Shown: positions 1 to 64,000 of the stretch, piece by piece
How the letters are laid out: each line of letters begins with the position of its first letter
How positions within the stretch are numbered: the first letter of the stretch is position 1
Source: Calothrix membranacea FACHB-236
Lineage (GTDB): Bacteria > Cyanobacteriota > Cyanobacteriia > Cyanobacteriales > Nostocaceae
Assembly: GCF_014696315.1 (NCBI RefSeq)
Contig: NZ_JACJPX010000047.1
Span: 1-64,000 of the forward strand
Direction of reading: 5' to 3'
DNA: 64,000 nucleotides
The notes under the pieces: generated by a model
The model's database searches: none
The model's input: the letters and a program-made list of their open reading frames with translations, nothing else
What the model was told of the DNA's origin: nothing
Made by a program: the position numbers and the translations under genes

Positions 1-117
1 TTTAGGACTTGTGTGTACACCGTAGCCTGGTGGGAGAGGGGTTGGGGGTGAGGGCAAAAACCTTGATACAAAGCGGGTTTCGCGTTAAGTTGACACGTAT
101 GAGCACTGCTTTACCCC

Positions 118-262
118 TACCAATTTGTCATATATAGCAATCCTAAATGATTTGTGAAATATTACATGCATAGTTGTTGACTGTTAAGCGTCAACAGTCA
201 ACAGCCAAAACCGATATTTTTCACCACTGAAATAGGATTGCTAGAGTTTTTCAAGATTGGTA
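118..262. repeat. Nested inverted-repeat element (MITE-like)
   Basis: The outer ends are inverted copies: TACCAATTTG at 118 and CAAGATTGGTA ending at 262. Inside lie a second inverted pair (AGCAATCCTA at 136-145 and TAGGATTGCT at 233-242) and a third hairpin (GTTGACTGT / ACAGTCAAC, about 175-201). The outer ends resemble those of the 99-bp elements at 33963 and 62273. No gene is visible in 1-273; this element fills most of it. Confidence 0.5.
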
Positions 263-273
263 TTATTTTTTTC

Positions 274-1305
274 TTAACGTTGAAATTGCTTCAGTGCTTT
301 ATACATTTCTGGTAGCCGATTATAAATCGCACATATCTTGAGATATAGTTTGTGGGGAATGGCGGGAGTACCAGAGACAATTTCTCCTGGTGCAACATCA
401 TTATGAACTCCTGCTTGAGCAGATGCGATCGCACCGTCTCCTATTTTGACTTGATTGGCAATTCCGGTTTGTCCTGCTAGGATGACACGATTACCAATTT
501 GTACGCCACCAGCCATTCCAGCTTGTCCGGCGATCGCACAACCATAGCCAATTTTGCAACCGTGACCAATTTGCACTAAGTTATCAATAATTGTATCGTG
601 ACCGATCCGTGTTTCTCCGACGGCAGGGCGGTCAACTGCGCTGTTAGAGCCAATTTCTACGCGGTCTTCTAAAACAGTGTAGCCGGATTGTTGCATTTTT
701 ACCCAACCAGTACGGGTAGGTACATAGCCAAAACCTTCAGCACCAATGACGACACCGCTATGAATAAAACAATCTGCACCAATTTGGCTGCGTTCGTGAA
801 TGGTACAGTTAGCGTGTAAGGTAGTGCGATCGCCAATAGTGACATCGGGATAAATGACAACATTCGGATGAATAATCGCACCATTGCCAATTTTTACTCG
901 CTGCTGAATTACTACATGGGGGCCAATGTAAACATCACTACCAATTTCTGCGGTGGAGTCAATCACCGCCGTGGGATGAATTTCGGGGCTGGGGCGGTAT
1001 GGTTGATAATAAAATGCGATCGCTTTGGCAAATAACAAGCGCGGTTCTTTGGTGGCTACCCAAACAATATTTCGTTCTTGTGCTTGTGCCTGTAATGTTT
1101 TTTCCTCTGGAAGGATTAACGCACCAGCATTAGTTTTACCCACCCAAGAAAAAAATTTTGGCCCTTCTACATAGCTAAGAGTGCTACTAGTCGCTTCATC
1201 AATAGATGCTAACCCTGAAATCTCTGGATCGCTATTGGGGTTGCTGTTGAGGCTGTGGTCAGTAACAATATCACCAAATCGGCTAATAATTTCGCTGAAC
1301 TTCAT
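274..1305 (-). CDS. lpxD: UDP-3-O-acylglucosamine N-acyltransferase LpxD
   Basis: Third committed enzyme of lipid A synthesis: it transfers a hydroxyacyl chain from ACP to the 2-amino group of UDP-3-O-acylglucosamine in the cytoplasm. From about residue 110 on, the protein is a run of left-handed beta-helix hexapeptides (IGxxx, VxIG), the LpxA/LpxD fold, with the conserved block FGYVPTRTGW. The N-terminal 100 residues fit the LpxD uridine-binding domain. I take the start as the ATG at 1305 (MKFSEII), which gives 343 residues as usual for LpxD. An ATG 11 codons upstream is in frame but adds atypical residues. The only lipid A gene in the window; its neighbours are unrelated. Confidence 0.93.
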   Translation of the reverse strand: MKFSEIISRFGDIVTDHSLNSNPNSDPEISGLASIDEATSSTLSYVEGPKFFSWVGKTNAGALILPEEKTLQAQAQERNIVWVATKEPRLLFAKAIAFYYQPYRPSPEIHPTAVIDSTAEIGSDVYIGPHVVIQQRVKIGNGAIIHPNVVIYPDVTIGDRTTLHANCTIHERSQIGADCFIHSGVVIGAEGFGYVPTRTGWVKMQQSGYTVLEDRVEIGSNSAVDRPAVGETRIGHDTIIDNLVQIGHGCKIGYGCAIAGQAGMAGGVQIGNRVILAGQTGIANQVKIGDGAIASAQAGVHNDVAPGEIVSGTPAIPHKLYLKICAIYNRLPEMYKALKQFQR

Positions 1306-1440
1306 TGTTATATATTGATGAGACATTAACAAAAGCAAGATAATTGTCGCTCTTTGTCGGTGAGATGTTCACGATTTACATTTTTAAAAGAGCGATCGCC
1401 TTAATCAGCTTAAATTAATACCATCACCTTGCCTACACCA

Positions 1441-1519
1441 ACAACTAGAAAAAAGGTGAGGGAGATGAGGGAGATGGGGGGATGAGGAAGAAATAACAAT
1501 TACCCATTACCCATTACCC
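1441..1519. repeat. Purine-rich and ACCCATT short tandem repeats
   Basis: GAGGGAGATG-type units followed by three ACCCATT units immediately downstream of the RTX gene. These are typical intergenic STRR of filamentous cyanobacteria. Confidence 0.6.
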
Positions 1520-1522
1520 AAC

Positions 1523-4500
1523 CTAAACGTACAAGAAAGAATTCTGCGTCAAGTTCAATCCTGTATCGCCTTGGACGACTGCAATTAACTCATCTGTGGA
1601 ACTGAGAGTGCGATCGCCATTAATATCCCGATAAATTCCTGTACCATTGAGAGAAGATACTGCACCAAGTACATAGTCACTGGCTTTACCATTTAACTGC
1701 ATGACATCTTGGGCTGCATTGAAATCCTTGATCACAGCATAGCTGCCTAAACCAGTTATCAAATTACTGCGATCGTCATAATAGAACTTGGTACTTTCAC
1801 CTAAGACGAATTTATCTTGACCAGCACCACCTATTAACGTATCTACTTCACCAGCACCAGGTTGAGCAACTGTACTATTTACGCCAATCAAAGTATCATT
1901 GCCATCGCCACCATCTAGAGTATTATTCCCAATTCCACCTTTGATAATGTCATTTCCTGCTAACCCAAAAATGCTGCCCAATTGTTTTTCCAATACATCA
2001 TCATTAGAGCCACCGTACAAACTACCAGATGCATCTTGGTAAACACGAATGTAATCAATCTCATAATTGTTGATTGCGGGAGTAGTTGCATCTGGAGAGC
2101 CTGGGAATTTACCACCAATAGCAAGATTGGCTAACAAATACATCGGTACATCAGGAATACTATTTTTAGTTTCAAATACAGCGTGTTGATCGATGTACCA
2201 AGTTAATTTGTCTGTTTCCCATTTGACTCCATAAGTGTGAAAATCTTTAGAGAAATCAATTCCCGTGAATGTTTGATATGACGTATCTTGCTTTAATCCT
2301 TCAGAGTCTAAGTAGTGGAATGAGTTAATTACAGCGTCGGTTTTTTGACCTACTGTCTCCATAATGTCGATTTCTGGGGGCCATTTTCCTGAAGAAGGTA
2401 ACATCCAGAAGGCTGGCCAAAGCCCTTGTCCATTAGCTACTTTAGCGCTAATTTCCATATAGCCATAGGCGAATGCTGCCTTATTTTCAGTATTTAGCAT
2501 TCCAGAGGTGTAATTAAATGTTTTTACCTCATCAAAACCAAGGGCAAATTCACCTATTGATGCTGTGATAGGCGTGTCAACTTTTTTTCCTACAATATTG
2601 ACAATGCCATTCTTAAATTCAAAACCATCATAAACTGTGCCATTGATGACTTCATTGTCGCCAACGTAGTATTGCAATTCTTGATTCCAGGGGTTGGTTC
2701 TACCTCCATACAAATTTTGCAGAGTATAGCGTGTGTTCCACTTATCTAGAGATAGGCTGGTACCGTTAAATTCATCACTAAATACTAGTTCCCATCCAGC
2801 ATCTTTACTGGGATGCCAAGCAGTTGCATTTGGTGTGTCGGTATACTGAAAATAATCTCCACTCAGAACCAATTTACCAGGAGTAAGATTCTTCACAACT
2901 GCGACTAATTCATCTGTATTATTCCAGCTTCCACTTTTATCGGTATCTAAATAAATACCTGATGCATTACTAGTATTAAATACAGTTGTCAATTGATCGG
3001 CAATGCCACCAACAACATATTCACCGAGTGAACCATGAAGTCGAATTACGTCTTCAAAACGGTTGAAATCCTCAATGATAGCGTAATCTTTCAAACCGTT
3101 AGTGCTAGCGTCTTCATCATCGTAGTAACTCTTGAGGCTGTCACCCAAGATAAAGATATCAGCATTTAATCCACCTACCAGAGTATCTATTGAATTAATG
3201 CTCAAGATAGCTGCTTCAGCACCATCAATGGTATCACTACCATTACCACCCCTAAGGTAATCGTTTCCTGCAGCGCCAATAATAATGTCATTACCAGCAC
3301 TACCATCCATGCTGTCATTACCATTACCACCTTTGAGGATATCTGTGCTGTCACCGCCTACGAGGGTATCATCACCTTCAAAGCCATATAAGACGTTAGT
3401 TCCAGCACCACCAAATAGGGCATCATTGCCATTTCCGCCGATGAGAACATCATTACCCTCTCCTCCTGTGAGGGTATCATTACCTTCACCGCCATCGAGG
3501 GTATCATTTCCCAAGTCACCATCTATCTTATCGGCACCTAAACCACCAAATAGCCAACTATCATCACCGTCGCCACCGCTAATGACATCATTACCTTCGC
3601 TACCATCTATGATGTCATTACCGATACCACCGCCAATGGTGTCATTACCCATACAGCCAACAAGGTAATCATTCCCTGCTTCTCCCCAGATGGTATCGTC
3701 ATCACCGCCGCCATTAATTTTGTCGTCGCCGTCACCACCAGCAATAATGTCATTTCCAGAACCACCAGCAATGTTGTCTACTCCAGAACCGCCAGTAATT
3801 GCATCATTGCCAGCATTGCCCCAGATAGTATCGTCATCAGCACCGCCATTGATTTTGTCGTCACCGTCACCACCACCAATGGTGTCTAGTCCAAAACCAC
3901 CATCAATGTTGTCATTACCAGCATCACCATACAGCGCATCATTGCCGTTCCCGCCTCTAAGAACATCACTATCGTCACCTCCTGTGAGGGTATCATCACC
4001 ATCACCGCCATCAAGGGTGTCATTACCTATACCACCATCTATCCTGTCTGCGCCTAAACCACCAAATAACCAAACATCATCACCATCACCGCCATAAATG
4101 AAATCATTACCATCTCCACCATCTATGTTGTCAATCCCAGAACCACCACCAATAGTGTCATTTCCGGTACCAGCACTAATCACGTCATTGCCAGAATCTG
4201 TCCAGATGGTGTCATTCCCTGCACCACCATAGATGAGATCGTTGCCAGCACCACCAGAAAGCAGATCGTTGCCATTATTACCCATGAGCAGATCGTTACC
4301 ATCACCACCTGTGAGGGTATCATCTCCTTCCCCGCCATCAAGGGTGTCTGCACCTAAACCACCATCAATGCTGTCTGCACCTAAACCACCAAATAGCCAG
4401 CTATCATCACCATCGCCACCAGCAATCACATCATTGCCATCACCACCATCAATGGTGTCATTTCCTAGACCACCGTTGATGGTGTCATTACCTATGCCAC

Positions 4501-6295
4501 CGCTAATGTAATCATTGCCGCTATCACCCCAGATAGTATCATTGTCTGCGCCGCCATAAATTTTATCGTCGCCTTCTCCACCAGCAATGAAATCATTGCC
4601 ATTATTACCTGTGAGGACATCAATACCATCACCGCCTGTGAGGGTATCATCTCCTTCCCCGCCATCAAGGGTGTCATTTCCTGCACCACCATCAATGTTG
4701 TCATTCCCTAAACCACCAAATAACCAGCTGTCATCACCATCACCACCAGCAATTACATCATTGCCATCGCCACCATCAATGGTGTCATTGCCGATGCCAC
4801 CATAAATAGTATCAAAGCCTAAACCACCGCTGAGGTAATCATTACCAAGATCACCCCAGATGGTGTCATTGTCAGCGCCACCATTAATTCTATCGTCACC
4901 ATCACCACCAGCAATGACATCATTACCTGCACCACCATCGATGTTGTCATTACCAGCACCACCAGAGATGGAATCATTGCCAATATTACCGCTGATCAAA
5001 TCAATACCATCACCGCCTAGCAGGGTATCATCGCCATCGCCACCATCTAAGGTGTCATTACCTGTACCACCATCAATGTTGTCATTCCCTAACCCGCCAG
5101 ATAACCAACCATCATCGCCATCACCAGCAGCAATCACGTCATTGCCATCGCCACCATCAATCACGTCATTGCCGATACCGCCATAAATAGTATCAAAGCC
5201 TAAACCACCACTGAGGTAATCATTGCCAGCATCACCCCAGATAATGTCATTATCTGCGCCGCCATATATTTTATCATCGCCGTCGCCACCAGCAATAAAA
5301 TCATTGCCATTATTACCTGTGAGGACATCAATACCATCACCACCTGTGAGGGTATCATCGCCATCGCCACCATCTAGTGTGTCGTTCCCTGCACCACCAT
5401 CAATGCTGTCATTCCCTAAACCACCAAATAACCAGCTGTCATCGCCATCACCACCAGCAATCACATCATTGCCATCGCCACCATCAATTACATCATTACC
5501 GATACCGCCATAAATGGTGTCAAAGCCTAAACTACCATTAATTAGATCATTGCCAGCATCACCCCAGATGGTGTCATTGTCAGCGCCGCCATTAATTCTA
5601 TCGTCACCATCACCACCAGTAAGGTAATCATTACCAGCACCACCATCGATGTTGTCATTTCCTAAACCACCAGAGATGGAATCATTGCCATTATTACCCA
5701 TCAATAGGTCAATACCATCACCGCCTAGCAGGGTATCATCGCCTTCTCCACCGTCTATGGTGTCATTTCCCGATCCGCCATCGATGTTGTCTGCACCTAA
5801 ACCACCGAATATCCAACCATCATCGCCATCACCACCATAGATGGTATCATTGCCATCGCCACCATCAATTACATCATTACCGATACCGCCATAGATAGTG
5901 TCATTCCCTGTACCACCACTAATTACATCATTACCGCTGTCTCCGTTGAGGATATCATTACCAGCACCACCGCTAATTTGGTCATAGCCGTCACCGCCAA
6001 AAACGATATCATCTCCATTTCCACCAATCAGTGTATCGTCACCTAATCCACCATCTAAAATGTCATTACCATCGCCACCATCTAATAGGTCTTGTCCTTG
6101 TCCACCAAATAAAATATCATCCCCACCGCCACCATAGATTTGGTCGTCACCATCGCCACCATCTAGAGTGTCATTGCCAATATAGCCATAAAGTTTATCG
6201 TTACCCTCGAAGGCAGAAACCTCATATTCAACGCCATTTTCCCAGCCGCCCCAAACATCAGCGTTACCTGTTAAAAAAACTGTTTTCTTCGCCAT
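1523..6295 (-). CDS. Giant RTX calcium-binding repeat protein with GH16 glycoside hydrolase domain
   Basis: Predicted secreted protein of 1590 residues. Residues about 30-1030 are near-continuous GGxGxDxLx nonapeptides (I estimate roughly 110), the calcium-binding beta-roll of RTX exoproteins. Residues about 1035-1155 form a non-repeat capping module. Residues about 1160-1417 are a GH16 (laminarinase/lichenase-type) domain with the catalytic signature EIDIME, giving E1308, D1310 and E1313. A few more RTX repeats follow, then a second copy of the capping module (about 1485-1590) at the C-terminus. There is no N-terminal signal peptide, as expected for type I secretion with a C-terminal signal. 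The nearest 3' feature is lpxD; no T1SS genes are nearby. Likely role: cell-surface or sheath beta-glucan binding and cleavage (inference). The proline/serine-rich ORFs on the other strand are shadows of the repeats. Confidence 0.92.
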   Translation of the reverse strand: MAKKTVFLTGNADVWGGWENGVEYEVSAFEGNDKLYGYIGNDTLDGGDGDDQIYGGGGDDILFGGQGQDLLDGGDGNDILDGGLGDDTLIGGNGDDIVFGGDGYDQISGGAGNDILNGDSGNDVISGGTGNDTIYGGIGNDVIDGGDGNDTIYGGDGDDGWIFGGLGADNIDGGSGNDTIDGGEGDDTLLGGDGIDLLMGNNGNDSISGGLGNDNIDGGAGNDYLTGGDGDDRINGGADNDTIWGDAGNDLINGSLGFDTIYGGIGNDVIDGGDGNDVIAGGDGDDSWLFGGLGNDSIDGGAGNDTLDGGDGDDTLTGGDGIDVLTGNNGNDFIAGGDGDDKIYGGADNDIIWGDAGNDYLSGGLGFDTIYGGIGNDVIDGGDGNDVIAAGDGDDGWLSGGLGNDNIDGGTGNDTLDGGDGDDTLLGGDGIDLISGNIGNDSISGGAGNDNIDGGAGNDVIAGGDGDDRINGGADNDTIWGDLGNDYLSGGLGFDTIYGGIGNDTIDGGDGNDVIAGGDGDDSWLFGGLGNDNIDGGAGNDTLDGGEGDDTLTGGDGIDVLTGNNGNDFIAGGEGDDKIYGGADNDTIWGDSGNDYISGGIGNDTINGGLGNDTIDGGDGNDVIAGGDGDDSWLFGGLGADSIDGGLGADTLDGGEGDDTLTGGDGNDLLMGNNGNDLLSGGAGNDLIYGGAGNDTIWTDSGNDVISAGTGNDTIGGGSGIDNIDGGDGNDFIYGGDGDDVWLFGGLGADRIDGGIGNDTLDGGDGDDTLTGGDDSDVLRGGNGNDALYGDAGNDNIDGGFGLDTIGGGDGDDKINGGADDDTIWGNAGNDAITGGSGVDNIAGGSGNDIIAGGDGDDKINGGGDDDTIWGEAGNDYLVGCMGNDTIGGGIGNDIIDGSEGNDVISGGDGDDSWLFGGLGADKIDGDLGNDTLDGGEGNDTLTGGEGNDVLIGGNGNDALFGGAGTNVLYGFEGDDTLVGGDSTDILKGGNGNDSMDGSAGNDIIIGAAGNDYLRGGNGSDTIDGAEAAILSINSIDTLVGGLNADIFILGDSLKSYYDDEDASTNGLKDYAIIEDFNRFEDVIRLHGSLGEYVVGGIADQLTTVFNTSNASGIYLDTDKSGSWNNTDELVAVVKNLTPGKLVLSGDYFQYTDTPNATAWHPSKDAGWELVFSDEFNGTSLSLDKWNTRYTLQNLYGGRTNPWNQELQYYVGDNEVINGTVYDGFEFKNGIVNIVGKKVDTPITASIGEFALGFDEVKTFNYTSGMLNTENKAAFAYGYMEISAKVANGQGLWPAFWMLPSSGKWPPEIDIMETVGQKTDAVINSFHYLDSEGLKQDTSYQTFTGIDFSKDFHTYGVKWETDKLTWYIDQHAVFETKNSIPDVPMYLLANLAIGGKFPGSPDATTPAINNYEIDYIRVYQDASGSLYGGSNDDVLEKQLGSIFGLAGNDIIKGGIGNNTLDGGDGNDTLIGVNSTVAQPGAGEVDTLIGGAGQDKFVLGESTKFYYDDRSNLITGLGSYAVIKDFNAAQDVMQLNGKASDYVLGAVSSLNGTGIYRDINGDRTLSSTDELIAVVQGDTGLNLTQNSFLYV

Positions 6296-7386
6296 TATCT
6301 TTGTCCTCGTGAGCAGCGTTTTTTAAAAAAGAAAATTTGATTGCTAACAATATTGATTGCTGCAATTACATTCTTGTTACTGTATTTTTATTTGGGTTGC
6401 TTTATACCCTAATTCAAATGAATTTCCTCATTCCTGCTATTTGCAGGGTATGCAGCCTAACGTTCAATTATTTTTTAGCTTTAGTCTTCCCGCCATAAAT
6501 ATCAACTAGCTAACAAACATAATCTTTTAGTTGTAACCATGTTTAGCAAATCAACGATGCGCGTAGATTTTCAATAATGAATGGTTTAACAAATTCTCAG
6601 ACTCTTGTTTGCTCCCTAAACTAACAAAATTTCTTGGAAATACTGTGATAATTCAACCAATTCTTTTTAGATTAAAAACCAATCATCAATAGAAAGCATC
6701 AGAATAATTACTGCTTTAGATAGATGATATTTCAACGTAAAAGTAATAATAAAAAATTAGCAGCCGAAATATTTTTGCTGCTAAAATCAGTGTAAATCGG
6801 AGAAGTTTTACTGATTTTTGATAAAGACTTTAAAATCTACTTATTAAAGTAAATGTCCAATTCCAGCATTTTTACTTTATAAATAGCGATGTCTACGACG
6901 GGCTAAGCCTACGCACAGTATGATGTAGAGGCGATCGCATCCTGAAACGCCACCATACAGCAATTGTGAATTAAGGACGAATCTTCTGTTCACCAGTCCC
7001 TAGTAACGCAAGGCGGAATGCAAAATTCGCGCATTAAGACAGAGTAAGCGTTTTGTTGATTTTGTCTGGTCTGTTTATTTACGCCGTGCTTTACTAGTTT
7101 GTTAACGGGATAACGAAACCAACACGCCTTAAACACCAAAATAAAGTTTTGAAGTTTTTACCGAGCGCGATCGCAGTATGAAGTAATAATTTTTACTTTA
7201 AAATCGATCAATTATACTTAAGGTAATTGCCAAAAAGCTTGACTTGCAGGACAGAAAGTTGAGCTAAATATTCTCTTTTTGCATCGCTCAATCCCAATTT
7301 TGCACCATCGTCCTTTGACTTAACAAAGAAATGGAGGATTTGCAGCAAAAGTTGGTAAGCAGATCCCCGACTTTTTGAATACAAAT
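6296..7386. other. 1.09 kb spacer, no gene seen
   Basis: AT-rich sequence upstream of the RTX gene. It must contain that gene's promoter, but I cannot assign one. It holds one interspersed repeat at 6886-6914 and two HIP1-like sites. No ORF with coding character was found. Confidence 0.5.
6886..6914. repeat. Interspersed 29-bp repeat, copy 1
   Basis: The segment begins GCGATGTCTACGACGGG and ends CCTACGC. An inverted relative lies at 38792-38820, matching with a few substitutions. This fits the short intergenic palindrome families common in Nostocales. Confidence 0.5.
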
Positions 7387-8178
7387 TTAATCAATCCTCA
7401 TCACAGGTAACTTGGTTCCACATCTTTTGCAAAACCCAGCATCTGCATCATGGTAAGCCAAACCGCATCCAGAACAATTTGCTTCTATTTGGTTCGCAGT
7501 TTTTACCAATCGCTTAATTAAATCACCAACTTGCCAAGGAATTAGGGCAATACCCGTCAAAATCATCAATACTGTTAACCAGCGACCTAACTCTGAAGCG
7601 GGTGTCACATCCCCAAAACCCACCGTTGTCATGGTGACAATCGAAAAATACAATGCATCTAAAAAAGTGGCAAACCCTTGGGGATTAACAGGATGTTCAA
7701 CTTGATAAATTAAGCCAGAGTAAACAAATATAATTGCAAATAAGGTAAATAATATTCGTGCAAATATTACACCATCTTCAGTACTCACACTACCAAAGAA
7801 AAATCTTTTATCTATAAACCTGATTAACCTTAAAATCCGAAACCATCGTAATAAACGAATAAAGCTTAAATCTACGGCTCCCAGAAAAAATGGCAAGATA
7901 GCAATTAAGTCGATAATGGAATATAAACTGAAAAAGTACTTAACCTTATTTTCTGCACTCCATAAACGGATTGCGTATTCAACTGCAAAAATTATAAATA
8001 TAGCAGTATCAATAATTTGTAATTGGAAACGGAGGGAATCAGGAATATTATAAGTTTCTGCTACGAAAATTCCTGAAGACAAAAGAACCAATCCGGCGAT
8101 AGTTAAGTTAATTACTTGTCCCAGTGGTGTTTCTATGTCTGTTAAATAGAATTCGGCTTTTTCTCTGCTAAGTAACAT
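7387..8178 (-). CDS. Voltage-gated potassium channel with C-terminal zinc ribbon
   Basis: A six-helix Kv-type channel subunit of 263 residues. The S4 segment shows arginines at every third position (R108, R111, R114, R117, R120). The pore loop carries the K+ selectivity filter TVGFGD at residues 185-190, followed by S6. After S6 a short linker leads to a four-cysteine knuckle (C235, C238, C250, C253), a zinc-ribbon-like tail. Known channels of this family form tetramers in the plasma membrane; the tail could bind metal or help assembly (inference). The gene stands alone, divergent from the deaminase gene. Confidence 0.9.
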   Translation of the reverse strand: MLLSREKAEFYLTDIETPLGQVINLTIAGLVLLSSGIFVAETYNIPDSLRFQLQIIDTAIFIIFAVEYAIRLWSAENKVKYFFSLYSIIDLIAILPFFLGAVDLSFIRLLRWFRILRLIRFIDKRFFFGSVSTEDGVIFARILFTLFAIIFVYSGLIYQVEHPVNPQGFATFLDALYFSIVTMTTVGFGDVTPASELGRWLTVLMILTGIALIPWQVGDLIKRLVKTANQIEANCSGCGLAYHDADAGFCKRCGTKLPVMRID

Positions 8179-8269
8179 ATTTAACCCTAGCTATTTTTCA
8201 GTATTTCGTAGAAACAACATTTAAAATGCGATATTCTTAACAAGTATCTTTTTTAACTCCTTAAATAAT

Positions 8270-8695
8270 ATGGCTCATGAATATTTTATGCATCTAGCGA
8301 TCGCAGAAGCAAAAAAAGGTGATACACCTTATGGCGCAGTGATTGTGAAAGATAACGAAGTTGTTGCCGTAGGTCATAATACTGTAAGACAAGATAACGA
8401 TCCATCTGCTCATGCAGAAATTAATGTTATTCGTAGTTTAACAGCTAAAATTCAAAATCCTTCTTTGGCAGGGTATACCATATATACCACTGGTGAACCT
8501 TGTCCTATGTGTGCAACGGCTTGTGTTTGGACTGGTATCTCCGAAATTATTTATGGCGCTTCAATTGAAGATTTAATTTCTATCAATCAATCCCAAATTG
8601 ATATTTCTTGTGAAGAGGTGATTGCTAAATCATTTAGAGATATCAAAGTGATTAAAGGGATTTTAAAAGTAGAATGCTTGGCATTATTTAATTAA
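8270..8695 (+). CDS. Nucleoside/tRNA-type zinc deaminase (CMP/dCMP deaminase family)
   Basis: A 141-residue cytosolic deaminase with the catalytic zinc site of the cytidine deaminase fold: H48-A-E50, where E50 is the proton shuttle, and C78-P-M-C81. Length and the GEPCPMC block fit the guanine deaminase/TadA branch, but the sequence alone does not decide between free base, nucleoside and tRNA substrates. Monocistronic by layout. Its stop codon lies inside a hairpin shared with the convergent gene. Confidence 0.85.
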   Translation: MAHEYFMHLAIAEAKKGDTPYGAVIVKDNEVVAVGHNTVRQDNDPSAHAEINVIRSLTAKIQNPSLAGYTIYTTGEPCPMCATACVWTGISEIIYGASIEDLISINQSQIDISCEEVIAKSFRDIKVIKGILKVECLALFN

Positions 8696-8714
8696 ATGCC
8701 AAGCATTCTATTTT
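8671..8714. terminator. Bidirectional hairpin between convergent genes
   Basis: AGAATGCTTGGCA (8671-8683) pairs perfectly with TGCCAAGCATTCT (8697-8709) across a 13-nt loop, with a T-rich stretch on both sides. The 5' arm lies inside the last deaminase codons and the stop codon is in the loop. Confidence 0.6.
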
Positions 8715-8721
8715 ATCTAAA

Positions 8722-9072
8722 TTAAGAATTACGGAATTCTCCAATAACTTCGATTTTACCCACAATGTTGTTGTTCAACTCTTCTAACTCTTCAGCAGGA
8801 ATCCACCATTCTGTATGATATGAAGCGCCTACTTGATGAATTTCATATTTATCCATAAATACTTTTTTAACTTCAAAGCGTGTCACATAACCCACGCCGC
8901 TGTCTCTGACGTTCCATTTAGTAGAAATTTCTTGAGCATACTGCTCATTTGTCACTGGATAAAAAATAGGTTGTTCGGGTAATCTGGGAGGCCATTTAGT
9001 ATAGCCGCTTTGTTTAACTAGTTCTAATTCTTTGGGGCCAGTAGGGCGATATAAAGTTACTGTCTTGTCCAT
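8722..9072 (-). CDS. Conserved hypothetical protein, 116 aa
   Basis: A small soluble protein without signal peptide or membrane segment. It contains a KWPPRLPEQPIFYPV block and a WWIPAEELEELNNNIVG block. I have seen comparable cyanobacterial proteins labelled ADP-ribosylation/crystallin J1-like, but no ADP-ribosyl-hydrolase motif is visible and I assign no function. The ATG at 9072 is the only reasonable start. Convergent with the deaminase gene; a MITE lies just upstream. Confidence 0.7.
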   Translation of the reverse strand: MDKTVTLYRPTGPKELELVKQSGYTKWPPRLPEQPIFYPVTNEQYAQEISTKWNVRDSGVGYVTRFEVKKVFMDKYEIHQVGASYHTEWWIPAEELEELNNNIVGKIEVIGEFRNS

Positions 9073-9121
9073 ATTTAAATATTGAATAAAATAAATAAAC
9101 TTTAGTTATTAGTAATAATTT

Positions 9122-9260
9122 TAATTAAGTAAGTCGATGGAAATAAACCAAACTATATTATGAAACGTAAATAGCCTTGAAACCTTTACCAATGACCAAT
9201 GACCAATGACAAATGACAGCCCTGGCTAGTTATCTTTAATTGCACCGCCCTACTTAATTA
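9122..9260. repeat. MITE family B, full copy (139 bp)
   Basis: Terminal inverted repeats: TAATTAAGTA (9122-9131) and TACTTAATTA (9251-9260), with similarity continuing inward. The centre holds CAATGAC/AAATGAC heptamers. A left half recurs at 37592-37665 and a right half at 53863-53914. The right terminus supplies the stop codon of the response regulator gene. Confidence 0.6.
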
Positions 9261-9923
9261 TGAATCGCTATCATTTAGATATGCTAAAAATGTATTAGCA
9301 AAAATGGCAGCTTGAGTGCGATCGCGTAAATTGAGACGATTCAACATATTGGTTACATGGTTTTTGACTGTCCCCTCAGAAATGTAGAGTTGTTGGGCTA
9401 TTTCTCGATTACTAGCGCCTTGAGCAATTAGACGTAAAACTTCTTTTTCTCTGGGAGTAAGTTCTGCTAAACTAGGCGGAATTTCTGGCGGTGGGGTTGG
9501 TTCTAAAGTGGGAAACTGCGTCAATAATTTTTTGACTATTCCTGGCCCTAATTGAGTGTAACCTTTGTGAACAGCACGAATTGCAAAAGCTAATTCTTCT
9601 GAAGGTGTATCCTTGAGTAAATAACCCATTGCACCATTCTGGAGTGCTGCTTTTACATATTCATCATCATCAAAAGTTGTTAATACTAAAACTTTAATAC
9701 CGCTAAAATTCTTTTGAATTTCTCTGGTAGCTGCAACCCCATCCATGATGGGCATTCTGATATCCATTAATACTACATTCGGTTGCAATTCGGCAATTAA
9801 ATTCAGTGCTATTGCTCCATTTTCTGCTTCGCCAACAATTTCTAAATCTGTCTCTAACTCTAATAAGGCTCTTAATCCTTGACGAATTAAATTTTGGTCA
9901 TCTACTAGTAATACTTTAATCAT
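9258..9923 (-). CDS. NarL/LuxR-family response regulator
   Basis: A 221-residue output regulator. The receiver domain spans residues 1-120, with D54 as phospho-acceptor, T82/T83 and K104. A proline-rich linker follows, then a LuxR-type helix-turn-helix at about 150-215 ([15 protein letters not shown] and EGTVKNHV). Its start overlaps the stop of the upstream kinase gene by 4 nt (ATGA), so the two are co-translated and should form a pair. The stop codon TAA (9258-9260) lies in the terminal repeat of the adjacent MITE. Confidence 0.93.
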
Positions 9924-11152
9924 CTATTCAGCCTCATTAGAGGAACATCAACTATAATTTTACAACCCTCTCCAGGTGTACTGATAATGTTAAATACACC
10001 ACCAATTGCTAAAGTGCGAGCGCGCATACTTTGCAAGCCAAACCCAGTAGTATTTTGCTTAAAGTCAAAACCTTGACCGTTGTCATGAACTGTTAAACGT
10101 AAACCTTTAGGATTTCTATCTATTTCTATTCTAACTTCTGTAGCTTTCGCATATTTAGAAATATTTGTCAATGATTCTTGAATAATGCGATAGATGGCAA
10201 TCTTAATTTCGCTGGGTAAAGGATTATCTAAGTTAATGAAGCAAATTGGTGAAAAGCCATTTGCATGATGAAAATCCTCTAATAGTTGATTAATTGCTTG
10301 TTCTAAGGATTGCTCTTGCAAGGGATGAGAACGCATCGTAGAAATAGATTGTCTAACATCTTGCAAGGCTTTAGAACCTAATTCTTTCGCTCTTTTTAAG
10401 AAATCATGAGCTTTATTAGGATTAGATTGCGAAAGCTTTAAGGCTGTTTCCAATTGCAGATTTAATGCTGTTAATGAATGCCCCAAAGAATCATGAATTT
10501 CCCGAGCAATCCGATTACGTTCTTCTAAAGTTGCTTGGTTCTCAATTCGGAGAGCATATTGACGCAGTTTTTCGTTAGCAACAGCTAATTCTTCGCGACT
10601 TTGTCGTTCGGATAATACTGTATTCATGAGCATTAATACAAAAATTAAACTTAAGCCAAACAATAAAGATAAACTTAGAGTGAAAAATTGTACACGCTCT
10701 TGTATTTGGGGTGTTGGAGGAAAATTATGTAATCTGCGCTGTAGTGTTAACCAAAATAAAATAAACGAGATAAATGTAACTATTAAACGCCCTGGTAACT
10801 GAAAAATTAAGCAACTACGAGTTACTAAAATCATATAGATAAAAGGAAAAAGCCGAGAAATCCTACCACCTACAAAACCAGTAGTAAAAATGAAAAAAAC
10901 TTCAATAGCTGTAAAGACTATTTTGCTGATTTGGTTTCCTGTAGGTAATCTCAAACCCATTAAACCAAAAATAATTAAACAGCCAGTTGCAATTATTAAA
11001 TTTTCAGGGCTGGGTTCGTGAAACTTGCCAGCAAAACGTGGCGGTGGTGGTGATGGCATGATCGCAGTTAGCATAGCAAGTGCTAAAAGTATCCACTCTA
11101 GATAAAGTAGAAATCGAAATGGATGATTGTTAATTTGTATTGGTGGTTTCAT
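9920..11152 (-). CDS. Sensor histidine kinase, HisKA_3 type
   Basis: Membrane sensor of 410 residues. Several hydrophobic helices span about residues 15-180, then a coiled linker. The dimerisation/phosphoacceptor helix has H220 in [16 protein letters not shown], and an HATPase domain carries the DNGQGF box near 355-365. This is the NarX/DesK class that pairs with LuxR-type regulators. Only short loops lie between the helices, so it probably senses the membrane or an intramembrane cue rather than a large periplasmic ligand. It heads the operon with the response regulator and diverges from a Spy-like gene. Confidence 0.92.
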
Positions 11153-11414
11153 AAAAATAACAGTGAATTAGATTTGGTTTATAAAATTATTTACTTAAGT
11201 TATGAGCGAATATATTTAAATATTCAAGTTTTTTCTAATATTTTATTTATTGGCAATTTCTCAAAACATGATTTTTATTTACGTGCATACACCGATTGAA
11301 CTGCAAGCCTTTTAAATAGAAATACAAAAATAAACGGCTAAATCAGCAGTTTTCTCACCTTAGTTTAATTTACCTGAAATGACTAGTATGATTGCTCATG
11401 AAGGAATAATGACT

Positions 11415-11442
11415 AAAGTCATGGGTATATCCGTGACTTTTT
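11415..11442 (+). promoter_or_regulatory. Hairpin with T-run upstream of Spy-like gene
   Basis: AAAGTCATGG (11415-11424) pairs with CCGTGACTTT (11431-11440) through one G-U wobble, followed by further T residues. It looks like a small terminator or attenuator on the + strand, 73 nt before the Spy-like start. The core GACTAAAGTCATG recurs as a perfect hairpin at 34321-34353. Confidence 0.35.
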
Positions 11443-11514
11443 CCTCATGTATTGACTGAAGATGAGTTCGTATGATGATGACATCAGAAAAGGAAACAAC
11501 ACACGAGGTCAATC

Positions 11515-12069
11515 ATGAAAGTTAAAACATTATCCTTAGTAGCTGGTGCGATCGCTTTAACTTTAACAGCAACTCCCTTTGCCGCTCAAGCGCAACGAGG
11601 TTTTTCTGGACATAAGCAAGTAGTTGCACAAAATACCAATGGACAACGTGGAGAACGCCCAAATAAAGGTGCTTGGCAACAATTAGGGTTAACTGATGCA
11701 CAAAAAACCCAAATTCAGCAAATTCGCCGTGATACCCGCACCCAAATTGAAGGAATTCTTACCCAAGAACAAAAAGACCAGTTAAAAGCGCAATTTGAGC
11801 AACGTCAAGCGCAAAGAGGTCAGCGTCGCGCACAAGGTGCACAACGTCCCCAAGGTCAACAGCCAGGTCAATTTGGTAAGAAAGGTTTTGAGTCTCTGAA
11901 TTTAACAGAAGCTCAAAAAACCCAAATCCAGCAAATTATGCAGTCTTCACAACAAAAAATTCAAGCAGTATTGACTCCAGAACAACGCACAAAATTACAG
12001 CAAATGCGTGAGAATGCACGTGCACGCTGGCAACAACGTAATTCTAACCAAGGCACACAACAACCATAA
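11515..12069 (+). CDS. Spy/CpxP-like periplasmic protein with two LTxxQ-type repeats
   Basis: A 184-residue exported protein: Sec signal peptide at residues 1-27 (cut near AQA-Q), then two similar helical modules, LTDAQKTQIQQI and LTEAQKTQIQQI, each followed by LTxEQ. This is the pattern of Spy/CpxP periplasmic chaperones and metal-responsive proteins. The linker is rich in Gln and Arg. It diverges from a histidine kinase/response regulator pair, an arrangement that suggests control by that pair in envelope stress (inference). The gene has a GAGG ribosome site before ATG 11515. Confidence 0.75.
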   Translation: MKVKTLSLVAGAIALTLTATPFAAQAQRGFSGHKQVVAQNTNGQRGERPNKGAWQQLGLTDAQKTQIQQIRRDTRTQIEGILTQEQKDQLKAQFEQRQAQRGQRRAQGAQRPQGQQPGQFGKKGFESLNLTEAQKTQIQQIMQSSQQKIQAVLTPEQRTKLQQMRENARARWQQRNSNQGTQQP

Positions 12070-12180
12070 GTAAAATCTTAAATAAAGGCTTACTACCACT
12101 TTCTACCGCATCAAAAATAAGTGTTAATTCCTAAGATTATCTTGGTTGTTTGTTTGTTCTAAACCATTGTTAAAAACTAA

Positions 12181-12210
12181 ATTCCCAACTTTAGCAAAGA
12201 AGTTGGGAAT
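12181..12210. terminator. Perfect 11-bp hairpin after the Spy-like gene
   Basis: ATTCCCAACTT (12181-12191) pairs with AAGTTGGGAAT (12200-12210) across 8 nt. There is only a short T tract after it, so termination is plausible but not certain. Confidence 0.4.
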
Positions 12211-12237
12211 TTGCATATCACAATCTACAAATAGAAG

Positions 12238-12762
12238 ATGATGCAACCTGACACTGCTTCCTCAAATACCATTCCTCGCCTGCAACAACTCTTAGATTTA
12301 CTTGACCGTAAAGCTGAAGCCAAAGGGCTAGCTGTGCCGCAAATAGTATACATCGAGAAATTGCAATTACTTCCTCAAGGCACTTTTGGCAGAGCTTGGG
12401 CAGATTTATTGGAGCAAAATAACTTAAAACCCTTCACTACAGGCCCTCGTCGCAAACAACTCCACGATGGTATTCATGCAATTACAGGCTATGGTACAGA
12501 CTTGATTGGAGAAGCAGAAATACAGGCTTTTATCTTGGGAACCAAGTTTAGCCCCATTAATTTTATGTTGGGGTTGGGACTATTACGCGCCATCCAAAGA
12601 CACCAAAATCATCGACAACAGTTTAGTTGGGACAGACTTTGGCAAGCATACCAACGCGGTTATCATTCCCATTTAGATCCAGATACTTGGCAACCAGAAT
12701 TATTTTGGCACATACCTTTAACTGAGGTGCAAGTTTTATTTGGTATAGCCCAGAATAAATAA
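12238..12762 (+). CDS. Coq4-family protein
   Basis: A 174-residue soluble protein with the Coq4 metal-binding motif: H76-D77-x-x-H80 followed by E92 (HDGIH, then GEAE). Coq4 acts in ubiquinone biosynthesis in mitochondria and proteobacteria. Cyanobacteria make plastoquinone, so the role here is open; a quinone-related decarboxylation/hydroxylation is inference. Starts with two ATGs at 12238. Followed by a hairpin and then sipA. Confidence 0.8.
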   Translation: MMQPDTASSNTIPRLQQLLDLLDRKAEAKGLAVPQIVYIEKLQLLPQGTFGRAWADLLEQNNLKPFTTGPRRKQLHDGIHAITGYGTDLIGEAEIQAFILGTKFSPINFMLGLGLLRAIQRHQNHRQQFSWDRLWQAYQRGYHSHLDPDTWQPELFWHIPLTEVQVLFGIAQNK

Positions 12763-12819
12763 TTAAAATAGCCGTAGAGACGTGATTAATCCTGTCTGTT
12801 GATTTTACTTGTTGCATCG

Positions 12820-12845
12820 ACCCCTAGCTTTTGCTGGGGGTTTTG
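12820..12845 (+). terminator. Rho-independent terminator after the coq4-like gene
   Basis: ACCCCTAGC, loop TTTT, GCTGGGGGT, then a short T tract. The stem has one G-U pair. Confidence 0.5.
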
Positions 12846-12881
12846 AGTTATGAGTTATTCAAAACTCTTTGTTGGATCAAA

Positions 12882-13136
12882 ATGTCTAAAGAATTCATTA
12901 TTGGTAGTAAAGTACGTGTTGTAGCACTACCGCCTTACGTCAAAACTGCGGAACCTATGCCTATGCTTCGCCCCCCGAATGTGATTCAGCTTGGAGAAGA
13001 AGGTATAGTGATGGATCATCGTCCTGGGGGATATTGGGGTATCCGCTTTGCTAAAGGGGCTTTTCTGCTTGATAGTCAATACATAGAAAGTACAGATGTC
13101 CCAGATGAATCTCAGCCAGAATCAGAAGAACAGTGA
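12882..13136 (+). CDS. sipA: SipA-type regulatory protein (NblS partner; DUF3148)
   Basis: An 84-residue basic/acidic beta protein with the family blocks PPYVKTAEPMPMLRPP and GGYWGIRF, followed by KGAFLLD. In Synechococcus, SipA binds the histidine kinase NblS and modulates high-light and nutrient signalling; the family is also annotated as an NDH assembly factor. I chose the ATG at 12882 (MSKEFIIG) because the earlier in-frame start lies inside the preceding hairpin. It ends 45 nt before the peroxiredoxin gene. Confidence 0.85.
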   Translation: MSKEFIIGSKVRVVALPPYVKTAEPMPMLRPPNVIQLGEEGIVMDHRPGGYWGIRFAKGAFLLDSQYIESTDVPDESQPESEEQ

Positions 13137-13181
13137 ACAAGAATTGTAAACTTATGTTAAGTTATCATTCTTATCTGTACC

Positions 13182-13739
13182 ATGATTTCTCGTCGCAATT
13201 TTTTAAGCATAATATTTGCTAGCTGTGTTGCTGTCATTAGCTGGCTGAACTCTACTCCAACTGCTGATGCGCTGGGTGGAAAACTACCTGCTATTAATCA
13301 ACCTGCACCAGAGTTTACCTTGCCTACTAACACAGGCAAAGGTAACATTTCTCTCTCGGACTTGCGTGGTAAGTGGGTAGTTCTTTATTTTTATCCCAAA
13401 GACTTCACCTCTGGCTGCACTATAGAAGCGCGGCGTTTTCAGCAAGACTTACCCAAATATTTAGCCCAGAATACTCAAATTATTGGAGTCAGCGCTGATG
13501 ATGTAGATTCTCATGCGGAATTTTGTGATTCAGAAGGTTTAAAATTCCCCCTTTTGGCAGATACGACTGGCGCAGTTAGTAAAGCCTATGGTTCTTGGAT
13601 TGGTTACGTTTCTATGCGCCACAGTTTTATCATCGATCCAGATGGGATTCTGCGTGAGACTTTCGTTAAAGTCAATCCCAATATTCACAGCGCAGAAGTA
13701 CTAGCGCGGCTGGAGGAGTTGCAGTCAACGGCTTCTTAG
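13182..13739 (+). CDS. Exported PrxQ/BCP-type peroxiredoxin
   Basis: A thiol peroxidase of 185 residues with a twin-Arg-like leader (SRRNFLS, then a hydrophobic run to about residue 30), suggesting export to the lumen or periplasm. The thioredoxin-fold core has peroxidatic C79 in DFTSGCTIE. The resolving cysteine that classic BCP/PrxQ has five residues later is R84 here. A second cysteine, C115 (EFCDSEG), may replace it, or the enzyme may work as a 1-Cys type. The gene follows sipA by 45 nt and may share its transcript. Confidence 0.88.
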   Translation: MISRRNFLSIIFASCVAVISWLNSTPTADALGGKLPAINQPAPEFTLPTNTGKGNISLSDLRGKWVVLYFYPKDFTSGCTIEARRFQQDLPKYLAQNTQIIGVSADDVDSHAEFCDSEGLKFPLLADTTGAVSKAYGSWIGYVSMRHSFIIDPDGILRETFVKVNPNIHSAEVLARLEELQSTAS

Positions 13740-13994
13740 GATAGACAAGGGATGAGGGAGATGAGGGGGATGAGACAAATAAATTCTTTGTATGGAACAT
13801 GCACAATCTTGTAGTATATCCAATACGCATGAAATCCTTGCCACACAATAAAAATAGGCATTATTTAATAACCTGTTAGGCGTTTTGCGTGGTTTGGGGT
13901 TCTTTACCTATATTTTTCAAGCCAGTTTTGATGTTTAACTAATAATTTGACATAACAGGTACGAAAGAACCTTTTAATCTGTCTTCAGGCTTTT
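13740..13994. other. Spacer after the peroxiredoxin gene
   Basis: It contains GAGGGAGATGAGG purine repeats near 13750 and AT-rich sequence. No gene seen; it probably holds the promoter of the candidate RNA that follows. Confidence 0.4.
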
Positions 13995-14104
13995 TGCACA
14001 CATCCTCTAGGATGATGAACTAGAGTCAGACTAAGTCTAAATTAAGCATGGTGTAGTAAATGCTTGGTATATACAGAGGCTTGGCCTAGCCAAGCCTCTT
14101 TCAT
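13995..14104 (+). ncRNA. Candidate small RNA, copy A of a three-member family
   Basis: In order: a small 5' hairpin CATCC-tcta-GGATG, the conserved block GACTAAGTCTAAATTA, a variable middle, and a 10-bp terminator hairpin AGAGGCTTGG/CCAAGCCTCT (14075-14084/14090-14099) followed by TTTC. The same order is seen in two copies on the other strand at 29190-29303 and 29407-29505. No protein-coding frame is shared. Family identity unknown to me. Confidence 0.6.
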
Positions 14105-14623
14105 TGTTGTTTGTAGAGCGACAAGTACATTCGCACATTATATGTCGCAGTTCGCAAATTACTGACTTTATTAGTAAATAAATATTTATTTTTGTAAAAT
14201 TGTTACGCCAAACTAGTGATTTTAATTTTTCGACCATGAATAGAGTAAATAAGTAAGATTAATTGTTGGAAAACACACAATTATTAACGGCTGAAATTTT
14301 GCCACTATCACCTTTCAAACATTATTTTCATTATCCCACTTAGAGAAAAATTTTGACCCTCTATCTCGTAATTTTTAACTACAGTAGATAGCACATTGAA
14401 ATATGCATGAGTGTATACTTTAACAAATTAGCTTAATTGCAGCGAATATATTGGATACTGCCCATCTGAACAAGTCAAAATTTACTCTAATGCTTGTATA
14501 GTATGTAACTTGACTATTTTAGTTCTCCAATTTGCTAATTAAAAAGGTAACCTTTCAGCAACCTCTGGCTGAGATACTCTAACATGGTACTAGGCACCAC
14601 ACTCATTCATCGTAGAGGTATCT
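14105..14623. other. Spacer, no gene seen
   Basis: AT-rich 0.5 kb between the candidate RNA and the 60-residue gene. A weak ORF on the minus strand overlaps the RNA and is not supported. Confidence 0.4.
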
Positions 14624-14806
14624 ATGGAAGCTTTAGCGGAAACTCTAGATACAAAATTGCGTCAATGGAAACCCGATGTTGCTGAACAGGTACGGCAATA
14701 TGTGGCAGCAATTATCGAAATGGCAGACCAAGATGCACTAGACATTCTGCAATCAAAGGAAGTTACACAAGAACCGGTGGACTGGTCAGAAAAAAATGAC
14801 AACTAG
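14624..14806 (+). CDS. Small conserved-looking protein, 60 aa
   Basis: An acidic, mostly helical peptide (MEALAETLDTKLRQWKP and so on) without membrane segment. The ATG is preceded by AGAGGT at good spacing. Function not recognised. The regular hydrophobic pattern and ribosome site favour a real gene. Confidence 0.6.
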   Translation: MEALAETLDTKLRQWKPDVAEQVRQYVAAIIEMADQDALDILQSKEVTQEPVDWSEKNDN

Positions 14807-14847
14807 TACAGACTGGCAGAAATAACTAATCAGTACAAAATTCAACT

Positions 14848-14872
14848 CAGGACTCAGGACTCAGGACTCAGC
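14848..14872. repeat. GACTCAG tandem heptamer array
   Basis: Three head-to-tail copies of GGACTCA; STRR type. Confidence 0.6.
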
Positions 14873-14982
14873 ACTACCATCACGACTGGTTAGAAACTGT
14901 TGCCGCGATGCACTAGCATTGATACAGAAAAATTGTTGCAGGATCGGATAAGCTTACCAAAGCAGTTTTCATCCTCAAAACC

Positions 14983-15777
14983 ATGACCGCAAGTAGTCCC
15001 ACAATTTTAGCCTTAGACTTTGATGGAGTGATTTGCGATGGACTAATTGAATATTTTGAGGTAGCATGGCGCACCTATTGTCAAATCTGGTCGCCTGCTA
15101 GCAATACACCAGCCGATGATTTAGCTTCGAGATTTTATCGGCTAAGACCTGTGATTGAAACAGGCTGGGAAATGCCTGTTTTAATCAAAGCATTAGTAGA
15201 AGGAATTGCAGATGAGAATATTCTGCAAGGATGGGTAACTATTGCCCCCAAAATATTGTTAGACCACAAGCTTCAAGCAAGAGAAATTGCTGCTGCACTA
15301 GATAATATCCGAGATAAATGGATTGAGACTGATTTGAATGGCTGGTTAAGTCTGCATAGATTTTATCCTGGCGTAATCGACAAAATCAAAGCAACTATTG
15401 CTAGTGCTGTCACCTTATATATTGTCACCACCAAAGAAGGACGTTTTGTGCAGCAATTACTGCAACAAGAAGGAGTAGATTTATCTTCTCAAGAGATTTT
15501 TGGCAAAGAAGAAAAACGTCCTAAATACGAAATTCTCCGCGAATTAATTCAGACAGCAACCCAAAAGCCAGTAAGCCTTTGGTTTGTAGAAGATAGGCTC
15601 AAGACATTGCAATTAGTTCAACAGCAATCAGACCTTGTAGATGTCAAACTTTTCTTGGCAGACTGGGGTTATAATACCCAATCAGAAAAAGAAGCTGCCC
15701 AAAATGACGAACGCATTCAGCTAATATCTCTTTCTCAGTTTGGCAATAGCTTCTCAAATTGGGATAAGCAGGTATAG
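14983..15777 (+). CDS. HAD-superfamily hydrolase
   Basis: A cytosolic phosphatase-like protein of 264 residues. Motif I is LDFDGVICDG, with D12 as nucleophile and D14 as acid. Motif II is TTKEGR, and the acidic motif is VEDRLKT near residue 205. A large helical cap lies between motifs I and II. Substrate cannot be read from the sequence. Monocistronic by layout. Confidence 0.85.
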   Translation: MTASSPTILALDFDGVICDGLIEYFEVAWRTYCQIWSPASNTPADDLASRFYRLRPVIETGWEMPVLIKALVEGIADENILQGWVTIAPKILLDHKLQAREIAAALDNIRDKWIETDLNGWLSLHRFYPGVIDKIKATIASAVTLYIVTTKEGRFVQQLLQQEGVDLSSQEIFGKEEKRPKYEILRELIQTATQKPVSLWFVEDRLKTLQLVQQQSDLVDVKLFLADWGYNTQSEKEAAQNDERIQLISLSQFGNSFSNWDKQV

Positions 15778-15930
15778 CTTAGGAGTTAGTGATTCTTCTA
15801 AGGATAGTGAGCATTCCACCGCTTCAACCAATAACAAACAAAGGCCAATAACAAACAAAGGCGAGTTGCTTTAAAAATTAATTACTAGATAAGCTTGCTA
15901 AAGGAAATTAATTTTGCTCGCCAATGAATA

Positions 15931-16149
15931 TTACTTCTGCCTCTGTTCTGGTGGAGCAGCTTGTGGCAATATAGATCGGTCTTGATCGGCAGTGGATAAA
16001 GGTACGTTCAAATGTTTCCTTGCCATGTTTTCAGCTAATGAACGGTCTTGTTCGTTCTCAAACTGGCTTTCATCTAACAAATGCTCGCTTTTCGCAGCTT
16101 GATCTCGACTTGGCGGGCTACCATTTTTCCACCTGTACTTAAAGTCCAT
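15931..16149 (-). CDS. Small hydrophilic protein, 72 aa
   Basis: A charged, low-complexity protein (KWKNGSPPSRDQAAKSEHLL) without Cys or hydrophobic segments, possibly disordered. No clear ribosome site precedes the ATG. Function not recognised; coding status moderately likely. Confidence 0.5.
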   Translation of the reverse strand: MDFKYRWKNGSPPSRDQAAKSEHLLDESQFENEQDRSLAENMARKHLNVPLSTADQDRSILPQAAPPEQRQK

Positions 16150-16317
16150 AAGTTAAAAAGCAGATAGACTGCAGTTTGTTGCTACGCTCTTAATACTAGA
16201 TAGGAATTAAATATTGTGCTTCTACCCTAAGTTGAAAGTAGATTAATACCGTAAAGGAGAAGTCAAACTCTTTTTTGGCAATTCCATTTCTTTAGAAACA
16301 GTCGTTAAACGTTGAGC

Positions 16318-16424
16318 CTAATGCTTCTAGTAGAAGAGACAGTTAATCATAAATGCATATACTGCAATTACCAAGCAATAGTTTGACGAGCTTCTAGTAC
16401 CAGACCTACTAGAAGCTTTTTTTT
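16318..16424 (+). ncRNA. Candidate small RNA ending in a strong orphan terminator
   Basis: AGCTTCTAGTA (16389-16399) and TACTAGAAGCT (16407-16417) form a perfect 11-bp hairpin followed by eight T residues. No + strand gene lies upstream. The 5' arm GCTTCTAGTA also occurs at 16323-16332, so the 3' arm could pair with either copy. Genes on both sides run on the minus strand. Confidence 0.5.
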
Positions 16425-16485
16425 AATTATGTATTATTTTGTTTGAAACATCTGGCAAAAGGCATAAAAAATTTGTCATTAGTAA

Positions 16486-16578
16486 TACCAAACAGATGTA
16501 GAGCAAATAGGTGAAAACTATTGTAAATTGGTATGATTTTTAAAATACACAAAGGGGTACAAAGCTTTGTACCCCTAC
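16486..16578. repeat. Short MITE-A relative plus a GGGGTAC palindrome
   Basis: TACCAAACAG (16486) and AAATTGGTA (ending 16533) resemble the ends of the 99-bp elements at 33963 and 62273. A 22-bp perfect palindrome GGGGTACAAAG/CTTTGTACCCC lies just to the right. Confidence 0.45.
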
Positions 16579-16616
16579 TAATTGAATCACAAATAAAGAG
16601 ATTGGCTTGAAGAGAA

Positions 16617-17765
16617 CTACTTCGCTTGAATCGGTGTTAGGGCCACACCTTTGTAATAATGACCCAAAATTTGTAGGTGGCTTGCTCCGCGTCGAGCTAA
16701 ATTGTAGGCTCCCCATTGGCTCATCCCTAAAGCATGACCAAAACCTAAACCTTGGAGAACAAAACTGCCATCGGCTGCTTTACTGACACGAAAACGGGTA
16801 CTTTTCAGCCTGAGTGCAGTCCGCACTTCTTCTCCCTGTAGAACTTTCGTACCCCTGTCGCCGATAATTTTGAGAACTTTGACACTTTGGAATGGTGAAA
16901 AGGCTTCGGGAACCATATCCTTGACATTACCTACACCAGAAATGCGGGAACTAATTTCAGCAGGTGAGAAGGTTTTCACCCAGTTACACTCACTGATATT
17001 TTGATCGTAGTCTTGAACTGCACGCAGATAAGGTTCTTTACTCAGCCAAACATCTTCAACATTCTCAGTATGTCCGCCAGAACAAGCGTGGAAAACCGAG
17101 AGAATGATTTGGTTTTGGTAAGTTAGTACCTGTCCAGCTGTAGCATCTACTGCGGCGTAGGTAGTAGGAGATTCGCTACTAACACCTTTGTAAATTTGCC
17201 AGCGATCGGGGGTATCACCTAAATCGTAAATGGGATTACGATTACGTTGCTTTTCACGTTCGTAAAGAGCATAGGTACGGGCGGCGATCGCTTGGGCTTT
17301 GAGTGCTTCTTGGGGCCATTGGGCATCCATTTCACCACCAATCACACTGTAGAGATATTCTTCCATATCTACCCAGTTGACCGCACTTAAGCCTTTTTCT
17401 GTGGCAACAACTAAAGTTCTACCGCGATACCAGCGATCGCCAATATAAACGAATCCTTTACCTGTTGGCTCAATCCAAAATAAACCAGATTGCCATTTGT
17501 CCAAAGCTACTCCCCCAGGAACAGCTTGGGCATAAAATGAATTCATCGCTGGTAATTGCCCTAAAGCCCTACCAGTACTATCTTTGATGCTTGCTGGTGT
17601 CGAACTACCAACTTTTACCTGATTAACATCTCTTTCAATGGCGACACGTAAAATTACAGATGCTTGTGCTGGTGCAACCAAGGCTATCCACAACAGGAAA
17701 GTTACCCACCAATGTTGTCCTTTGATCTGGGAAAGTAAAGAGCCAAGTAAAACTTTAAATTTCAT
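16617..17765 (-). CDS. SpoIID/LytB-domain protein, exported
   Basis: A 382-residue protein with an N-terminal signal/anchor (WWVTFLLWIALVAPAQA). The SpoIID domain carries the signature GGEMDAQWPQEALKAQAIA near residue 145, then ARTYA, and later FHACSGGHTENV and GLGFGHALGMSQWGA. SpoIID is a peptidoglycan lytic transglycosylase in spore formers; cyanobacterial homologues are probably cell-wall remodelling factors (inference). It stands alone between a candidate RNA and the sulfate operon. Confidence 0.88.
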   Translation of the reverse strand: MKFKVLLGSLLSQIKGQHWWVTFLLWIALVAPAQASVILRVAIERDVNQVKVGSSTPASIKDSTGRALGQLPAMNSFYAQAVPGGVALDKWQSGLFWIEPTGKGFVYIGDRWYRGRTLVVATEKGLSAVNWVDMEEYLYSVIGGEMDAQWPQEALKAQAIAARTYALYEREKQRNRNPIYDLGDTPDRWQIYKGVSSESPTTYAAVDATAGQVLTYQNQIILSVFHACSGGHTENVEDVWLSKEPYLRAVQDYDQNISECNWVKTFSPAEISSRISGVGNVKDMVPEAFSPFQSVKVLKIIGDRGTKVLQGEEVRTALRLKSTRFRVSKAADGSFVLQGLGFGHALGMSQWGAYNLARRGASHLQILGHYYKGVALTPIQAK

Positions 17766-18102
17766 GCCTATCGTTTAATCACATTATTATCTTTTTGACG
17801 CTTTGGAGTTATCGCATCTACAACTAAAGATGAGACGCTTTACCATCGCTGGAGGTTGCCACCTTTTACTAATTATGCATATTTAAACTAAATAAATACG
17901 TGCCAATTAAGTTACTGCTGAAAACATTAAATTGATTTAGCAAGAGAAAATTTGGACAGAGTATAGATAATCGTAGGGGCACAACATGTTGTGCCCCTAC
18001 CCATATACTTCATTTATCTGAAATTGCTGTAACTGCTTAAAACTTGAGAGCTATTTGATAAATTGCATCAGATTGATCAAAGAGCGCTAATTATATAACA
18101 CT
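17766..18102. other. Spacer with a perfect 28-nt palindrome
   Basis: 17973-18000 reads GTAGGGGCACAACA then its exact reverse complement. Related GGGGCAC arms occur at 29101, 34010 and 62305. Nothing else seen. Confidence 0.6.
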
Positions 18103-18366
18103 TTACCAATTACCTGGGCTATTATCATCCCAGACTTGTAAAGACAATTCATGAAGATGGGTAAGGGCACTTTGAATTTGAGTATCTGTTCCTTGTAGTT
18201 CCAAGTCAAACCAACCATCTCCAACAGCATTAGCTCCCAAAATTGCCGCAGTAATATTCACAGTTACACCATAGTCAGAGACAAGACGCGAAATTACAGG
18301 TTCTTGGTGATAGTCCTTAGGAATTCTCACTCGAATACGTTTGGTAAGTGTATTGTTATTTGTCAT
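18103..18366 (-). CDS. NIL-domain protein
   Basis: An 87-residue ACT-like NIL domain, the small regulatory domain also found at the C-terminus of MetN ABC ATPases. Stand-alone copies sit next to sulfate permease genes in cyanobacteria, so a role in sulfur ligand sensing or permease regulation is likely (inference). Last gene of the sbpA-cysT-cysW run, 97 nt after cysW. Its ATG is one of three ATGs spaced 7 nt apart in an ATGACAA heptamer array, so the array itself supplies the start codon. Confidence 0.8.
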   Translation of the reverse strand: MTNNNTLTKRIRVRIPKDYHQEPVISRLVSDYGVTVNITAAILGANAVGDGWFDLELQGTDTQIQSALTHLHELSLQVWDDNSPGNW

Positions 18367-18463
18367 TTGTCATTTGTCATTTGGTAATGGGTAATTGGAA
18401 TTAAGACTTTTTCCCCTGCCCCCCTGCCTCCTAAGTCCCCATTACCCCTAATACCCTGCCAAC

Positions 18464-19339
18464 TTATTCCACATCTTTAATGCGAGTCTTGCGTTCTAGA
18501 ATTTCTTTCAATACGAGGGTGACAACTGCTAGCAGTGCCAAAAGTACAGCAGCAGAGAATGCGGCTTCAGTTTCATACTGTTTGTAAGCATCTTCCACAA
18601 ATAGCGGTAAACTCTGGGTTTTATCAGCAATATTGCCAGATACAACCGAAACTGCACCAAATTCACCCATTGCTCTGGCATTGGTGAGAATTAAGCCGTA
18701 AAGTAAACCCCAACGAATACTAGGTAAGGTAACACGCCAAAATGTCTGCCAATCATTTGCACCTAATGTTCTGGCTGCTTCTTCTTGATCGCTGCCAAAT
18801 TCTTCCAAAACGGGAATTACTTCCCTGGCGACAAAGGGCATACTTACAAATGATGTAGCTAGTACCATCCCTGGAAAGGCAAAGATAATTTGAATATCAT
18901 GTGCTTGCAGCCAAGGGCCAAACCAGCCATTGCGCCCATAAAGCAGCACAATCATTAATCCTGCTACTACTGGCGAGATAGAAAAGGGCAGGTCAATAAT
19001 ACTTAAAACTATAGCTCTACCAGGAAATTTGTGACGGGCGATCGCCCAAGCCGCACAAAGTCCAAAGACTGTATTTAGCGGTACAGATATCAGCGCTAAT
19101 AACAGTGTTAGCCAAGCTGCGTGGAGAAAGGCGGGTTTAGATAAGTTGGCAAAGAACGGGCCTATGCCTTTGCTAAAGGCTTGAATAAAAACATTGAGTG
19201 CTGGGATATATTGCACCAAAGCTAAATAGGCGATCGCAATTCCAATTAACAGCGCTGGTACCCAACTCTTCGTTTGTTTAGGCTTGATTGTAGCTTTCTC
19301 AGATGGCGTGGAGTGAAAACTTGGCTCATTTACCGTCAT
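18464..19339 (-). CDS. cysW: Sulfate ABC transporter permease CysW
   Basis: Inner-membrane permease of 291 residues with six predicted helices and the ABC-contacting EAA loop ([18 protein letters not shown], followed by TLP). It pairs with CysT to move sulfate/thiosulfate delivered by SbpA. Its start overlaps the cysT stop by 14 nt, indicating translational coupling. The ATPase gene cysA is not in the window. Confidence 0.93.
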
Positions 19340-20195
19340 ATCTTCTTGACCAGGCTTGTAAGAGATTAATTGCTAAAAGCAGCACCAAGGAAATTGTCAG
19401 CAAAACCATGCCGATGACAGTTGCACCAGAATAGTCATACTGCTCTAAGCGTTGAAAAATTAATACTGGTGCAATTAAATCTTGGTACGGTGTATTAGAA
19501 GAAATAATTACAGTAGAGCCATATTCCCCAACTGCACGGGAGAAACCCAAAGCAATACCAGTCAGAATTGTGGGAAATAAAGGCGGTAAAATTACTTTCC
19601 AAAAAGTCTGCCATTGAGAAGCTCCTAATGACCAAGCAGCTTCTTCAATTTCATGTTCCATTTCCTGAAGTACAGGCTGTACTGTCCGCACGACAAATGG
19701 TAGCGAGATAAAAATCATTGCTACCGCAACCCCTGTACGGGTGAATGAGACCTTCAACCCCAATGGTGCTAACAGTGAACCAATCCAGCCATTATCACTA
19801 TATACTGTCGCTAATGTTAAACCTGCTACCGATGTCGGCAGGGCAAACGGTAAATCTACGGTAGCATCAATGATCCGTTTTAAGGGGAAGTCATAGCGCA
19901 CCAAAACCCATGCTATCAGAGTCCCAAAAACTCCATTGAGCAGAGCAGCAAACAATGAGGTCACAAAGGTGACATTATAAGTAGCTAGTGCTAGAGGACT
20001 AGTAGCTATTTCCCAAAATCTAGCTGGCGGCTCCGTACTCGCTTTCAGAAACATCGCCGCGATCGGGAGAAATAACATTACTGAGAGGTAGCCGAAAGTA
20101 ATTCGCCAAGTCCAGGGAATCTGACGTAACTTATTAAGAAACTTTTTCCAGCCGGGAGTTTCGCGGTCAACTTCAAAAGAAGGAGATATAGCCAT
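19326..20195 (-). CDS. cysT: Sulfate ABC transporter permease CysT (CysU)
   Basis: Partner permease of CysW, with helices throughout and the EAA loop [21 protein letters not shown] prefer the ATG at 20195 (MAISPSF), preceded by plausible spacing; an ATG five codons upstream is also in frame. It follows sbpA by about 120 nt, a gap filled with heptamer repeats. Confidence 0.92.
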
Positions 20196-20210
20196 AGTCA
20201 AAAGCGTCAA

Positions 20211-20312
20211 GGGTCAACAGTCAAAGCTTAAAGGTCAAGGGTCAAGGGTTAAGGGTCAAGGGTCAATGGTCATTTTCCCATTACCCATTACCCATTACCC
20301 ATTACCCATTAC
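20211..20312. repeat. STRR array between sbpA and cysT
   Basis: Tandem CAAGGGT-type units followed by five ACCCATT units (20279-20312). It separates the first two genes of the sulfate operon. Confidence 0.75.
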
Positions 20313-20313
20313 C

Positions 20314-21456
20314 CTACCGTTTATTTTTGGCTTGAATTTGGTCAAAAACTGCACCATCAGCAAAGAACTTCTTGTTGATTGCATCCCAGCCACCGAAGTC
20401 TTTAACTGTACCTAAAGTTTTCACCTTAGGAAACTTGTCTGCAACTTCTTTAGTATTTGCTACTGTCTCATCTACAGGTCTAAATCCTAATTTGGCAAAC
20501 TCTTGTTGCGCTTCTGGAGTGTACAAGTATTTTACAAAAGCTTCAGCAACTTCACGGTTACCATGTTTGTCAACGTTTTTATCGACTACGGCAACCGGAT
20601 TATCAATAGATATGTTCACATCCGGGATAATAGAAGTGACTTTTTCACCTTTTTGTTCTGCTAGGACAATTTCGTTTTCGTAATTGATCAGAACATCACC
20701 TTGACCCTGTTTAAAGAAAGCATCTGTAGCTTCACGAGCATCTTTAGTTAAGATAGGCACATTGTTATAGACCTTGGTCACAAAGTCTAAGGCTTTAGCA
20801 TCATCTCCACCAGTTTTAATTACTGAATTCCATAATGCCAGGAAATTCCAACGAGCAACGCCTGAGGTTTTGGGGTCGGCGGTAATTAATTTGACACCAT
20901 CTTTTGCTAGATCAGTCCAGGTTTGAATACCTTTAGGATTGTCTGGACGAGTTACTAATGCTGCTACAGATTTAGAGACAATACCATCGTTAGGAACTTC
21001 CTTTTCCCATCCTGGTTGAATTAGTCCCGCCTTTTCAATCTTTTGGGTATCCGCAGCTAGCGCTAAGTGGACAACGTCTGCTTCCAAGCCATCAATTACA
21101 GCACGAGTTTGAGAACCAGAGCCACCGTAACTTTGTTTAAAGGTGACAGTTTGGTTATGTTCTTGCTTCCATTTGTCTACAAATTTAGGAATAATAGCTT
21201 CGTGTGCTGCTTTGGTAACGGCGAAAGAAACAAGAGTTACTTCAACATTTTGTTTGTTAGCAGCAACGTTACTAGCCGCAGGGGTTTCTGTGGCAGTATT
21301 ATTACTACCACCAGAGCAAGCGGCGAGGGACACACTCAACATTGTCCCTACCAAAAACATCGATACAAAGCCTTTGAGCGAATTTAGCTTAAACCGAGTG
21401 ATGATTCGCTCAATACTCAGTTGCGATCGCTTGCGGGGGTGCGGCCACAGACTCAT
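20314..21456 (-). CDS. sbpA: Sulfate-binding lipoprotein SbpA
   Basis: A periplasmic solute-binding protein of 380 residues for sulfate. The N-terminus has a basic region, a hydrophobic stretch and a lipobox (LAAC, near residue 47), so it is membrane-anchored. The body is a type II periplasmic binding fold with the family blocks SYGGSGSQTRAV and VHLALAADT. First gene of the sbpA-cysT-cysW-NIL run. A dyad ACGGT...ACCGT lies just upstream (21480-21503), but I cannot name a regulator. Confidence 0.93.
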   Translation of the reverse strand: MSLWPHPRKRSQLSIERIITRFKLNSLKGFVSMFLVGTMLSVSLAACSGGSNNTATETPAASNVAANKQNVEVTLVSFAVTKAAHEAIIPKFVDKWKQEHNQTVTFKQSYGGSGSQTRAVIDGLEADVVHLALAADTQKIEKAGLIQPGWEKEVPNDGIVSKSVAALVTRPDNPKGIQTWTDLAKDGVKLITADPKTSGVARWNFLALWNSVIKTGGDDAKALDFVTKVYNNVPILTKDAREATDAFFKQGQGDVLINYENEIVLAEQKGEKVTSIIPDVNISIDNPVAVVDKNVDKHGNREVAEAFVKYLYTPEAQQEFAKLGFRPVDETVANTKEVADKFPKVKTLGTVKDFGGWDAINKKFFADGAVFDQIQAKNKR

Positions 21457-21643
21457 TCCAGATCCTCCTCTAAAATATCTACGGTGATTCTATGGAAATA
21501 CCGTATATGCACGTGGTATATAAGATAATTGCAGGTATTGCTAGTAAAAAGCAATAGGCAAACAACATATTTTCTATCGACAATATGGTGATTATGGCTA
21601 AATCTCTTGTAGCTCAGCTATTTTGGGCATTTTAAAATTCAGA

Positions 21644-22915
21644 TTAAATATCTTTTAATGTGGCATGATGATCGAAATGCAAGTAATGTTTGATAATCTG
21701 TTCAACACTATTGCCACAGCTATTAGCTAGCAATTTGAGGTCAGCTCCATTATTCGCTTGGATACTAATAAAAGTATGACGGGTAGAATATGGTTTCAAA
21801 TAATCTAGTTGTTTGTCTTCTGCCAACTTTTTTACCACCCCGGGATAGTGGTAAACTTTACCTCTAATATTAACAGTATTACCAGCCCATATATCTGTCA
21901 GTGTATTACTTGAATATTGCTTACCATAAATAGTTTTGAAAACTAATTCATTATCCTTTTTTTCATTACCATATAATTTAATTAATAAATTCATTAATCT
22001 GCTCATACCTTGCATTTTAAAAAGTCTATTGGCATTATTTTTGTGAGTCTTAGTAATGCCAGTACTGCTATCAAAAGCATCTTTAAAGAGAATCAAACCC
22101 TCATCTAGTTTGATATTTTTCCACTTCAAAGCGAACACTTCACCATGCCTACAACCAGTTAGAAACAGAAATTCGATTAAATCAGCGCCATGTCTGATAG
22201 ATGCTTGTTCAGAATTTCTAAATGCTTGAATGATTAAATCTCTCTCTGGCAAAGTGTAAGCTCTGTAATCTTCAGAATTTGATATTTTCTGAGTATTTTT
22301 AGATATAACGTAAGTTTTTTTTACTTCCAAAAAATAATCGGCTGTTAATTGCTGATTGCTTATAGCCCGTTGGCACATACTGCTTAACAAGCCAAATAGC
22401 TTTTTAATTTGTTGCTTATTGCTTTGTTTGTGGGAAAGGTGCTGAATCAAATTATTCGCAGTATCCCGATTAAGCTCTGAATCTAAAAAGTCTTGAATTA
22501 GGTTAGTGTAAACAACAAAATTCTTTTTATAAGTAGTTTTTTGAATCTGCCTTGTTTGCAATTTCCAATCAACAAACTCATGCCATAGCTCACCAAGCTG
22601 AGGTGATTGTATAAGATTTTGTAACTGGGTAATTGTGGTTAATTGCTTAATCGTTAAATATTTAGCAAGTGTTGGATCAAAACAAGCGCCATCGGGATGA
22701 TCGATGTCGGCTTGTATCCTTGCTGCTATTTGATTAGCCCATTTTTGGTTTTCTGGAGTGTCACTTCTGCCTAGCCCTTTATAAGCTTGTCGCTTGCGAT
22801 AAAACTGCTGGCTAATACGAGTGCTGAATTGTAGCCTTAAATTACCTTTATCCGAACCGACACGTATATCTGCTAATTTGATAGAATCCTTGCTACTCTT
22901 ACGATTTGAGTGCAT
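21644..22915 (-). CDS. Tyrosine recombinase/phage-type integrase, solitary
   Basis: A 423-residue site-specific recombinase. An N-terminal arm-binding domain (about 10-90) and a core-binding helical domain (about 100-200) precede the catalytic domain. Catalytic residues seen are R256 (GCRHGEV), R379 followed by H380 (STRHTF) and Y411 (KHYLHFD). The first position of the usual HxxR box is Y376 rather than His. No phage genes, excisionase or tRNA lie next to it. It could be a relic, or a developmental excision enzyme like XisA/XisC in heterocyst formers (inference). Its start region abuts the thiE upstream region. Confidence 0.88.
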   Translation of the reverse strand: MHSNRKSSKDSIKLADIRVGSDKGNLRLQFSTRISQQFYRKRQAYKGLGRSDTPENQKWANQIAARIQADIDHPDGACFDPTLAKYLTIKQLTTITQLQNLIQSPQLGELWHEFVDWKLQTRQIQKTTYKKNFVVYTNLIQDFLDSELNRDTANNLIQHLSHKQSNKQQIKKLFGLLSSMCQRAISNQQLTADYFLEVKKTYVISKNTQKISNSEDYRAYTLPERDLIIQAFRNSEQASIRHGADLIEFLFLTGCRHGEVFALKWKNIKLDEGLILFKDAFDSSTGITKTHKNNANRLFKMQGMSRLMNLLIKLYGNEKKDNELVFKTIYGKQYSSNTLTDIWAGNTVNIRGKVYHYPGVVKKLAEDKQLDYLKPYSTRHTFISIQANNGADLKLLANSCGNSVEQIIKHYLHFDHHATLKDI

Positions 22916-23011
22916 AGTAAATTTCTAGTAAAAATAGCAATTTTATCAATGACAATTACTAGAATAGTTGATTTTCCGTCTTTTGATGAAAGCAGGAATG
23001 GGGTTGTTGTA

Positions 23012-24067
23012 ATGGTCGAGCCACACAGCCAAACAGAGCAAATGCAGCAAGTTGTTTACCGCATTTTAGATGCCAATTTAGATCGCGCTCGTGAAGGCTT
23101 GCGAATTGTTGAGGAGTGGTGTCGCTTTGGACTGAATAATGCTCAGTTCACTGGAGAGTGTAAGCGCTTGCGGCAAGACATAGCTCATTGGCATACAGCT
23201 GAATTGCGAGCAGCGCGAGATACACCGGGTGATGCGGGGACAGATTTAACACATCCTCACGAGGAAAAACGCACTAGCATCAAATCTGTGTTGCAAGCTA
23301 ACTTTTGCCGCGTGCAAGAAGCAATGCGGGTGCTAGAAGAATATGGTAAGCTACACGATCCCAACATGGGTAAAGCTTTTAAGCAGATGCGGTATCAAGT
23401 TTATACCCTAGAAAGTAATTTATTGGGTTATCAACGCCATCAACTATTATGGCGATCGCGTCTGTATTTGGTAACCTCACCAGCCGAAAATTTGCTATCA
23501 ACGGTGGAAGCTGCTCTCAAAGGCGGATTGACTTTGGTACAGTACCGTGACAAAACGGCTGATGATGGTGTTCGTCTCGAACAAGCCAAAAAGCTGCGGC
23601 AACTATGCCACCTTTACGGCGCACTGTTCATTATTAATGACCGTATAGATTTGGCTTTAGCAGTAGATGCTGATGGCGTACATCTAGGACAGCAAGATAT
23701 GCCTATCGAGATTGCCAGACAATTACTCGGTTCCCATCGGATAATTGGTCGCTCAACCACAAATTTGGAAGAAATGCAAGCGGCACTGGCGGAAGGTGCT
23801 GATTATATTGGTGTAGGGCCAGTGTATGAAACACCGACCAAAGAAGGTAAGCCAGCAGCAGGTTTACAATATGTCAGCTATGCTGCCAAAAATTGTGCTA
23901 TTCCCTGGTTTGCTATTGGCGGCATAGATGCCAATAATATCAATGACGTGATTGATGCTGGCGCGCAACGCGTGGCGGTAGTGCGATCGCTCATGCAAGC
24001 AGAACAACCCACCCTTGTGACTCAATATCTGCTCTCCCAACTCAATCGCATTAAACCAGAATCTTAA
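23012..24067 (+). CDS. thiE: Bidomain thiamine phosphate synthase ThiE
   Basis: Joins HMP-pyrophosphate and thiazole phosphate to thiamine phosphate. The N-terminal ~140 residues are the cyanobacterial helical extension (LDANLDRAREGLRIVEEWCR). The C-terminal TIM barrel has TLVQYRDK, the Mg2+/PPi block GRSTTN and VGPVYETPTKEG. I chose ATG 23012 (MVEPHSQ, 351 aa); an in-frame ATG at 22949 is an alternative, and the longest ORF would overlap the integrase gene. Followed 43 nt later by thiS. No TPP riboswitch was found. Confidence 0.92.
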   Translation: MVEPHSQTEQMQQVVYRILDANLDRAREGLRIVEEWCRFGLNNAQFTGECKRLRQDIAHWHTAELRAARDTPGDAGTDLTHPHEEKRTSIKSVLQANFCRVQEAMRVLEEYGKLHDPNMGKAFKQMRYQVYTLESNLLGYQRHQLLWRSRLYLVTSPAENLLSTVEAALKGGLTLVQYRDKTADDGVRLEQAKKLRQLCHLYGALFIINDRIDLALAVDADGVHLGQQDMPIEIARQLLGSHRIIGRSTTNLEEMQAALAEGADYIGVGPVYETPTKEGKPAAGLQYVSYAAKNCAIPWFAIGGIDANNINDVIDAGAQRVAVVRSLMQAEQPTLVTQYLLSQLNRIKPES

Positions 24068-24110
24068 ATAATTCCAAAATCAAAAAAATTTCCCAAATTT
24101 GTGACATTTT

Positions 24111-24323
24111 ATGTCTAACGAAATCACACTTCAGGTAAATGGGGAGAAGCATAGCTGTTCATCCCAAACACCTTTACCCGAATTACTTCAACAACTAGGT
24201 TTCAACCCCCGCTTAGTAGCAGTAGAGTACAACGGCGAAATTTTACATCGCCAATTTTGGGAGCAAACAAAAGTGCAACCAGGCGATCGCCTAGAAGTTG
24301 TCACTATTGTTGGTGGTGGATAG
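24111..24323 (+). CDS. thiS: Sulfur carrier protein ThiS
   Basis: A 70-residue ubiquitin-fold protein ending in Gly-Gly-Gly (VTIVGGG), the C-terminus that is adenylated and thiocarboxylated to carry sulfur to the thiazole synthase ThiG. Downstream of thiE in the same direction and likely co-transcribed. thiG and thiO are not nearby. Confidence 0.92.
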   Translation: MSNEITLQVNGEKHSCSSQTPLPELLQQLGFNPRLVAVEYNGEILHRQFWEQTKVQPGDRLEVVTIVGGG

Positions 24324-24375
24324 AAGAGTTGCAGAGACGCGATTAATCGCGTCTGTACAAGAGTCAAAAGTCAAG

Positions 24376-24410
24376 AAAATTTTGAATTTTGAATTTTGAA
24401 TTTTGAATTG
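24376..24410. repeat. TTTTGAA tandem heptamer array
   Basis: Four head-to-tail TTTTGAA units between thiS and the convergent glycosyltransferase gene. The same unit occurs at 28297-28320. Confidence 0.75.
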
Positions 24411-24416
24411 TTTTCC

Positions 24417-25610
24417 CTACTCCAACTTATACAGCGAACGGTGAAGGGTTTTGCGCTTGGCTAACTCTTTGCCTTTGCGGCCAAGTTGTTCGCGTAGCTG
24501 TTGGTCTTTGCACAAGCGATTGAAGGCTTGAAAAACTTCATAGCCAGAATAAGGATTAACTAAGATGCCATTTTCTTCGTGGTGAATAGCATCGATGACT
24601 CCGCCTAAACGAGAAGCAATTACAGGTTTACCAAAATAACTCGCTTCTAAATAGACGATACCAAAACCCTCCATACTGCTAGCTTTGCTATCGACTAAAT
24701 TCAGCATGGCAAATATATCGCAGGCTGCATAATACCCAGCTAATTCGCGATCGCTTATTTCTCCAGCAAAGTGTACCCTTTGGTCAACTCGTAAGCGATT
24801 AGCCAGAGATTTAAGTTCCCCTTCACAAGGGCCTTGACCACAAATTATATAGTGAACATCCACGCCAACAGTTAGTAGTAGTGGTAAGTTGTCAATGACG
24901 CGATTAAAGCTTTTGTGCTTGACAAGCTGTCCCACAGAAAGAATAACTACTGCTGTTTCGGGAATGTTATACATCTGGCGGACATTTGCACGTAACTCGC
25001 CTAAATTCCCTGGATTGATCACATGGCTGAATTTCTCCGCCCTCACCATTGGGTTGATGACATGGGTAGGAGTCTCTAATCTTAACCTGGTTCTGAGATA
25101 ATCCTGGGTGAAGGAACTGTTGCAGACAATTCCCTCAGCTCGCTTGAGTGTCAATTTAAATAGCGATCGCCATAAAGGATTACGTAAGCTACAGACAATA
25201 TCATTCCCGTGGAGGTAGATAAAAAAGCGAATCGGTAAAAAATAACTTAGTAGTAATAGTGAGGGAAATTCGTACCCATGACCCCATTCAATATAGCGAT
25301 AACGATAGCGAAAATAAAGTTTGATTGCTAGTGAAAATGAATAGATAAGGTTGATAAAAGGATTGAAAAAACTCCAATCTCTCAAAATTGGCCAGCGATA
25401 TACAGGAAACTTTTGAGCTTGATCAAATGCTTTATCACCTGAACAACTAGCTGCTAAAACAATTACCCGCTCTGGATCTTGGAGACAGCGATTATATATA
25501 TATTCACCAATAATTGCTTCTTGTGGTAAGAAACTGCGGGATATTACTAGAATGTCTGGTAATGCAGTTTGTTCTCTAACATTTCCCGCCAGTTGTGAAA
25601 TATGTTCCAT
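24417..25610 (-). CDS. Family 4 glycosyltransferase
   Basis: A 397-residue GT-B fold enzyme. The C-terminal half has the GT4 nucleotide-sugar motif EGFGIVYLEASYFGKPVIAS with the paired glutamates, preceded by VILSVGQLVKHKSF. The N-terminal half lacks a signal peptide and contains one amphipathic hydrophobic stretch (about 115-140). Donor and acceptor are not readable. Isolated from the exopolysaccharide cluster at 51-57 kb. Confidence 0.88.
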   Translation of the reverse strand: MEHISQLAGNVREQTALPDILVISRSFLPQEAIIGEYIYNRCLQDPERVIVLAASCSGDKAFDQAQKFPVYRWPILRDWSFFNPFINLIYSFSLAIKLYFRYRYRYIEWGHGYEFPSLLLLSYFLPIRFFIYLHGNDIVCSLRNPLWRSLFKLTLKRAEGIVCNSSFTQDYLRTRLRLETPTHVINPMVRAEKFSHVINPGNLGELRANVRQMYNIPETAVVILSVGQLVKHKSFNRVIDNLPLLLTVGVDVHYIICGQGPCEGELKSLANRLRVDQRVHFAGEISDRELAGYYAACDIFAMLNLVDSKASSMEGFGIVYLEASYFGKPVIASRLGGVIDAIHHEENGILVNPYSGYEVFQAFNRLCKDQQLREQLGRKGKELAKRKTLHRSLYKLE

Positions 25611-27080
25611 AAGAAATTGTGATAAGTATAGTTTAAAAAATTTTAATTTTTCATACTATCAACTAGAGCGCAGAAATGAGTGATAATCAACTGCTCTCTT
25701 TGAGCATAAATTATCCTTATTGAAAAATTTTTTTCGCTTCGGTGTGAACTCAAAGATGAAGCAGAAAGCATAATTATTTGACGCTGTTCACATCTTAACT
25801 CGCCTCAATTCTGCAAGAACAAAGCAGTGACTTTTACATTTTGGTGCATCACCTGTACGGTTACCTTCCTCCGTGGTCATAAGTAGCGTGGGAAACTTGC
25901 CTAAGGTGCAGCCTCCACTGGACATTGAGCAAAAATTCCTTTGGGTAATACCAATAGGAAATTTTCCTCCCCTGTATCTAATTTTCCACTGTTTTATCAT
26001 TCTCGCCAACAGCTATCCTGTAACAACCTCTAATCTCTATATTTTTTTTAACATTAGGTTTTTAGCATTAGTAACTAATTCCATCATGGCAAGAGTATTT
26101 ACACTAATACTGATTAACTTTTAATACATTGTTTATAAAAGCATATTTTTTCATCCTTATTTGAGAGCGTGCAGTATACTAATGCCAGTATTTTTTTGAA
26201 AGAGTATTTGGAAATATTAGATATTTAAAATTGTTAATTTTCTTTTCAAATTTTCACCACTGAAATTGTGTCTATTTAATTAACAAGCATTGAAATTTGG
26301 GACTACCAGCGAAATCAATTGCTCATAGACTTTTGTGGGAATCACTAAAGCTAGTTTATATCAATAGAATATCTTGGAACTAATTAAGATTGTGCCAAAA
26401 TGCCAAAAGATTAGAGTCATTTCCATTAGTTAACCAAGCTGCCTATTAGCACCAAAAATTTTGTACCTCTAGGTTAAGAGATACCCCAAAGGCTAGATGC
26501 AGTAAGCAAAATAATTCCTAAGGAATTATGGTAGTTAAAGAAATTTGAAAAGTAAATACCATAATTACTTGCCAGATAAATCAATTTTGATAATTATTAA
26601 GGCAAATTACTGTAATTTAGATAACTAATTTCCAAAAACCATCATAAATCTGATAAAATTTACTAATAATGCGTATAATTGCGTCTGTCCCTTGATTGTG
26701 TTCTCTGGCTAGGTTTTATACCAATCAAGGTGTAGTGGGCATGGGCCATAGGATATTTGGTCATGGGTAATAGTAATTTCCCCTTGTCCTCCCTGCTCTT
26801 TCCCAGTCTCTGAATGATTAATTGATCCCAAAATTCCGGCGATCGCAAAAGAATCTGAGGTACGGTTATCTACTCAAGAAATCCCCCCTAAGCTTGCTGT
26901 CTAGGCAAGATATGACGCGGTACATTGAATATGTAGCCCATAAAGATGAATATTACAGAGAGCTACTGCCAATCAAAAACTCGCTTGCTTGCTACGGGCT
27001 GGCGTTACTGACCAAGCAAATCTCTCCTAGCAGCGTTGGGAGAAATCATCACCAATACCGTTTTTCAAGCAACTGTTATT
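25611..27080. other. 1.47 kb spacer with doubtful ORFs
   Basis: AT-rich and mostly empty. A minus-strand ORF at 25788-26000 encodes a peptide with four cysteines (CSMSSGGC, PKCKSHC) but has no clear ribosome site. An ORF at 26822-27088 overlaps the next gene and is not convincing. A palindrome AATTCCTAAGGAATT lies near 26510-26530. I cannot assign a function to any of it. Confidence 0.4.
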
Positions 27081-28055
27081 ATGCGTAAAAAACTACAACT
27101 AGCCATCACACCGCTGTTAAAAACTGTCTTTGTCCTTAGCCTGGTGTTAACTTTAGCACTGGGTCACGCCGATGGAGCGTTAGCCGCCCGTAGTGGTGGA
27201 CGAATCGGTGGCGGTTCCTTTAGAGTACCTTCTAGCCGCACCTATACACCTCGCACCTATGCGCCTCCTGGCGGAGGATATTATCCTGGTGGTGGTGGTT
27301 TTGGATTTCCTTTTCTTATTCCTTTTTGGGGTATTGGAGGAGGATTTGGCGGATTGTTTAGCATCTTAATCTTTATTGCGATCGCTAATTTCTTGCTTCA
27401 AGCCTTTCGCCGGGTTAGCGGTGGAGACACTATCACCGAAGATGGAGGTTATAGCAGCAATCCCGCTGTATCTGTAACTCGCTTGCAAGTTGGTTTATTA
27501 GCTCAAGCACGTGGTTTACAAGGCGAACTTGATCGCATTGCTGAAACTGCTGATACTAACTCCCCACAAGGAAGAGCAGAAATTCTGCAAGAAACTAGCC
27601 TAGCTTTACTTCGCCATCCAGAATACTGGGTATATGTTGGTGGTGGTACACAACAAGCTAAATTGAATTCAGCTGAAGCTCAGTTCAACCGTCTCTCACT
27701 AGCAGAACGCAGCAAATTTAGCGAAGAAACATTATCTAACGTTAACAACCAACTCCGAGCAGCACTGGCTAAAGAAGCTCTACCTGGTGCTGAAACTCCT
27801 GAAAATCCCACTGATTTAATTACCTCTGGCCCTGGGGAATATATTATCGTCACCTTGTTAGTGGCTACTCTGGGTAAGTCTGCAATTCCTCAGGTGAACA
27901 GTGCTGATGATTTGCGTCAAGCTTTACGACAAATTGGTGGCATTCCTAGCGATCAACTCTTAGCTATTGAGGTACTTTGGACTCCTCAAGCTGAAGGCGA
28001 TACTCTAACTTCTGATGATTTATTGGCTGAGTATCCCGATTTGAAACTTGTTTAA
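27081..28055 (+). CDS. DUF1517-family membrane protein
   Basis: A 324-residue protein with a signal peptide (KTVFVLSLVLTLALGHADGALA), a Gly/Arg/Ser-rich segment (RSGGRIGGGSF), a glycine-rich hydrophobic helix (FGGLFSILIFIAIANFLLQAF) and a soluble C-terminal domain of about 200 residues typical of DUF1517. Plant and cyanobacterial homologues are thylakoid/plastid-associated, but their biochemical role is not established. Start placed at ATG 27081 because it gives the canonical signal peptide. Followed by a strong hairpin. Confidence 0.85.
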   Translation: MRKKLQLAITPLLKTVFVLSLVLTLALGHADGALAARSGGRIGGGSFRVPSSRTYTPRTYAPPGGGYYPGGGGFGFPFLIPFWGIGGGFGGLFSILIFIAIANFLLQAFRRVSGGDTITEDGGYSSNPAVSVTRLQVGLLAQARGLQGELDRIAETADTNSPQGRAEILQETSLALLRHPEYWVYVGGGTQQAKLNSAEAQFNRLSLAERSKFSEETLSNVNNQLRAALAKEALPGAETPENPTDLITSGPGEYIIVTLLVATLGKSAIPQVNSADDLRQALRQIGGIPSDQLLAIEVLWTPQAEGDTLTSDDLLAEYPDLKLV

Positions 28056-28081
28056 TTCCATCTATTTGGTAAAACAGCATA

Positions 28082-28108
28082 AAACCGCTTGCTGACAGCA
28101 AGCGGTTT
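28082..28108 (+). terminator. 12-bp terminator hairpin after the DUF1517 gene
   Basis: AAACCGCTTGCT (28082-28093), loop GAC, AGCAAGCGGTTT (28097-28108), then ATTGTTT. Confidence 0.65.
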
Positions 28109-28289
28109 ATTGTTTCGGTATAAACATGTTTAACATATATCTTCCTTATCGATATAATAATAGCAAATCTGTCAATAATAGTCAATCTCTCCAGAGAACA
28201 GCTTTTATCAAGGCACTATATGCTTGCAAATCGCGATCGCAGCATAGCGTAATCAACTAGCCATTCTAAACGAACGAAATGCTGACAAT

Positions 28290-28805
28290 CTATTCATTTT
28301 GAATTTTGAATTTTGAATTCCGCTTTGGGGGCTTACGGATAGGACGCATCGCTTCTCGTCCTAAGACAAACAATCCCGCTACACCTAAGCAAACAAACCA
28401 GACATATTGATACCAATATTGTCTCATCTGCTCAACTGTGCGTAATTCTAAATGTAGAGTGCTGAAATGCAGCAACAGTATGACTGTCATTAACGCCGCA
28501 AAACCAACAAAGCTTAAACCAACATGAATCCTTGCAGGTCGCAAATCAAAGTCGCCAATTTCGTCTAAATCAATTTCTGCTAGTTCCTTTAAGGATTTAT
28601 CCGCTAGAGACGAGACTGTTTGTAATTTGCTACTTAACTTAGGTGGTAAAATCGGCGCGAGAGATTCTACCGTTGGGCGACGTAGCAAAGCCTCAGTATC
28701 TCGTAGCAATTCCAAAGGCTTAGGAGTAGTCTCTAACTGTGGCAATTCTTTGTTGTCTGTAGCAGATGTAGTAGTAGCTTCGCCTTCAAAATCCATACAC
28801 AGCAA
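28290..28805 (-). CDS. Membrane protein of unknown function, 171 aa
   Basis: The N-terminal ~90 residues are soluble and acidic, then two transmembrane helices (about 95-115 and 130-150) and a short basic tail. Not recognised beyond a cyanobacterial-type membrane protein. The last nine residues (NSKFKIQNE) are encoded by a TTTTGAA heptamer array, so the C-terminus was probably rewritten by the repeat. The ATG at 28805 or the second Met (28796) could start it. Confidence 0.6.
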   Translation of the reverse strand: MLCMDFEGEATTTSATDNKELPQLETTPKPLELLRDTEALLRRPTVESLAPILPPKLSSKLQTVSSLADKSLKELAEIDLDEIGDFDLRPARIHVGLSFVGFAALMTVILLLHFSTLHLELRTVEQMRQYWYQYVWFVCLGVAGLFVLGREAMRPIRKPPKRNSKFKIQNE

Positions 28806-29189
28806 TTTTCTGAGTAACTAGAATTATCAATAGCCTAGCGAATCAGTTAGGGACTAGGCAAATAGTTGCAGCAAAAGCCTGTCTTGTTGAAGAGAGGATT
28901 GGGAACTGGGGGCTGGAAGGGGAAACTTTTGACTATTGACTATTGACTCTAGAATCATCAAAAATCAAATTGGATTAGTATATCTCTGCATTAAAGCAGC
29001 GCCCTCTACGATTTAGTCGCCGTTAATTAAGAGTAAAACTCTAGAATTGCATATTTTGGACTCAGGCTGTAAAAGGTCAAAAGATAAAAAAGACAGATAG
29101 GTAGGGGCACGGCACCAGTAAGATAATTGCGAATAAGAGTTAGCATAATATGTAATGAAGAGCCATTAAAAATCAACTTGTAAGTTTTG
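28806..29189. other. Spacer, no gene seen
   Basis: Contains GACTATT heptamers near 28931 and a GTAGGGGCACGGCAC repeat arm near 29101. A minus-strand ORF here overlaps the RNA terminator and is not supported. Confidence 0.4.
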
Positions 29190-29303
29190 AAAAAAAAGGT
29201 TTGGTCGCGAGCCAAACCTCGATCATTGCTGTGCTTAACAACGTACTAAATTAATTTAGACCTAGTCTCATTACAGATCATCATCCTTGGGGATGTATCC
29301 AAA
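29190..29303 (-). ncRNA. Candidate small RNA, copy B
   Basis: Read on the minus strand: hairpin CATCC-ccaa-GGATG, block GAGACTAGGTCTAAATTA, a variable middle, then terminator AGGTTTGG-ctcgcga-CCAAACCT followed by eight T residues. Same layout as copy A at 13995 and copy C just upstream. Confidence 0.65.
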
Positions 29304-29406
29304 TATGCCAAAAACTGCTAGTGGATATAGTTACCAGATAAACTTAATTTATTAAAAATCATACTTTTATGGTTATTTACCTATATGAATCCATAATAAA
29401 AGCTAT

Positions 29407-29505
29407 GAAAAAGGCTCGGTTAAAACCAAGCCTCCAGATATACCAGGTGTTTACCATATATAGCTAATTTAGACATACTAGACTGATATATCATCTTTCT
29501 ATTTG
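29407..29505 (-). ncRNA. Candidate small RNA, copy C
   Basis: Read on the minus strand: GATGAT, then GTCTAGTATGTCTAAATTAG, a variable middle sharing a TGGTATAT element with copy A, then terminator AGGCTTGGTT/AACCGAGCCT with a T tract. The one non-Watson-Crick pair is a G-U only in the minus-strand RNA, which supports that direction. Tandem with copy B about 100 nt downstream. Confidence 0.6.
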
Positions 29506-29644
29506 AAGTTGACAAATATTACATTATTTAGTATATGGCTTCAAAATATATAAAAACGTCATACACCTGATTAATTTTTTCTGTACCTAGAAAAAATTAA
29601 TTACATATTTTCTATTTATCTTTGGCTTGCCTTGTCTACTTTTA

Positions 29645-31177
29645 CTATGTTGTACTAGTAGGTGCTAAATCAGTAATAGAGAGGATAAATCTTGTTCTGC
29701 CGTTGCCGCTTTCTACTTGAATGCTGCCTTGCAGTTGTTCGACTAACTTCTGCACTATGGCGAGTCCTAAGCCTGTACCGCCTTGATTCCAGAGATCAGC
29801 ATTAGGGATGCGGTAAAATTTTTCAAAAATACGCGGTAACTCGGAAGCAGGGATTTCTACTGTATTGCTGACAGTAATAATTGTTTGTGAGGCTGTTAAG
29901 GAAGTGTTTTGAGACAGGTTTATGATAATTTCACCACCAGCAGGGGTGTATTTACAGGCATTATTGAGCAATTCTATTAAAATACGTTCCAAGCTGGTAC
30001 GGTCTGATATTACTGTTACTTGATTTGGGGGCAGATTTAACTGTAGAGTTTGCTGATGTTCCTGAACACGGGCTTGAAACGGCTCGATCAATAAAAGTAA
30101 CCACTGCTCTAATAATAAAACATCAGGAGCAAGAGGCAAATACGATGAGGTTTCGAGTCGTTGTAAATCTAACAAATCATTGATCAATTCCATCTCGCGA
30201 TCGCACTCTGCTTTTATAATCTCGAGATAACGCTGAAATTCCGCAGATAGGGGATAAACCTCTAGTAATTGAATTATGCCTTTCATATTACTCAGAGGTG
30301 AGCGTAATTCGTGGGTAACTAAATTTAAAAAATCATTTTTTATTTGATTAACTGCTTGCAATTGCGCTAGTAGATCCGCTTGTTCTGCTTGCTTTTTACG
30401 AACTTCTATAGCTTTTTTAAGCTCGGTGATATCCCGAAATACCAACACTGCGCCCATAACATTATTTTTCTCATCTCTAATAAGTGCAGTACTATCATCT
30501 ATGGGGATTTCTTGACCATTTTTTCCTATTAAAATAGTATTTTCTGGTAGTTTAGCAACTCTACCATCTTGGAGAACTTTTTTGATCGGATTTTCTATGG
30601 GCTGACGAGTTTCTCCATGAGCAATATTGAATATTTCTGATGAATTTCTGCCCATAGCTTCTGATTCTTGCCAGCCTGTCAAGTTTTCTGCTACAGGATT
30701 CATAAAATTTACTATTTCTTGCATATCGCTAGCAATCACTCCGTCGGTGATACTTTTTAGCAATGTTGATAACCATTTTTGGCTATTTTTTAATTGCTTT
30801 TCTAGCTGATGCTTAGTTAAAGCTATTTCAATATTAGTTTGTAGCTCTCTTTCTTTAAAAGGTTTGAGTAAATAGCCAAATGGATCTGTAACTTTTGCCC
30901 TTTCTAAAGTATTATCGTCTGCATAAGCAGTCAGATAAATAATTGGTATATCTAAATGCTTATGAATTTCGTCAGCCGCTTGTACACCATCCATTTGACC
31001 TTTTAATTTGATATCCATTAGTACTAAATCTGGGGATAGCTCTAGTGCTTTATTAATAGCTTCTTGTCCTGAAGAAGCTATGGCTGGAACAGTGTAACCA
31101 AATCTTGTCAGGCGATTACGTAAATCTTTAGCAACAATTGCTTCATCTTCTACTATTAAAATGTTGGCGTTAGTCAT
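29645..31177 (-). CDS. Receiver-PAS-histidine kinase hybrid
   Basis: A cytosolic 510-residue protein: CheY-like receiver at 1-120 (D55, KPF motif at 105-107), PAS at about 132-250, HisKA with H289 (LVTHELRSPLSN), HATPase at about 390-503. The N-terminal receiver suggests it takes phosphate from another kinase and then drives its own kinase, a relay step. It begins 17 nt after the ethylene-receptor-type kinase, so the two are very likely one operon and one pathway. Confidence 0.93.
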   Translation of the reverse strand: MTNANILIVEDEAIVAKDLRNRLTRFGYTVPAIASSGQEAINKALELSPDLVLMDIKLKGQMDGVQAADEIHKHLDIPIIYLTAYADDNTLERAKVTDPFGYLLKPFKERELQTNIEIALTKHQLEKQLKNSQKWLSTLLKSITDGVIASDMQEIVNFMNPVAENLTGWQESEAMGRNSSEIFNIAHGETRQPIENPIKKVLQDGRVAKLPENTILIGKNGQEIPIDDSTALIRDEKNNVMGAVLVFRDITELKKAIEVRKKQAEQADLLAQLQAVNQIKNDFLNLVTHELRSPLSNMKGIIQLLEVYPLSAEFQRYLEIIKAECDREMELINDLLDLQRLETSSYLPLAPDVLLLEQWLLLLIEPFQARVQEHQQTLQLNLPPNQVTVISDRTSLERILIELLNNACKYTPAGGEIIINLSQNTSLTASQTIITVSNTVEIPASELPRIFEKFYRIPNADLWNQGGTGLGLAIVQKLVEQLQGSIQVESGNGRTRFILSITDLAPTSTT

Positions 31178-31194
31178 TTAATAAACCTGTATAT

Positions 31195-33145
31195 TTACGC
31201 TAGAGAAAATGTGATTAAAAACTCTACTCCGATATCGCTCTTAATTGTGATGTCTCCTGTAAGCTGAGAGGCTAAAGCTTCTACTAACTGCCAACCCAAT
31301 GATGCTGTTTCTGTAAAATTGAAGTTTGAAGGTAAACCAATACCGTTATCACTAACGGTTAGGGCAATTCTATTATTTGCCATTTCACTAATAGCAATAT
31401 TTATTTCACCATTTCTAGATTCAGGAAAAGCATATTTTAACGAATTAGAAACAAGTTCATGAATAATCAACCCACAGGGTATTGCTGTATCTAAGCCAAG
31501 TAAAATATCCTCATCAATATTAATGTGCAAGGTAATCGTGCCATCATATACTTTGTATGATGTATATAAACTTGCTACTAATTCCTGAACATATTCACGA
31601 AAATTAATTCTGGACAAATCTCCTGATTGATACATTTTTTCATGAACCAAAGCCATAGATGCTATGCGCTGCTGGCTTTGTTGGAATATTTGCATATCAT
31701 CCTTATCTTTAATATATTCTGATTGCAGACTGAGTAGGCTAGAAATTACCTGAAAATTGTTCTTAACTCGATGGTAAATTTCTTTTAATAGAACTTCTTT
31801 TTCTCGCAATGATGCTCGAATCTGCTCTTGAGAGCGCTGGCGATCGCTAATATCTTCAATTACAGAAATAAAATACTTAGGATTACCAAAGCTATCCCGA
31901 ACTAAAGAGACAGTAAGATTAATCCAGAGGAGAGAATTGTTTTTGCAAAAATAGCGCTTTTCTAAAGTGTAGGTGTGAATATCACCAGCTAATATCTGCT
32001 CAATATAGTTGAGGTCAGCTTTTAAATCATCTGGGTAAGTAATATCTTGAAAAGTTAATAATTGCAGTTCTTCAAATGTATAACCAACAATATCACAAAA
32101 TCTCTGATTTACTAATAACCATCGTCCATCTATTCCTACATGAGCAATACCAACAGCCGCTTGTTGAAATGTTGCCCGAAATTGCTGTTCACTTTCTCTT
32201 AAGGCTTCCTCTATGCGCTGGCGTTCTGTAATTTCTACTTGTAATGAGGTGTTAATCCTGGTTAACTCTGCTGTACGTTCTGCAACTATATTTTCTAGGC
32301 TGTCGAGTAGTTGATTAAGATTTTCTTCTGCTTTTTTACGCTCAGTAATATCAGTTTGCGAACCTACCATTCGCACTACTTTACCATTCTTATCCCACAA
32401 CGCTTGACCACGGTCTAAAATCCATTTGTAGCTACCATCTTTGCATAATACACGATACTCATTCATGTAAAACGGTGTTAATTTATCAAAATGACTTTTA
32501 ACTGCTTTTTTCACCCTAAAAAAATCATTTGGATGTATGCGGTTGATAATTTCATCTAAATTATGAGAAATCTCATCTTCTTGATAACCAAGCATTTCTT
32601 TCCAGCGAGGTGAGAAGAATACTTCGTTCGTTGTCAAATTCCAATCCCAAATCCCATCATTGTTGCCACGTAAAGCTAATTGCCAACGTTGTTCACTTTC
32701 TCTTAATACCGCTTCAGTGCGCTTGCGTTCAGCAATTTCTTTAGCCAATTGAGCATTTGCAGCTTCTAGTTTGGCAGGGCTAGGTAAAGCCAACGCTTTT
32801 GGAACTAATGGTACCAATTCTATGGCTGTGTATACAGAAACAATAGCAGTGATAGCTTTAATCAAGCCGGATACCCAATAGATAGGATGCCAAAGTGTCC
32901 ACACTTCTATGATGTGGGTTGTGCCGCAAGCAATGATGAATGTGCTAAATAATAGAAAAATCCAATTAAAAGGCAAATCTTCTCGCTTGTGGACAAAATA
33001 AACCAAAATTATGGGAATCGAATAATAAGCCAGCCCAATGAGCACATCAGAGACTATATGCAACCCAACTAATTGAGGTTGCCAAAGATAGCAATGTCCA
33101 TGAGGGATATATTGCTGAGGAAAAAAAAATTATTTAGCAATTCCA
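31195..33145 (-). CDS. Ethylene-receptor-type histidine kinase (frameshifted near its N-terminus)
   Basis: The N-terminus is an ETR1-type ethylene-binding domain of three membrane helices, with Asp in [14 protein letters not shown] and the Cu(I)-ligand pair Cys/His in ACGTTHII. Two PAS domains and a HisKA_2 domain ([20 protein letters not shown]) with HATPase ([16 protein letters not shown]) follow. The open frame from 33120 downward reads [19 protein letters not shown], the expected start of helix 1, but has no usable start codon before a stop at 33130-33132. An ATG at 33145 would reach this frame if the run of nine T (coding strand) had ten. In-frame fallback: TTG at 33063 (622 aa), which clips helix 1. 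Related to Synechocystis SynEtr1/UirS but without its GAF domain. Confidence 0.88.
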
Positions 33146-33659
33146 TAAGCCAAATTGATTTACAAGAGAAATTACCACTTCAACATTCAATGTGTAAAGC
33201 GGACATTGCCAGCCTCTGTTCGGGCAAGCTTTACATATAGGGATCTGTAATTCTCTAGCCTTTCTACTTATTTAACTAATGAATCAGTTTATTAGGATGA
33301 CATTGTAATATTTATTGTTATTTTCAAATTAAATTTCACTTACATTAGCCTTACTGCTGGGACTGATATTTCAAATTAGCAGGTTCATTCCACTTACAAA
33401 CGCTGCATCTGGTTATATTGCATCTAGACACGCTTTAAAGATAATTATTTTTATACTGTTTTTTATACTGTTATATTTAAGCTTTTGCAACGCTTTTATA
33501 CCCGCCTACTTATTCAAAGTGCAATATTCTTGTTGAGAAATAAAGCAGCTATGAGTGCTAGATTCATGAGTAGACAGTGTATAAAGTAGCCCAACGCTGT
33601 CTATTTTAAAGGTGATATTCGTTGTAAAGTACTTATTTAACAATTAAAGGGTGTTCTTT
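33146..33659. other. Spacer, no gene seen
   Basis: AT-rich 0.5 kb between the divergent kinase operon and the small membrane protein gene. No hairpin or ORF of note. Confidence 0.4.
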
Positions 33660-33869
33660 ATGCCTAATGACAATGAGGAGTTGATTAGGGCTATTAAAGA
33701 TTTAAACTCTACTGTAAGGTCAGGATTTGTTCTCGTATCTAATATTATATTTCTAACAGCTTCATGTATTACTGTAGCAACTTCAAATATATCTCCTTTT
33801 AATTTCTTTTCTATAGCATTGGTTTGTTTAATTATTAAGTTAATTGGTTGGTTTGCTTCTGGGAGATAA
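33660..33869 (+). CDS. Small membrane protein, 69 aa
   Basis: A short N-terminal amphipathic helix (NEELIRAIKDLNSTV) followed by two hydrophobic segments. AAAGGG stands before the ATG at suitable spacing. An antiparallel ORF (33644-33892, minus) overlaps it fully; I prefer this one because of the ribosome site and the membrane-protein composition. Function unknown. Confidence 0.5.
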   Translation: MPNDNEELIRAIKDLNSTVRSGFVLVSNIIFLTASCITVATSNISPFNFFSIALVCLIIKLIGWFASGR

Positions 33870-33962
33870 TGACCTTGTATCATACTCACCATTGAACTAT
33901 TGACTCTAGAGTGCGATCGCTATGACTACCAAGCGTTAACCAGCATCCTCAAATTAGAATAA

Positions 33963-34061
33963 TACCAAATCAAATAATGTTTGCGACACATCAATAATAT
34001 TCTAGAGGTCAAGGCAGTGCCTTGCCCCTACAATCTGTCGTATTCTTTTTTCAAATTGGTA
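33963..34061. repeat. MITE family A, copy 1 (99 bp)
   Basis: Ends TACCAAATC and AAATTGGTA are imperfect inverted repeats of about 25 bp, with flanking AT on each side. A reverse-complement copy of exactly 99 bp lies at 62273-62371, differing mainly in the central GGGGCAC arm. A single end occurs at 53807-53833. Confidence 0.7.
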
Positions 34062-34401
34062 TAATTTTTAAAATTGCTGATTACGCAAATATAAAAAGAA
34101 GCTACTTGCTGGTAGCTTCTTTGTGATCATCAATGAGAAATGATTGTTGATTCTGCAAACATAGGTGTGACTGTGGCAACTATATTTGCATTGAGGAGTA
34201 AACTAGCTTTTACCAGGGAATTTACAGCTAAGACTTTTTAATGACCTGACCCATTATCAAGTAGTAACTGCTTCCAGTCCCTATTGATTATTAAAGCGTT
34301 TTTGCTCTAAAAATCATACCGACTAAAGTCATGAATGCACCATGACTTTAGTCACAAACCTCAGACCCTGATTGAGCAAGCAACCTCCCGCTAGATTTGA
34401 C
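34062..34401. other. Spacer with a hairpin repeat
   Basis: Contains the 13-bp perfect hairpin GACTAAAGTCATG/CATGACTTTAGTC (34321-34333/34341-34353, loop AATGCAC) downstream of the ferritin gene. There is no T tract, so it is not a classic terminator. Another inverted pair, AAGAAGCTAC/GTAGCTTCTT, lies near 34097-34122 and is followed by TGTG. Confidence 0.5.
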
Positions 34402-34938
34402 TTAAGCTGCTGGGGTAGCAGTCATTGCAGTTGCTTCTTTGCCTTTTGTGGCTGCTAAAGTAGCAATTTCTCGATCAATGAAGAATATCCCCTGCCCTTC
34501 AGTACCAATCAGGTGAATTTTATCGAGAATCCCTTTAAACAAAAACTCTTCTTGATGTTGTTCTGCAACATACCATTGAAGAAACTGCAGCGTAGAATAA
34601 TCTGGTTCTGTATTAGCTAAGTGTACCAACTCATTAATTTTACGAGTTATGCTCTGTTCGTGTTCGTAGATTTGTTCAAACAATTGTGTAAGGGAAGCGA
34701 AATGAATTGGTGGAGCCTGCATTCCACCTAACACTACCAGCGCCCCTGTTTCATGTAAGTAATTAACTAAGCGGCGCATATGCATCATCTCTTCATCCGC
34801 GTGTTGACTGAGAAATGTTGCACATCCATCTAAAGCTTTATAAGCACACCAAGAACTCATTTGCAAATAAAGATGGGAAGAATACATTTCCAGGTTGATT
34901 TGTTCGTTCAACCGATCAGTCATAGCTTGCGATAGCAT
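34402..34938 (-). CDS. ftnA: Bacterial non-haem ferritin FtnA
   Basis: An iron-storage protein of 178 residues with the four-helix bundle and ferroxidase ligands at the positions known from E. coli FtnA: E17, E50, H53, E94, Q127 and E130, plus Y24. It oxidises Fe2+ and stores it as ferric mineral in a 24-mer shell. The last 15 residues are a low-complexity Ala/Thr tail. Placed just downstream of feoA in the same direction, separated by a repeat array, so iron import and storage genes are adjacent. Confidence 0.93.
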   Translation of the reverse strand: MLSQAMTDRLNEQINLEMYSSHLYLQMSSWCAYKALDGCATFLSQHADEEMMHMRRLVNYLHETGALVVLGGMQAPPIHFASLTQLFEQIYEHEQSITRKINELVHLANTEPDYSTLQFLQWYVAEQHQEEFLFKGILDKIHLIGTEGQGIFFIDREIATLAATKGKEATAMTATPAA

Positions 34939-34969
34939 AATTTCTGCTCCTTCTGAATTTCAGGGAATT

Positions 34970-35097
34970 GGGGACTGGGGACTGGGGATTGGGGATTGGG
35001 GATTGGGGGATGAGGGAGATGAGGGGATGAGGGGATGAGGGGACAAGGAGAAATTTTTATTACCCATTACCCATTACCCATTACCCATTCCCCAAAA
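34970..35097. repeat. STRR arrays between feoA and ftnA
   Basis: GGGGATT units, GATGAGG units, then four ACCCATT units. G-rich on one side and C-rich on the other. Confidence 0.75.
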
Positions 35098-35098
35098 C

Positions 35099-35320
35099 CT
35101 AACAAGATTCCACAAAAATAGTTTGTGCTGTTTCCTTATCTAGGGCGGTGCGGGTTCTGCCGACTGCGATGATGTAGGAAGGGAAGCGTTGCTCTAGCAC
35201 TAATTTGCTTCCTGGCAGAATACCGAACGCCATCAGCTTGTGTAATACGGCATCATCTTGAGTTTGCAAACATACTACCCTTTGCGGTTGACCAATTTTA
35301 ACTGTTGGTAAGGCGTTCAT
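35099..35320 (-). CDS. feoA: FeoA family protein
   Basis: A 73-residue SH3-like protein required for Fe2+ uptake with FeoB. The family pattern is clear: LMAFGILPGSKL and a hydrophobic C-terminal strand. It begins one nucleotide after the feoB C-terminal gene ends, so it is the third gene of the feo operon. Confidence 0.9.
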   Translation of the reverse strand: MNALPTVKIGQPQRVVCLQTQDDAVLHKLMAFGILPGSKLVLEQRFPSYIIAVGRTRTALDKETAQTIFVESC

Positions 35321-35321
35321 T

Positions 35322-36785
35322 TTAAAAGTTAACTCCGAAGAACGTTAAGCCCAGATTGACGAGATATCCCATCAGGAAGGCGAAGGGGAAAATAAACAGT
35401 ACTATTAGCCAAGTAGTTTTAGCTCCCCGTTCCTTGATCAACATTTGCAATTGGGCAACACAGGGTAAGAACAATGTCAAGACAATGGCAGCAACTACAA
35501 GCTGATTACCTGTGAGGCTTCCTTGTTGCTGTAAATCAAACAGCCCTGCGGCACCATAATCACGCCGGAAGAAGCCATAAAGGAATATCGGTGCTGCTTG
35601 TTTGGGCATTCCCAAGGCAAAAGTTAGCGGTTCAATTGCCCGAATAATTAGGTCAAATAATCCAGTTAATCGCCCTACCCAAATCAAAACTGATGCCCAA
35701 ATAAACAAGGGTAAGATTTCTAGGAAATACCACTTCATCCGCACCCAAGTTTTCACAACCACGTTCCGCAAGTTAGGCAATCTTAAGGGAGGAAGTTCCA
35801 TGTAAAATTTACCGGAACTACCAGGTAAAAACTTAGCTGTAAGATAGCCAACTACCAAGAAAATGGCACTAATAAAGCCTCCCCAAAACATCAAAGCAGC
35901 GGGTTTTTGTGCTAATAGCCCCAAAATTACGCCCCACTGTGCAGCACAGGGAATAGCCAAGGATAGTAAAAACGTGGCAATTAATCGTTCGCGTTTGGTT
36001 TCTAGGGTGCGGGTAACAATCGTTGCCATTGTGTCGCATCCAAAGCCCAACACGATGGGAATCACTGCCCGGCCTGATAAGCCAACGGATTTAAATAAGC
36101 GATCAAGCATCAAAGATAGACGTGGGAGATAGCCGCTATCTTCCAGTAACGAGAACATCAAGAAGTAAGTAGCGACTACAGGTAAGACAATGGCAGTAGC
36201 ATAGCGAATCCCCAAAGTAATAATGCCATAGTCATTACCAATCAAGTCTTGGATTGGTTGCCAGGGAACTACTTGAGCAGTGATGTGGTTCACCACTGGG
36301 TTGATTTGTTCCTCAAAAACCGTTTCGATGCGATCTACGAGTTCCCCTGCTCCAAATTCTCCCACAAATTTGTACACCCCGTAGTAAAGGATGACCACAA
36401 GAATGGGAAATCCAGTGATGGGGTTGACTGTCAGCCGATGAAGTTTCTCTGCAAGTGACGATCGCGCTGGTTTGGTTTCAAGCAGAACTGCTCGTTCTAT
36501 CGCCTGTGCTTGGTTTTGGCGAGTGTGGGCGATCGCTAGTCCAATCGACTGTTTTAGTTGATTCTGAGTAACAGTAATCAAGACTTCCAAATGGCGACAC
36601 TGTTCTTGATCCTGTTCCAAGGTTTGCCATAGCGCTGGATCTTTCTGTAACAGTAATAGCGCTAGGCTGCGGGGTGACAGTGAATAATTACTAAATAGAT
36701 AGCGATTGCCTAAACTTTGCCACCATGATTCTAATTGTGCGATCGCGGCTTCAATTGGTTCTGGATAGCTAACTTGACCGATCAT
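35322..36785 (-). CDS. feoB: FeoB C-terminal membrane part (split gene)
   Basis: A 487-residue protein corresponding to the helical linker and membrane domain of FeoB, with both nucleoside-recognition/Gate repeats (PVVATYFLMFSLLEDSGYLP; RAVIPIVLGFGCDTMA) and the FFRRDYGAAGLF block. It lacks the GTPase domain, which is encoded separately upstream. The ATG is preceded by a perfect AGGAGG at 7-nt spacing, so it is translated independently. Function: the Fe2+ channel of the inner membrane. Confidence 0.92.
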   Translation of the reverse strand: MIGQVSYPEPIEAAIAQLESWWQSLGNRYLFSNYSLSPRSLALLLLQKDPALWQTLEQDQEQCRHLEVLITVTQNQLKQSIGLAIAHTRQNQAQAIERAVLLETKPARSSLAEKLHRLTVNPITGFPILVVILYYGVYKFVGEFGAGELVDRIETVFEEQINPVVNHITAQVVPWQPIQDLIGNDYGIITLGIRYATAIVLPVVATYFLMFSLLEDSGYLPRLSLMLDRLFKSVGLSGRAVIPIVLGFGCDTMATIVTRTLETKRERLIATFLLSLAIPCAAQWGVILGLLAQKPAALMFWGGFISAIFLVVGYLTAKFLPGSSGKFYMELPPLRLPNLRNVVVKTWVRMKWYFLEILPLFIWASVLIWVGRLTGLFDLIIRAIEPLTFALGMPKQAAPIFLYGFFRRDYGAAGLFDLQQQGSLTGNQLVVAAIVLTLFLPCVAQLQMLIKERGAKTTWLIVLFIFPFAFLMGYLVNLGLTFFGVNF

Positions 36786-36811
36786 GCCATTTCCTCCTCA
36801 TCTCAAAATAC

Positions 36812-37432
36812 TTACGCTGGAATCATGGAAGGCTGAATCGGCACAAATGGCATAATCCTTTGTTTTAATTCATCAATACCCTGCTTTAAAGCCGCTGCCA
36901 TACAAACTACTGGAATTTCTAACTCCTTCTCCAGCACATCTTGCTGCACATCCAACCCCCAACGATGCGCTTCATCCATCATGTTGACAGCAAGTACAAC
37001 AGGTAGCCCAGCTTCGATGAGTTGAAATGTCAGGGGAAGCATTCGTCCCAAGTTCTTAGCATCTACCACATGAATTACGGCTGTCACAGGTTCTATGAGT
37101 AGTAAATCTCGTGCAACTTTTTCCTCTTCAGTGATCGGCATCAGTGAATACATCCCTGGTGTATCAACCACTGTCATGGTTTGGCTACCAATCTGCATCA
37201 AACCACGACTCACCTCTACGGTTGTACCAGGGTAATTGGAAACAGTTACATAAATGCCAGTCAATGCATTGAACAGCACACTCTTACCAACATTAGGCAT
37301 TCCTACCAGGGCAATTGGCGGACTTGCAGGAGCTTCCCTAGAGAATGTAGGCTGACTGTTGGGAAAGAATGGCAATTTCCATGATTGCTTTCCACAGGAT
37401 TTGCTTTTAGATTTACATTGGTGACAGTCCAT
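36812..37432 (-). CDS. feoB: FeoB N-terminal GTPase (split gene)
   Basis: A 206-residue G protein: Walker A/G1 GMPNVGKS, switch region SNYPGTTVEVSRG, G3 DTPGMYSL, G4 NMMDEA. This is the cytosolic part of FeoB that powers or gates Fe2+ import. It begins with a short Cys-rich segment (C3, C6, C13). It ends with its own stop 26 nt before the membrane part, in a different frame. A Fur-box-like site lies 31 nt upstream of the ATG. Confidence 0.92.
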   Translation of the reverse strand: MDCHQCKSKSKSCGKQSWKLPFFPNSQPTFSREAPASPPIALVGMPNVGKSVLFNALTGIYVTVSNYPGTTVEVSRGLMQIGSQTMTVVDTPGMYSLMPITEEEKVARDLLLIEPVTAVIHVVDAKNLGRMLPLTFQLIEAGLPVVLAVNMMDEAHRWGLDVQQDVLEKELEIPVVCMAAALKQGIDELKQRIMPFVPIQPSMIPA

Positions 37433-37462
37433 AGTACTTTATGTTGAGCTTGTTGAACTTGC

Positions 37463-37477
37463 TGAAAATTATTCTCA
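37463..37477 (-). promoter_or_regulatory. Fur-box-like operator upstream of feo
   Basis: On the coding strand it reads TGAGAATAATTTTCA, close to the 7-1-7 Fur consensus TGATAATNATTATCA. It lies just upstream of the feo operon, where iron-dependent repression is expected. A longer dyad TTATGTTGAG...CTCAACATAA (37440-37482) overlaps it. Confidence 0.55.
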
Positions 37478-37591
37478 ACATAAAATGTGAGGAACTTGTG
37501 AGGAGGTGTTAATCAAGAAGAAAATTTTAGATTGCGATCGCCTCGGCAAATAGCTAGTACCGCTGCCTTGGAAGTCAAAAGTCAAAAGTCA

Positions 37592-37665
37592 AAATTAAGT
37601 AAGTCGGTAAAAATAAAACCAACTATGTTAATAAACGTAAATAGGTTGAAAATCCTTACCAATGA
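37592..37665. repeat. MITE family B, left half
   Basis: AATTAAGTAAGTCGGTAAAA onward matches the left half of the element at 9122 with scattered substitutions, up to the CAATGAC heptamers. The right half is replaced by other sequence. Confidence 0.6.
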
Positions 37666-37735
37666 CCAATGACAACAGACGCGATTAATCAAGTCTCTCC
37701 AACTCTTGACTATTGACTCTTGACCCTTGACTTTA

Positions 37736-38641
37736 CTAAAACCCTAATTTTTCCAAAACTGGCTTCGTCGAAACAATATGTTTATCTAAACCTAATTCTT
37801 TAGGACTAACGCCTAACGCCAAAGCAATTAATTGCGGTAAATGTAATACTGGCAAACCCAGCTTTTTCTCAATTACCTTTTCTACTTCTGGCTGGCGAGA
37901 ATCTAAATTTAGGTGACATAAAGGACAAGGAGTAACCATACAATCAGCGCCAGCCGTCAAAGCATCTTGAATATGTGTCCCCGCCATTTGGAAAGATTGG
38001 GTAGTGGCGTAACTAGATAAAGGCCAACCACAACATTGTGTCCGACCTCGGTAATAAACTGGTTCTGCACCTACAGCACGAAAAACATTTTCCATTGCTT
38101 CTGGGTTGAAAGGGTCATCATAAGGCATGGATTTTTGGGCGCGCAGGAGATAGCAACCGTAAAACGCCGCACATTTTAACCCACTTAACTTGCGGGTGAC
38201 ACGCTTGATAATTTCTTCTAAACCGTAATCTGTAACTAGGGCATAAAGCAGATGTTTAACTTCTGTACTACCGCGATAAGGTAAACAGCTTTCTTTCGCC
38301 AACAATCCATTTACTTGCTCAATATATGCTGGGTTTTTGGTCTGGCATTCTTTTAGCCGTTCATCAACATGGCCAATAACACCTTGGCAAGTGCTGCAAT
38401 GGGTAAGTAAAGGTAAATTCAATTCTTCAGCTAAAGCAATATTCCGCGCATTAACAGTATCTTCTAAAAGTTGGGAATCTTCTTTAAAAGTACCCGAACC
38501 ACAGCAAGCGGCTTTTTTCAGTTCAATTAATTCAATACCTAAAGCCTTGGTTAAAGCTTGAGTTGATTGGTATAGTTCCCGACAGGCACCTTGGGCAACA
38601 CAACCAGGAAAGTAAGCGTATTTTAGACTTTGAGATAGCAT
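37736..38641 (-). CDS. HdrB-like iron-sulfur protein (two CCG domains)
   Basis: A 301-residue protein of the heterodisulfide reductase subunit B/SdhE family. Two cysteine-rich domains are seen: AACCGSGTF with CSTCQG, then FYGCYLL with QCCGWPL and CPLCHLNL. Such domains bind a non-cubane [4Fe-4S] cluster and take part in thiol/disulfide or quinone-linked electron transfer. The partner subunit is not in the window. I start at ATG 38641 (MLSQSLKYAYFPGC); the longer frame adds 45 atypical residues. Confidence 0.85.
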   Translation of the reverse strand: MLSQSLKYAYFPGCVAQGACRELYQSTQALTKALGIELIELKKAACCGSGTFKEDSQLLEDTVNARNIALAEELNLPLLTHCSTCQGVIGHVDERLKECQTKNPAYIEQVNGLLAKESCLPYRGSTEVKHLLYALVTDYGLEEIIKRVTRKLSGLKCAAFYGCYLLRAQKSMPYDDPFNPEAMENVFRAVGAEPVYYRGRTQCCGWPLSSYATTQSFQMAGTHIQDALTAGADCMVTPCPLCHLNLDSRQPEVEKVIEKKLGLPVLHLPQLIALALGVSPKELGLDKHIVSTKPVLEKLGF

Positions 38642-39099
38642 AGTAAGTATATCCAGTTGAGGGCAATAGTTCTCAACAATAAATTTTTGATCTTCCCTTG
38701 CCAGTTTACATTGCAAGGCTATGTATCGGGATTTGGACATTGTAAAAAAAATCAGTAAGAATTGCAGAACAGACAAATGTTTAGAGCTTATGCCTAGGCG
38801 TAACCCGTCGGAGACATCGCTTCGCGGTTTCTCTTACCCCAGAAGGCCCCAAAGGCCCAATCTCATCTGTTTTTCGCAAAAAATGCCTCAGTAACATCCG
38901 CAGCCTTGCCTAGCGCCAGCTAGTGTCCAAATGCTCATTAAGCCTACGGCTTGTGCAGCAATTACACGCGGTCAGGTTTTGTTTTGGGAAAAATCTTTGG
39001 CAGTATACGGGCGATCGCGCTTTCCGATAAGATGTATATGCTCAAAACAATGTCGCCTACAAAGAACAGATCATAGCAACTGGTTAAGGAATTTTATCT
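38642..39099. other. Spacer upstream of acpP
   Basis: Contains the inverted relative of the 6886 repeat at 38792-38820 and one HIP1 site. It must hold the promoters of both divergent genes; none could be assigned. Confidence 0.4.
38792..38820. repeat. Interspersed 29-bp repeat, copy 2
   Basis: Reverse complement begins GCGATGTCTCCGACGGG; same family as 6886-6914. Confidence 0.5.
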
Positions 39100-39351
39100 A
39101 TGAGCCAAGCGGAAACTTTTGAAAGAGTGAAGAAAGTCGTTGTCGATCAATTAGGTGTTGAGTCCGATACCATCACACCAAAATCTACATTTATTGAGGA
39201 TTTAGGAGCTGACTCCTTAGATATCGTGGAATTAGTAATGGCTTTTGAAGAAGAATTTGATATTGAAATTCCCGATGAATCCGCCGAAAAGATTTTGTCG
39301 GTTCAAGATGCAGTGGACTATATCAACAGCAAAGCTGCTGCTTCTGCTTGA
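39100..39351 (+). CDS. acpP: Acyl carrier protein
   Basis: An 83-residue acidic helical protein that carries fatty acyl chains on a phosphopantetheine attached to S39 in [12 protein letters not shown]. Type II fatty acid synthesis, cytosol. Followed after 226 nt of repeats by fabF, the conserved acpP-fabF order of bacteria. Confidence 0.96.
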
Positions 39352-39355
39352 AAAG

Positions 39356-39540
39356 TGTTTGGGTATCGGGGATTGGGGATTAGGGATCGGGGATTAGGGA
39401 TTGGGGATCAGAAAAAATTTAACTTAAATCTCTTTCCCAATCCCCAGTACCCATTACCCCTAATCCCCACTCCCTGCGGTCGCGGGGGCCCCGAGTTCCC
39501 CAGTACCCAGTCCCCAACCCCCAGTCCCTAATTCCTAGTC
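39356..39540. repeat. Self-complementary STRR in the acpP-fabF spacer
   Basis: GGGGATTAGGGAT-type units followed by CCCCTAATCCCCAC-type units, able to fold back on each other. Confidence 0.65.
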
Positions 39541-39577
39541 ACCTTTTTGCTGCTTTCTCGCCACCTTTAACTGAGTC

Positions 39578-40825
39578 ATGACAGATTATAAACGTAAACG
39601 CGTTGTGGTAACTGGTGTTGGCGCGATTACACCAATTGGCAATACACCAGCACAGTATTGGGAAGGATTGTTAAGTGGTCGTAATGGCATTGATTTCATC
39701 ACAGCTTTTGATGCATCTCGCCATGATTGCCGCATTGCTGGTGAAGTCAAAAACTTCGATCCACATATTTATTTAGAGCGCAAAGAAGCCAAGCGCATGG
39801 ATCGGTTTTCCCAATTTGGGGTTTCGGCGGCAAAACAAGCTATATCTGACGCGCGTTTAGAGATTAATGAACTGAATGCAGAACAGGTCGGTGTAATTAT
39901 TGGTTCCGGTATTGGCGGTTTGAAGGTTTTAGAAGACCAGCAAACAGTCTACCTAAACCGCGGCCCCGATCGCTGTAGTCCGTTCATGATTCCGATGATG
40001 ATCGCCAATATGGCGGCTGGATTAACAGCCATTCATACCGGAGCTAAAGGGCCAAATTCCTGCTCTGTAACCGCTTGTGCAGCTGGTTCCAATGCTATCG
40101 GAGATGCCTTTCGCCAAATTCAATGGGGGTATGCTAAAGCCATGATTTGCGGCGGCTGTGAAGCAGCAATTACACCATTGGGTGTAGCTGGATTCGCCGC
40201 AGCCCGGGCACTTTCGACCCTCAATGACCCAGCTAATGCCTGCCGTCCATTTGACCGCGATCGCGATGGATTTGTCATGGGTGAAGGTGCGGGAATTTTG
40301 GTGCTAGAAGAACTCGAACACGCTTTGAGTCGAGGCGCTCGCATTTATGCAGAAATTGTCGGTTATGGGATGACTTGTGATGCATATCACATGACTTCCC
40401 CAGTTCCCGGTGGATTAGGAGCAGCCAGAGCCATAGAAATAGCACTGAAAGATGGGGAGCTAACCCCAGAGATGGTGAACTATATCAATGCTCACGGCAC
40501 AAGTACCCCAGCTAATGATTCCACGGAAACAGCTGCGATGAAAAAGGCCTTGGGTGATTCTGCCTATAAGGTGGCTATCAGCTCTACCAAATCGATGACA
40601 GGTCATCTTTTAGGTGGTTCTGGAGGTATTGAAGCCGTAGCAACAGTACTGGCCGTCGCCAATGATCAAGTTCCACCAACAATCAATCTCCAAAATCCTG
40701 ATCCAGAGTGTGACTTGGATTATATTCCTCACACCAGCCGCGCTCAAGAAATAAACGTGGCATTATCTAACTCTTTTGGGTTTGGCGGTCACAATGTGAC
40801 GCTAGCCTTTAAGAAATACGTCTAA
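39578..40825 (+). CDS. fabF: 3-oxoacyl-ACP synthase II (FabF)
   Basis: A condensing enzyme of 415 residues that elongates acyl-ACP with malonyl-ACP. The catalytic triad C167 (TACAAGS), H306 (NAHGTST) and H343 (MTGHLLGG) is intact. Follows acpP in the same direction; a hairpin-prone repeat spacer separates them. Confidence 0.96.
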   Translation: MTDYKRKRVVVTGVGAITPIGNTPAQYWEGLLSGRNGIDFITAFDASRHDCRIAGEVKNFDPHIYLERKEAKRMDRFSQFGVSAAKQAISDARLEINELNAEQVGVIIGSGIGGLKVLEDQQTVYLNRGPDRCSPFMIPMMIANMAAGLTAIHTGAKGPNSCSVTACAAGSNAIGDAFRQIQWGYAKAMICGGCEAAITPLGVAGFAAARALSTLNDPANACRPFDRDRDGFVMGEGAGILVLEELEHALSRGARIYAEIVGYGMTCDAYHMTSPVPGGLGAARAIEIALKDGELTPEMVNYINAHGTSTPANDSTETAAMKKALGDSAYKVAISSTKSMTGHLLGGSGGIEAVATVLAVANDQVPPTINLQNPDPECDLDYIPHTSRAQEINVALSNSFGFGGHNVTLAFKKYV

Positions 40826-41229
40826 GGGATTCTTAGTAAATAAATTATCCCTTCGTTGTGTGAGCAGAGGAAGCAAATTCTGCATATGATCTTTGCTCTC
40901 AAAATTGGATAATTGAATTGCTGGAATTCTTTGGAAAATCACCAATTTATCTGCTGGTCGCTCTGCCGCAAGTTGGTGGCAAAAGTATCATCGATTTCAT
41001 TTCCAACTAAATCAACGGTTCAAAACAACCCAATTATTAGCTGGATTTATCACAGTCATTATCAAATATCCCGCTTGTCCATCAACAATTGGGAGTGGGA
41101 TGATATGGATAGGGGGAATGTAAAAACAATCAGGCAATCCAGTGGAAAAAAATCCACCCCCTTTTTGCCTCCCCGGTAACTGTGTGAGCTACCAAGAGTG
41201 CTAACCCGTCGTTAAAAACAATCTTATTT
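40826..41229. other. Spacer between fabF and tkt
   Basis: About 0.4 kb. A hairpin GTGGA-aaaaaaa-TCCAC with a following C/T tract lies near 41140. No convincing gene. Confidence 0.4.
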
Positions 41230-43242
41230 ATGGCTGTTGCAACCCAATCCCTCGAAGAACTATCTATTAACTCGATTCGCTTCTTGGCTATTGATGCCGT
41301 AGAAAAAGCAAAATCGGGACACCCAGGGCTGCCGATGGGCGCTGCTCCAATGGCTTTTGTACTTTGGGATCGCTTTATGCGGTTTAACCCCAAAAATCCC
41401 AAATGGTTTAACCGCGATCGCTTCATCCTGTCTGCTGGTCATGGCTCGATGTTGCAGTATGCCCTGCTGTACCTTTTTGGTTACGACAGCGTCACTATTG
41501 AGGACATCAAGCAATTCCGTCAGTGGGAATCCAGAACCCCCGGACACCCCGAAAACTTCATGACTGCTGGTGTAGAAGTTACTACCGGGCCTCTGGGTCA
41601 AGGTATTGCCAATGGAGTTGGTTTTGCGATCGCAGAAGCCCACCTAGCTGCTAAATTCAACAAACCCAATGCCAATATTGTTGACCACTACACCTACGTG
41701 ATTTTGGGTGATGGTTGCAACATGGAAGGTGTTTCTGGTGAAGCTTGTTCTTTCGCAGGGCACTTGGGATTAGGCAAACTGATCGCGCTGTACGATGATA
41801 ACCACATCTCCATTGATGGTTCTACAGATGTAGCCTTCACCGAAGATGTTTCTAAGCGATTTGAAGCTTACGGCTGGCACGTTCAACACGTCGAGAACGG
41901 CAACACCGACCTAGAAGCGATCGCGAAAGCAATCGAAGCTGCTAAAGCTGTTACCGATAAGCCTTCTTTCATTAAGGTGACAACCACCATCGGTTACGGT
42001 TCCCCCAACAAAGCCAACACTGCTGGTGTTCACGGTGCGGCATTGGGTACAGATGAAGTTGCATTAACCCGGAAAAACTTGGGTTGGGAATACGAACCTT
42101 TCGTAGTTCCCCAAGATGTCCTCAACCACACTCACAAAGCTGTTGAGCGTGGTGCTGGTTATGAATCTGAATGGAACAAAGCTTTTGCTGATTACAAAGC
42201 TAAGTATCCCCAAGAAGCCGCTGAATTTGAACGTTACTTAAGCGGCAAATTGCCTGATGGCTGGGATAAAGTACTACCCACCTACACCCCTGAAGACAAA
42301 GGATTACCCACCCGGAAGCATTCCGAAACTTGTCTCAACAAAATCGCAGCAGTTTTACCAGAGTTAATCGGTGGTTCCGCTGACTTAACCCACTCCAACT
42401 TAACCGAACTCAAAGGTAAGGGCGACTTCCAAAAAGGACAATACCAAAACCCCAACATCCACTATGGTGTCCGGGAACATGGTATGGGTGCAATTGTCAA
42501 TGGTATCGCGTTGCACGGTTCCGGCTTAATTCCCTACGGCGCTACCTTCCTGATCTTCACAGACTACATGCGGGCACCGATCCGCTTATCTGCTTTGTCC
42601 CAAGCCGGTGGTATTTGGGTAATGACCCACGACTCCATTGGTCAAGGTGAAGACGGCCCCACCCACCAACCAATAGAAACCCTGGCTTCCCTGCGTGCTA
42701 TTCCAAAGCTGACAGTGCTTCGCCCCGCAGACGGTACAGAAACCTCTGGTGCTTACAAAATAGCAATTGAGAGAGCAAAGGCAAATGCTCCTACTCTATT
42801 AGCGTTAACCCGTCAAAATGTTCCTAACTTAGCAGGTACCTCGATTGAAGGTGTAGCTAAGGGTGGATACATTGTGGTAGATAGCCAAGGCACACCAGAT
42901 ATCATCCTGATTGGTACTGGTTCAGAATTGAGCCTCGCTGTTACCGCCGCTGAAAAACTCACAGCCGAAGGTAAGAAAGTTCGTGTTGTCTCTTTACCTG
43001 CATGGGATTTGTTTGACGCACAAGATGCAGCTTACAAAGAATCCGTACTACCAAAAGCTGTTACCAAGCGTTTGTCTGTAGAAGCTGGCTCCAGTTTCGG
43101 CTGGCACAAGTATGTAGGTAGTGAAGGCGCTACCGTTAGTATTGATACATTTGGTGCTTCCGCACCTGGTAATGTTGTCCTAGAGAAGTTTGGCTTTAGT
43201 GTTGATAATGTATTAGCTAAAGCAAAAGAATTGTTGGGTTAA
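41230..43242 (+). CDS. tkt: Transketolase
   Basis: A thiamine-diphosphate enzyme of 670 residues acting in the Calvin-Benson cycle and pentose phosphate pathway. It contains the ThDP/Mg2+ block [19 protein letters not shown] with DDNHISIDG, the pyrimidine domain ([18 protein letters not shown]) and the C-terminal transketolase domain. The full family length is present. Ends at a rho-independent terminator. Confidence 0.96.
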
Positions 43243-43275
43243 TAGCAACAGCAAATTCTTTGAATTCTCTTGTAG

Positions 43276-43300
43276 GGTGGGCATCTTGCCCGCCTTTTTT
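43276..43300 (+). terminator. tkt terminator
   Basis: GGTGGGC-atctt-GCCCGCC followed by six T. Confidence 0.75.
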
Positions 43301-43366
43301 AATGGCAAAGTAAATGAATCAAGAGAAATTATAATTGGGGTAATAGATTCAAAATCAAAGAATATT

Positions 43367-43633
43367 ATGCGAGAAGTTTATGGATATCAAGAAGCTCTGT
43401 TGGAGAGAATATCGAAAATTGTTGAACATTTGATGCAAAAGGATAGTAGCTACCAAAATTATTTAGATAAAAATAAAGCTATTCAAATAATATTTAAATA
43501 CTATTCTGAAAAAGTTGCTATTGAGGAATTGAAAGCTATGTCTGATTTTAAATTAACGAGTTTTATTGAGGCAGATATGATGACTCTGTTATTGATTGAA
43601 GGAGAAGATGATATAAATAATCACTTTTCTTAG
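43367..43633 (+). CDS. Hypothetical protein, 88 aa
   Basis: A charged helical protein (MREVYGYQEALLERISKIVE) with no membrane segment. The upstream GTG at 43277 lies inside the tkt terminator, so the ATG at 43367 is preferred. Lower GC than its neighbours. Function not recognised. Confidence 0.5.
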   Translation: MREVYGYQEALLERISKIVEHLMQKDSSYQNYLDKNKAIQIIFKYYSEKVAIEELKAMSDFKLTSFIEADMMTLLLIEGEDDINNHFS

Positions 43634-43666
43634 AGTTTATTTATAAAGTAAACATAAAATTAATGT

Positions 43667-43765
43667 AGGGTGTGTTAGGCGCTGATTTCCAATATAATTT
43701 GTCACGAAATAACTATCCTAGCGCCTAACGCACCATCCACGCGACGGTGCGTTAGGCACACGCCC
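43667..43765. repeat. MITE-like double inverted repeat (family C)
   Basis: GGTGTGTTAGGCGCT and AGCGCCTAACGCACC flank a short core, and CCTAACGCACC then pairs again with GGTGCGTTAGG in a second hairpin. Confidence 0.6.
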
Positions 43766-44130
43766 AAAAAAAATAAAATCCCCACATCAATGATGTGAGG
43801 AAAAGCTTGTGTGAGTCATTACATAAGTGTCCTACCACTCCAGAGTTTAAAATTCACAGGCAGAACAAATATCTACCTAAAGCATTAATTCTCAAAATTT
43901 GTGGTATTACAATTTTGGTGAATTCAATAGGATTGCTATAGCAATTTACAAACTGACAGCGATAATGTGATTACTAAAAGCGATTCCTGGTACAAATTGA
44001 AGTATGTAAACGCAGAATGTAGCCTAAAGCAATACCTTGGCATTATGGCAATTTTTGTAGGGTGGGGACTGCGAGATATTTTATTCTGAGGCTGATAATC
44101 ACTAGCAACCACCCCACAATTAACATGAAA
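43766..44130. other. Spacer, no gene seen
   Basis: AT-rich. Contains AGGATTGCTATAGCAAT near 43932, matching the inner arm of the element at 118-262. Confidence 0.35.
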
Positions 44131-44910
44131 TCAGACTAGATAAATAGTATTTGGGACGATCGCAAAGAAAGCGTACTCATACCAAGCAGTCCAAATGAAG
44201 CTGCGAAGCCAACGTTGACGCTTTTCGGGGCTGATTTCGTATGCAAAAGCCCCAGCCGATGCATCAATAGATGAGAGGTGAGAGTTGCAACCGCAGCCAT
44301 GTTGATAGGTAAAACCGTATTTAGCAGCGATGCTTTGCACTTTCATTTGGATAGCAAACACTTTACCAGCGTGTAATACCGCATCCCAAGCCCGTTTGTG
44401 TTCTATATCACGCTTGTCAAATCTTAAGGCGCGTTCTTCAAACACATGATCTCGATAAATTGGGGCTAGATGGACATGATAAAAGCTGGCGGGTAACTCA
44501 TAACCAAATTCTTCAAAAAGTTCGATGCCAATGCGCGCTACTTTTACCTCATCGGCGTACTCTATACCCTTGGACTCGACATCGCGGAGAATTTCTGCAA
44601 AGTTGGGATAGCTACTAATCAGGAAATCTTGACCGTAGAATTCTAGAGTTTCTCGCGCTAACTGCCCAAATAACTGAGAAAAAGCGGGTTTGAAGTGAGT
44701 TAGATCTGGGCGATCGCTAAATAAGTCTACATCACCATGTTCCAATTTGTACTGAAACAACTGCGCCATCTCAACATAGCATTGTGGATCGCACATTCCC
44801 ACATCAGCCACCCCTCTGGCGATATCTTGCCAAACAGCAGGTAGTTGAGAAACAGTCACCGCATTTTCACCAGCAATAACTGTTACGCTAGGAGCTTCCA
44901 GAAGCTGCAT
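44131..44910 (-). CDS. Unrecognised Cys/His-rich protein, 259 aa
   Basis: A soluble protein, probably helical, without signal peptide. Candidate metal-binding clusters: MCDPQCYVEM near residue 40, FYHVHLAPIYRDH near 145-157, and QHGCGCNSH near 205-213. No family recognised. It is divergent from the MbnP-like gene, so a link to the copper/respiration cassette is possible but only inferred from position. The ATG at 44910 has AAAGGAGA upstream, a good ribosome site. Confidence 0.75.
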   Translation of the reverse strand: MQLLEAPSVTVIAGENAVTVSQLPAVWQDIARGVADVGMCDPQCYVEMAQLFQYKLEHGDVDLFSDRPDLTHFKPAFSQLFGQLARETLEFYGQDFLISSYPNFAEILRDVESKGIEYADEVKVARIGIELFEEFGYELPASFYHVHLAPIYRDHVFEERALRFDKRDIEHKRAWDAVLHAGKVFAIQMKVQSIAAKYGFTYQHGCGCNSHLSSIDASAGAFAYEISPEKRQRWLRSFIWTAWYEYAFFAIVPNTIYLV

Positions 44911-44994
44911 ATCTATTCTCCTTTCAGATATTAAGCTGCAATTTACACTAAGCGATCGCTTTTTTAGTGTTCTCGACAGAATTAAAAAATCTTT

Positions 44995-45005
44995 GACAGA
45001 CTGTC
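44995..45005. promoter_or_regulatory. Possible operator dyad GACAG-A-CTGTC
   Basis: A short perfect dyad in the intergenic region of the divergent pair 44131-44910 and the mbnP-like gene. Position suggests a regulator site; no protein can be named. Confidence 0.25.
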
Positions 45006-45186
45006 TTTTTATACGAGATGCAACTTTACTTCATCGTCCAAGTATTAAACTGTGCGCTTATATACCATCACGAGAATTTGCGGTGCAGGGCATAAGCTAT
45101 TTGGTAATATGACAACCCGTCTTTTGACAGTAACTCCACTGTTATCGAGAATTGTCACACACCTCGATTTAAGCACTGGTAAAGAA

Positions 45187-46116
45187 ATGCTGTTGTTTGT
45201 CAAATCAGCCGCGATTGGCGTAGCCAAAAGCCTTCGGTGTATCGCAATGATAGCAATTCCCCTGACTGCTGTTTTGGGGAATGATGGTGTAGCTTTAACC
45301 GCCAATGCTCAAACCCAAGAAGTAAGTATTAAATTTAATGCCAAAGTCGGCAAACATTCTTTTGAGTGTGGTAAAAGCTACGTTGGTTTAGGCAAACCAG
45401 CTACAAAAGTTACTTTCTCTGACTTTAGGTTTTATGTATCTGATGTTGCATTGATTGATAGTAACGGCAAAACTGTACCCGTAACTTTAACCCAAGATAA
45501 TAAATGGCAATATCAAAATGTAGCCTTGCTAGACTTTGAAAATAAATCTGGTGCTTGTGCAAATGGCACAGTAGAGACAAACAATCAAGTTATTGGCACA
45601 GTACCCAAAGGCAATTATCAACGACTGCAATTTACTCTGGGTGTACCCTTCAATCTCAATCATGCTGATGTTGTGACAGCACCATCACCATTAAATTTGA
45701 CTTCGCTTTGGTGGAATTGGCTATCGGGGTATAAATTTCTGCGCCTGGATTTGGCGAGTCAAAGTCTAGGCGCAAGCGCAAAGGATGATCAACACAGTCA
45801 TCACGGACAAGGTTTCCCAATACACTTGGGTAGTACTGGTTGTCAAGCGGCTGAAGGTAGTCAAAAACCCGCAAGTTGTAGCAATCCGAATAGAATTAAG
45901 TTAGTTTTTACGAAGTTTGATCCGACAAAGAATGTAGTGATTGCCGATGTTGCAGCATTGGTAGCAAATACGAATTTAGCAGCTAATCAGCCCAATAGCC
46001 CACCTGGTTGTATGTCATCCCCTGATGATGGTGATTGTGCTGGGATTATGGCTAATATTGGTATCCCATTTGCTAATAAACCTACTTTTGGGCAAGCATT
46101 TTTTAGAGTGGAATAA
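45187..46116 (+). CDS. MbnP-like copper-binding protein (metallo-mystery pair four-Cys protein)
   Basis: An exported protein of about 309 residues. After a leader ending near TANAQ, the domain opens with IKFNAKVGKHSFECGKSY and contains FSDFRFYVSDV, the Trp-rich block LWWNWLSGYKFLRLDL, HHGQGFPIHLGSTGC and paired cysteines, the pattern of the MbnP family. In studied MbnP proteins a Trp is converted to kynurenine by the dihaem partner MbnH, creating a copper site. The start is uncertain: ATG 45187 gives a shorter leader, the longest frame starts at GTG 45052. The leader DNA resembles an interspersed repeat. Probable first gene of an operon with cydAB and the MbnH-like gene. Confidence 0.85.
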   Translation: MLLFVKSAAIGVAKSLRCIAMIAIPLTAVLGNDGVALTANAQTQEVSIKFNAKVGKHSFECGKSYVGLGKPATKVTFSDFRFYVSDVALIDSNGKTVPVTLTQDNKWQYQNVALLDFENKSGACANGTVETNNQVIGTVPKGNYQRLQFTLGVPFNLNHADVVTAPSPLNLTSLWWNWLSGYKFLRLDLASQSLGASAKDDQHSHHGQGFPIHLGSTGCQAAEGSQKPASCSNPNRIKLVFTKFDPTKNVVIADVAALVANTNLAANQPNSPPGCMSSPDDGDCAGIMANIGIPFANKPTFGQAFFRVE

Positions 46117-46258
46117 AGCGATTTTAGATTTTGGATTAACTACAAAAACAGTTCGCTTTTGAATATTTGAGCCAAAAGTCAATTCTTGCGATTCTAAAAT
46201 TGCGTCAACGAGTAATCATTTATCTTAAATATTGTGGCTAGCTAATGGAGAAAATTTA

Positions 46259-47704
46259 GTGGAATTTTTATCCGATTCCGTAGTGCTATCACGGATGCAG
46301 TTTGCGCTAACAGCCATCTTTCATATGCTTTGGCCTGTCCTGACTACAGGGATGGGCATTTATTTGGTGATTGTAGAGGGATTATGGCTCAAAACTCGTA
46401 ATCCCGATTACTATCTCCATGCCCGTTTTTGGTCTAAGTTCTATGTCCTCAATTTTGGCATTGGTGTCGCCACCGGTATTCCAATGGAATTTCAGTTTGG
46501 CACCAACTGGGCCCCCTTCTCAGAAGCAGTAGGCAATTTTTTTGGTAGTGTAATTGGGTTTGAAGCTTCTTGGGCCTTTATGCTAGAAGCTGCTTTTTTG
46601 GGGATTATGTTATTTGGTTGGGAAAGGGTAAATCCTGCCATTCACTATCTTTCCACCATCTTGGTTGCTTTTGGTGCTAACTTGTCAACTTTGTGGATTT
46701 TGACAGCCAATTCTTGGATGCAAACTCCCGCAGGTGGAGAAATTATCAATGGCAAGTTTATCGTTCACGATTATTTTCAGGCAATTTTAAATCCTTTTAT
46801 GGTCAACAGTGTGCTGCATATGTTTTTTGCCACACTAGAGACATCTTTGTTTGTGATTGGTGGTATCAGCGCTTGGTACATTGTCAAGCAGCGCCATACA
46901 GCTTTCTTTAGTAAATCTTTGAAGATTGCTTTAGCAGCTGCGATCGCAGTTGCGCCATTACAAATATATATCGGGCATTTAAGCGGCGAGCAAGTTTATC
47001 ACTATCAACCCACAAAACTAGCAGCAATGGAAGCCCAGTGGGAAAGCACTCCCGCCGGACAACCTGCTGACTGGAGTTTACTTGCTATACCCAATACCAA
47101 AGCTGAGAAAAATGATTGGGAAATCACCATTCCTAACGCCTTGGGATACATTTTGGAATTTAAACAGAATCTTTCCCAACCACTACGCGGTTTAAAAGAA
47201 TGGAAACCAGAGGATCGTCCGCGCATGGTTGGTTTAATTTATTACGCCTTTCGTGTGATGATTGCCATTGGTTTTTTCTTTGCTGGCTTAATGCTACTGA
47301 GTACCCTGCAATGGTTGCGAGGTAAACTTTCAGCCGAAAATATCACGCAGCAGCGTTGGTTGATGTGGGCTTGGGTATTTGCTGCGCCTCTAGGATACAT
47401 TGCTGTAGAATCTGGTTGGATTGTGCGTTGTGTGGGCAGACAGCCTTGGATACTTTACGGACAAATTCGCACTGTTGATGCGGCTTCTCGGTTACCAGCT
47501 AGTAATGTCTTAGTTTCACTTACTAGCTTTGCTTTAGTTTATACCCTGTTATTTATTGCAGCTATGTACTTTGGTAGCCGCATTATTCGCAAAGGGCCAA
47601 ATTTAGAACTACCAATTCCTGGGGTAGAAATTACCAAACCCGCAATAGATACTACTCCCGGGGAGTTTGTACCTGATGAGCGTCCTGTAGAAGCACAACA
47701 GTAA
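46259..47704 (+). CDS. cydA: Cytochrome bd-type quinol oxidase subunit I
   Basis: A membrane oxidase subunit of 481 residues. It has the CydA N-terminus with a haem ligand His (IFHMLWP), a short Q-loop, ESGWIVRCVGRQPW and multiple helices. It oxidises plastoquinol/ubiquinol and reduces O2 to water. The start is the GTG at 46259, preceded by GGAG at 8-nt spacing, which gives the usual first residues (V/M)EFLSDSVVLSRMQFAL; the TTG at 46232 is not needed. It lies 142 nt after the mbnP-like gene and 46 nt before cydB. Confidence 0.95.
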   Translation: MEFLSDSVVLSRMQFALTAIFHMLWPVLTTGMGIYLVIVEGLWLKTRNPDYYLHARFWSKFYVLNFGIGVATGIPMEFQFGTNWAPFSEAVGNFFGSVIGFEASWAFMLEAAFLGIMLFGWERVNPAIHYLSTILVAFGANLSTLWILTANSWMQTPAGGEIINGKFIVHDYFQAILNPFMVNSVLHMFFATLETSLFVIGGISAWYIVKQRHTAFFSKSLKIALAAAIAVAPLQIYIGHLSGEQVYHYQPTKLAAMEAQWESTPAGQPADWSLLAIPNTKAEKNDWEITIPNALGYILEFKQNLSQPLRGLKEWKPEDRPRMVGLIYYAFRVMIAIGFFFAGLMLLSTLQWLRGKLSAENITQQRWLMWAWVFAAPLGYIAVESGWIVRCVGRQPWILYGQIRTVDAASRLPASNVLVSLTSFALVYTLLFIAAMYFGSRIIRKGPNLELPIPGVEITKPAIDTTPGEFVPDERPVEAQQ

Positions 47705-47750
47705 ATAATTCAAAATTCAAAATGAAATTTGGAGCAGCAGAGGAGATGAT

Positions 47751-48764
47751 ATGGAGACGCTCGAGTATTTTCTGCCACAAGTCTGGTTTGTCATTCTAGC
47801 TCTGTTTCTCTTCCTCTATGTCATGCTAGATGGATTTGATTTAGGGGTAGGTATTTTGTCTCTTACCTCCTCCGATGAAGAACGTCGGGGAATTTTGATG
47901 ACTAGCTTAAGCAACATTTGGGATGCTAACGAAACTTGGCTAGTCCTCATGGGAGGAGGTTTATTTGGGGCTTTTCCTTTAGCTTATGGCACAATTTTAA
48001 ATGCCTTGTATATCCCGATTTTCGTGATGGTGTTTGGGTTTATTTTTCGGGGTGTCGCCTTTGAGTTTCGGGAACTAGCCAGGCGCAAATTATTTTGGAA
48101 TTTCGCTTTTGGTGCAGGAAGTTTTGCGGCTGCACTCGGTCAAGGTTTCGCTTTGGGTGCAGTACTCAAAGGTATTAAAGTGGATGAAACTGGACACTTT
48201 ATCGGTAGCACCTGGGACTGGTTTAGTTTACCTTCAGTGTTGGTGGCATTGACCTTAATTCAAGGATACGTGTTGATTGGTTCTACTTATCTCGTGTGGA
48301 AAACCACAGGAGAATTGCAAGCAACGCATTATAAAACAGCCAAAATTGCAGCTTGGACAACTCTCATAGGTGCAGTGCTAATTACAATTACCACACCGAT
48401 AATTTATGAAAGTGCCAGAACCCGGTTATTTCAGCAACCGCTAGTTTATATCTTTGCGATTATTCCCATACTGGGAGTGCTGTTGATTTGGCAACTTTTA
48501 CAAAGTCTCAATCGCCAGGAAGAACGAGCGCCTTTTGTCTGGACTATTTTGCTGTTTATCTTGTCCTTTATTGGCTTAGGCTTGATTGTCTTTCCTTATA
48601 TCATCCCACCACAGATTACGATTTATGAGGCAGCTGCCGATCCTAGTTCGTTGGTAATCATGATTATTTTTATCGGCTTTCTCATCCCTGTGATGCTGTT
48701 TTATAACCTTTACCAGTACATTGTGTTTCGAGGTAAGGTAACTGGCGGTAACTACAGTGAATAA
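47751..48764 (+). CDS. cydB: Cytochrome bd-type quinol oxidase subunit II
   Basis: A partner subunit of CydA, 337 residues with about nine helices. The family blocks LFLYVMLDGFDLGVGIL and NIWDANETWLVLMGGGLFGAFP are present. Followed after 9 nt by the MbnH-like gene, so the two are surely co-transcribed. Confidence 0.95.
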   Translation: METLEYFLPQVWFVILALFLFLYVMLDGFDLGVGILSLTSSDEERRGILMTSLSNIWDANETWLVLMGGGLFGAFPLAYGTILNALYIPIFVMVFGFIFRGVAFEFRELARRKLFWNFAFGAGSFAAALGQGFALGAVLKGIKVDETGHFIGSTWDWFSLPSVLVALTLIQGYVLIGSTYLVWKTTGELQATHYKTAKIAAWTTLIGAVLITITTPIIYESARTRLFQQPLVYIFAIIPILGVLLIWQLLQSLNRQEERAPFVWTILLFILSFIGLGLIVFPYIIPPQITIYEAAADPSSLVIMIIFIGFLIPVMLFYNLYQYIVFRGKVTGGNYSE

Positions 48765-48773
48765 TGTATTGCC

Positions 48774-49952
48774 ATGAAATTATCTCGCTGGTTTACCCTT
48801 GCTAGCATTTTTTTATTATCCATTTGCCTGTCAGTTGGACTGGGTAAAGCTTTTTCTGCTTCCTCAACTTCCGATTATGACTGGAATCTGCCAACTTGGA
48901 TGCCAAAGCCAATTGTGCCAGCAGATAACCCGATGAGTTCTGCAAAGGTGAAATTGGGAAGACACCTATTCTATGAGCAGCGCTTATCAATCACAGGTGA
49001 ATTTTCTTGTGCATCTTGTCATATCCAGTCACTAGCCTTTACAGATAGTAAGCCAATAGCTGTGGGAGCCACTGGCGAAAAACACCCGCGCAATTCTATG
49101 AGTTTGGCTAATATTGCCTACAATCCGGTGTTGACTTGGGCTAATCCTTTGATCACAAAGTTAGAAAATCAGGCTCTTGTGCCCATGTTTGGCGAACATC
49201 CGGTAGAAATGGGTATGGTAGGAAGGGAAACACAAATATTGGCTATGCTAGAAAGCGATCGCCAATATCGGCAAATGTTTACTGCAGCTTTTGGCAATGG
49301 AAAGGATGTAATTAGCCTCAGCAATCTCACTAAAGCCTTAGCTAGTTTTGAACGCACTTTAATTTCTGTTAACTCTCCCTACGATCGCTATCGCTTTGGC
49401 GGCGATGCTCAGGCTATTTCTGACGCTGCTAAACGAGGCGAGAAATTATTTCATAGTGAAAGCTTGGAATGTTTTCATTGTCATGGTGGCATTAACTTTA
49501 CCGATTCAGTGATTCACGAACGCCTAGCTTTTGTGGAAATCGCCTTTCATAACACTGGACTTTACAATATTGATGGTAAAGGAGCTTACCCACCTGATAA
49601 TACAGGCGTTTATGCAATTACCGCTAAACCATCTGATATGGGTAGGTTTAAAGCTCCGACTCTCAGAAATATTGCGTTAACTGCTCCTTATATGCATGAT
49701 GGCAGTATCGCTAGCCTTGAGGAAGTTATCGACCATTACCAAGTAGGTGGTAGAACAATTACTACAGGAAAGTTTGCTGGAGATGGCAGTAAAAATCCTC
49801 TCAAGAGTGAGTTTATTTCCGGTTTTAAATTATCTGAGAGCGAAAAACAAGATTTACTAGCATTCTTGCACAGTCTGACTGATGAAACATTTACTCACAA
49901 CCCCAAATTGAGTAATCCGCATGGGGAAAATTACAGCAAATCTGCCTTTTGA
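48774..49952 (+). CDS. MbnH-like dihaem enzyme (MauG/cytochrome c peroxidase family)
   Basis: A periplasmic/lumenal dihaem protein of 392 residues. A signal peptide (SIFLLSICLSVGLGKAFS) is followed by two c-type haem sites, C79-A-S-C82-H83 and C233-F-H-C236-H237. The C-terminal block is TLRNIALTAPYMHDGS. Length and motifs fit the MbnH family, which pairs with MbnP and oxidises a tryptophan in it to kynurenine. Presence of an MbnP-like gene three genes upstream supports this over plain cytochrome c peroxidase. Ends the operon; a hairpin terminator follows. Confidence 0.88.
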   Translation: MKLSRWFTLASIFLLSICLSVGLGKAFSASSTSDYDWNLPTWMPKPIVPADNPMSSAKVKLGRHLFYEQRLSITGEFSCASCHIQSLAFTDSKPIAVGATGEKHPRNSMSLANIAYNPVLTWANPLITKLENQALVPMFGEHPVEMGMVGRETQILAMLESDRQYRQMFTAAFGNGKDVISLSNLTKALASFERTLISVNSPYDRYRFGGDAQAISDAAKRGEKLFHSESLECFHCHGGINFTDSVIHERLAFVEIAFHNTGLYNIDGKGAYPPDNTGVYAITAKPSDMGRFKAPTLRNIALTAPYMHDGSIASLEEVIDHYQVGGRTITTGKFAGDGSKNPLKSEFISGFKLSESEKQDLLAFLHSLTDETFTHNPKLSNPHGENYSKSAF

Positions 49953-50040
49953 TAGATAACAAAATATACCAAACGGATGACCCAACTCTTATCTGAGTCA
50001 GTCGATAATAACGATCGCTGGTATATTACTTTTTAGCCCG

Positions 50041-50062
50041 CCCTGAGGTGACTCAGGGTTTT
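50041..50062 (+). terminator. Terminator of the mbnP-cydAB-mbnH operon
   Basis: CCCTGAG-gtga-CTCAGGG followed by TTTTAT. Confidence 0.7.
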
Positions 50063-50299
50063 ATATTGGCCAAAATTCTCTTTAAAGAAATATTACACCT
50101 AACTACGGAATTTTCTATTGGGGTCATAGTGTAAATTTGCGATTGTCATAGAAGTTTCAGCGTAGTCAAGTGTTCTAAGTTTTGCATCTTACCGAGTTAT
50201 TACAGAGAAATGGGTTAGTGAGTTTTATTTAACTTACTAAGAATAAAAACTTTCACGGTCACTTAGCTAAATATTTCACCTAATTAAATAGGTTACCTA

Positions 50300-50452
50300 A
50301 GTAATGACGAATTCTTCTAGAGCCAGTAGACTATGTTTTCAAAGAGATGATACAACGCCAGAGGACTTACGTTGTAATACTTCCATCTTCTCACGGCAAG
50401 TTAGAATCAGTTCGCTCAGAAAAACCGTAGTTACCAGCTATGGTTTTTTTTT
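50300..50452 (+). ncRNA. Candidate structured small RNA with strong terminator
   Basis: Hairpin TACAACG/CGTTGTA (50351-50357/50370-50376) followed by terminator AAAACCGTAG/CTATGGTTTT (50421-50430/50438-50447) with nine T residues. It lies 370 nt beyond the cyd operon terminator with no ORF in between, so it ends some other transcript. 5' end is a guess. Confidence 0.45.
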
Positions 50453-50627
50453 GCGAAAAAATACTAAGAATTATTACTGGTAACATTTTTTCTTTACATC
50501 CCCTTTGTTATTTTAAGTAAAAGCACGGGAAAAATAACATGGAACTGGATAAGGTATACATAAAAATTATGCTGTGTTCCTTACTCCAGGCTAGTTACAA
50601 GCAATTATGTAATTATGGAGTTATACA

Positions 50628-50831
50628 ATGATTGAAAATTTGATATACATCACAAACAAAAATACAGATGCATTAATAGACATATTATTTGGCTTTTACT
50701 TAGATGGCGATGCTATAGATAGGCAACAAATAGAACGCGAACTAATCGATTTAGGTAAAAAGCATCAGCTTGGTGGTAGCAATGAATTAGTCCAAAGATT
50801 GCGGAAGTTAGCAGCGGATAGAGGATTGTAG
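50628..50831 (+). CDS. Small hydrophilic protein, 67 aa
   Basis: A helical, charged peptide (MIENLIYITNKNTDALIDIL). GGAG stands before the ATG at usable spacing. Function not recognised; the good ribosome site makes it plausible. Confidence 0.5.
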   Translation: MIENLIYITNKNTDALIDILFGFYLDGDAIDRQQIERELIDLGKKHQLGGSNELVQRLRKLAADRGL

Positions 50832-51424
50832 TCTGATCTTAGTTTATTGCTAAATTAGGGCAAAATAGTCAAAATAGACATAGTTACGCCATGATTTTGA
50901 CATTCTTTTGTCAATTCCAGGTGCAATACTGACTATTGCTATAGGGTTCCTAATTGATTTTTGGAAATGTACTGAGTATTTTATCGCTGAGAATACGGCA
51001 TTCCAGCTTTCAGATGGTGCGCTATATACTTTGTATCGCATCCTACAAATACTTATGTTTTTTTCAAAAATCAAATTCAATTGCTATATATAAATTTTCC
51101 AGCCTGGGTTTATCTGCTGTTAGCGATTTCTCCCATAGCTTTGATTTTCCCATCGTCTGTGCAGTATCAATGCACACCAGCCTTCAGATTCAATCTGAGG
51201 GCTTTTTTTGTTCGTAAATGTAATATTTATGACCTGAAAATTTGCACATAAAACTATTTTTATAAAGCTAAAATTAAAAAAATATTTTGTGATGAATCAG
51301 GAACAATATATACTGAAATTTACTCAAACATGATAAAAAACACTCTACCAAAAGATAGATAAGGCATTTAATCATAAAAAAACCTGCAAATATCAAGCAA
51401 TAATCTAGACTTTAAAATTTGATA
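50832..51424. other. Spacer with an orphan terminator
   Basis: Three overlapping short ORFs here are not convincing. The terminator at 51179-51209 shows a + strand transcript ends here. Confidence 0.4.
51179..51209 (+). terminator. Orphan terminator
   Basis: AGCCTTCAGAT-tca-ATCTGAGGGCT, one G-U pair, seven T. It ends either the 67-aa gene transcript or an RNA of its own. Confidence 0.65.
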
Positions 51425-52726
51425 ATGAAAATAGCTTTCGTAGTTGGGTATTTTCCCGTCCTGTCGGAAACATTTGTTGTTAATCAAATTATAGGTTTGA
51501 TTGCCCGTGGACATGATGTTGATATCTATGCATATCAACCGGGAAATACATCACAATTGCATCCAGATATCATTAAATACCAGTTACTAGCTCGGACATA
51601 CTTTCAACCGACAATACCACAAAATTTTTTTTGGCGCTTGCTGAAAGCTGTAAAGTTAATCATGACTAACTTTCAAAAAAGCCCTTTAGTATTGCTGCGA
51701 TCGCTCAATTTTTTCAAATATGGCAGATGGGCAGCTTCTTTGAGATTACTCTACTCAGTCATTCCATTATTAAACACAAAAACTTACGATATTATTCACT
51801 GTCAATTTGGCACATTTGCTCGTCAAGGGATGGCGTGGCGGGATATGGAGGCGATTAAGGGTAAGTTAATTACTTCGTTTCGCGGCTATGATATTAGTTG
51901 GTTTGTCTATGAGTATGGAGAACATATTTATGACGAACTTTTTGCTAAGGGAGATTTTTTCTTAGCCAACTGCAAATATTTTCAAAACAAGGCGATTCAA
52001 CTTGGTTGTGATGCCAAAAAAATTGTTGTACATGGTTCGGGAATCGATTGTAGTCAGTTTCACTTTAAAAAAAGACTACCACCTGAACCCCAAGGAAAAA
52101 TCTCTATTGCTACAACTTGCCGCCTAATCCCGAAAAAAGGCATAGAATACAGCATCCGTGCAGTTGCAAAAGTAGCCCAGATTTACCCTCAGATCGAGTA
52201 CAACATTATTGGTGATGGATATTTAAGAGCAGATTTACAGCAATTAATTCAAAATTTAAATGTTGCTGAACAAGTAAAGCTTTTAGGTTGGAAAAATCAG
52301 CCAGCCATTATTGAAATTCTGGATCAAGCTCATATTTTTCTGGCTACCAGCATCACAACCGATGATGGTAATCAAGATGCACCCCTTAACACCTTAAAAG
52401 AAGCGATGGCTATGGGTTTACCAGTCATCAGTACCTTACATGGTGGTATTCCTGAATTAGTAGAAGATGGAATTTCGGGTTTTCTCGTCCCAGAGAAAGA
52501 TGTGGATGCGATCGCCGAAAAATTAACTTACCTCATAGAACATCCAGAAATTTGGACACAAATGGGTGCAGCAGGCCGCGCCTATGTGGAAAAAAATTAT
52601 GATATTAACAAGCTTAATGATGAGCTAGTACAAATTTATCAACAAGTAATTGCTAATAATTTACTGCTACTACAACCAGCTTTAACTGTAGCAGGTAGGC
52701 TGAAGTATGAAGGGTCAGGGAATTAA
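51425..52726 (+). CDS. Family 4 glycosyltransferase (colanic acid WcaL-like)
   Basis: A 433-residue GT-B enzyme starting [18 protein letters not shown], typical of exopolysaccharide GT4 enzymes. The C-terminal motif is [19 protein letters not shown], followed by [13 protein letters not shown]. Start ATG 51425; the TTG two codons earlier is unlikely. Overlaps the next glycosyltransferase gene by 20 nt. Confidence 0.9.
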
Positions 52727-53714
52727 TGCATATATGAACTTACCAGAAATACCCCAAGTAACTATTGTTGTGGTTCCACGAGAGCGTTTTAGCTACACTC
52801 AGGAATCTTTAACCAGCGTCTATAAGCATACAACCTATCCATTTAAATTAATTTACGTAGATGTAAATTCACCTGCTCATATTAGAGATTATCTTGCAGA
52901 GCAAGCAGCGCAAAAACAATTTCAACTGATTCGCACGGAAAAATATTTATCTCCCAACTGCGCTAGAAATATTGGTTTGCGAGAAGTTACCAGCAAATAT
53001 GTGGTTTTTCTCGATAACGATGTAGTACTTACTCCTGGTTGGCTGGAAGCATTAGTAGAATGTGCTGAAACTACAGGCGCAACTGTAGTTAGTCCCGTCA
53101 CCTGTCAAGGTACACCAGTACATGAAGAAGTACATTGTGCAGGTGGTGAAACCGGAGTGAAGGTAGAAATTAAAGGTGAAACCACCAGAAGGCGGATAGT
53201 TGAAAAGATATATCTTCAAGGTAAGCGAGTAGAGGATGTACAACCCCAATTAAAACGAGAGGAAACTGGGTTAGCAGAGTTCCACTGTGTGCTGTTACGC
53301 ACAGAAATATTTCAGCAAATTGGTTTTTTGGATGAAAAATTACTTTCTACCAAAGAACACGTTGATTTATGTATGTTGGTAACTGCAGCTGGCGGGACAA
53401 TTTATCTTGAACCTGACTCTATTGTGACTTACGTTCCAGGGCCACCATTAGAGTGGACAGACCTACATTACTATATGCTGCGGTGGAGCGATCGCTGGGA
53501 ATTCTCCAGCCTGAAACACTTACTACAAAAGTGGAACCTCAGCGAAGACGAATATTTTCAAAATCGCTATAAACGCTTGGGATCGAGACGACACATGACA
53601 ATTGTCCACCCCTTTGCGCGCAAATTTCCCGTTGGGAACTTTGGCTTTCGGGTGGTGAGTAAAATCCTGCGTCTGCTGGATCGGGTATTAAACCGTTGGA
53701 TTACAACATGGTAG
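52707..53714 (+). CDS. Family 2 glycosyltransferase
   Basis: A 335-residue GT-A enzyme: VTIVVVPRERFSYTQESL at the N-terminus, the DxD-like metal site in VVFLDNDVVLTPGW, and an acceptor region with HCVLLRTEIFQQIGFLDE. The ATG at 52707 lies inside the upstream gene; the ATG at 52734 (MNLPEIP) is the alternative start just after it. Same operon as the GT4 gene. Confidence 0.88.
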   Translation: MKGQGINAYMNLPEIPQVTIVVVPRERFSYTQESLTSVYKHTTYPFKLIYVDVNSPAHIRDYLAEQAAQKQFQLIRTEKYLSPNCARNIGLREVTSKYVVFLDNDVVLTPGWLEALVECAETTGATVVSPVTCQGTPVHEEVHCAGGETGVKVEIKGETTRRRIVEKIYLQGKRVEDVQPQLKREETGLAEFHCVLLRTEIFQQIGFLDEKLLSTKEHVDLCMLVTAAGGTIYLEPDSIVTYVPGPPLEWTDLHYYMLRWSDRWEFSSLKHLLQKWNLSEDEYFQNRYKRLGSRRHMTIVHPFARKFPVGNFGFRVVSKILRLLDRVLNRWITTW

Positions 53715-53806
53715 GATGTGCGATCGCGTCAATAATTTGGGGAAAAGGGTAAAAGGTATTGTCTTTCCCTTTCCCCATTCCCCCTTCCCCGTTTCCCACC
53801 TATGTA

Positions 53807-53914
53807 TACCAATTTGAAAAAAGAATACGACAACTTTTACCAATGACAAATGACAAATGACAAATGACAGCCTTAACTAGTTATCTTTCTTTGAACCGAC
53901 CAACTTATTAATTA
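53807..53914. repeat. MITE-A end next to a MITE-B right half
   Basis: 53807-53833 matches one end of the 99-bp family A element. 53863-53914 matches the right half of family B (ACTAGTTATCTTT, then terminal TTATTAATTA). AAATGAC heptamers lie between. The family B terminus supplies the stop codon of the next gene. Confidence 0.6.
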
Positions 53915-54531
53915 GAAATTGGTACATTTTTAAATGCTGCTGTATCTGGTACAAACAGGTCTACACTCTTGACACCATCAGGAACCCTAATCCAAACATA
54001 AGCATCAGCTGACGCTTTTGGACGCAACTGTGCTAAAGAAACGGTTCCTGTTGAGCGATTTGCAGAAACTCCTTTATAGGTTTCACTGGTGTCAGGATTA
54101 CGCGCTGTTGTATTAGCAATCGAGATGATATCACTACCACCAACACCGTCCGTAGCTTGACGACGGATACGCATCTGTAAATTTATCACATCACGGTTTG
54201 CGGTTTCTGGATCTTTAATCCGTTTTGCTGAAAGTATCTCAACTTCGGCCTTATTACCAAAAGCAGGCTGCACAAATTGTCCAGGCTGAATTGCATTTGC
54301 CGAGGTAGCCGCAGGTGAGGGTGTTGTTTCTGGTGATGGTGATGCTGTTGTTTCTGGTTCCGGTGGAACTGATTGTTTGGTAGAAATTGGAGAAGCAGTA
54401 TTAGTTTGCTGAAGAGTGCTAGTAGTATTTAGCGTCTGTCGCAGCGTGAACACTTCGTAAGCTGCATAGCCGCCACATAACAAAGCGACAGTAGAAAGGA
54501 ATACTGCCACACCTGATAGAAATGTACTCAC
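53908..54531 (-). CDS. Membrane-anchored protein of unknown function, 207 aa
   Basis: One N-terminal helix (VAVFLSTVALLCGGYAAYEVF), a Pro/Ser/Thr-rich linker (about 45-85), then a beta-rich domain of about 120 residues resembling DUF4352-like ligand-binding modules, though I cannot confirm that. Probably faces the periplasm. Its stop codon lies in a MITE terminus. Convergent with the glycosyltransferase operon and divergent from the ABC exporter. Confidence 0.7.
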   Translation of the reverse strand: MSTFLSGVAVFLSTVALLCGGYAAYEVFTLRQTLNTTSTLQQTNTASPISTKQSVPPEPETTASPSPETTPSPAATSANAIQPGQFVQPAFGNKAEVEILSAKRIKDPETANRDVINLQMRIRRQATDGVGGSDIISIANTTARNPDTSETYKGVSANRSTGTVSLAQLRPKASADAYVWIRVPDGVKSVDLFVPDTAAFKNVPISN

Positions 54532-54752
54532 GCCATTACCTCAAATTCATCTTTCGTTTCCAGCAATTTTTACCTAAATAGAACACATTGTAGGAACACA
54601 GCACTGCCGTGGCCTGATAATAAATGTGTTTTAAATACATGAAAACTGCTGTCAATACAGGTTTGCTAACCTATCGCTTTTATAATGCCATAAATGTTGA
54701 AAATAATACATTTACCCAGATTCGGATCAGTCTGAAGTAACAGGGAAAAATC

Positions 54753-55625
54753 GTGCAGCGACAGAAGGATTTAAAGTCACAACTACCTGAAGTTATTTAT
54801 ACACCCCACAGTAAGCTGAGACATCCCATACAATTGGGTAAACAAATGTGGCGAGACTTATTAGCTTCGCGGGAACTGGCTTGGCGGCTGCTAGTGCGAG
54901 ATATTAGCGCTCAGTATCGTCAATCGTTTTTCGGTATAGCATGGGCTTTTTTACCACCAGTAATCATGGCAACGGGATTTACCTTAGCTCATGATGCTAA
55001 TGTGATTAACATTGGCGCTACAGATTTACCCTATCCAGCCTATGTGATGTTCAGCACTGCGTTATGGCAAACATTTGTTGAAGCTTTAAATGGCCCAGTG
55101 CAAGCTGTAAGTGTAGCCAAACCAATGTTAGCGAGAGTTAATTTTCCCCGAGAAGCATTGATTTTAGCAAAAATTGGCGAAGTATTTTTTAACTTTGCTA
55201 TCAAGCTAATTTTAATTGTGGCACTGTTTATTTGGTTTAATATTTCTGTAACTTGGACAGTAATTCTTGCACCTGTGGCATTGATTAATTTAGTTTTACT
55301 CGGAATATTTATGGGACTTTTATTAGCTCCTTTGGGGATATTATATCAAGATGTATCTAGAGGTTTAACTTTAATTACAGGCTTTTGGTTATTCTTAACT
55401 CCCGTAGTTTATCCTGTACCAAAACAGGGAATATTCGGTTTTTTAGTGCAGCTTAATCCTGTAACTCCTTTATTAGTAACAGCACGAGAATTAGCTACAA
55501 CAGGTGTGATATCTAACTTTTCTGCCTTTTTAATTGTCAGTGCCATTACTTTAATAGGATTAATCATCACTTGGATTCTTTTTCGGTTAGCGATGCCTTT
55601 TGTAGTTGAGAGAGTCAGTTCGTAA
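54753..55625 (+). CDS. ABC-2 type polysaccharide export permease (Wzm-like)
   Basis: A 290-residue permease starting at GTG 54753, with a cytoplasmic N-terminus, the block LLVRDISAQYRQSFFGIAWA and six helices. Exports lipid-linked polysaccharide with the ATPase encoded 15 nt downstream. Together with the two glycosyltransferases nearby it suggests an exopolysaccharide or O-antigen cluster. Confidence 0.9.
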   Translation: MQRQKDLKSQLPEVIYTPHSKLRHPIQLGKQMWRDLLASRELAWRLLVRDISAQYRQSFFGIAWAFLPPVIMATGFTLAHDANVINIGATDLPYPAYVMFSTALWQTFVEALNGPVQAVSVAKPMLARVNFPREALILAKIGEVFFNFAIKLILIVALFIWFNISVTWTVILAPVALINLVLLGIFMGLLLAPLGILYQDVSRGLTLITGFWLFLTPVVYPVPKQGIFGFLVQLNPVTPLLVTARELATTGVISNFSAFLIVSAITLIGLIITWILFRLAMPFVVERVSS

Positions 55626-55640
55626 TTTTTAATTTAGATA

Positions 55641-56900
55641 ATGCTTGATGATATTCAAACTCAAGATTCAGATTTGTTAATTTCAGTAGACAATATTTCT
55701 AAAAAATTTTGTCGAAATTTAAAGCAGTCTTTATTATATGGCGTGCAAGATATTTGTACAGAAATAATCGGTGGAAATCGCAGAAGTGATACTTTACGTC
55801 CTCAAGAGTTTTGGGCGCTAAAAGATGTAAGCTTTCAACTACGGCGGGGAGAAGCTTTAGGCTTAGTAGGAGCAAATGGAGCCGGAAAAAGTACACTATT
55901 ACGAATTATTAGCGGATTAATTAATCCTGATACTGGTTATGTCAAAGTTAGGGGAAAATTAGCACCATTAATTGCTTTGGGAGCCGGGTTTAATCCAATT
56001 CTCACAGGCAGAGAAAATATCTATGCTAATATGTCAATTTTGGGTTTATCAACTCCAGAAATTACAGCCAGATTTCAAGATGTTATAGACTTTGCTGGCA
56101 TTGCTGATGCTATTGATGCACCCGTTCAAACTTATAGTTCTGGGATGGCTGCAAGGTTAGGTTTTGCTTGTGCTGTTCACATAGAACCTGATATTTTATT
56201 AATTGATGAAGTGTTAGCGGTTGGGGATATAAATTTTCGGGTGAAATGTTACCAAAAACTAGCACAATTAAGGCAAGCAGGTACAGCTTTTATTTTAGTT
56301 TCTCATAATCCCCATGTTGTCTTAAATGTCTGTGAAAATTCTCTATATCTGGCTAAAGGTAAATTAATTAAAGCTGGAGAAACTGAAGCGGTAATTCGGC
56401 AATATGAAGAGGATTTAAGTTTAGCTGGTGCAGACACAGCTTTAGGAATCATGTATTTACCAGAGAAACCCGAAAGCGAAAGTTTAGGAGTAGATATTAT
56501 TTCTCTTTGCTTTAAGGATGAACAGGGTAATATATTAACTGCTCCCCTGTGTGGAGAACCAGCCTATTTATGCGTAGAATGTAAAGCTTATAGAGAAGTT
56601 GAATATGCTAACTTAGGCGTATTAATTACAGCTTTATCTGGGCAAAATGAGCGAGTTTTATATATAACTTCCGCCAGCGATAGCGAACCTCTAAAAATCT
56701 CCCCTGGTAGAGTAGAAATTCAAATGCAGATGCCTTATGTTTGCTTATTAGCTGGTGTATATACTGCCAAAATTTATATAAAAGAAGGTGTATGTTCTTT
56801 TGATGTCGTCGAATCATTTCTATTTACTGTCAAAGCCAGCAAAATTACCAGCCGTTCTTTATTTTATCAACCAAGAAAATGGCAAGTTTTGAATAAATAA
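55641..56900 (+). CDS. Polysaccharide export ATPase, Wzt-like with C-terminal carbohydrate domain
   Basis: A 419-residue ABC ATPase: Walker A GANGAGKST, signature YSSGMAARLGF, Walker B ILLIDEVLAVGD, and the H-loop in LVSHNPHVV. Residues about 270-410 form a beta-sandwich of the Wzt-C type, which binds the polysaccharide terminus in studied Wzt proteins. Operon partner of the permease. Confidence 0.9.
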   Translation: MLDDIQTQDSDLLISVDNISKKFCRNLKQSLLYGVQDICTEIIGGNRRSDTLRPQEFWALKDVSFQLRRGEALGLVGANGAGKSTLLRIISGLINPDTGYVKVRGKLAPLIALGAGFNPILTGRENIYANMSILGLSTPEITARFQDVIDFAGIADAIDAPVQTYSSGMAARLGFACAVHIEPDILLIDEVLAVGDINFRVKCYQKLAQLRQAGTAFILVSHNPHVVLNVCENSLYLAKGKLIKAGETEAVIRQYEEDLSLAGADTALGIMYLPEKPESESLGVDIISLCFKDEQGNILTAPLCGEPAYLCVECKAYREVEYANLGVLITALSGQNERVLYITSASDSEPLKISPGRVEIQMQMPYVCLLAGVYTAKIYIKEGVCSFDVVESFLFTVKASKITSRSLFYQPRKWQVLNK

Positions 56901-56916
56901 TATTGGTGTTTGTCAA

Positions 56917-56977
56917 GAATCAAGAATCAAGAGTCAAAAGTCAAGAGTCAAGAGTCAAGAGTCAAGAGTCAAAAGTC
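56917..56977. repeat. CAAGAGT tandem heptamer array
   Basis: About eight CAAGAGT/CAAAAGT units downstream of the ATPase gene. Confidence 0.75.
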
Positions 56978-57030
56978 AAAAATTATTGTTCCCCATCCCC
57001 AATCACCAGTCCCCGATCACCAGTCCCCAA

Positions 57031-57765
57031 TCAACTAATAGCACTATTTTCATCGAGAAAATGATCTCTGCTAAAGCTTCTGCGGGGTATTTGTCTACCA
57101 GACATGGCTTTGAGTTTCGATGTAAAGGAATCGGTGCGATCGCTTATTTCGGGAGTGAACTGCCCAATTGGACTATGATTGGCTGCAGCCGGGAGAAAAC
57201 GGGGAGAATTATTACCAGTTTGTGCAACAGCGTACTCAGGCTGAAGAGTTGGCTGTAGTTGGGGAACAACAGGTGCTGTTTTTTCTGTTTTTTCTGGTTC
57301 AGGTACCACTTTTATAGGCGCAAGCTGTCTTTGGTGATACTCATGATTCACCTTAGTAGCTGATGCATCACCTGTAGGCGACGATAAGTGATAGCTAGTT
57401 TTTTCAACAGAGGGGTTTTTCTTAGCTGGATATAAAACTGGTGATGGAATTGCAGTTAAGCTTTCGGGAAATTTGCTACAAATCAAGCGTTCAAATTCCA
57501 TGTTGAAATGATAAGTAGCCTGGCCTCGTCTGTGCCAAAAGTTTAAAATTTGTTGTACGGAAACTGCTTTATAACGACCTTGATACAGTGCTTCTATGAC
57601 TGCAATATGTAGCCATTCAAGTGGGTAATGGGTTTTCCAACGCCTAATTATCTCACTAGCGCTATAACCACTCAGGTCAAAACTATAGTGAGTTAATAAG
57701 GCGGTTGCCAAATCGGGAAAGGTGTCTGTAACTGGTGTTACCATTGAACTGTTAGCTTCAGACAT
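57031..57765 (-). CDS. Hypothetical protein with conserved-looking N-terminal domain, 244 aa
   Basis: Residues about 15-95 form a compact helical domain (WLHIAVIEALYQGRYKAVSV, then QQILNFWHRRG) that looks like a small DNA- or protein-binding fold. The rest is Pro/Glu-rich and probably disordered, ending in basic RRSFSRDHF. Not recognised. No signal peptide. Confidence 0.65.
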   Translation of the reverse strand: MSEANSSMVTPVTDTFPDLATALLTHYSFDLSGYSASEIIRRWKTHYPLEWLHIAVIEALYQGRYKAVSVQQILNFWHRRGQATYHFNMEFERLICSKFPESLTAIPSPVLYPAKKNPSVEKTSYHLSSPTGDASATKVNHEYHQRQLAPIKVVPEPEKTEKTAPVVPQLQPTLQPEYAVAQTGNNSPRFLPAAANHSPIGQFTPEISDRTDSFTSKLKAMSGRQIPRRSFSRDHFLDENSAIS

Positions 57766-57871
57766 AAGTCAAAAATTTTACCCATTACAAATAGGCTAAA
57801 GTACTTTTAATTACAAGGGATTTACCCAAGTGTTTTTTTAATTAATAGGAAATGCTTCTTATTCTACTGTG

Positions 57872-59962
57872 TCAGTTAATGGTATGGGAAACAATATAGG
57901 GTGAATTAATTGCTGTTGTGCGTTGAATTGCAGCTAAAGCTTGATAAACCATCGCTGCTACTTCTGCACGTGTCGCTTCACGAACTGGCACAAGCAGCTT
58001 AGGATCTGGGTAATTAACTACTATTTGCTGTTGAGTAGCCGTTGCTACAGCCTTCCTAGCATATTCAGGGATAGTATCTCCATCTTTATAAGCAACTAAG
58101 GTATTGCTATCGGCTGCTGGTAGGGCTAGTCCATTTACTAAAGAGACAATTACTTGTAACCTTTGGACGTTTTGATCGGGGCGGAAAGTGCGATCGCTAA
58201 ATCCACTCACAAAACCACCGCTAGCGGCAATTTCAATGGCTTTAGCAGCCCAAAAACTCTTGGGTACGTCAGTAAAATCTATAGCTGCGCGTTTAGCAGT
58301 TGGGTTAAAAGCAGCTGCCACTAAAGCGGCATACTGGGCACGAGTCATGGGTTTATCTGGCTGATAGGTACCATCGGCAAAACCTGTGGTTAAGCCCATG
58401 CTGACTAAGCCGCGAATAAAAGCTTCTGCCCAGTGTCCTTTCAAGTCGCTAAAGGAAGGTATATCAACATCAGGGTTGACAATGTAAGGCGAGGCGATCG
58501 CTTTTTCTTGTCCAATAGCGACTAATGCCTGATAAATAATTGCAGCTATTTCTGCGCGAGTAATATCCCGCAATGGTTCTAGCTGTTCAGCTTTTGGGTA
58601 GTTAACCACCAGTAACTTTTGGGTAGCTACTGCCACTGCATTAGTAGCATAGCTAGGAATTTGAGCGCGATCGCCATATACAGTCAACACATTTGGGTTC
58701 CCCCCACTCCATTTCAATCCATTCACGATAGATACAATTGCCTGAATTTTTGTTAAGTTCTGTCCTGGTCTAAAAGTCCCATCAGGAAATCCACTAATAA
58801 AACCCATATTCGCTGCCCGCGAAATGGCTGATGCCGCCCAAAAATCTGGTTTGACATCCGTAAAATTACTGGCTTTACTACTGCTGGGTGGTGGAAAAGT
58901 CTTGGCAATTATAGCAGCATACTGGGCACGAGTGATCGGTGAATTTGGTTTAAAAGAACCGTCGGGGAACCCACTAATCAGACCTTTGCCTACTAATGCT
59001 TCTACATAAGCTGCTGCCCAATGCCCACCTAGATCATAAAAACTAGTGCCTAGTGATACTTGTGCAGGTGTTTCTATTGATGAGGAGAGAAAATCAACTG
59101 CGCCTTTAACTTTGATGGGATTTAATTGATTACCAACAGAAATTAGCTGCCCAGATGTGACATTTTGTAAATCGAATACTTGATTATCACGAAAAACATT
59201 ACCGGCAGAGTCTTGAGTACTACCTAAATCGGGAAATGCATTGCCATTCACCAACAAACCGCCTTGGGAATTGTTGGTAATCACATTTTGACGTAATACC
59301 GGTTTAGCATCGCGAGAGAGAGCGATCGCAGTCTGATTTTCTGTTAGTTTATTATTTGCCACCAAAGGCGCAGCCGCATCACTAATTGCTATGCCTATAG
59401 AATTCTTTTGCAAAACATTCCGCAAAATCTCGCCCTTGCTATTACGTGCCATCGTCAACCCACTGGCAGCATTTTGCAAAAATACATTATCTAAAATTGC
59501 GGGTTTAGCTGTGCCTGTGGTAAACACGCCTTCTCTAGCACAATTAATAAATGTATTGTTAGTCACAGTAGGGCGAGTTGACTCAATCCAAACACCAGTA
59601 CCTTTGGGCGTGTTATTTGTCACAGTTACACCCCGCAAACTGGCATCATCTAGCAATAGCAGCGTCACGTTTTGCGCGCCAAAGCTAGCACTCTGATAAG
59701 TGCCACTTCCAATAATCACAATGCCAGCACCTTTACTGGCTTCGTTTCCCACCACAATCACCCCCGCAGGAATAATTAGGGGAAACACCTCACCACTAGC
59801 GGCGCTATATGTCCCTGAACCCAGTTGAATAATAGTAGATTGTGTAGATGCTTTTAAGGCACGGGTGAGGCTTTTAAAGGGACTCAACCGTGAACCCGCG
59901 TTAGCATCATTTCCCTGTACGGAATTGACATAGATTGTGGTCACGAGGCTAGAGTTCACCAT
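57872..59962 (-). CDS. Parallel beta-helix (DUF1565) protein with six SLH repeats
   Basis: A 696-residue surface-type protein. Residues 1-290 are a right-handed beta-helix with DUF1565 at the N-terminus (YVNSVQGNDANAGSRLSPF). Residues about 305-485 and 500-690 are two sets of three S-layer-homology motifs (for example GHWAAAYVEALVGKGLISGF), an internal duplication. SLH motifs bind cell-wall polymers. No signal peptide is visible, and a stop codon two codons upstream rules out a longer N-terminus. Confidence 0.88.
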   Translation of the reverse strand: MVNSSLVTTIYVNSVQGNDANAGSRLSPFKSLTRALKASTQSTIIQLGSGTYSAASGEVFPLIIPAGVIVVGNEASKGAGIVIIGSGTYQSASFGAQNVTLLLLDDASLRGVTVTNNTPKGTGVWIESTRPTVTNNTFINCAREGVFTTGTAKPAILDNVFLQNAASGLTMARNSKGEILRNVLQKNSIGIAISDAAAPLVANNKLTENQTAIALSRDAKPVLRQNVITNNSQGGLLVNGNAFPDLGSTQDSAGNVFRDNQVFDLQNVTSGQLISVGNQLNPIKVKGAVDFLSSSIETPAQVSLGTSFYDLGGHWAAAYVEALVGKGLISGFPDGSFKPNSPITRAQYAAIIAKTFPPPSSSKASNFTDVKPDFWAASAISRAANMGFISGFPDGTFRPGQNLTKIQAIVSIVNGLKWSGGNPNVLTVYGDRAQIPSYATNAVAVATQKLLVVNYPKAEQLEPLRDITRAEIAAIIYQALVAIGQEKAIASPYIVNPDVDIPSFSDLKGHWAEAFIRGLVSMGLTTGFADGTYQPDKPMTRAQYAALVAAAFNPTAKRAAIDFTDVPKSFWAAKAIEIAASGGFVSGFSDRTFRPDQNVQRLQVIVSLVNGLALPAADSNTLVAYKDGDTIPEYARKAVATATQQQIVVNYPDPKLLVPVREATRAEVAAMVYQALAAIQRTTAINSPYIVSHTIN

Positions 59963-60140
59963 TAGTTGTTACTAGTCAATTGTTTAAATTTTGACGGTTG
60001 TAAATAATAACTCTAGTTATAATCACTCTGGGAACATAAGTACATCTAAGCGAAAAATATATCTGAGTAAGCAGATTATACTGGCGCTATATCGTACCGA
60101 CATCTTTAAATTTAATTAAAGGCACAGTAATTGTACCTCT

Positions 60141-60180
60141 GCATGGGGCATAGGGCATGGGGCATAGGGCATAGGGCATT
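60141..60180. repeat. GGGGCAT/AGGGCAT tandem heptamer array
   Basis: Five to six 7-bp units; STRR type. Confidence 0.7.
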
Positions 60181-60275
60181 GGTAATTGGTAATTGGTGTT
60201 TGTTATTTTCCCCCCCTGCTCCCTGCTCCCTGCCCCCCTGCTTTTTCCCAGTCCCCAATCCCCAATCCCCAGTCC

Positions 60276-60686
60276 CTACTGGTAACGATACATTAGCTGC
60301 AGTTCACCCACTTCACTGGTAAAGCCCCAACGCTGATAAAAGGGCATCATTTTTGGTAAGCAGTAAAGCGCAATTTGCTCAACTTCTCGCAACTGGGGAT
60401 GATTGATGGCTGCATCCATTAACTTAGCGCCAAGCCCCATTTTTCTATAGGTAGGTTTGATAATTACATCGTAAATGGTTGCCCGATAGACAAAATCTGT
60501 CAGAATGCGGGTAAAACCGATCAATTCCTGGCTATCCGTAACAAAAGCAATAATAATATCTGATGCAGCTAACATTTTGACCACATCTTGATATTGACGA
60601 TTTTTACTCCAAAATTCGTCTTTGTATAAATCTACTAACTCTAAAATTTGATTTTCATTGAGATTATCAACAATTTGGTAGTGCAT
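60276..60686 (-). CDS. GNAT-family N-acetyltransferase
   Basis: A 136-residue acetyltransferase with the acetyl-CoA loop motif KMGLGAKLMDAAI near residue 87 and IIKPTYR before it. Substrate unknown. Divergent to nothing obvious; lies between the SLH protein and a LysR regulator. Confidence 0.85.
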   Translation of the reverse strand: MHYQIVDNLNENQILELVDLYKDEFWSKNRQYQDVVKMLAASDIIIAFVTDSQELIGFTRILTDFVYRATIYDVIIKPTYRKMGLGAKLMDAAINHPQLREVEQIALYCLPKMMPFYQRWGFTSEVGELQLMYRYQ

Positions 60687-60844
60687 AATTTAGTTATGAG
60701 AAATTTGATTAAATCCTAAAATTGGCTCAAGAAATAATCTGGATTGACAAATATTAATTGTAAAAATGAGATACTCAACTTCTCAAACAAGCTAAGTATC
60801 TAAATCAAGTGAATTTTAACAAATAATATAATGTTGTAAATTTC

Positions 60845-61738
60845 TCAGTAAATAAATTGCGCCAAGCTATAAAAATCAAATTTTCTCAGCATTTCTAAAA
60901 AAGTAAATACTGCCGGCACATGGAGAGCCTTTGATAAAATGGCAACGCCAATAATTCTTTCTAGCGGTACAGGTAAACTGTATACTTGCACTTTTGGGGG
61001 AATCGGAACTGCTGCTAGCCGGGGCATAATAGCTGCTCTCAGCCCTTGATTAACCATACTCACAACAGTAGAATCTTCTTGAATATCACTAGCGGTATGA
61101 ATAGGGATTTCTACAACTTTGAGGTGATGGTGCAGAATCCGTCCGCAAGGTGTACAGGGAAGCAATACTGGTGGATAGGCTGCTATTTCTTCCCAGGTAA
61201 TTTCCTCCCTTCTCGTTTTTGTCTGTGGTGGAACCAAAGCTACATATTCATCACGGAAAATTTCCCAGGCTTCAAATTCATCGCTAGTAGGGAGACAAGT
61301 AATTCCAATATCAGCACGTCCATCACGCAAACATTGTTCTACATCCGGGAAAGCAGGACATTCTATGATTGTGACAGCTACTTCGGGAAATTTTTCGTGA
61401 AATTGCGCGATCGCTTTTGGTAGTAAGTGGGTAGCCACACTGCGAAAAGCTGCAACTCTTACATGACCACCATGCAAGCCTTTATGTAAATCAGCTTCCC
61501 GTTCCATCATCTCCAGATGTTGCAATGCCTGCCGCGCGTGGTATAAAATGCGCTCTCCCGCAGGTGTAAGTACAGCACCATGACGACCCCTAGCAAATAG
61601 AGGTACACCCAATTCTTCTTCTAAGGTAGCAATGGCGTGACTCACTGCTGGTTGAGAAAGTTGCAATGTTAAAGCAGCCTCACTAAAGTTACCGCAATCT
61701 GCTACTGCAACTACTGCTCGAAGTTGAAAGAGTTTCAT
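60845..61738 (-). CDS. LysR-family transcriptional regulator
   Basis: A 297-residue regulator. An N-terminal winged helix-turn-helix (FSEAALTLQLSQPAVSHAIA) is followed by a periplasmic-binding-like effector domain. The effector cannot be read. Start at ATG 61738 (MKLFQLR); an in-frame ATG lies two codons upstream. Confidence 0.9.
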   Translation of the reverse strand: MKLFQLRAVVAVADCGNFSEAALTLQLSQPAVSHAIATLEEELGVPLFARGRHGAVLTPAGERILYHARQALQHLEMMEREADLHKGLHGGHVRVAAFRSVATHLLPKAIAQFHEKFPEVAVTIIECPAFPDVEQCLRDGRADIGITCLPTSDEFEAWEIFRDEYVALVPPQTKTRREEITWEEIAAYPPVLLPCTPCGRILHHHLKVVEIPIHTASDIQEDSTVVSMVNQGLRAAIMPRLAAVPIPPKVQVYSLPVPLERIIGVAILSKALHVPAVFTFLEMLRKFDFYSLAQFIY

Positions 61739-61962
61739 GGTCAATTGATGCGATCGCTTTTAGAACATCCTCATCTTAAATTTTGACATTGGGCATGGGG
61801 AATTGGGTAATGGGTAATGGGTATTTATTTGTCATTAGTTATTTCTTCCTCATCCCCCTCATCCCGACTATAAATGGTATTTATGGAAAGTATGCAAGCC
61901 ATTTTTGGATTGTTTACTCAGGTGTTGTTAGAGTTGCTGTTATAGAGAGCATCTATCGAGAA

Positions 61963-62247
61963 ATGGTTATGAAAAATGAAATTAGATCATTGCAAACCAG
62001 CAAAATAATTTTTAATAGAAAGTTCAGAAGTGATATTTTCAAATCTGTTGTCCAAGCCTTTTCTGATTTGTGCAAAAATGCGATCGCAACAATAACGGCA
62101 GACCCTAACGAATTACAAGTAGTACAAAAACTTGACCGCCACGGTAATACCTATTGGCAAGCTTACGATCCTGCTACAGGCAAATCTTTCTCTTCAGGCT
62201 CTGAAGCTGATGTATCTATGTGGATTGAGCAGCTTTATAAATACTAA
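61963..62247 (+). CDS. Hypothetical protein, 94 aa
   Basis: A small soluble protein ending DRHGNTYWQAYDPATGKSFS followed by a short tail. The longer frame from 61783 begins in a GGGTAAT repeat array and is not a credible start; ATG 61963 or 61969 is preferred. Function not recognised. Confidence 0.55.
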   Translation: MVMKNEIRSLQTSKIIFNRKFRSDIFKSVVQAFSDLCKNAIATITADPNELQVVQKLDRHGNTYWQAYDPATGKSFSSGSEADVSMWIEQLYKY

Positions 62248-62272
62248 TAACGCCAAGGGAAATTCTAAACTA

Positions 62273-62371
62273 TACCAATTTGAAAAAAGAATGCAACAAA
62301 TTCTAGGGGCACAGTATTGCCGTGCCCTCTAGAATATTATTGATGTGTCGCAAACATTATTTGATTTGGTA
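62273..62371. repeat. MITE family A, copy 2 (99 bp, inverted relative to copy 1)
   Basis: Reverse complement of the element at 33963-34061 with high identity over the outer thirds. The central GGGGCAC hairpin is GGGGCACAGTATTGCCGTGCCC. Confidence 0.7.
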
Positions 62372-62509
62372 TTAAAAATCCAAAATCGATACAGCATTAC
62401 AAAAAGAAAAAGGGGAAAGAAAACAGGTTGTAATTTACCCTTTTCCCTTTCCCCCTTCACCAAACCATATTCAACTCACCCCCAGCCCCCAATCCCTAAT
62501 CCCCAGTCC

Positions 62510-64000
62510 CTAATCCCTATTAATCCGAATTAACTCGGTTAAAATATTATCCAAACTGCCATTAACTTGAATTTTTTCAATTTTCTCAGCAATTCTTTCT
62601 AGTATTTCCAATTCCTTCAACCGCAAAGCTACGGGGTTATCTTCCATCACCTTGGCAGTGTTCAACATACTACGAGTAGCAGCAGTTTCTTCACGACGAC
62701 GAACTACGTTAGCTTGAGCAGCTTTTTCTGCTTCTACTACCTTGCTCAAAATCGTCTTGATTTCACCAGGGAGAATAATATCTTTCACCCCTACGGAATC
62801 TACTTCAATTCCATAGTCTACGGTTTTCTGGCGAATATATTCAGAGATACTTCTATCAATTGCACCTTTATCCTCTAGCAACGCATCCAAAGTTTTTTCC
62901 CCAACCGCGCCACGCAAAGCAAACTGTAGCTCTTTGTATAAGTAGCCAGTAATATCTACTAAAGCGTTTTTGGCTCTCAGGGGGTCGAGAATGCGATAAC
63001 CTGCCGTTAAGTTTAAACGCAAAGGCACTTTATCCTTAGAAAGGATATCTTGACCAGAAACCTCAAGAGTTTGCTGACGCAAATCAAAGACTTGCGTTTG
63101 CCAAGAACGCCCAAACACCCACCATGCGTGCTTTCCAGGCTGAAGTTGAGTTTGAAATTCTTGATTAATGTACAGTAAGCCTACGTGCTGTGTTGGTACT
63201 TCGCAAATATGCAAACTATTGCGGCTCAAAGATAAAGCCTCTGGTAAACCTGCGACTAACTCTGCAACTAAGCGAGATGGCAACTTCGCATCGGTGCTGA
63301 TGTCAATTACTTCGACTGCAACACCTTGCCAGAAAAGTTTGCGATCGCATGGTGCTAAAATAGCAATTACTTTTCCTTGATAGCGTACAATTGCTACCTG
63401 CTGAGCCTGTAATTGTACTGTTTCGCAGTAAGCCGCTACAAATTCCGGATGCTTTTCAATTAGTACATCTTCTAAAGGAAAGCCAGGATTAGGAACAATT
63501 CGACTCAAAGAGCGAACCGACACATCTCGATTCACAGTCCAAAAAGCATAATCGCCTGGTTCTAGGGGGCGCACAAAATTATTTTGCTCATACAGCAAAC
63601 CAATTTCATACTCAGAAATTATGAACTTTTTTAGCCCATTTATTGTAGTTAGACGTACTTGCTGTACAAATTCAGCAGGTAATTCTAAACTTTCATCCAA
63701 GTTAAATATATAAGATTCAACTTCAATAAAACCACGCCAAAAAGCCCGCAGTTGATTGGGTAGAACACTCACCCAATTTTGCCCCACACGTACTAAAGCA
63801 ACTTGATTAAATGCGGTTCTTACTACTAAAAGATGTTCCTGTAATTGTGAACTGTGATTTCTCAGTAACAATTCCAAGTTATTAATATTAGCTTCTGGTT
63901 GGTTAAGGTCATAGGTTTTTACTTGCCAATGCCAACCAAAGTAAGTATGGGTACCAGGCTGTAAGATTCTTTTAAAATCACTGCGATGATATAAAATCCC
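62510..64000 (-). CDS. SPFH/band 7 (slipin-like) protein with tandem N-terminal modules, 5' end outside window
   Basis: The frame stays open to the right edge, so the true start lies beyond 64000; the ORF-style start at 63877 is only an internal TTG. The C-terminal part (about the last 230 residues) is an SPFH domain (LRLNLTAGYRILDP; VDSVGVKDIILPGEIKTIL) plus a coiled tail. Before it, a module with GLLY...F...L.PG occurs at least three times, and the segment QVALVR/QVAIVR with FWRG/FWQG twice. SPFH proteins scaffold membranes, but no helix is visible in the part present. Function unknown. Confidence 0.85.
   Translation of the reverse strand, partial: GILYHRSDFKRILQPGTHTYFGWHWQVKTYDLNQPEANINNLELLLRNHSSQLQEHLLVVRTAFNQVALVRVGQNWVSVLPNQLRAFWRGFIEVESYIFNLDESLELPAEFVQQVRLTTINGLKKFIISEYEIGLLYEQNNFVRPLEPGDYAFWTVNRDVSVRSLSRIVPNPGFPLEDVLIEKHPEFVAAYCETVQLQAQQVAIVRYQGKVIAILAPCDRKLFWQGVAVEVIDISTDAKLPSRLVAELVAGLPEALSLSRNSLHICEVPTQHVGLLYINQEFQTQLQPGKHAWWVFGRSWQTQVFDLRQQTLEVSGQDILSKDKVPLRLNLTAGYRILDPLRAKNALVDITGYLYKELQFALRGAVGEKTLDALLEDKGAIDRSISEYIRQKTVDYGIEVDSVGVKDIILPGEIKTILSKVVEAEKAAQANVVRRREETAATRSMLNTAKVMEDNPVALRLKELEILERIAEKIEKIQVNGSLDNILTELIRINRD

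Follow-up and report, generated by a model that had tools for sequence, protein, structure and literature searches.

A probable copper-limitation operon: cytochrome bd genes nested in an mbnPH pair under an operator shared with petJ and petE

Our analysis of the window, a 64,000-nt stretch of the genome of Calothrix membranacea FACHB-236 (G000), showed that the two genes of a cytochrome bd quinol oxidase lie between those of an MbnP-like copper protein and an MbnH-like dihaem enzyme, downstream of two copies of an operator that also occurs at petJ and petE. The features are as follows, with positions counted along the window.

44131-44910, minus strand: gene divergent from mbnP, encoding a 259-aa protein with no assigned family; probable further regulon member
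44992-45012, plus strand: operator copy 1, TTTGACAGACTGTCTTTTTAT, two mismatches to the composite operator; by position it belongs to the 44131 gene
45108-45128, plus strand: operator copy 2, TATGACAACCCGTCTTTTGAC, two mismatches; the mbnP promoter copy, whose third half-site overlaps the -35
45124-45152, plus strand: promoter, with -35 TTGACA (45124-45129), 17 nt and -10 GAGAAT (45147-45152)
45187-46116, plus strand: mbnP (ATG start), predicted exported copper-binding protein with a WxW motif (W176-N-W178); TIGR04052, PF20243
46259-47704, plus strand: cydA (GTG start), cytochrome bd quinol oxidase subunit I; PF01654
47751-48764, plus strand: cydB, cytochrome bd quinol oxidase subunit II; PF02322, TIGR00203
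48774-49952, plus strand: mbnH, MauG-like dihaem enzyme, predicted Trp-to-kynurenine maturase of MbnP; TIGR04039
50040-50059, plus strand: terminator-like stem-loop just 3' of mbnH, closing the operon

A preliminary description of this DNA had given the gene order mbnP-cydA-cydB-mbnH, the intergenic distances (142, 46 and 9 nt) and a terminator-like stem behind the last gene, and the coordinates bear this out; the 142-nt gap results from the GTG start of cydA, a longer TTG ORF from 46232 being listed as well. Terminator-like sites in the region number 10 (5.1 in shuffles), and the 50040-50059 stem follows mbnH directly. The assignment of the outer genes to the MbnP and MbnH families also holds, since both proteins score over the family cut-offs: MbnP matches TIGR04052 at 314.6 bits (cut-off 140), with PF20243 also over its cut-off, and MbnH matches TIGR04039 at 539.4 bits (cut-off 362.85). 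CydA matches PF01654 at 520 bits, and CydB matches PF02322 at 303 bits and also TIGR00203. Solved relatives exist for both MbnP (7l6g, E 4e-41) and MbnH (6e1c, E 4e-115). One cydA and one mbnP were found in the window genome.

Numbered from the ATG at 45187, the Trp-rich block pointed out in the preliminary description is W176-N177-W178. Both Trps, His159, His213 and Met276 are common to the window MbnP and the 7l6g chain, and these five residues, of which the His and Met are candidates for the copper site, are each missing from no more than one of 37 aligned rows picked by their STGC motif; among MbnP-like ORFs of at least 250 aa collected without motif preselection, WxW and GCM occur in 40/40 and STGC in 36/40. 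The two CxxCH sites expected in the last gene are there, as CASCH and CFHCH, and two such sites occur in all 43 collected MbnH ORFs of at least 300 aa with at least one CxxCH. The window CydA has a Cys-type GWIVRCVGRQPW motif, with Cys at the position of the Glu of GWxxxExGRQPW that is a haem ligand in E. coli; this position is Cys in 69 of 75 distinct sequence contexts and Glu in the other six. Judged by its domain and its cyanobacterial relatives, the Cys-type CydA is still a member of the cytochrome bd family.

The MbnPH pair of Methylosinus trichosporium OB3b resembles the outer genes in that both proteins exceed the TIGR04052 and TIGR04039 cut-offs, in the same WxW, His, Met and CxxCH motifs and in having mbnP before mbnH on the same strand, but the genes of such pairs are usually adjacent, whereas in the host genus cydAB lies between them, and the operator here is one shared with cyanobacterial petJ. 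In the window the two mbn genes are co-directional and separated by cydA and cydB. The remark that the pair typically has no oxidase within it agrees with our collection, in which mbnP and mbnH are adjacent in most loci, spaced from an overlap to about 100 nt (1.5 kb in G469). The nested order is not unique to this genome: it occurs in four of the eight genomes of the genus, the remaining four having neither cydA nor MbnH over cut-off, so that the two are jointly present or jointly absent. One of the four genomes lacking the cassette has an empty site with the flanks kept and a decayed mbnH tail; repeats at the cassette ends as a trace of insertion were sought, and nothing convincing was seen.

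Upstream of mbnP we report a new composite operator, TTTGACA-N3-TGTC-W-TTTGAC, whose third half-site falls at the -35. The two copies in the window and the associated 44131 gene were overlooked in the earlier reading, and with two mismatches each these copies rank among the weaker boxes. Copy 1 is invariant in the four nested genomes, yet the whole region is 98% identical in these; copy 2 has two variable positions, and the -35 and -10 hexamers of the mbnP promoter are invariant in 4/4. This promoter scores best of seven promoter-like sites in the region, shuffles giving more of them (13.2), and its -35/-10 layout recurs at other box-carrying genes. A -10-like hexamer stands 16-19 nt past the third half-site at petJ (14/16), TonB (39/41), MbnP (31/45) and DsbD_2 genes (9/16), compared with 181 of 1866 random positions, in counts where overlapping loci enter some genomes repeatedly; it is present in only three of seven boxed cydA upstreams.

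With up to three mismatches, the operator lies upstream of 31 of 43 cyanobacterial mbnP genes (two of the rows, L029 and L209, being the same contig), where shuffles predict 0.07; of the 442 remaining ORFs of these loci, 26 have it. Summed over 28 genomes, there are 206 genome-wide sites versus 41 for the reversed pattern, although three genomes have no excess over this control (G129, 4 vs 4; G317, 3 vs 3; G318, 2 vs 2). The box stands 74-77 nt before petJ, encoding cytochrome c6, at 11 petJ genes in 10/10 genomes with broad site retrieval, and the core palindrome (at most one mismatch) precedes 17 of 18 scored petE genes, encoding plastocyanin (0.16 in shuffles). The window genome itself has a petJ box with two mismatches and a petE core with one, besides its two mbnP boxes. 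Further box-bearing genes encode TonB receptors and a ferric-reductase-like protein. Among cydA upstreams, 10 of 80 rows (some genomes being repeated) have the box at up to three mismatches and 65 have more than four mismatches to it; boxed cydAB lies on a contig other than that of mbnPH in G153 and G374, and the box also occurs at cydA2 of G471, G337 and G437.

The divergent 44131 gene is a probable further member of the mbnP regulon. Its homologues adjoin mbnPH in G127 and an mbnH relic in G048, and boxed homologues occur elsewhere too. In seven of nine upstreams of these homologues the best operator site is at -95/-96 from the start; in the window genome copy 1 is also at -96 but tied with copy 2, and in G153 the box is farther away. 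The protein has no Pfam or NCBIfam match at E 0.001, and its AlphaFold model is poor (mean pLDDT 43, six sequences).

Both petJ and petE are known targets of PetR, the copper-limitation regulator that acts with PetP according to copper, as described in the available text of PMC7896320, PMC12292863 and PMC13421787. Because these targets are shared, the operator is a candidate PetR site. The palindrome TGACA-N3-TGTCA at petJ, petE and mbnP of these genomes and the presence of PetR/PetP-type gene pairs in them recall the Synechocystis PetRP system, the identity of the site resting on the shared targets rather than on a published PetR binding sequence; in contrast, the regulon reported for Synechocystis, in the accounts available, consists of only four proteins (plastocyanin, cytochrome c6 and two unknown). 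Exactly one PF03965 gene was found in 37 of 46 genomes tested, including G000; it is divergent from mbnP in G203 and G039 and about 4 kb from it in G129. Among the mbnP genes with a PF03965 gene in the genome, seven upstreams (six in g130 and that of G127) have no box within 500 nt, the nearest exact operator in G127 being about 0.7 kb upstream. A general rule by which genomes without the box are those without PetR was rejected, since g130 has PetR and yet no box at mbnP; it holds only in f32, where four of five genomes have no PF03965 gene and the fifth has two weak matches. No box at up to three mismatches, as a sign of PetR self-regulation, was seen in 14 chromosomal Nostocaceae PetR loci scanned.

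We propose, with a probability of about 0.73, that mbnP-cydA-cydB-mbnH is a single PetR-switched copper-limitation operon for a copper-free oxidase and a kynurenine-type copper scavenger. In copper shortage PetP, a protease activated by copper, would be idle and PetR would persist, bind the palindrome just upstream of the mbnP -35 and activate one transcript, although cydA could have its own promoter within the 142-nt gap. The copper-free quinol oxidase would then stand in for the haem-copper oxidases, which need copper, much as cytochrome c6 does for plastocyanin, and exported MbnP would catch scarce copper at a site created by MbnH through oxidation of W176 to kynurenine, the copper-saving and the copper-catching protein probably being made together. 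That bd oxidase needs no copper had seemed to make its link with a copper protein odd; under copper limitation it becomes the explanation, since a copper-starved cell would want a copper-free oxidase. Copper starvation is said, by Frangipani in 2008, to induce the cyanide-insensitive bd oxidase of Pseudomonas aeruginosa, the shared idea being to turn to a bd-type oxidase free of copper when copper runs out; we know of no link of that oxidase to MbnPH. Another parallel is with CorA/CorB and MopE of methanotrophs, where, in the available text of PMC3621798, a surface or secreted copper protein has a dihaem partner, copper down-regulates and MopE has a kynurenine copper site, but marked sequence similarity to MbnP is absent. 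Likewise, in Paracoccus mbnP-mbnH precedes genes for a copper-uptake-associated protein, PCu(A)C and two SCO proteins, and operons with copper-homeostasis genes are reported to contain MbnPH-like genes also (PMC9426467, in part).

The strongest competing account, which we nevertheless consider improbable, is that mbnPH is a PetR-controlled pair into which cydAB happened to fall in a single ancestor, the arrangement having no function. It fits the restriction of the nested order to one clade, the frameshift that splits the nested cydA of G305, and the fact that for most mbnPH pairs elsewhere no link to cydAB was seen. However, other arrangements also bring mbnPH next to cydAB, be it convergently, on one strand with a different cydA paralogue or as relics, in other Nostocaceae and in genomes of Microcoleus, Tychonema and Lyngbya; among the 34 Nostocaceae mbnH genes over cut-off, 8 have cydAB within 10 kb, where about 0.1 of 34 would be expected by chance, the cases not being independent. 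The box at cydAB on contigs other than those of mbnPH also argues against it. Within Nostocaceae, mbnH and cydA tend only modestly to occur together (29/34 vs 121/183, Fisher p 0.027 with relatedness ignored).

It is less likely still that the operon is timed by oxygen in a microaerobic or heterocyst programme, with copper secondary, as might be thought from Anabaena, whose bd oxidase is described in PMC6616624, as available, as more strongly expressed in microaerobic conditions and essential for diazotrophic growth. Against this, the box is common to petJ and petE, and the Microcoleus, Tychonema and Lyngbya loci with mbnPH beside cydAB have it too. To our knowledge these three genera do not form heterocysts.

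A cassette for copper excess or oxidative stress, in which MbnP soaks up toxic copper and the bd oxidase replaces copper-damaged oxidases, seems very unlikely. Copper proteins can indeed detoxify. The TonB receptors and the ferric-reductase-like protein among the boxed genes nevertheless point to import, and although bd-type oxidases tolerate inhibitors of haem-copper oxidases (PMC10968556, in the portion available), the operator is that of petJ, given in the accessible text of PMC4182526 as the most repressed Synechocystis gene in high copper. The preliminary suggestion of copper-linked control is thus kept as regards copper, but not as regards excess or oxidant stress: because the mbnP promoter has the operator found at petJ and petE, its signal is most likely copper limitation. 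A direct biochemical coupling, for example with MbnP acting at the membrane as a redox or copper partner, or with the respiratory chain feeding MbnH, we regard as equally implausible despite the proximity in several layouts and the 9-nt cydB-mbnH gap, since cydA has no match in 5 of the 34 Nostocaceae whose mbnH passes the cut-off, nor in five distant f32 genomes (73-95% complete) with mbnPH, and most pairs were not seen linked. The suggested service of MbnP to the oxidase as a buffer or oxidant sensor is unsupported, and in 26 of these 34 Nostocaceae no cydAB was seen inside the stretch examined.

We found little literature on the control of cyanobacterial bd oxidase, and, as a point against the proposed operon, neither the text of a paper on the copper transcriptome nor that of one on the copper/iron proteome mentions cyd. 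In the reports available to us, MbnPH pairs occur well outside the methanobactin producers, and their role there is unclear. The operator shared with petJ and petE places both MbnPH and the cyanobacterial bd oxidase in copper limitation, in a testable way. Somewhat beyond an even chance, in our estimate, the PetR programme of filamentous cyanobacteria would combine the plastocyanin/cytochrome c6 swap with bd oxidase, kynurenine copper capture, TonB receptors and a reductase, using the composite operator, its third half-site being the -35, at activated genes and the bare palindrome at repressed petE; the nested operon would join the two arms, respiration and scavenging, on a single transcript. 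If this is true, the PetR regulon takes in respiration and copper capture besides the photosynthetic carriers, and the layout of the box suggests how one regulator may activate some genes and repress another.

The preliminary description had placed four genes, mbnP, cydA, cydB and mbnH, in this order between 45187 and 49952, and both the positions and the gaps of 142, 46 and 9 nt were confirmed. The window MbnP and MbnH both score above their curated NCBIfam thresholds, and both match structures already solved for these proteins, 7l6g (MbnP) and 6e1c (MbnH). In an alignment of 36 cyanobacterial ORFs and the 7l6g chain, with rows picked by the STGC motif, residues W176, W178, His 159, His 213 and Met 276 (numbered from the ATG at 45187; W176/W178 belong to WNW and Met 276 to GCMS) are kept in at least 36 of 37 rows; without this preselection, WxW and GCM occur in 40/40 MbnP-like ORFs of at least 250 aa, and STGC in 36/40. 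In published work on MbnP, the first Trp is reportedly converted to kynurenine, and one His and one Met are said to be copper ligands. Two CxxCH sites are present in all 43 MbnH ORFs of at least 300 aa having at least one CxxCH, a count less circular than that of the aligned MbnH rows, which had been preselected for two. The Glu of the CydA motif GWxxxExGRQPW is a haem ligand in E. coli. It is replaced by Cys in the window CydA (GWIVRCVGRQPW, 47414-47449) and in 69 of the 75 distinct CydA contexts collected, and is present in the type of cydA2, a second cydA paralogue (loci L181, L185 and L306), and in three distant genomes (L171-L173).

In Microcoleus, Tychonema, Lyngbya and Oscillatoriales (genome G039) loci, a repressor gene of the BlaI type lies divergent from mbnP together with a gene for a protease of the M48/M56 type, a pair of the PetR/PetP kind. 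It lies about 4 kb from mbnP in G129, and its BlaI gene is the sole PF03965 gene of G203, G039 and G129. Alignment of four mbnP/BlaI intergenic regions revealed a conserved inverted repeat, the composite TTTGACA-N3-TGTC-W-TTTGAC (the box), found with at most 3 mismatches in the 500 nt upstream of 31/43 mbnP genes (42 of them distinct, since L029 and L209 represent one contig), against 0.07 in shuffles and 26/442 for the other ORFs of the same loci. The 12 upstreams lacking a box within 500 nt come from six genomes of one group, g130, five loci of the distant family f32, and G127, which has an exact box about 0.7 kb upstream of mbnP. Searching 28 genomes at up to 2 mismatches gave 206 sites versus 41 for the reversed pattern, with no excess in three of them (G129, G317 and G318).

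We labelled the genes in 40 stretches around selected box sites, using a reference set drawn from the same loci, with petJ (cytochrome c6) and petE (plastocyanin) as the only outside checks. The box lies 74-77 nt before 11 petJ genes, identified by sequence and Pfam, in 10 broadly sampled genomes including that of the window; no petJ box was seen in the one or two stretches examined per genome in G304, G039, G203 and G471. The box also precedes genes for a TonB receptor next to petJ, a DsbD_2/ferric-reductase-like protein (an M28 peptidase gene diverging from it), PepSY_TM, a COX1, homologues of the protein encoded at 44131-44910 and, on a Trichormus plasmid, a second BlaI. No labelled neighbour accompanies 9 of the 51 listed box sites, and two of the eight in the window genome (L289 and L290) fall within reading frames, where they probably arose by chance. 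The core palindrome of the box, TGACA-N3-TGTCA, is present with at most one mismatch at 17 of the 18 scorable petE loci (19 strong loci in all; 0.16 expected), 71-79 nt before the start in 14 of the 17, and the third half-site is absent. According to passages from the literature, PetR represses petE and activates petJ at low copper, and is destroyed by PetP when copper is present (PMC7896320, PMC12292863, PMC13421787). Because petJ and petE, both known targets, match, PetR is the likely binder of the operator. G203, G039 and G129 retain the PetR/PetP-type pair and have no strong plastocyanin match; in these three, PetR may act on mbnPH and cydAB in place of a petE switch.

At these genes, the third half-site of the box can be read as a -35 element, followed 16-19 nt later by a -10-like hexamer (at least 4 of 6 matches). 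Such a hexamer is found at this spacing for petJ (14/16, the two misses having a start set too far upstream), TonB (39/41), MbnP (31/45), DsbD_2 (9/16) and cydA (3/7), and at 181/1866 random positions, the loci overlapping and some genomes being repeated in these counts. The window has two boxes, arranged as follows.

44131-44910, minus strand: gene divergent from mbnP
44992-45012: box 1, in the position it has before homologues of the 44131-44910 gene, opposite orientation
45108-45128: box 2
45124-45129: -35 TTGACA, supplied by box 2
45147-45152: -10 GAGAAT, following this -35
50040-50059: terminator-like stem after mbnH

The -35 and -10 associated with box 2 are invariant in the four genomes with the nested order, where the entire region is 98% identical. 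A box lies at -95/-96 in 7/9 upstreams of 44131-gene homologues. Since box 1 is placed as at these homologues and box 2 supplies a -35, each box probably serves its own gene. The 44131-44910 protein has no Pfam or NCBIfam match; it carries an HGCGCNSH motif, is strongly conserved among six relatives and has boxed homologues elsewhere. By eye, no box is seen in the 142-nt gap between mbnP and cydA, so that cydAB is probably expressed from the promoter of mbnP; it may also have one of its own.

Elsewhere, the box occurs within 3 mismatches in 10 of 80 cydA upstreams (some genomes repeated) and within 4 in 15. Several boxed cydA genes belong to genomes where MbnP has no match (G042, G024, G005 and G172), a boxed cydA of G374 is on a contig other than that of mbnPH, and cydA2 is boxed in G471, G337 and G437. 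As most cydA genes lack the box, copper control of the bd oxidase would be scattered rather than universal. In G203, G039 and G129, cydAB is preceded on its own strand by a boxed DsbD_2/ferric-reductase gene; a small gene and 0.4 kb of gap separate the two in G203, and it is not certain that these genes form one operon there. A box also precedes a haem-copper oxidase subunit I by 38 nt in L304 (G039). In a Trichormus plasmid region (L306, G471 C2:192000-211900), a second BlaI/protease pair, which has three boxes, occurs along with CobW, a FeoB-like gene and a cydA2 that is itself boxed; mbnPH is found on this plasmid too, at a distance of about 30 kb. The plasmid possibly holds a movable copper-limitation set.

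The nesting of cydAB between mbnP and mbnH, noted in the preliminary description for this stretch, extends to other genomes: it is present in four of eight in the genus (G000, that of the window, G304, G305 and G306), the nested cydA of G305 being split by a frameshift. The other four have no cydA and no MbnH over the cut-off, with one weak MbnH-type match (3e-5). In G309, flanks about 94-97% identical to the window enclose an empty site: the left match stops at window 45070, the right one begins at 49804 within mbnH, with 8 nt between, and the remnant mbnH end is decayed. The promoter copy of the operator, mbnP and the greater part of mbnH were thus lost as one piece; from its genus-mates, we infer that this included cydAB, for which no cydA match is seen in G309. 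Several genomes of the genus contain tens of copies of a roughly 125-nt repeat, which in the window lies at about 43617-43754.

In an even draw of 292 genomes from the phylum, 12 have MbnP and 12 MbnH over the cut-off, and 77 have cydA; family f32 supplies five of the 12 MbnP genomes, without a cydA match, and the remaining seven all have cydA. Among 217 genomes of the window's family, Nostocaceae by its named members, 150 have cydA and 34 MbnH over the cut-off (one, in G325, broken by a stop), with cydAB within 10 kb in eight: four nested, G464 convergent, G337 co-directional behind cydA2, and G437 and G127 at 5-6 kb. About 0.1 such linkages would be expected by chance in 7.5-Mb genomes, the related genomes not being independent. 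No linkage was seen for the other 26, some of which sit near contig ends. Relics of mbnP or mbnH adjoin cydAB in four more genomes (G022, G048, G103 and G245). Of eight named loci, two are nested, five have mbnP-mbnH converging on cydAB and one has no cydAB in the stretch examined. A tree of 43 MbnH rows unites the nested ones in a single, fully supported clade and places the convergent G464 among Nostocaceae, away from the Microcoleus group, a topology that does not force separate origins. Nostoc parmelioides has a degraded remnant of the CydB C-terminus (L025, 7564-7701) between mbnH and the intact cydB; the remnant and the intact gene are on opposite strands, which hints at an inversion. 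In several Nostocaceae (L033, L035, L126, L043 and L187), cobalt-type transporter genes (CbiM, CbiN and CbiQ) are repeatedly found in the vicinity of mbnPH or of its relics.

The copper-uptake company of mbnP-mbnH extends outside cyanobacteria: in Paracoccus the pair occurs with genes for PCu(A)C, SCO and a copper-uptake-associated protein, and MbnPH-like genes belong to operons that begin with a DUF2946 gene, according to a passage in PMC9426467 and as seen in Ideonella. The other plasmid neighbourhoods examined, in Pseudoalteromonas and Diaphorobacter, hold no obvious copper genes. MbnH is misnamed 'methanobactin export MATE transporter MbnM' in 8/15 plasmid matches (H1, H2, H4, H6 and H8-H11).

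The component parts are of known kinds. Among the matches listed for MbnH/MbnP, MbnP in cyanobacteria, PetR/PetP, bd oxidase under copper limitation and the cytochrome c6 regulon, the titles and passages contain no report of MbnPH or cydAB as PetR targets; as far as this literature goes, the novelty lies in the joining of the parts, in the operator and in the copper logic proposed. Under copper starvation, plastocyanin and the copper oxidases are lost. PetR, which already brings in cytochrome c6, would here additionally bring in the copper-free bd oxidase and turn on the copper-binding MbnP together with its maturase MbnH; other genes behind a box resemble import genes.
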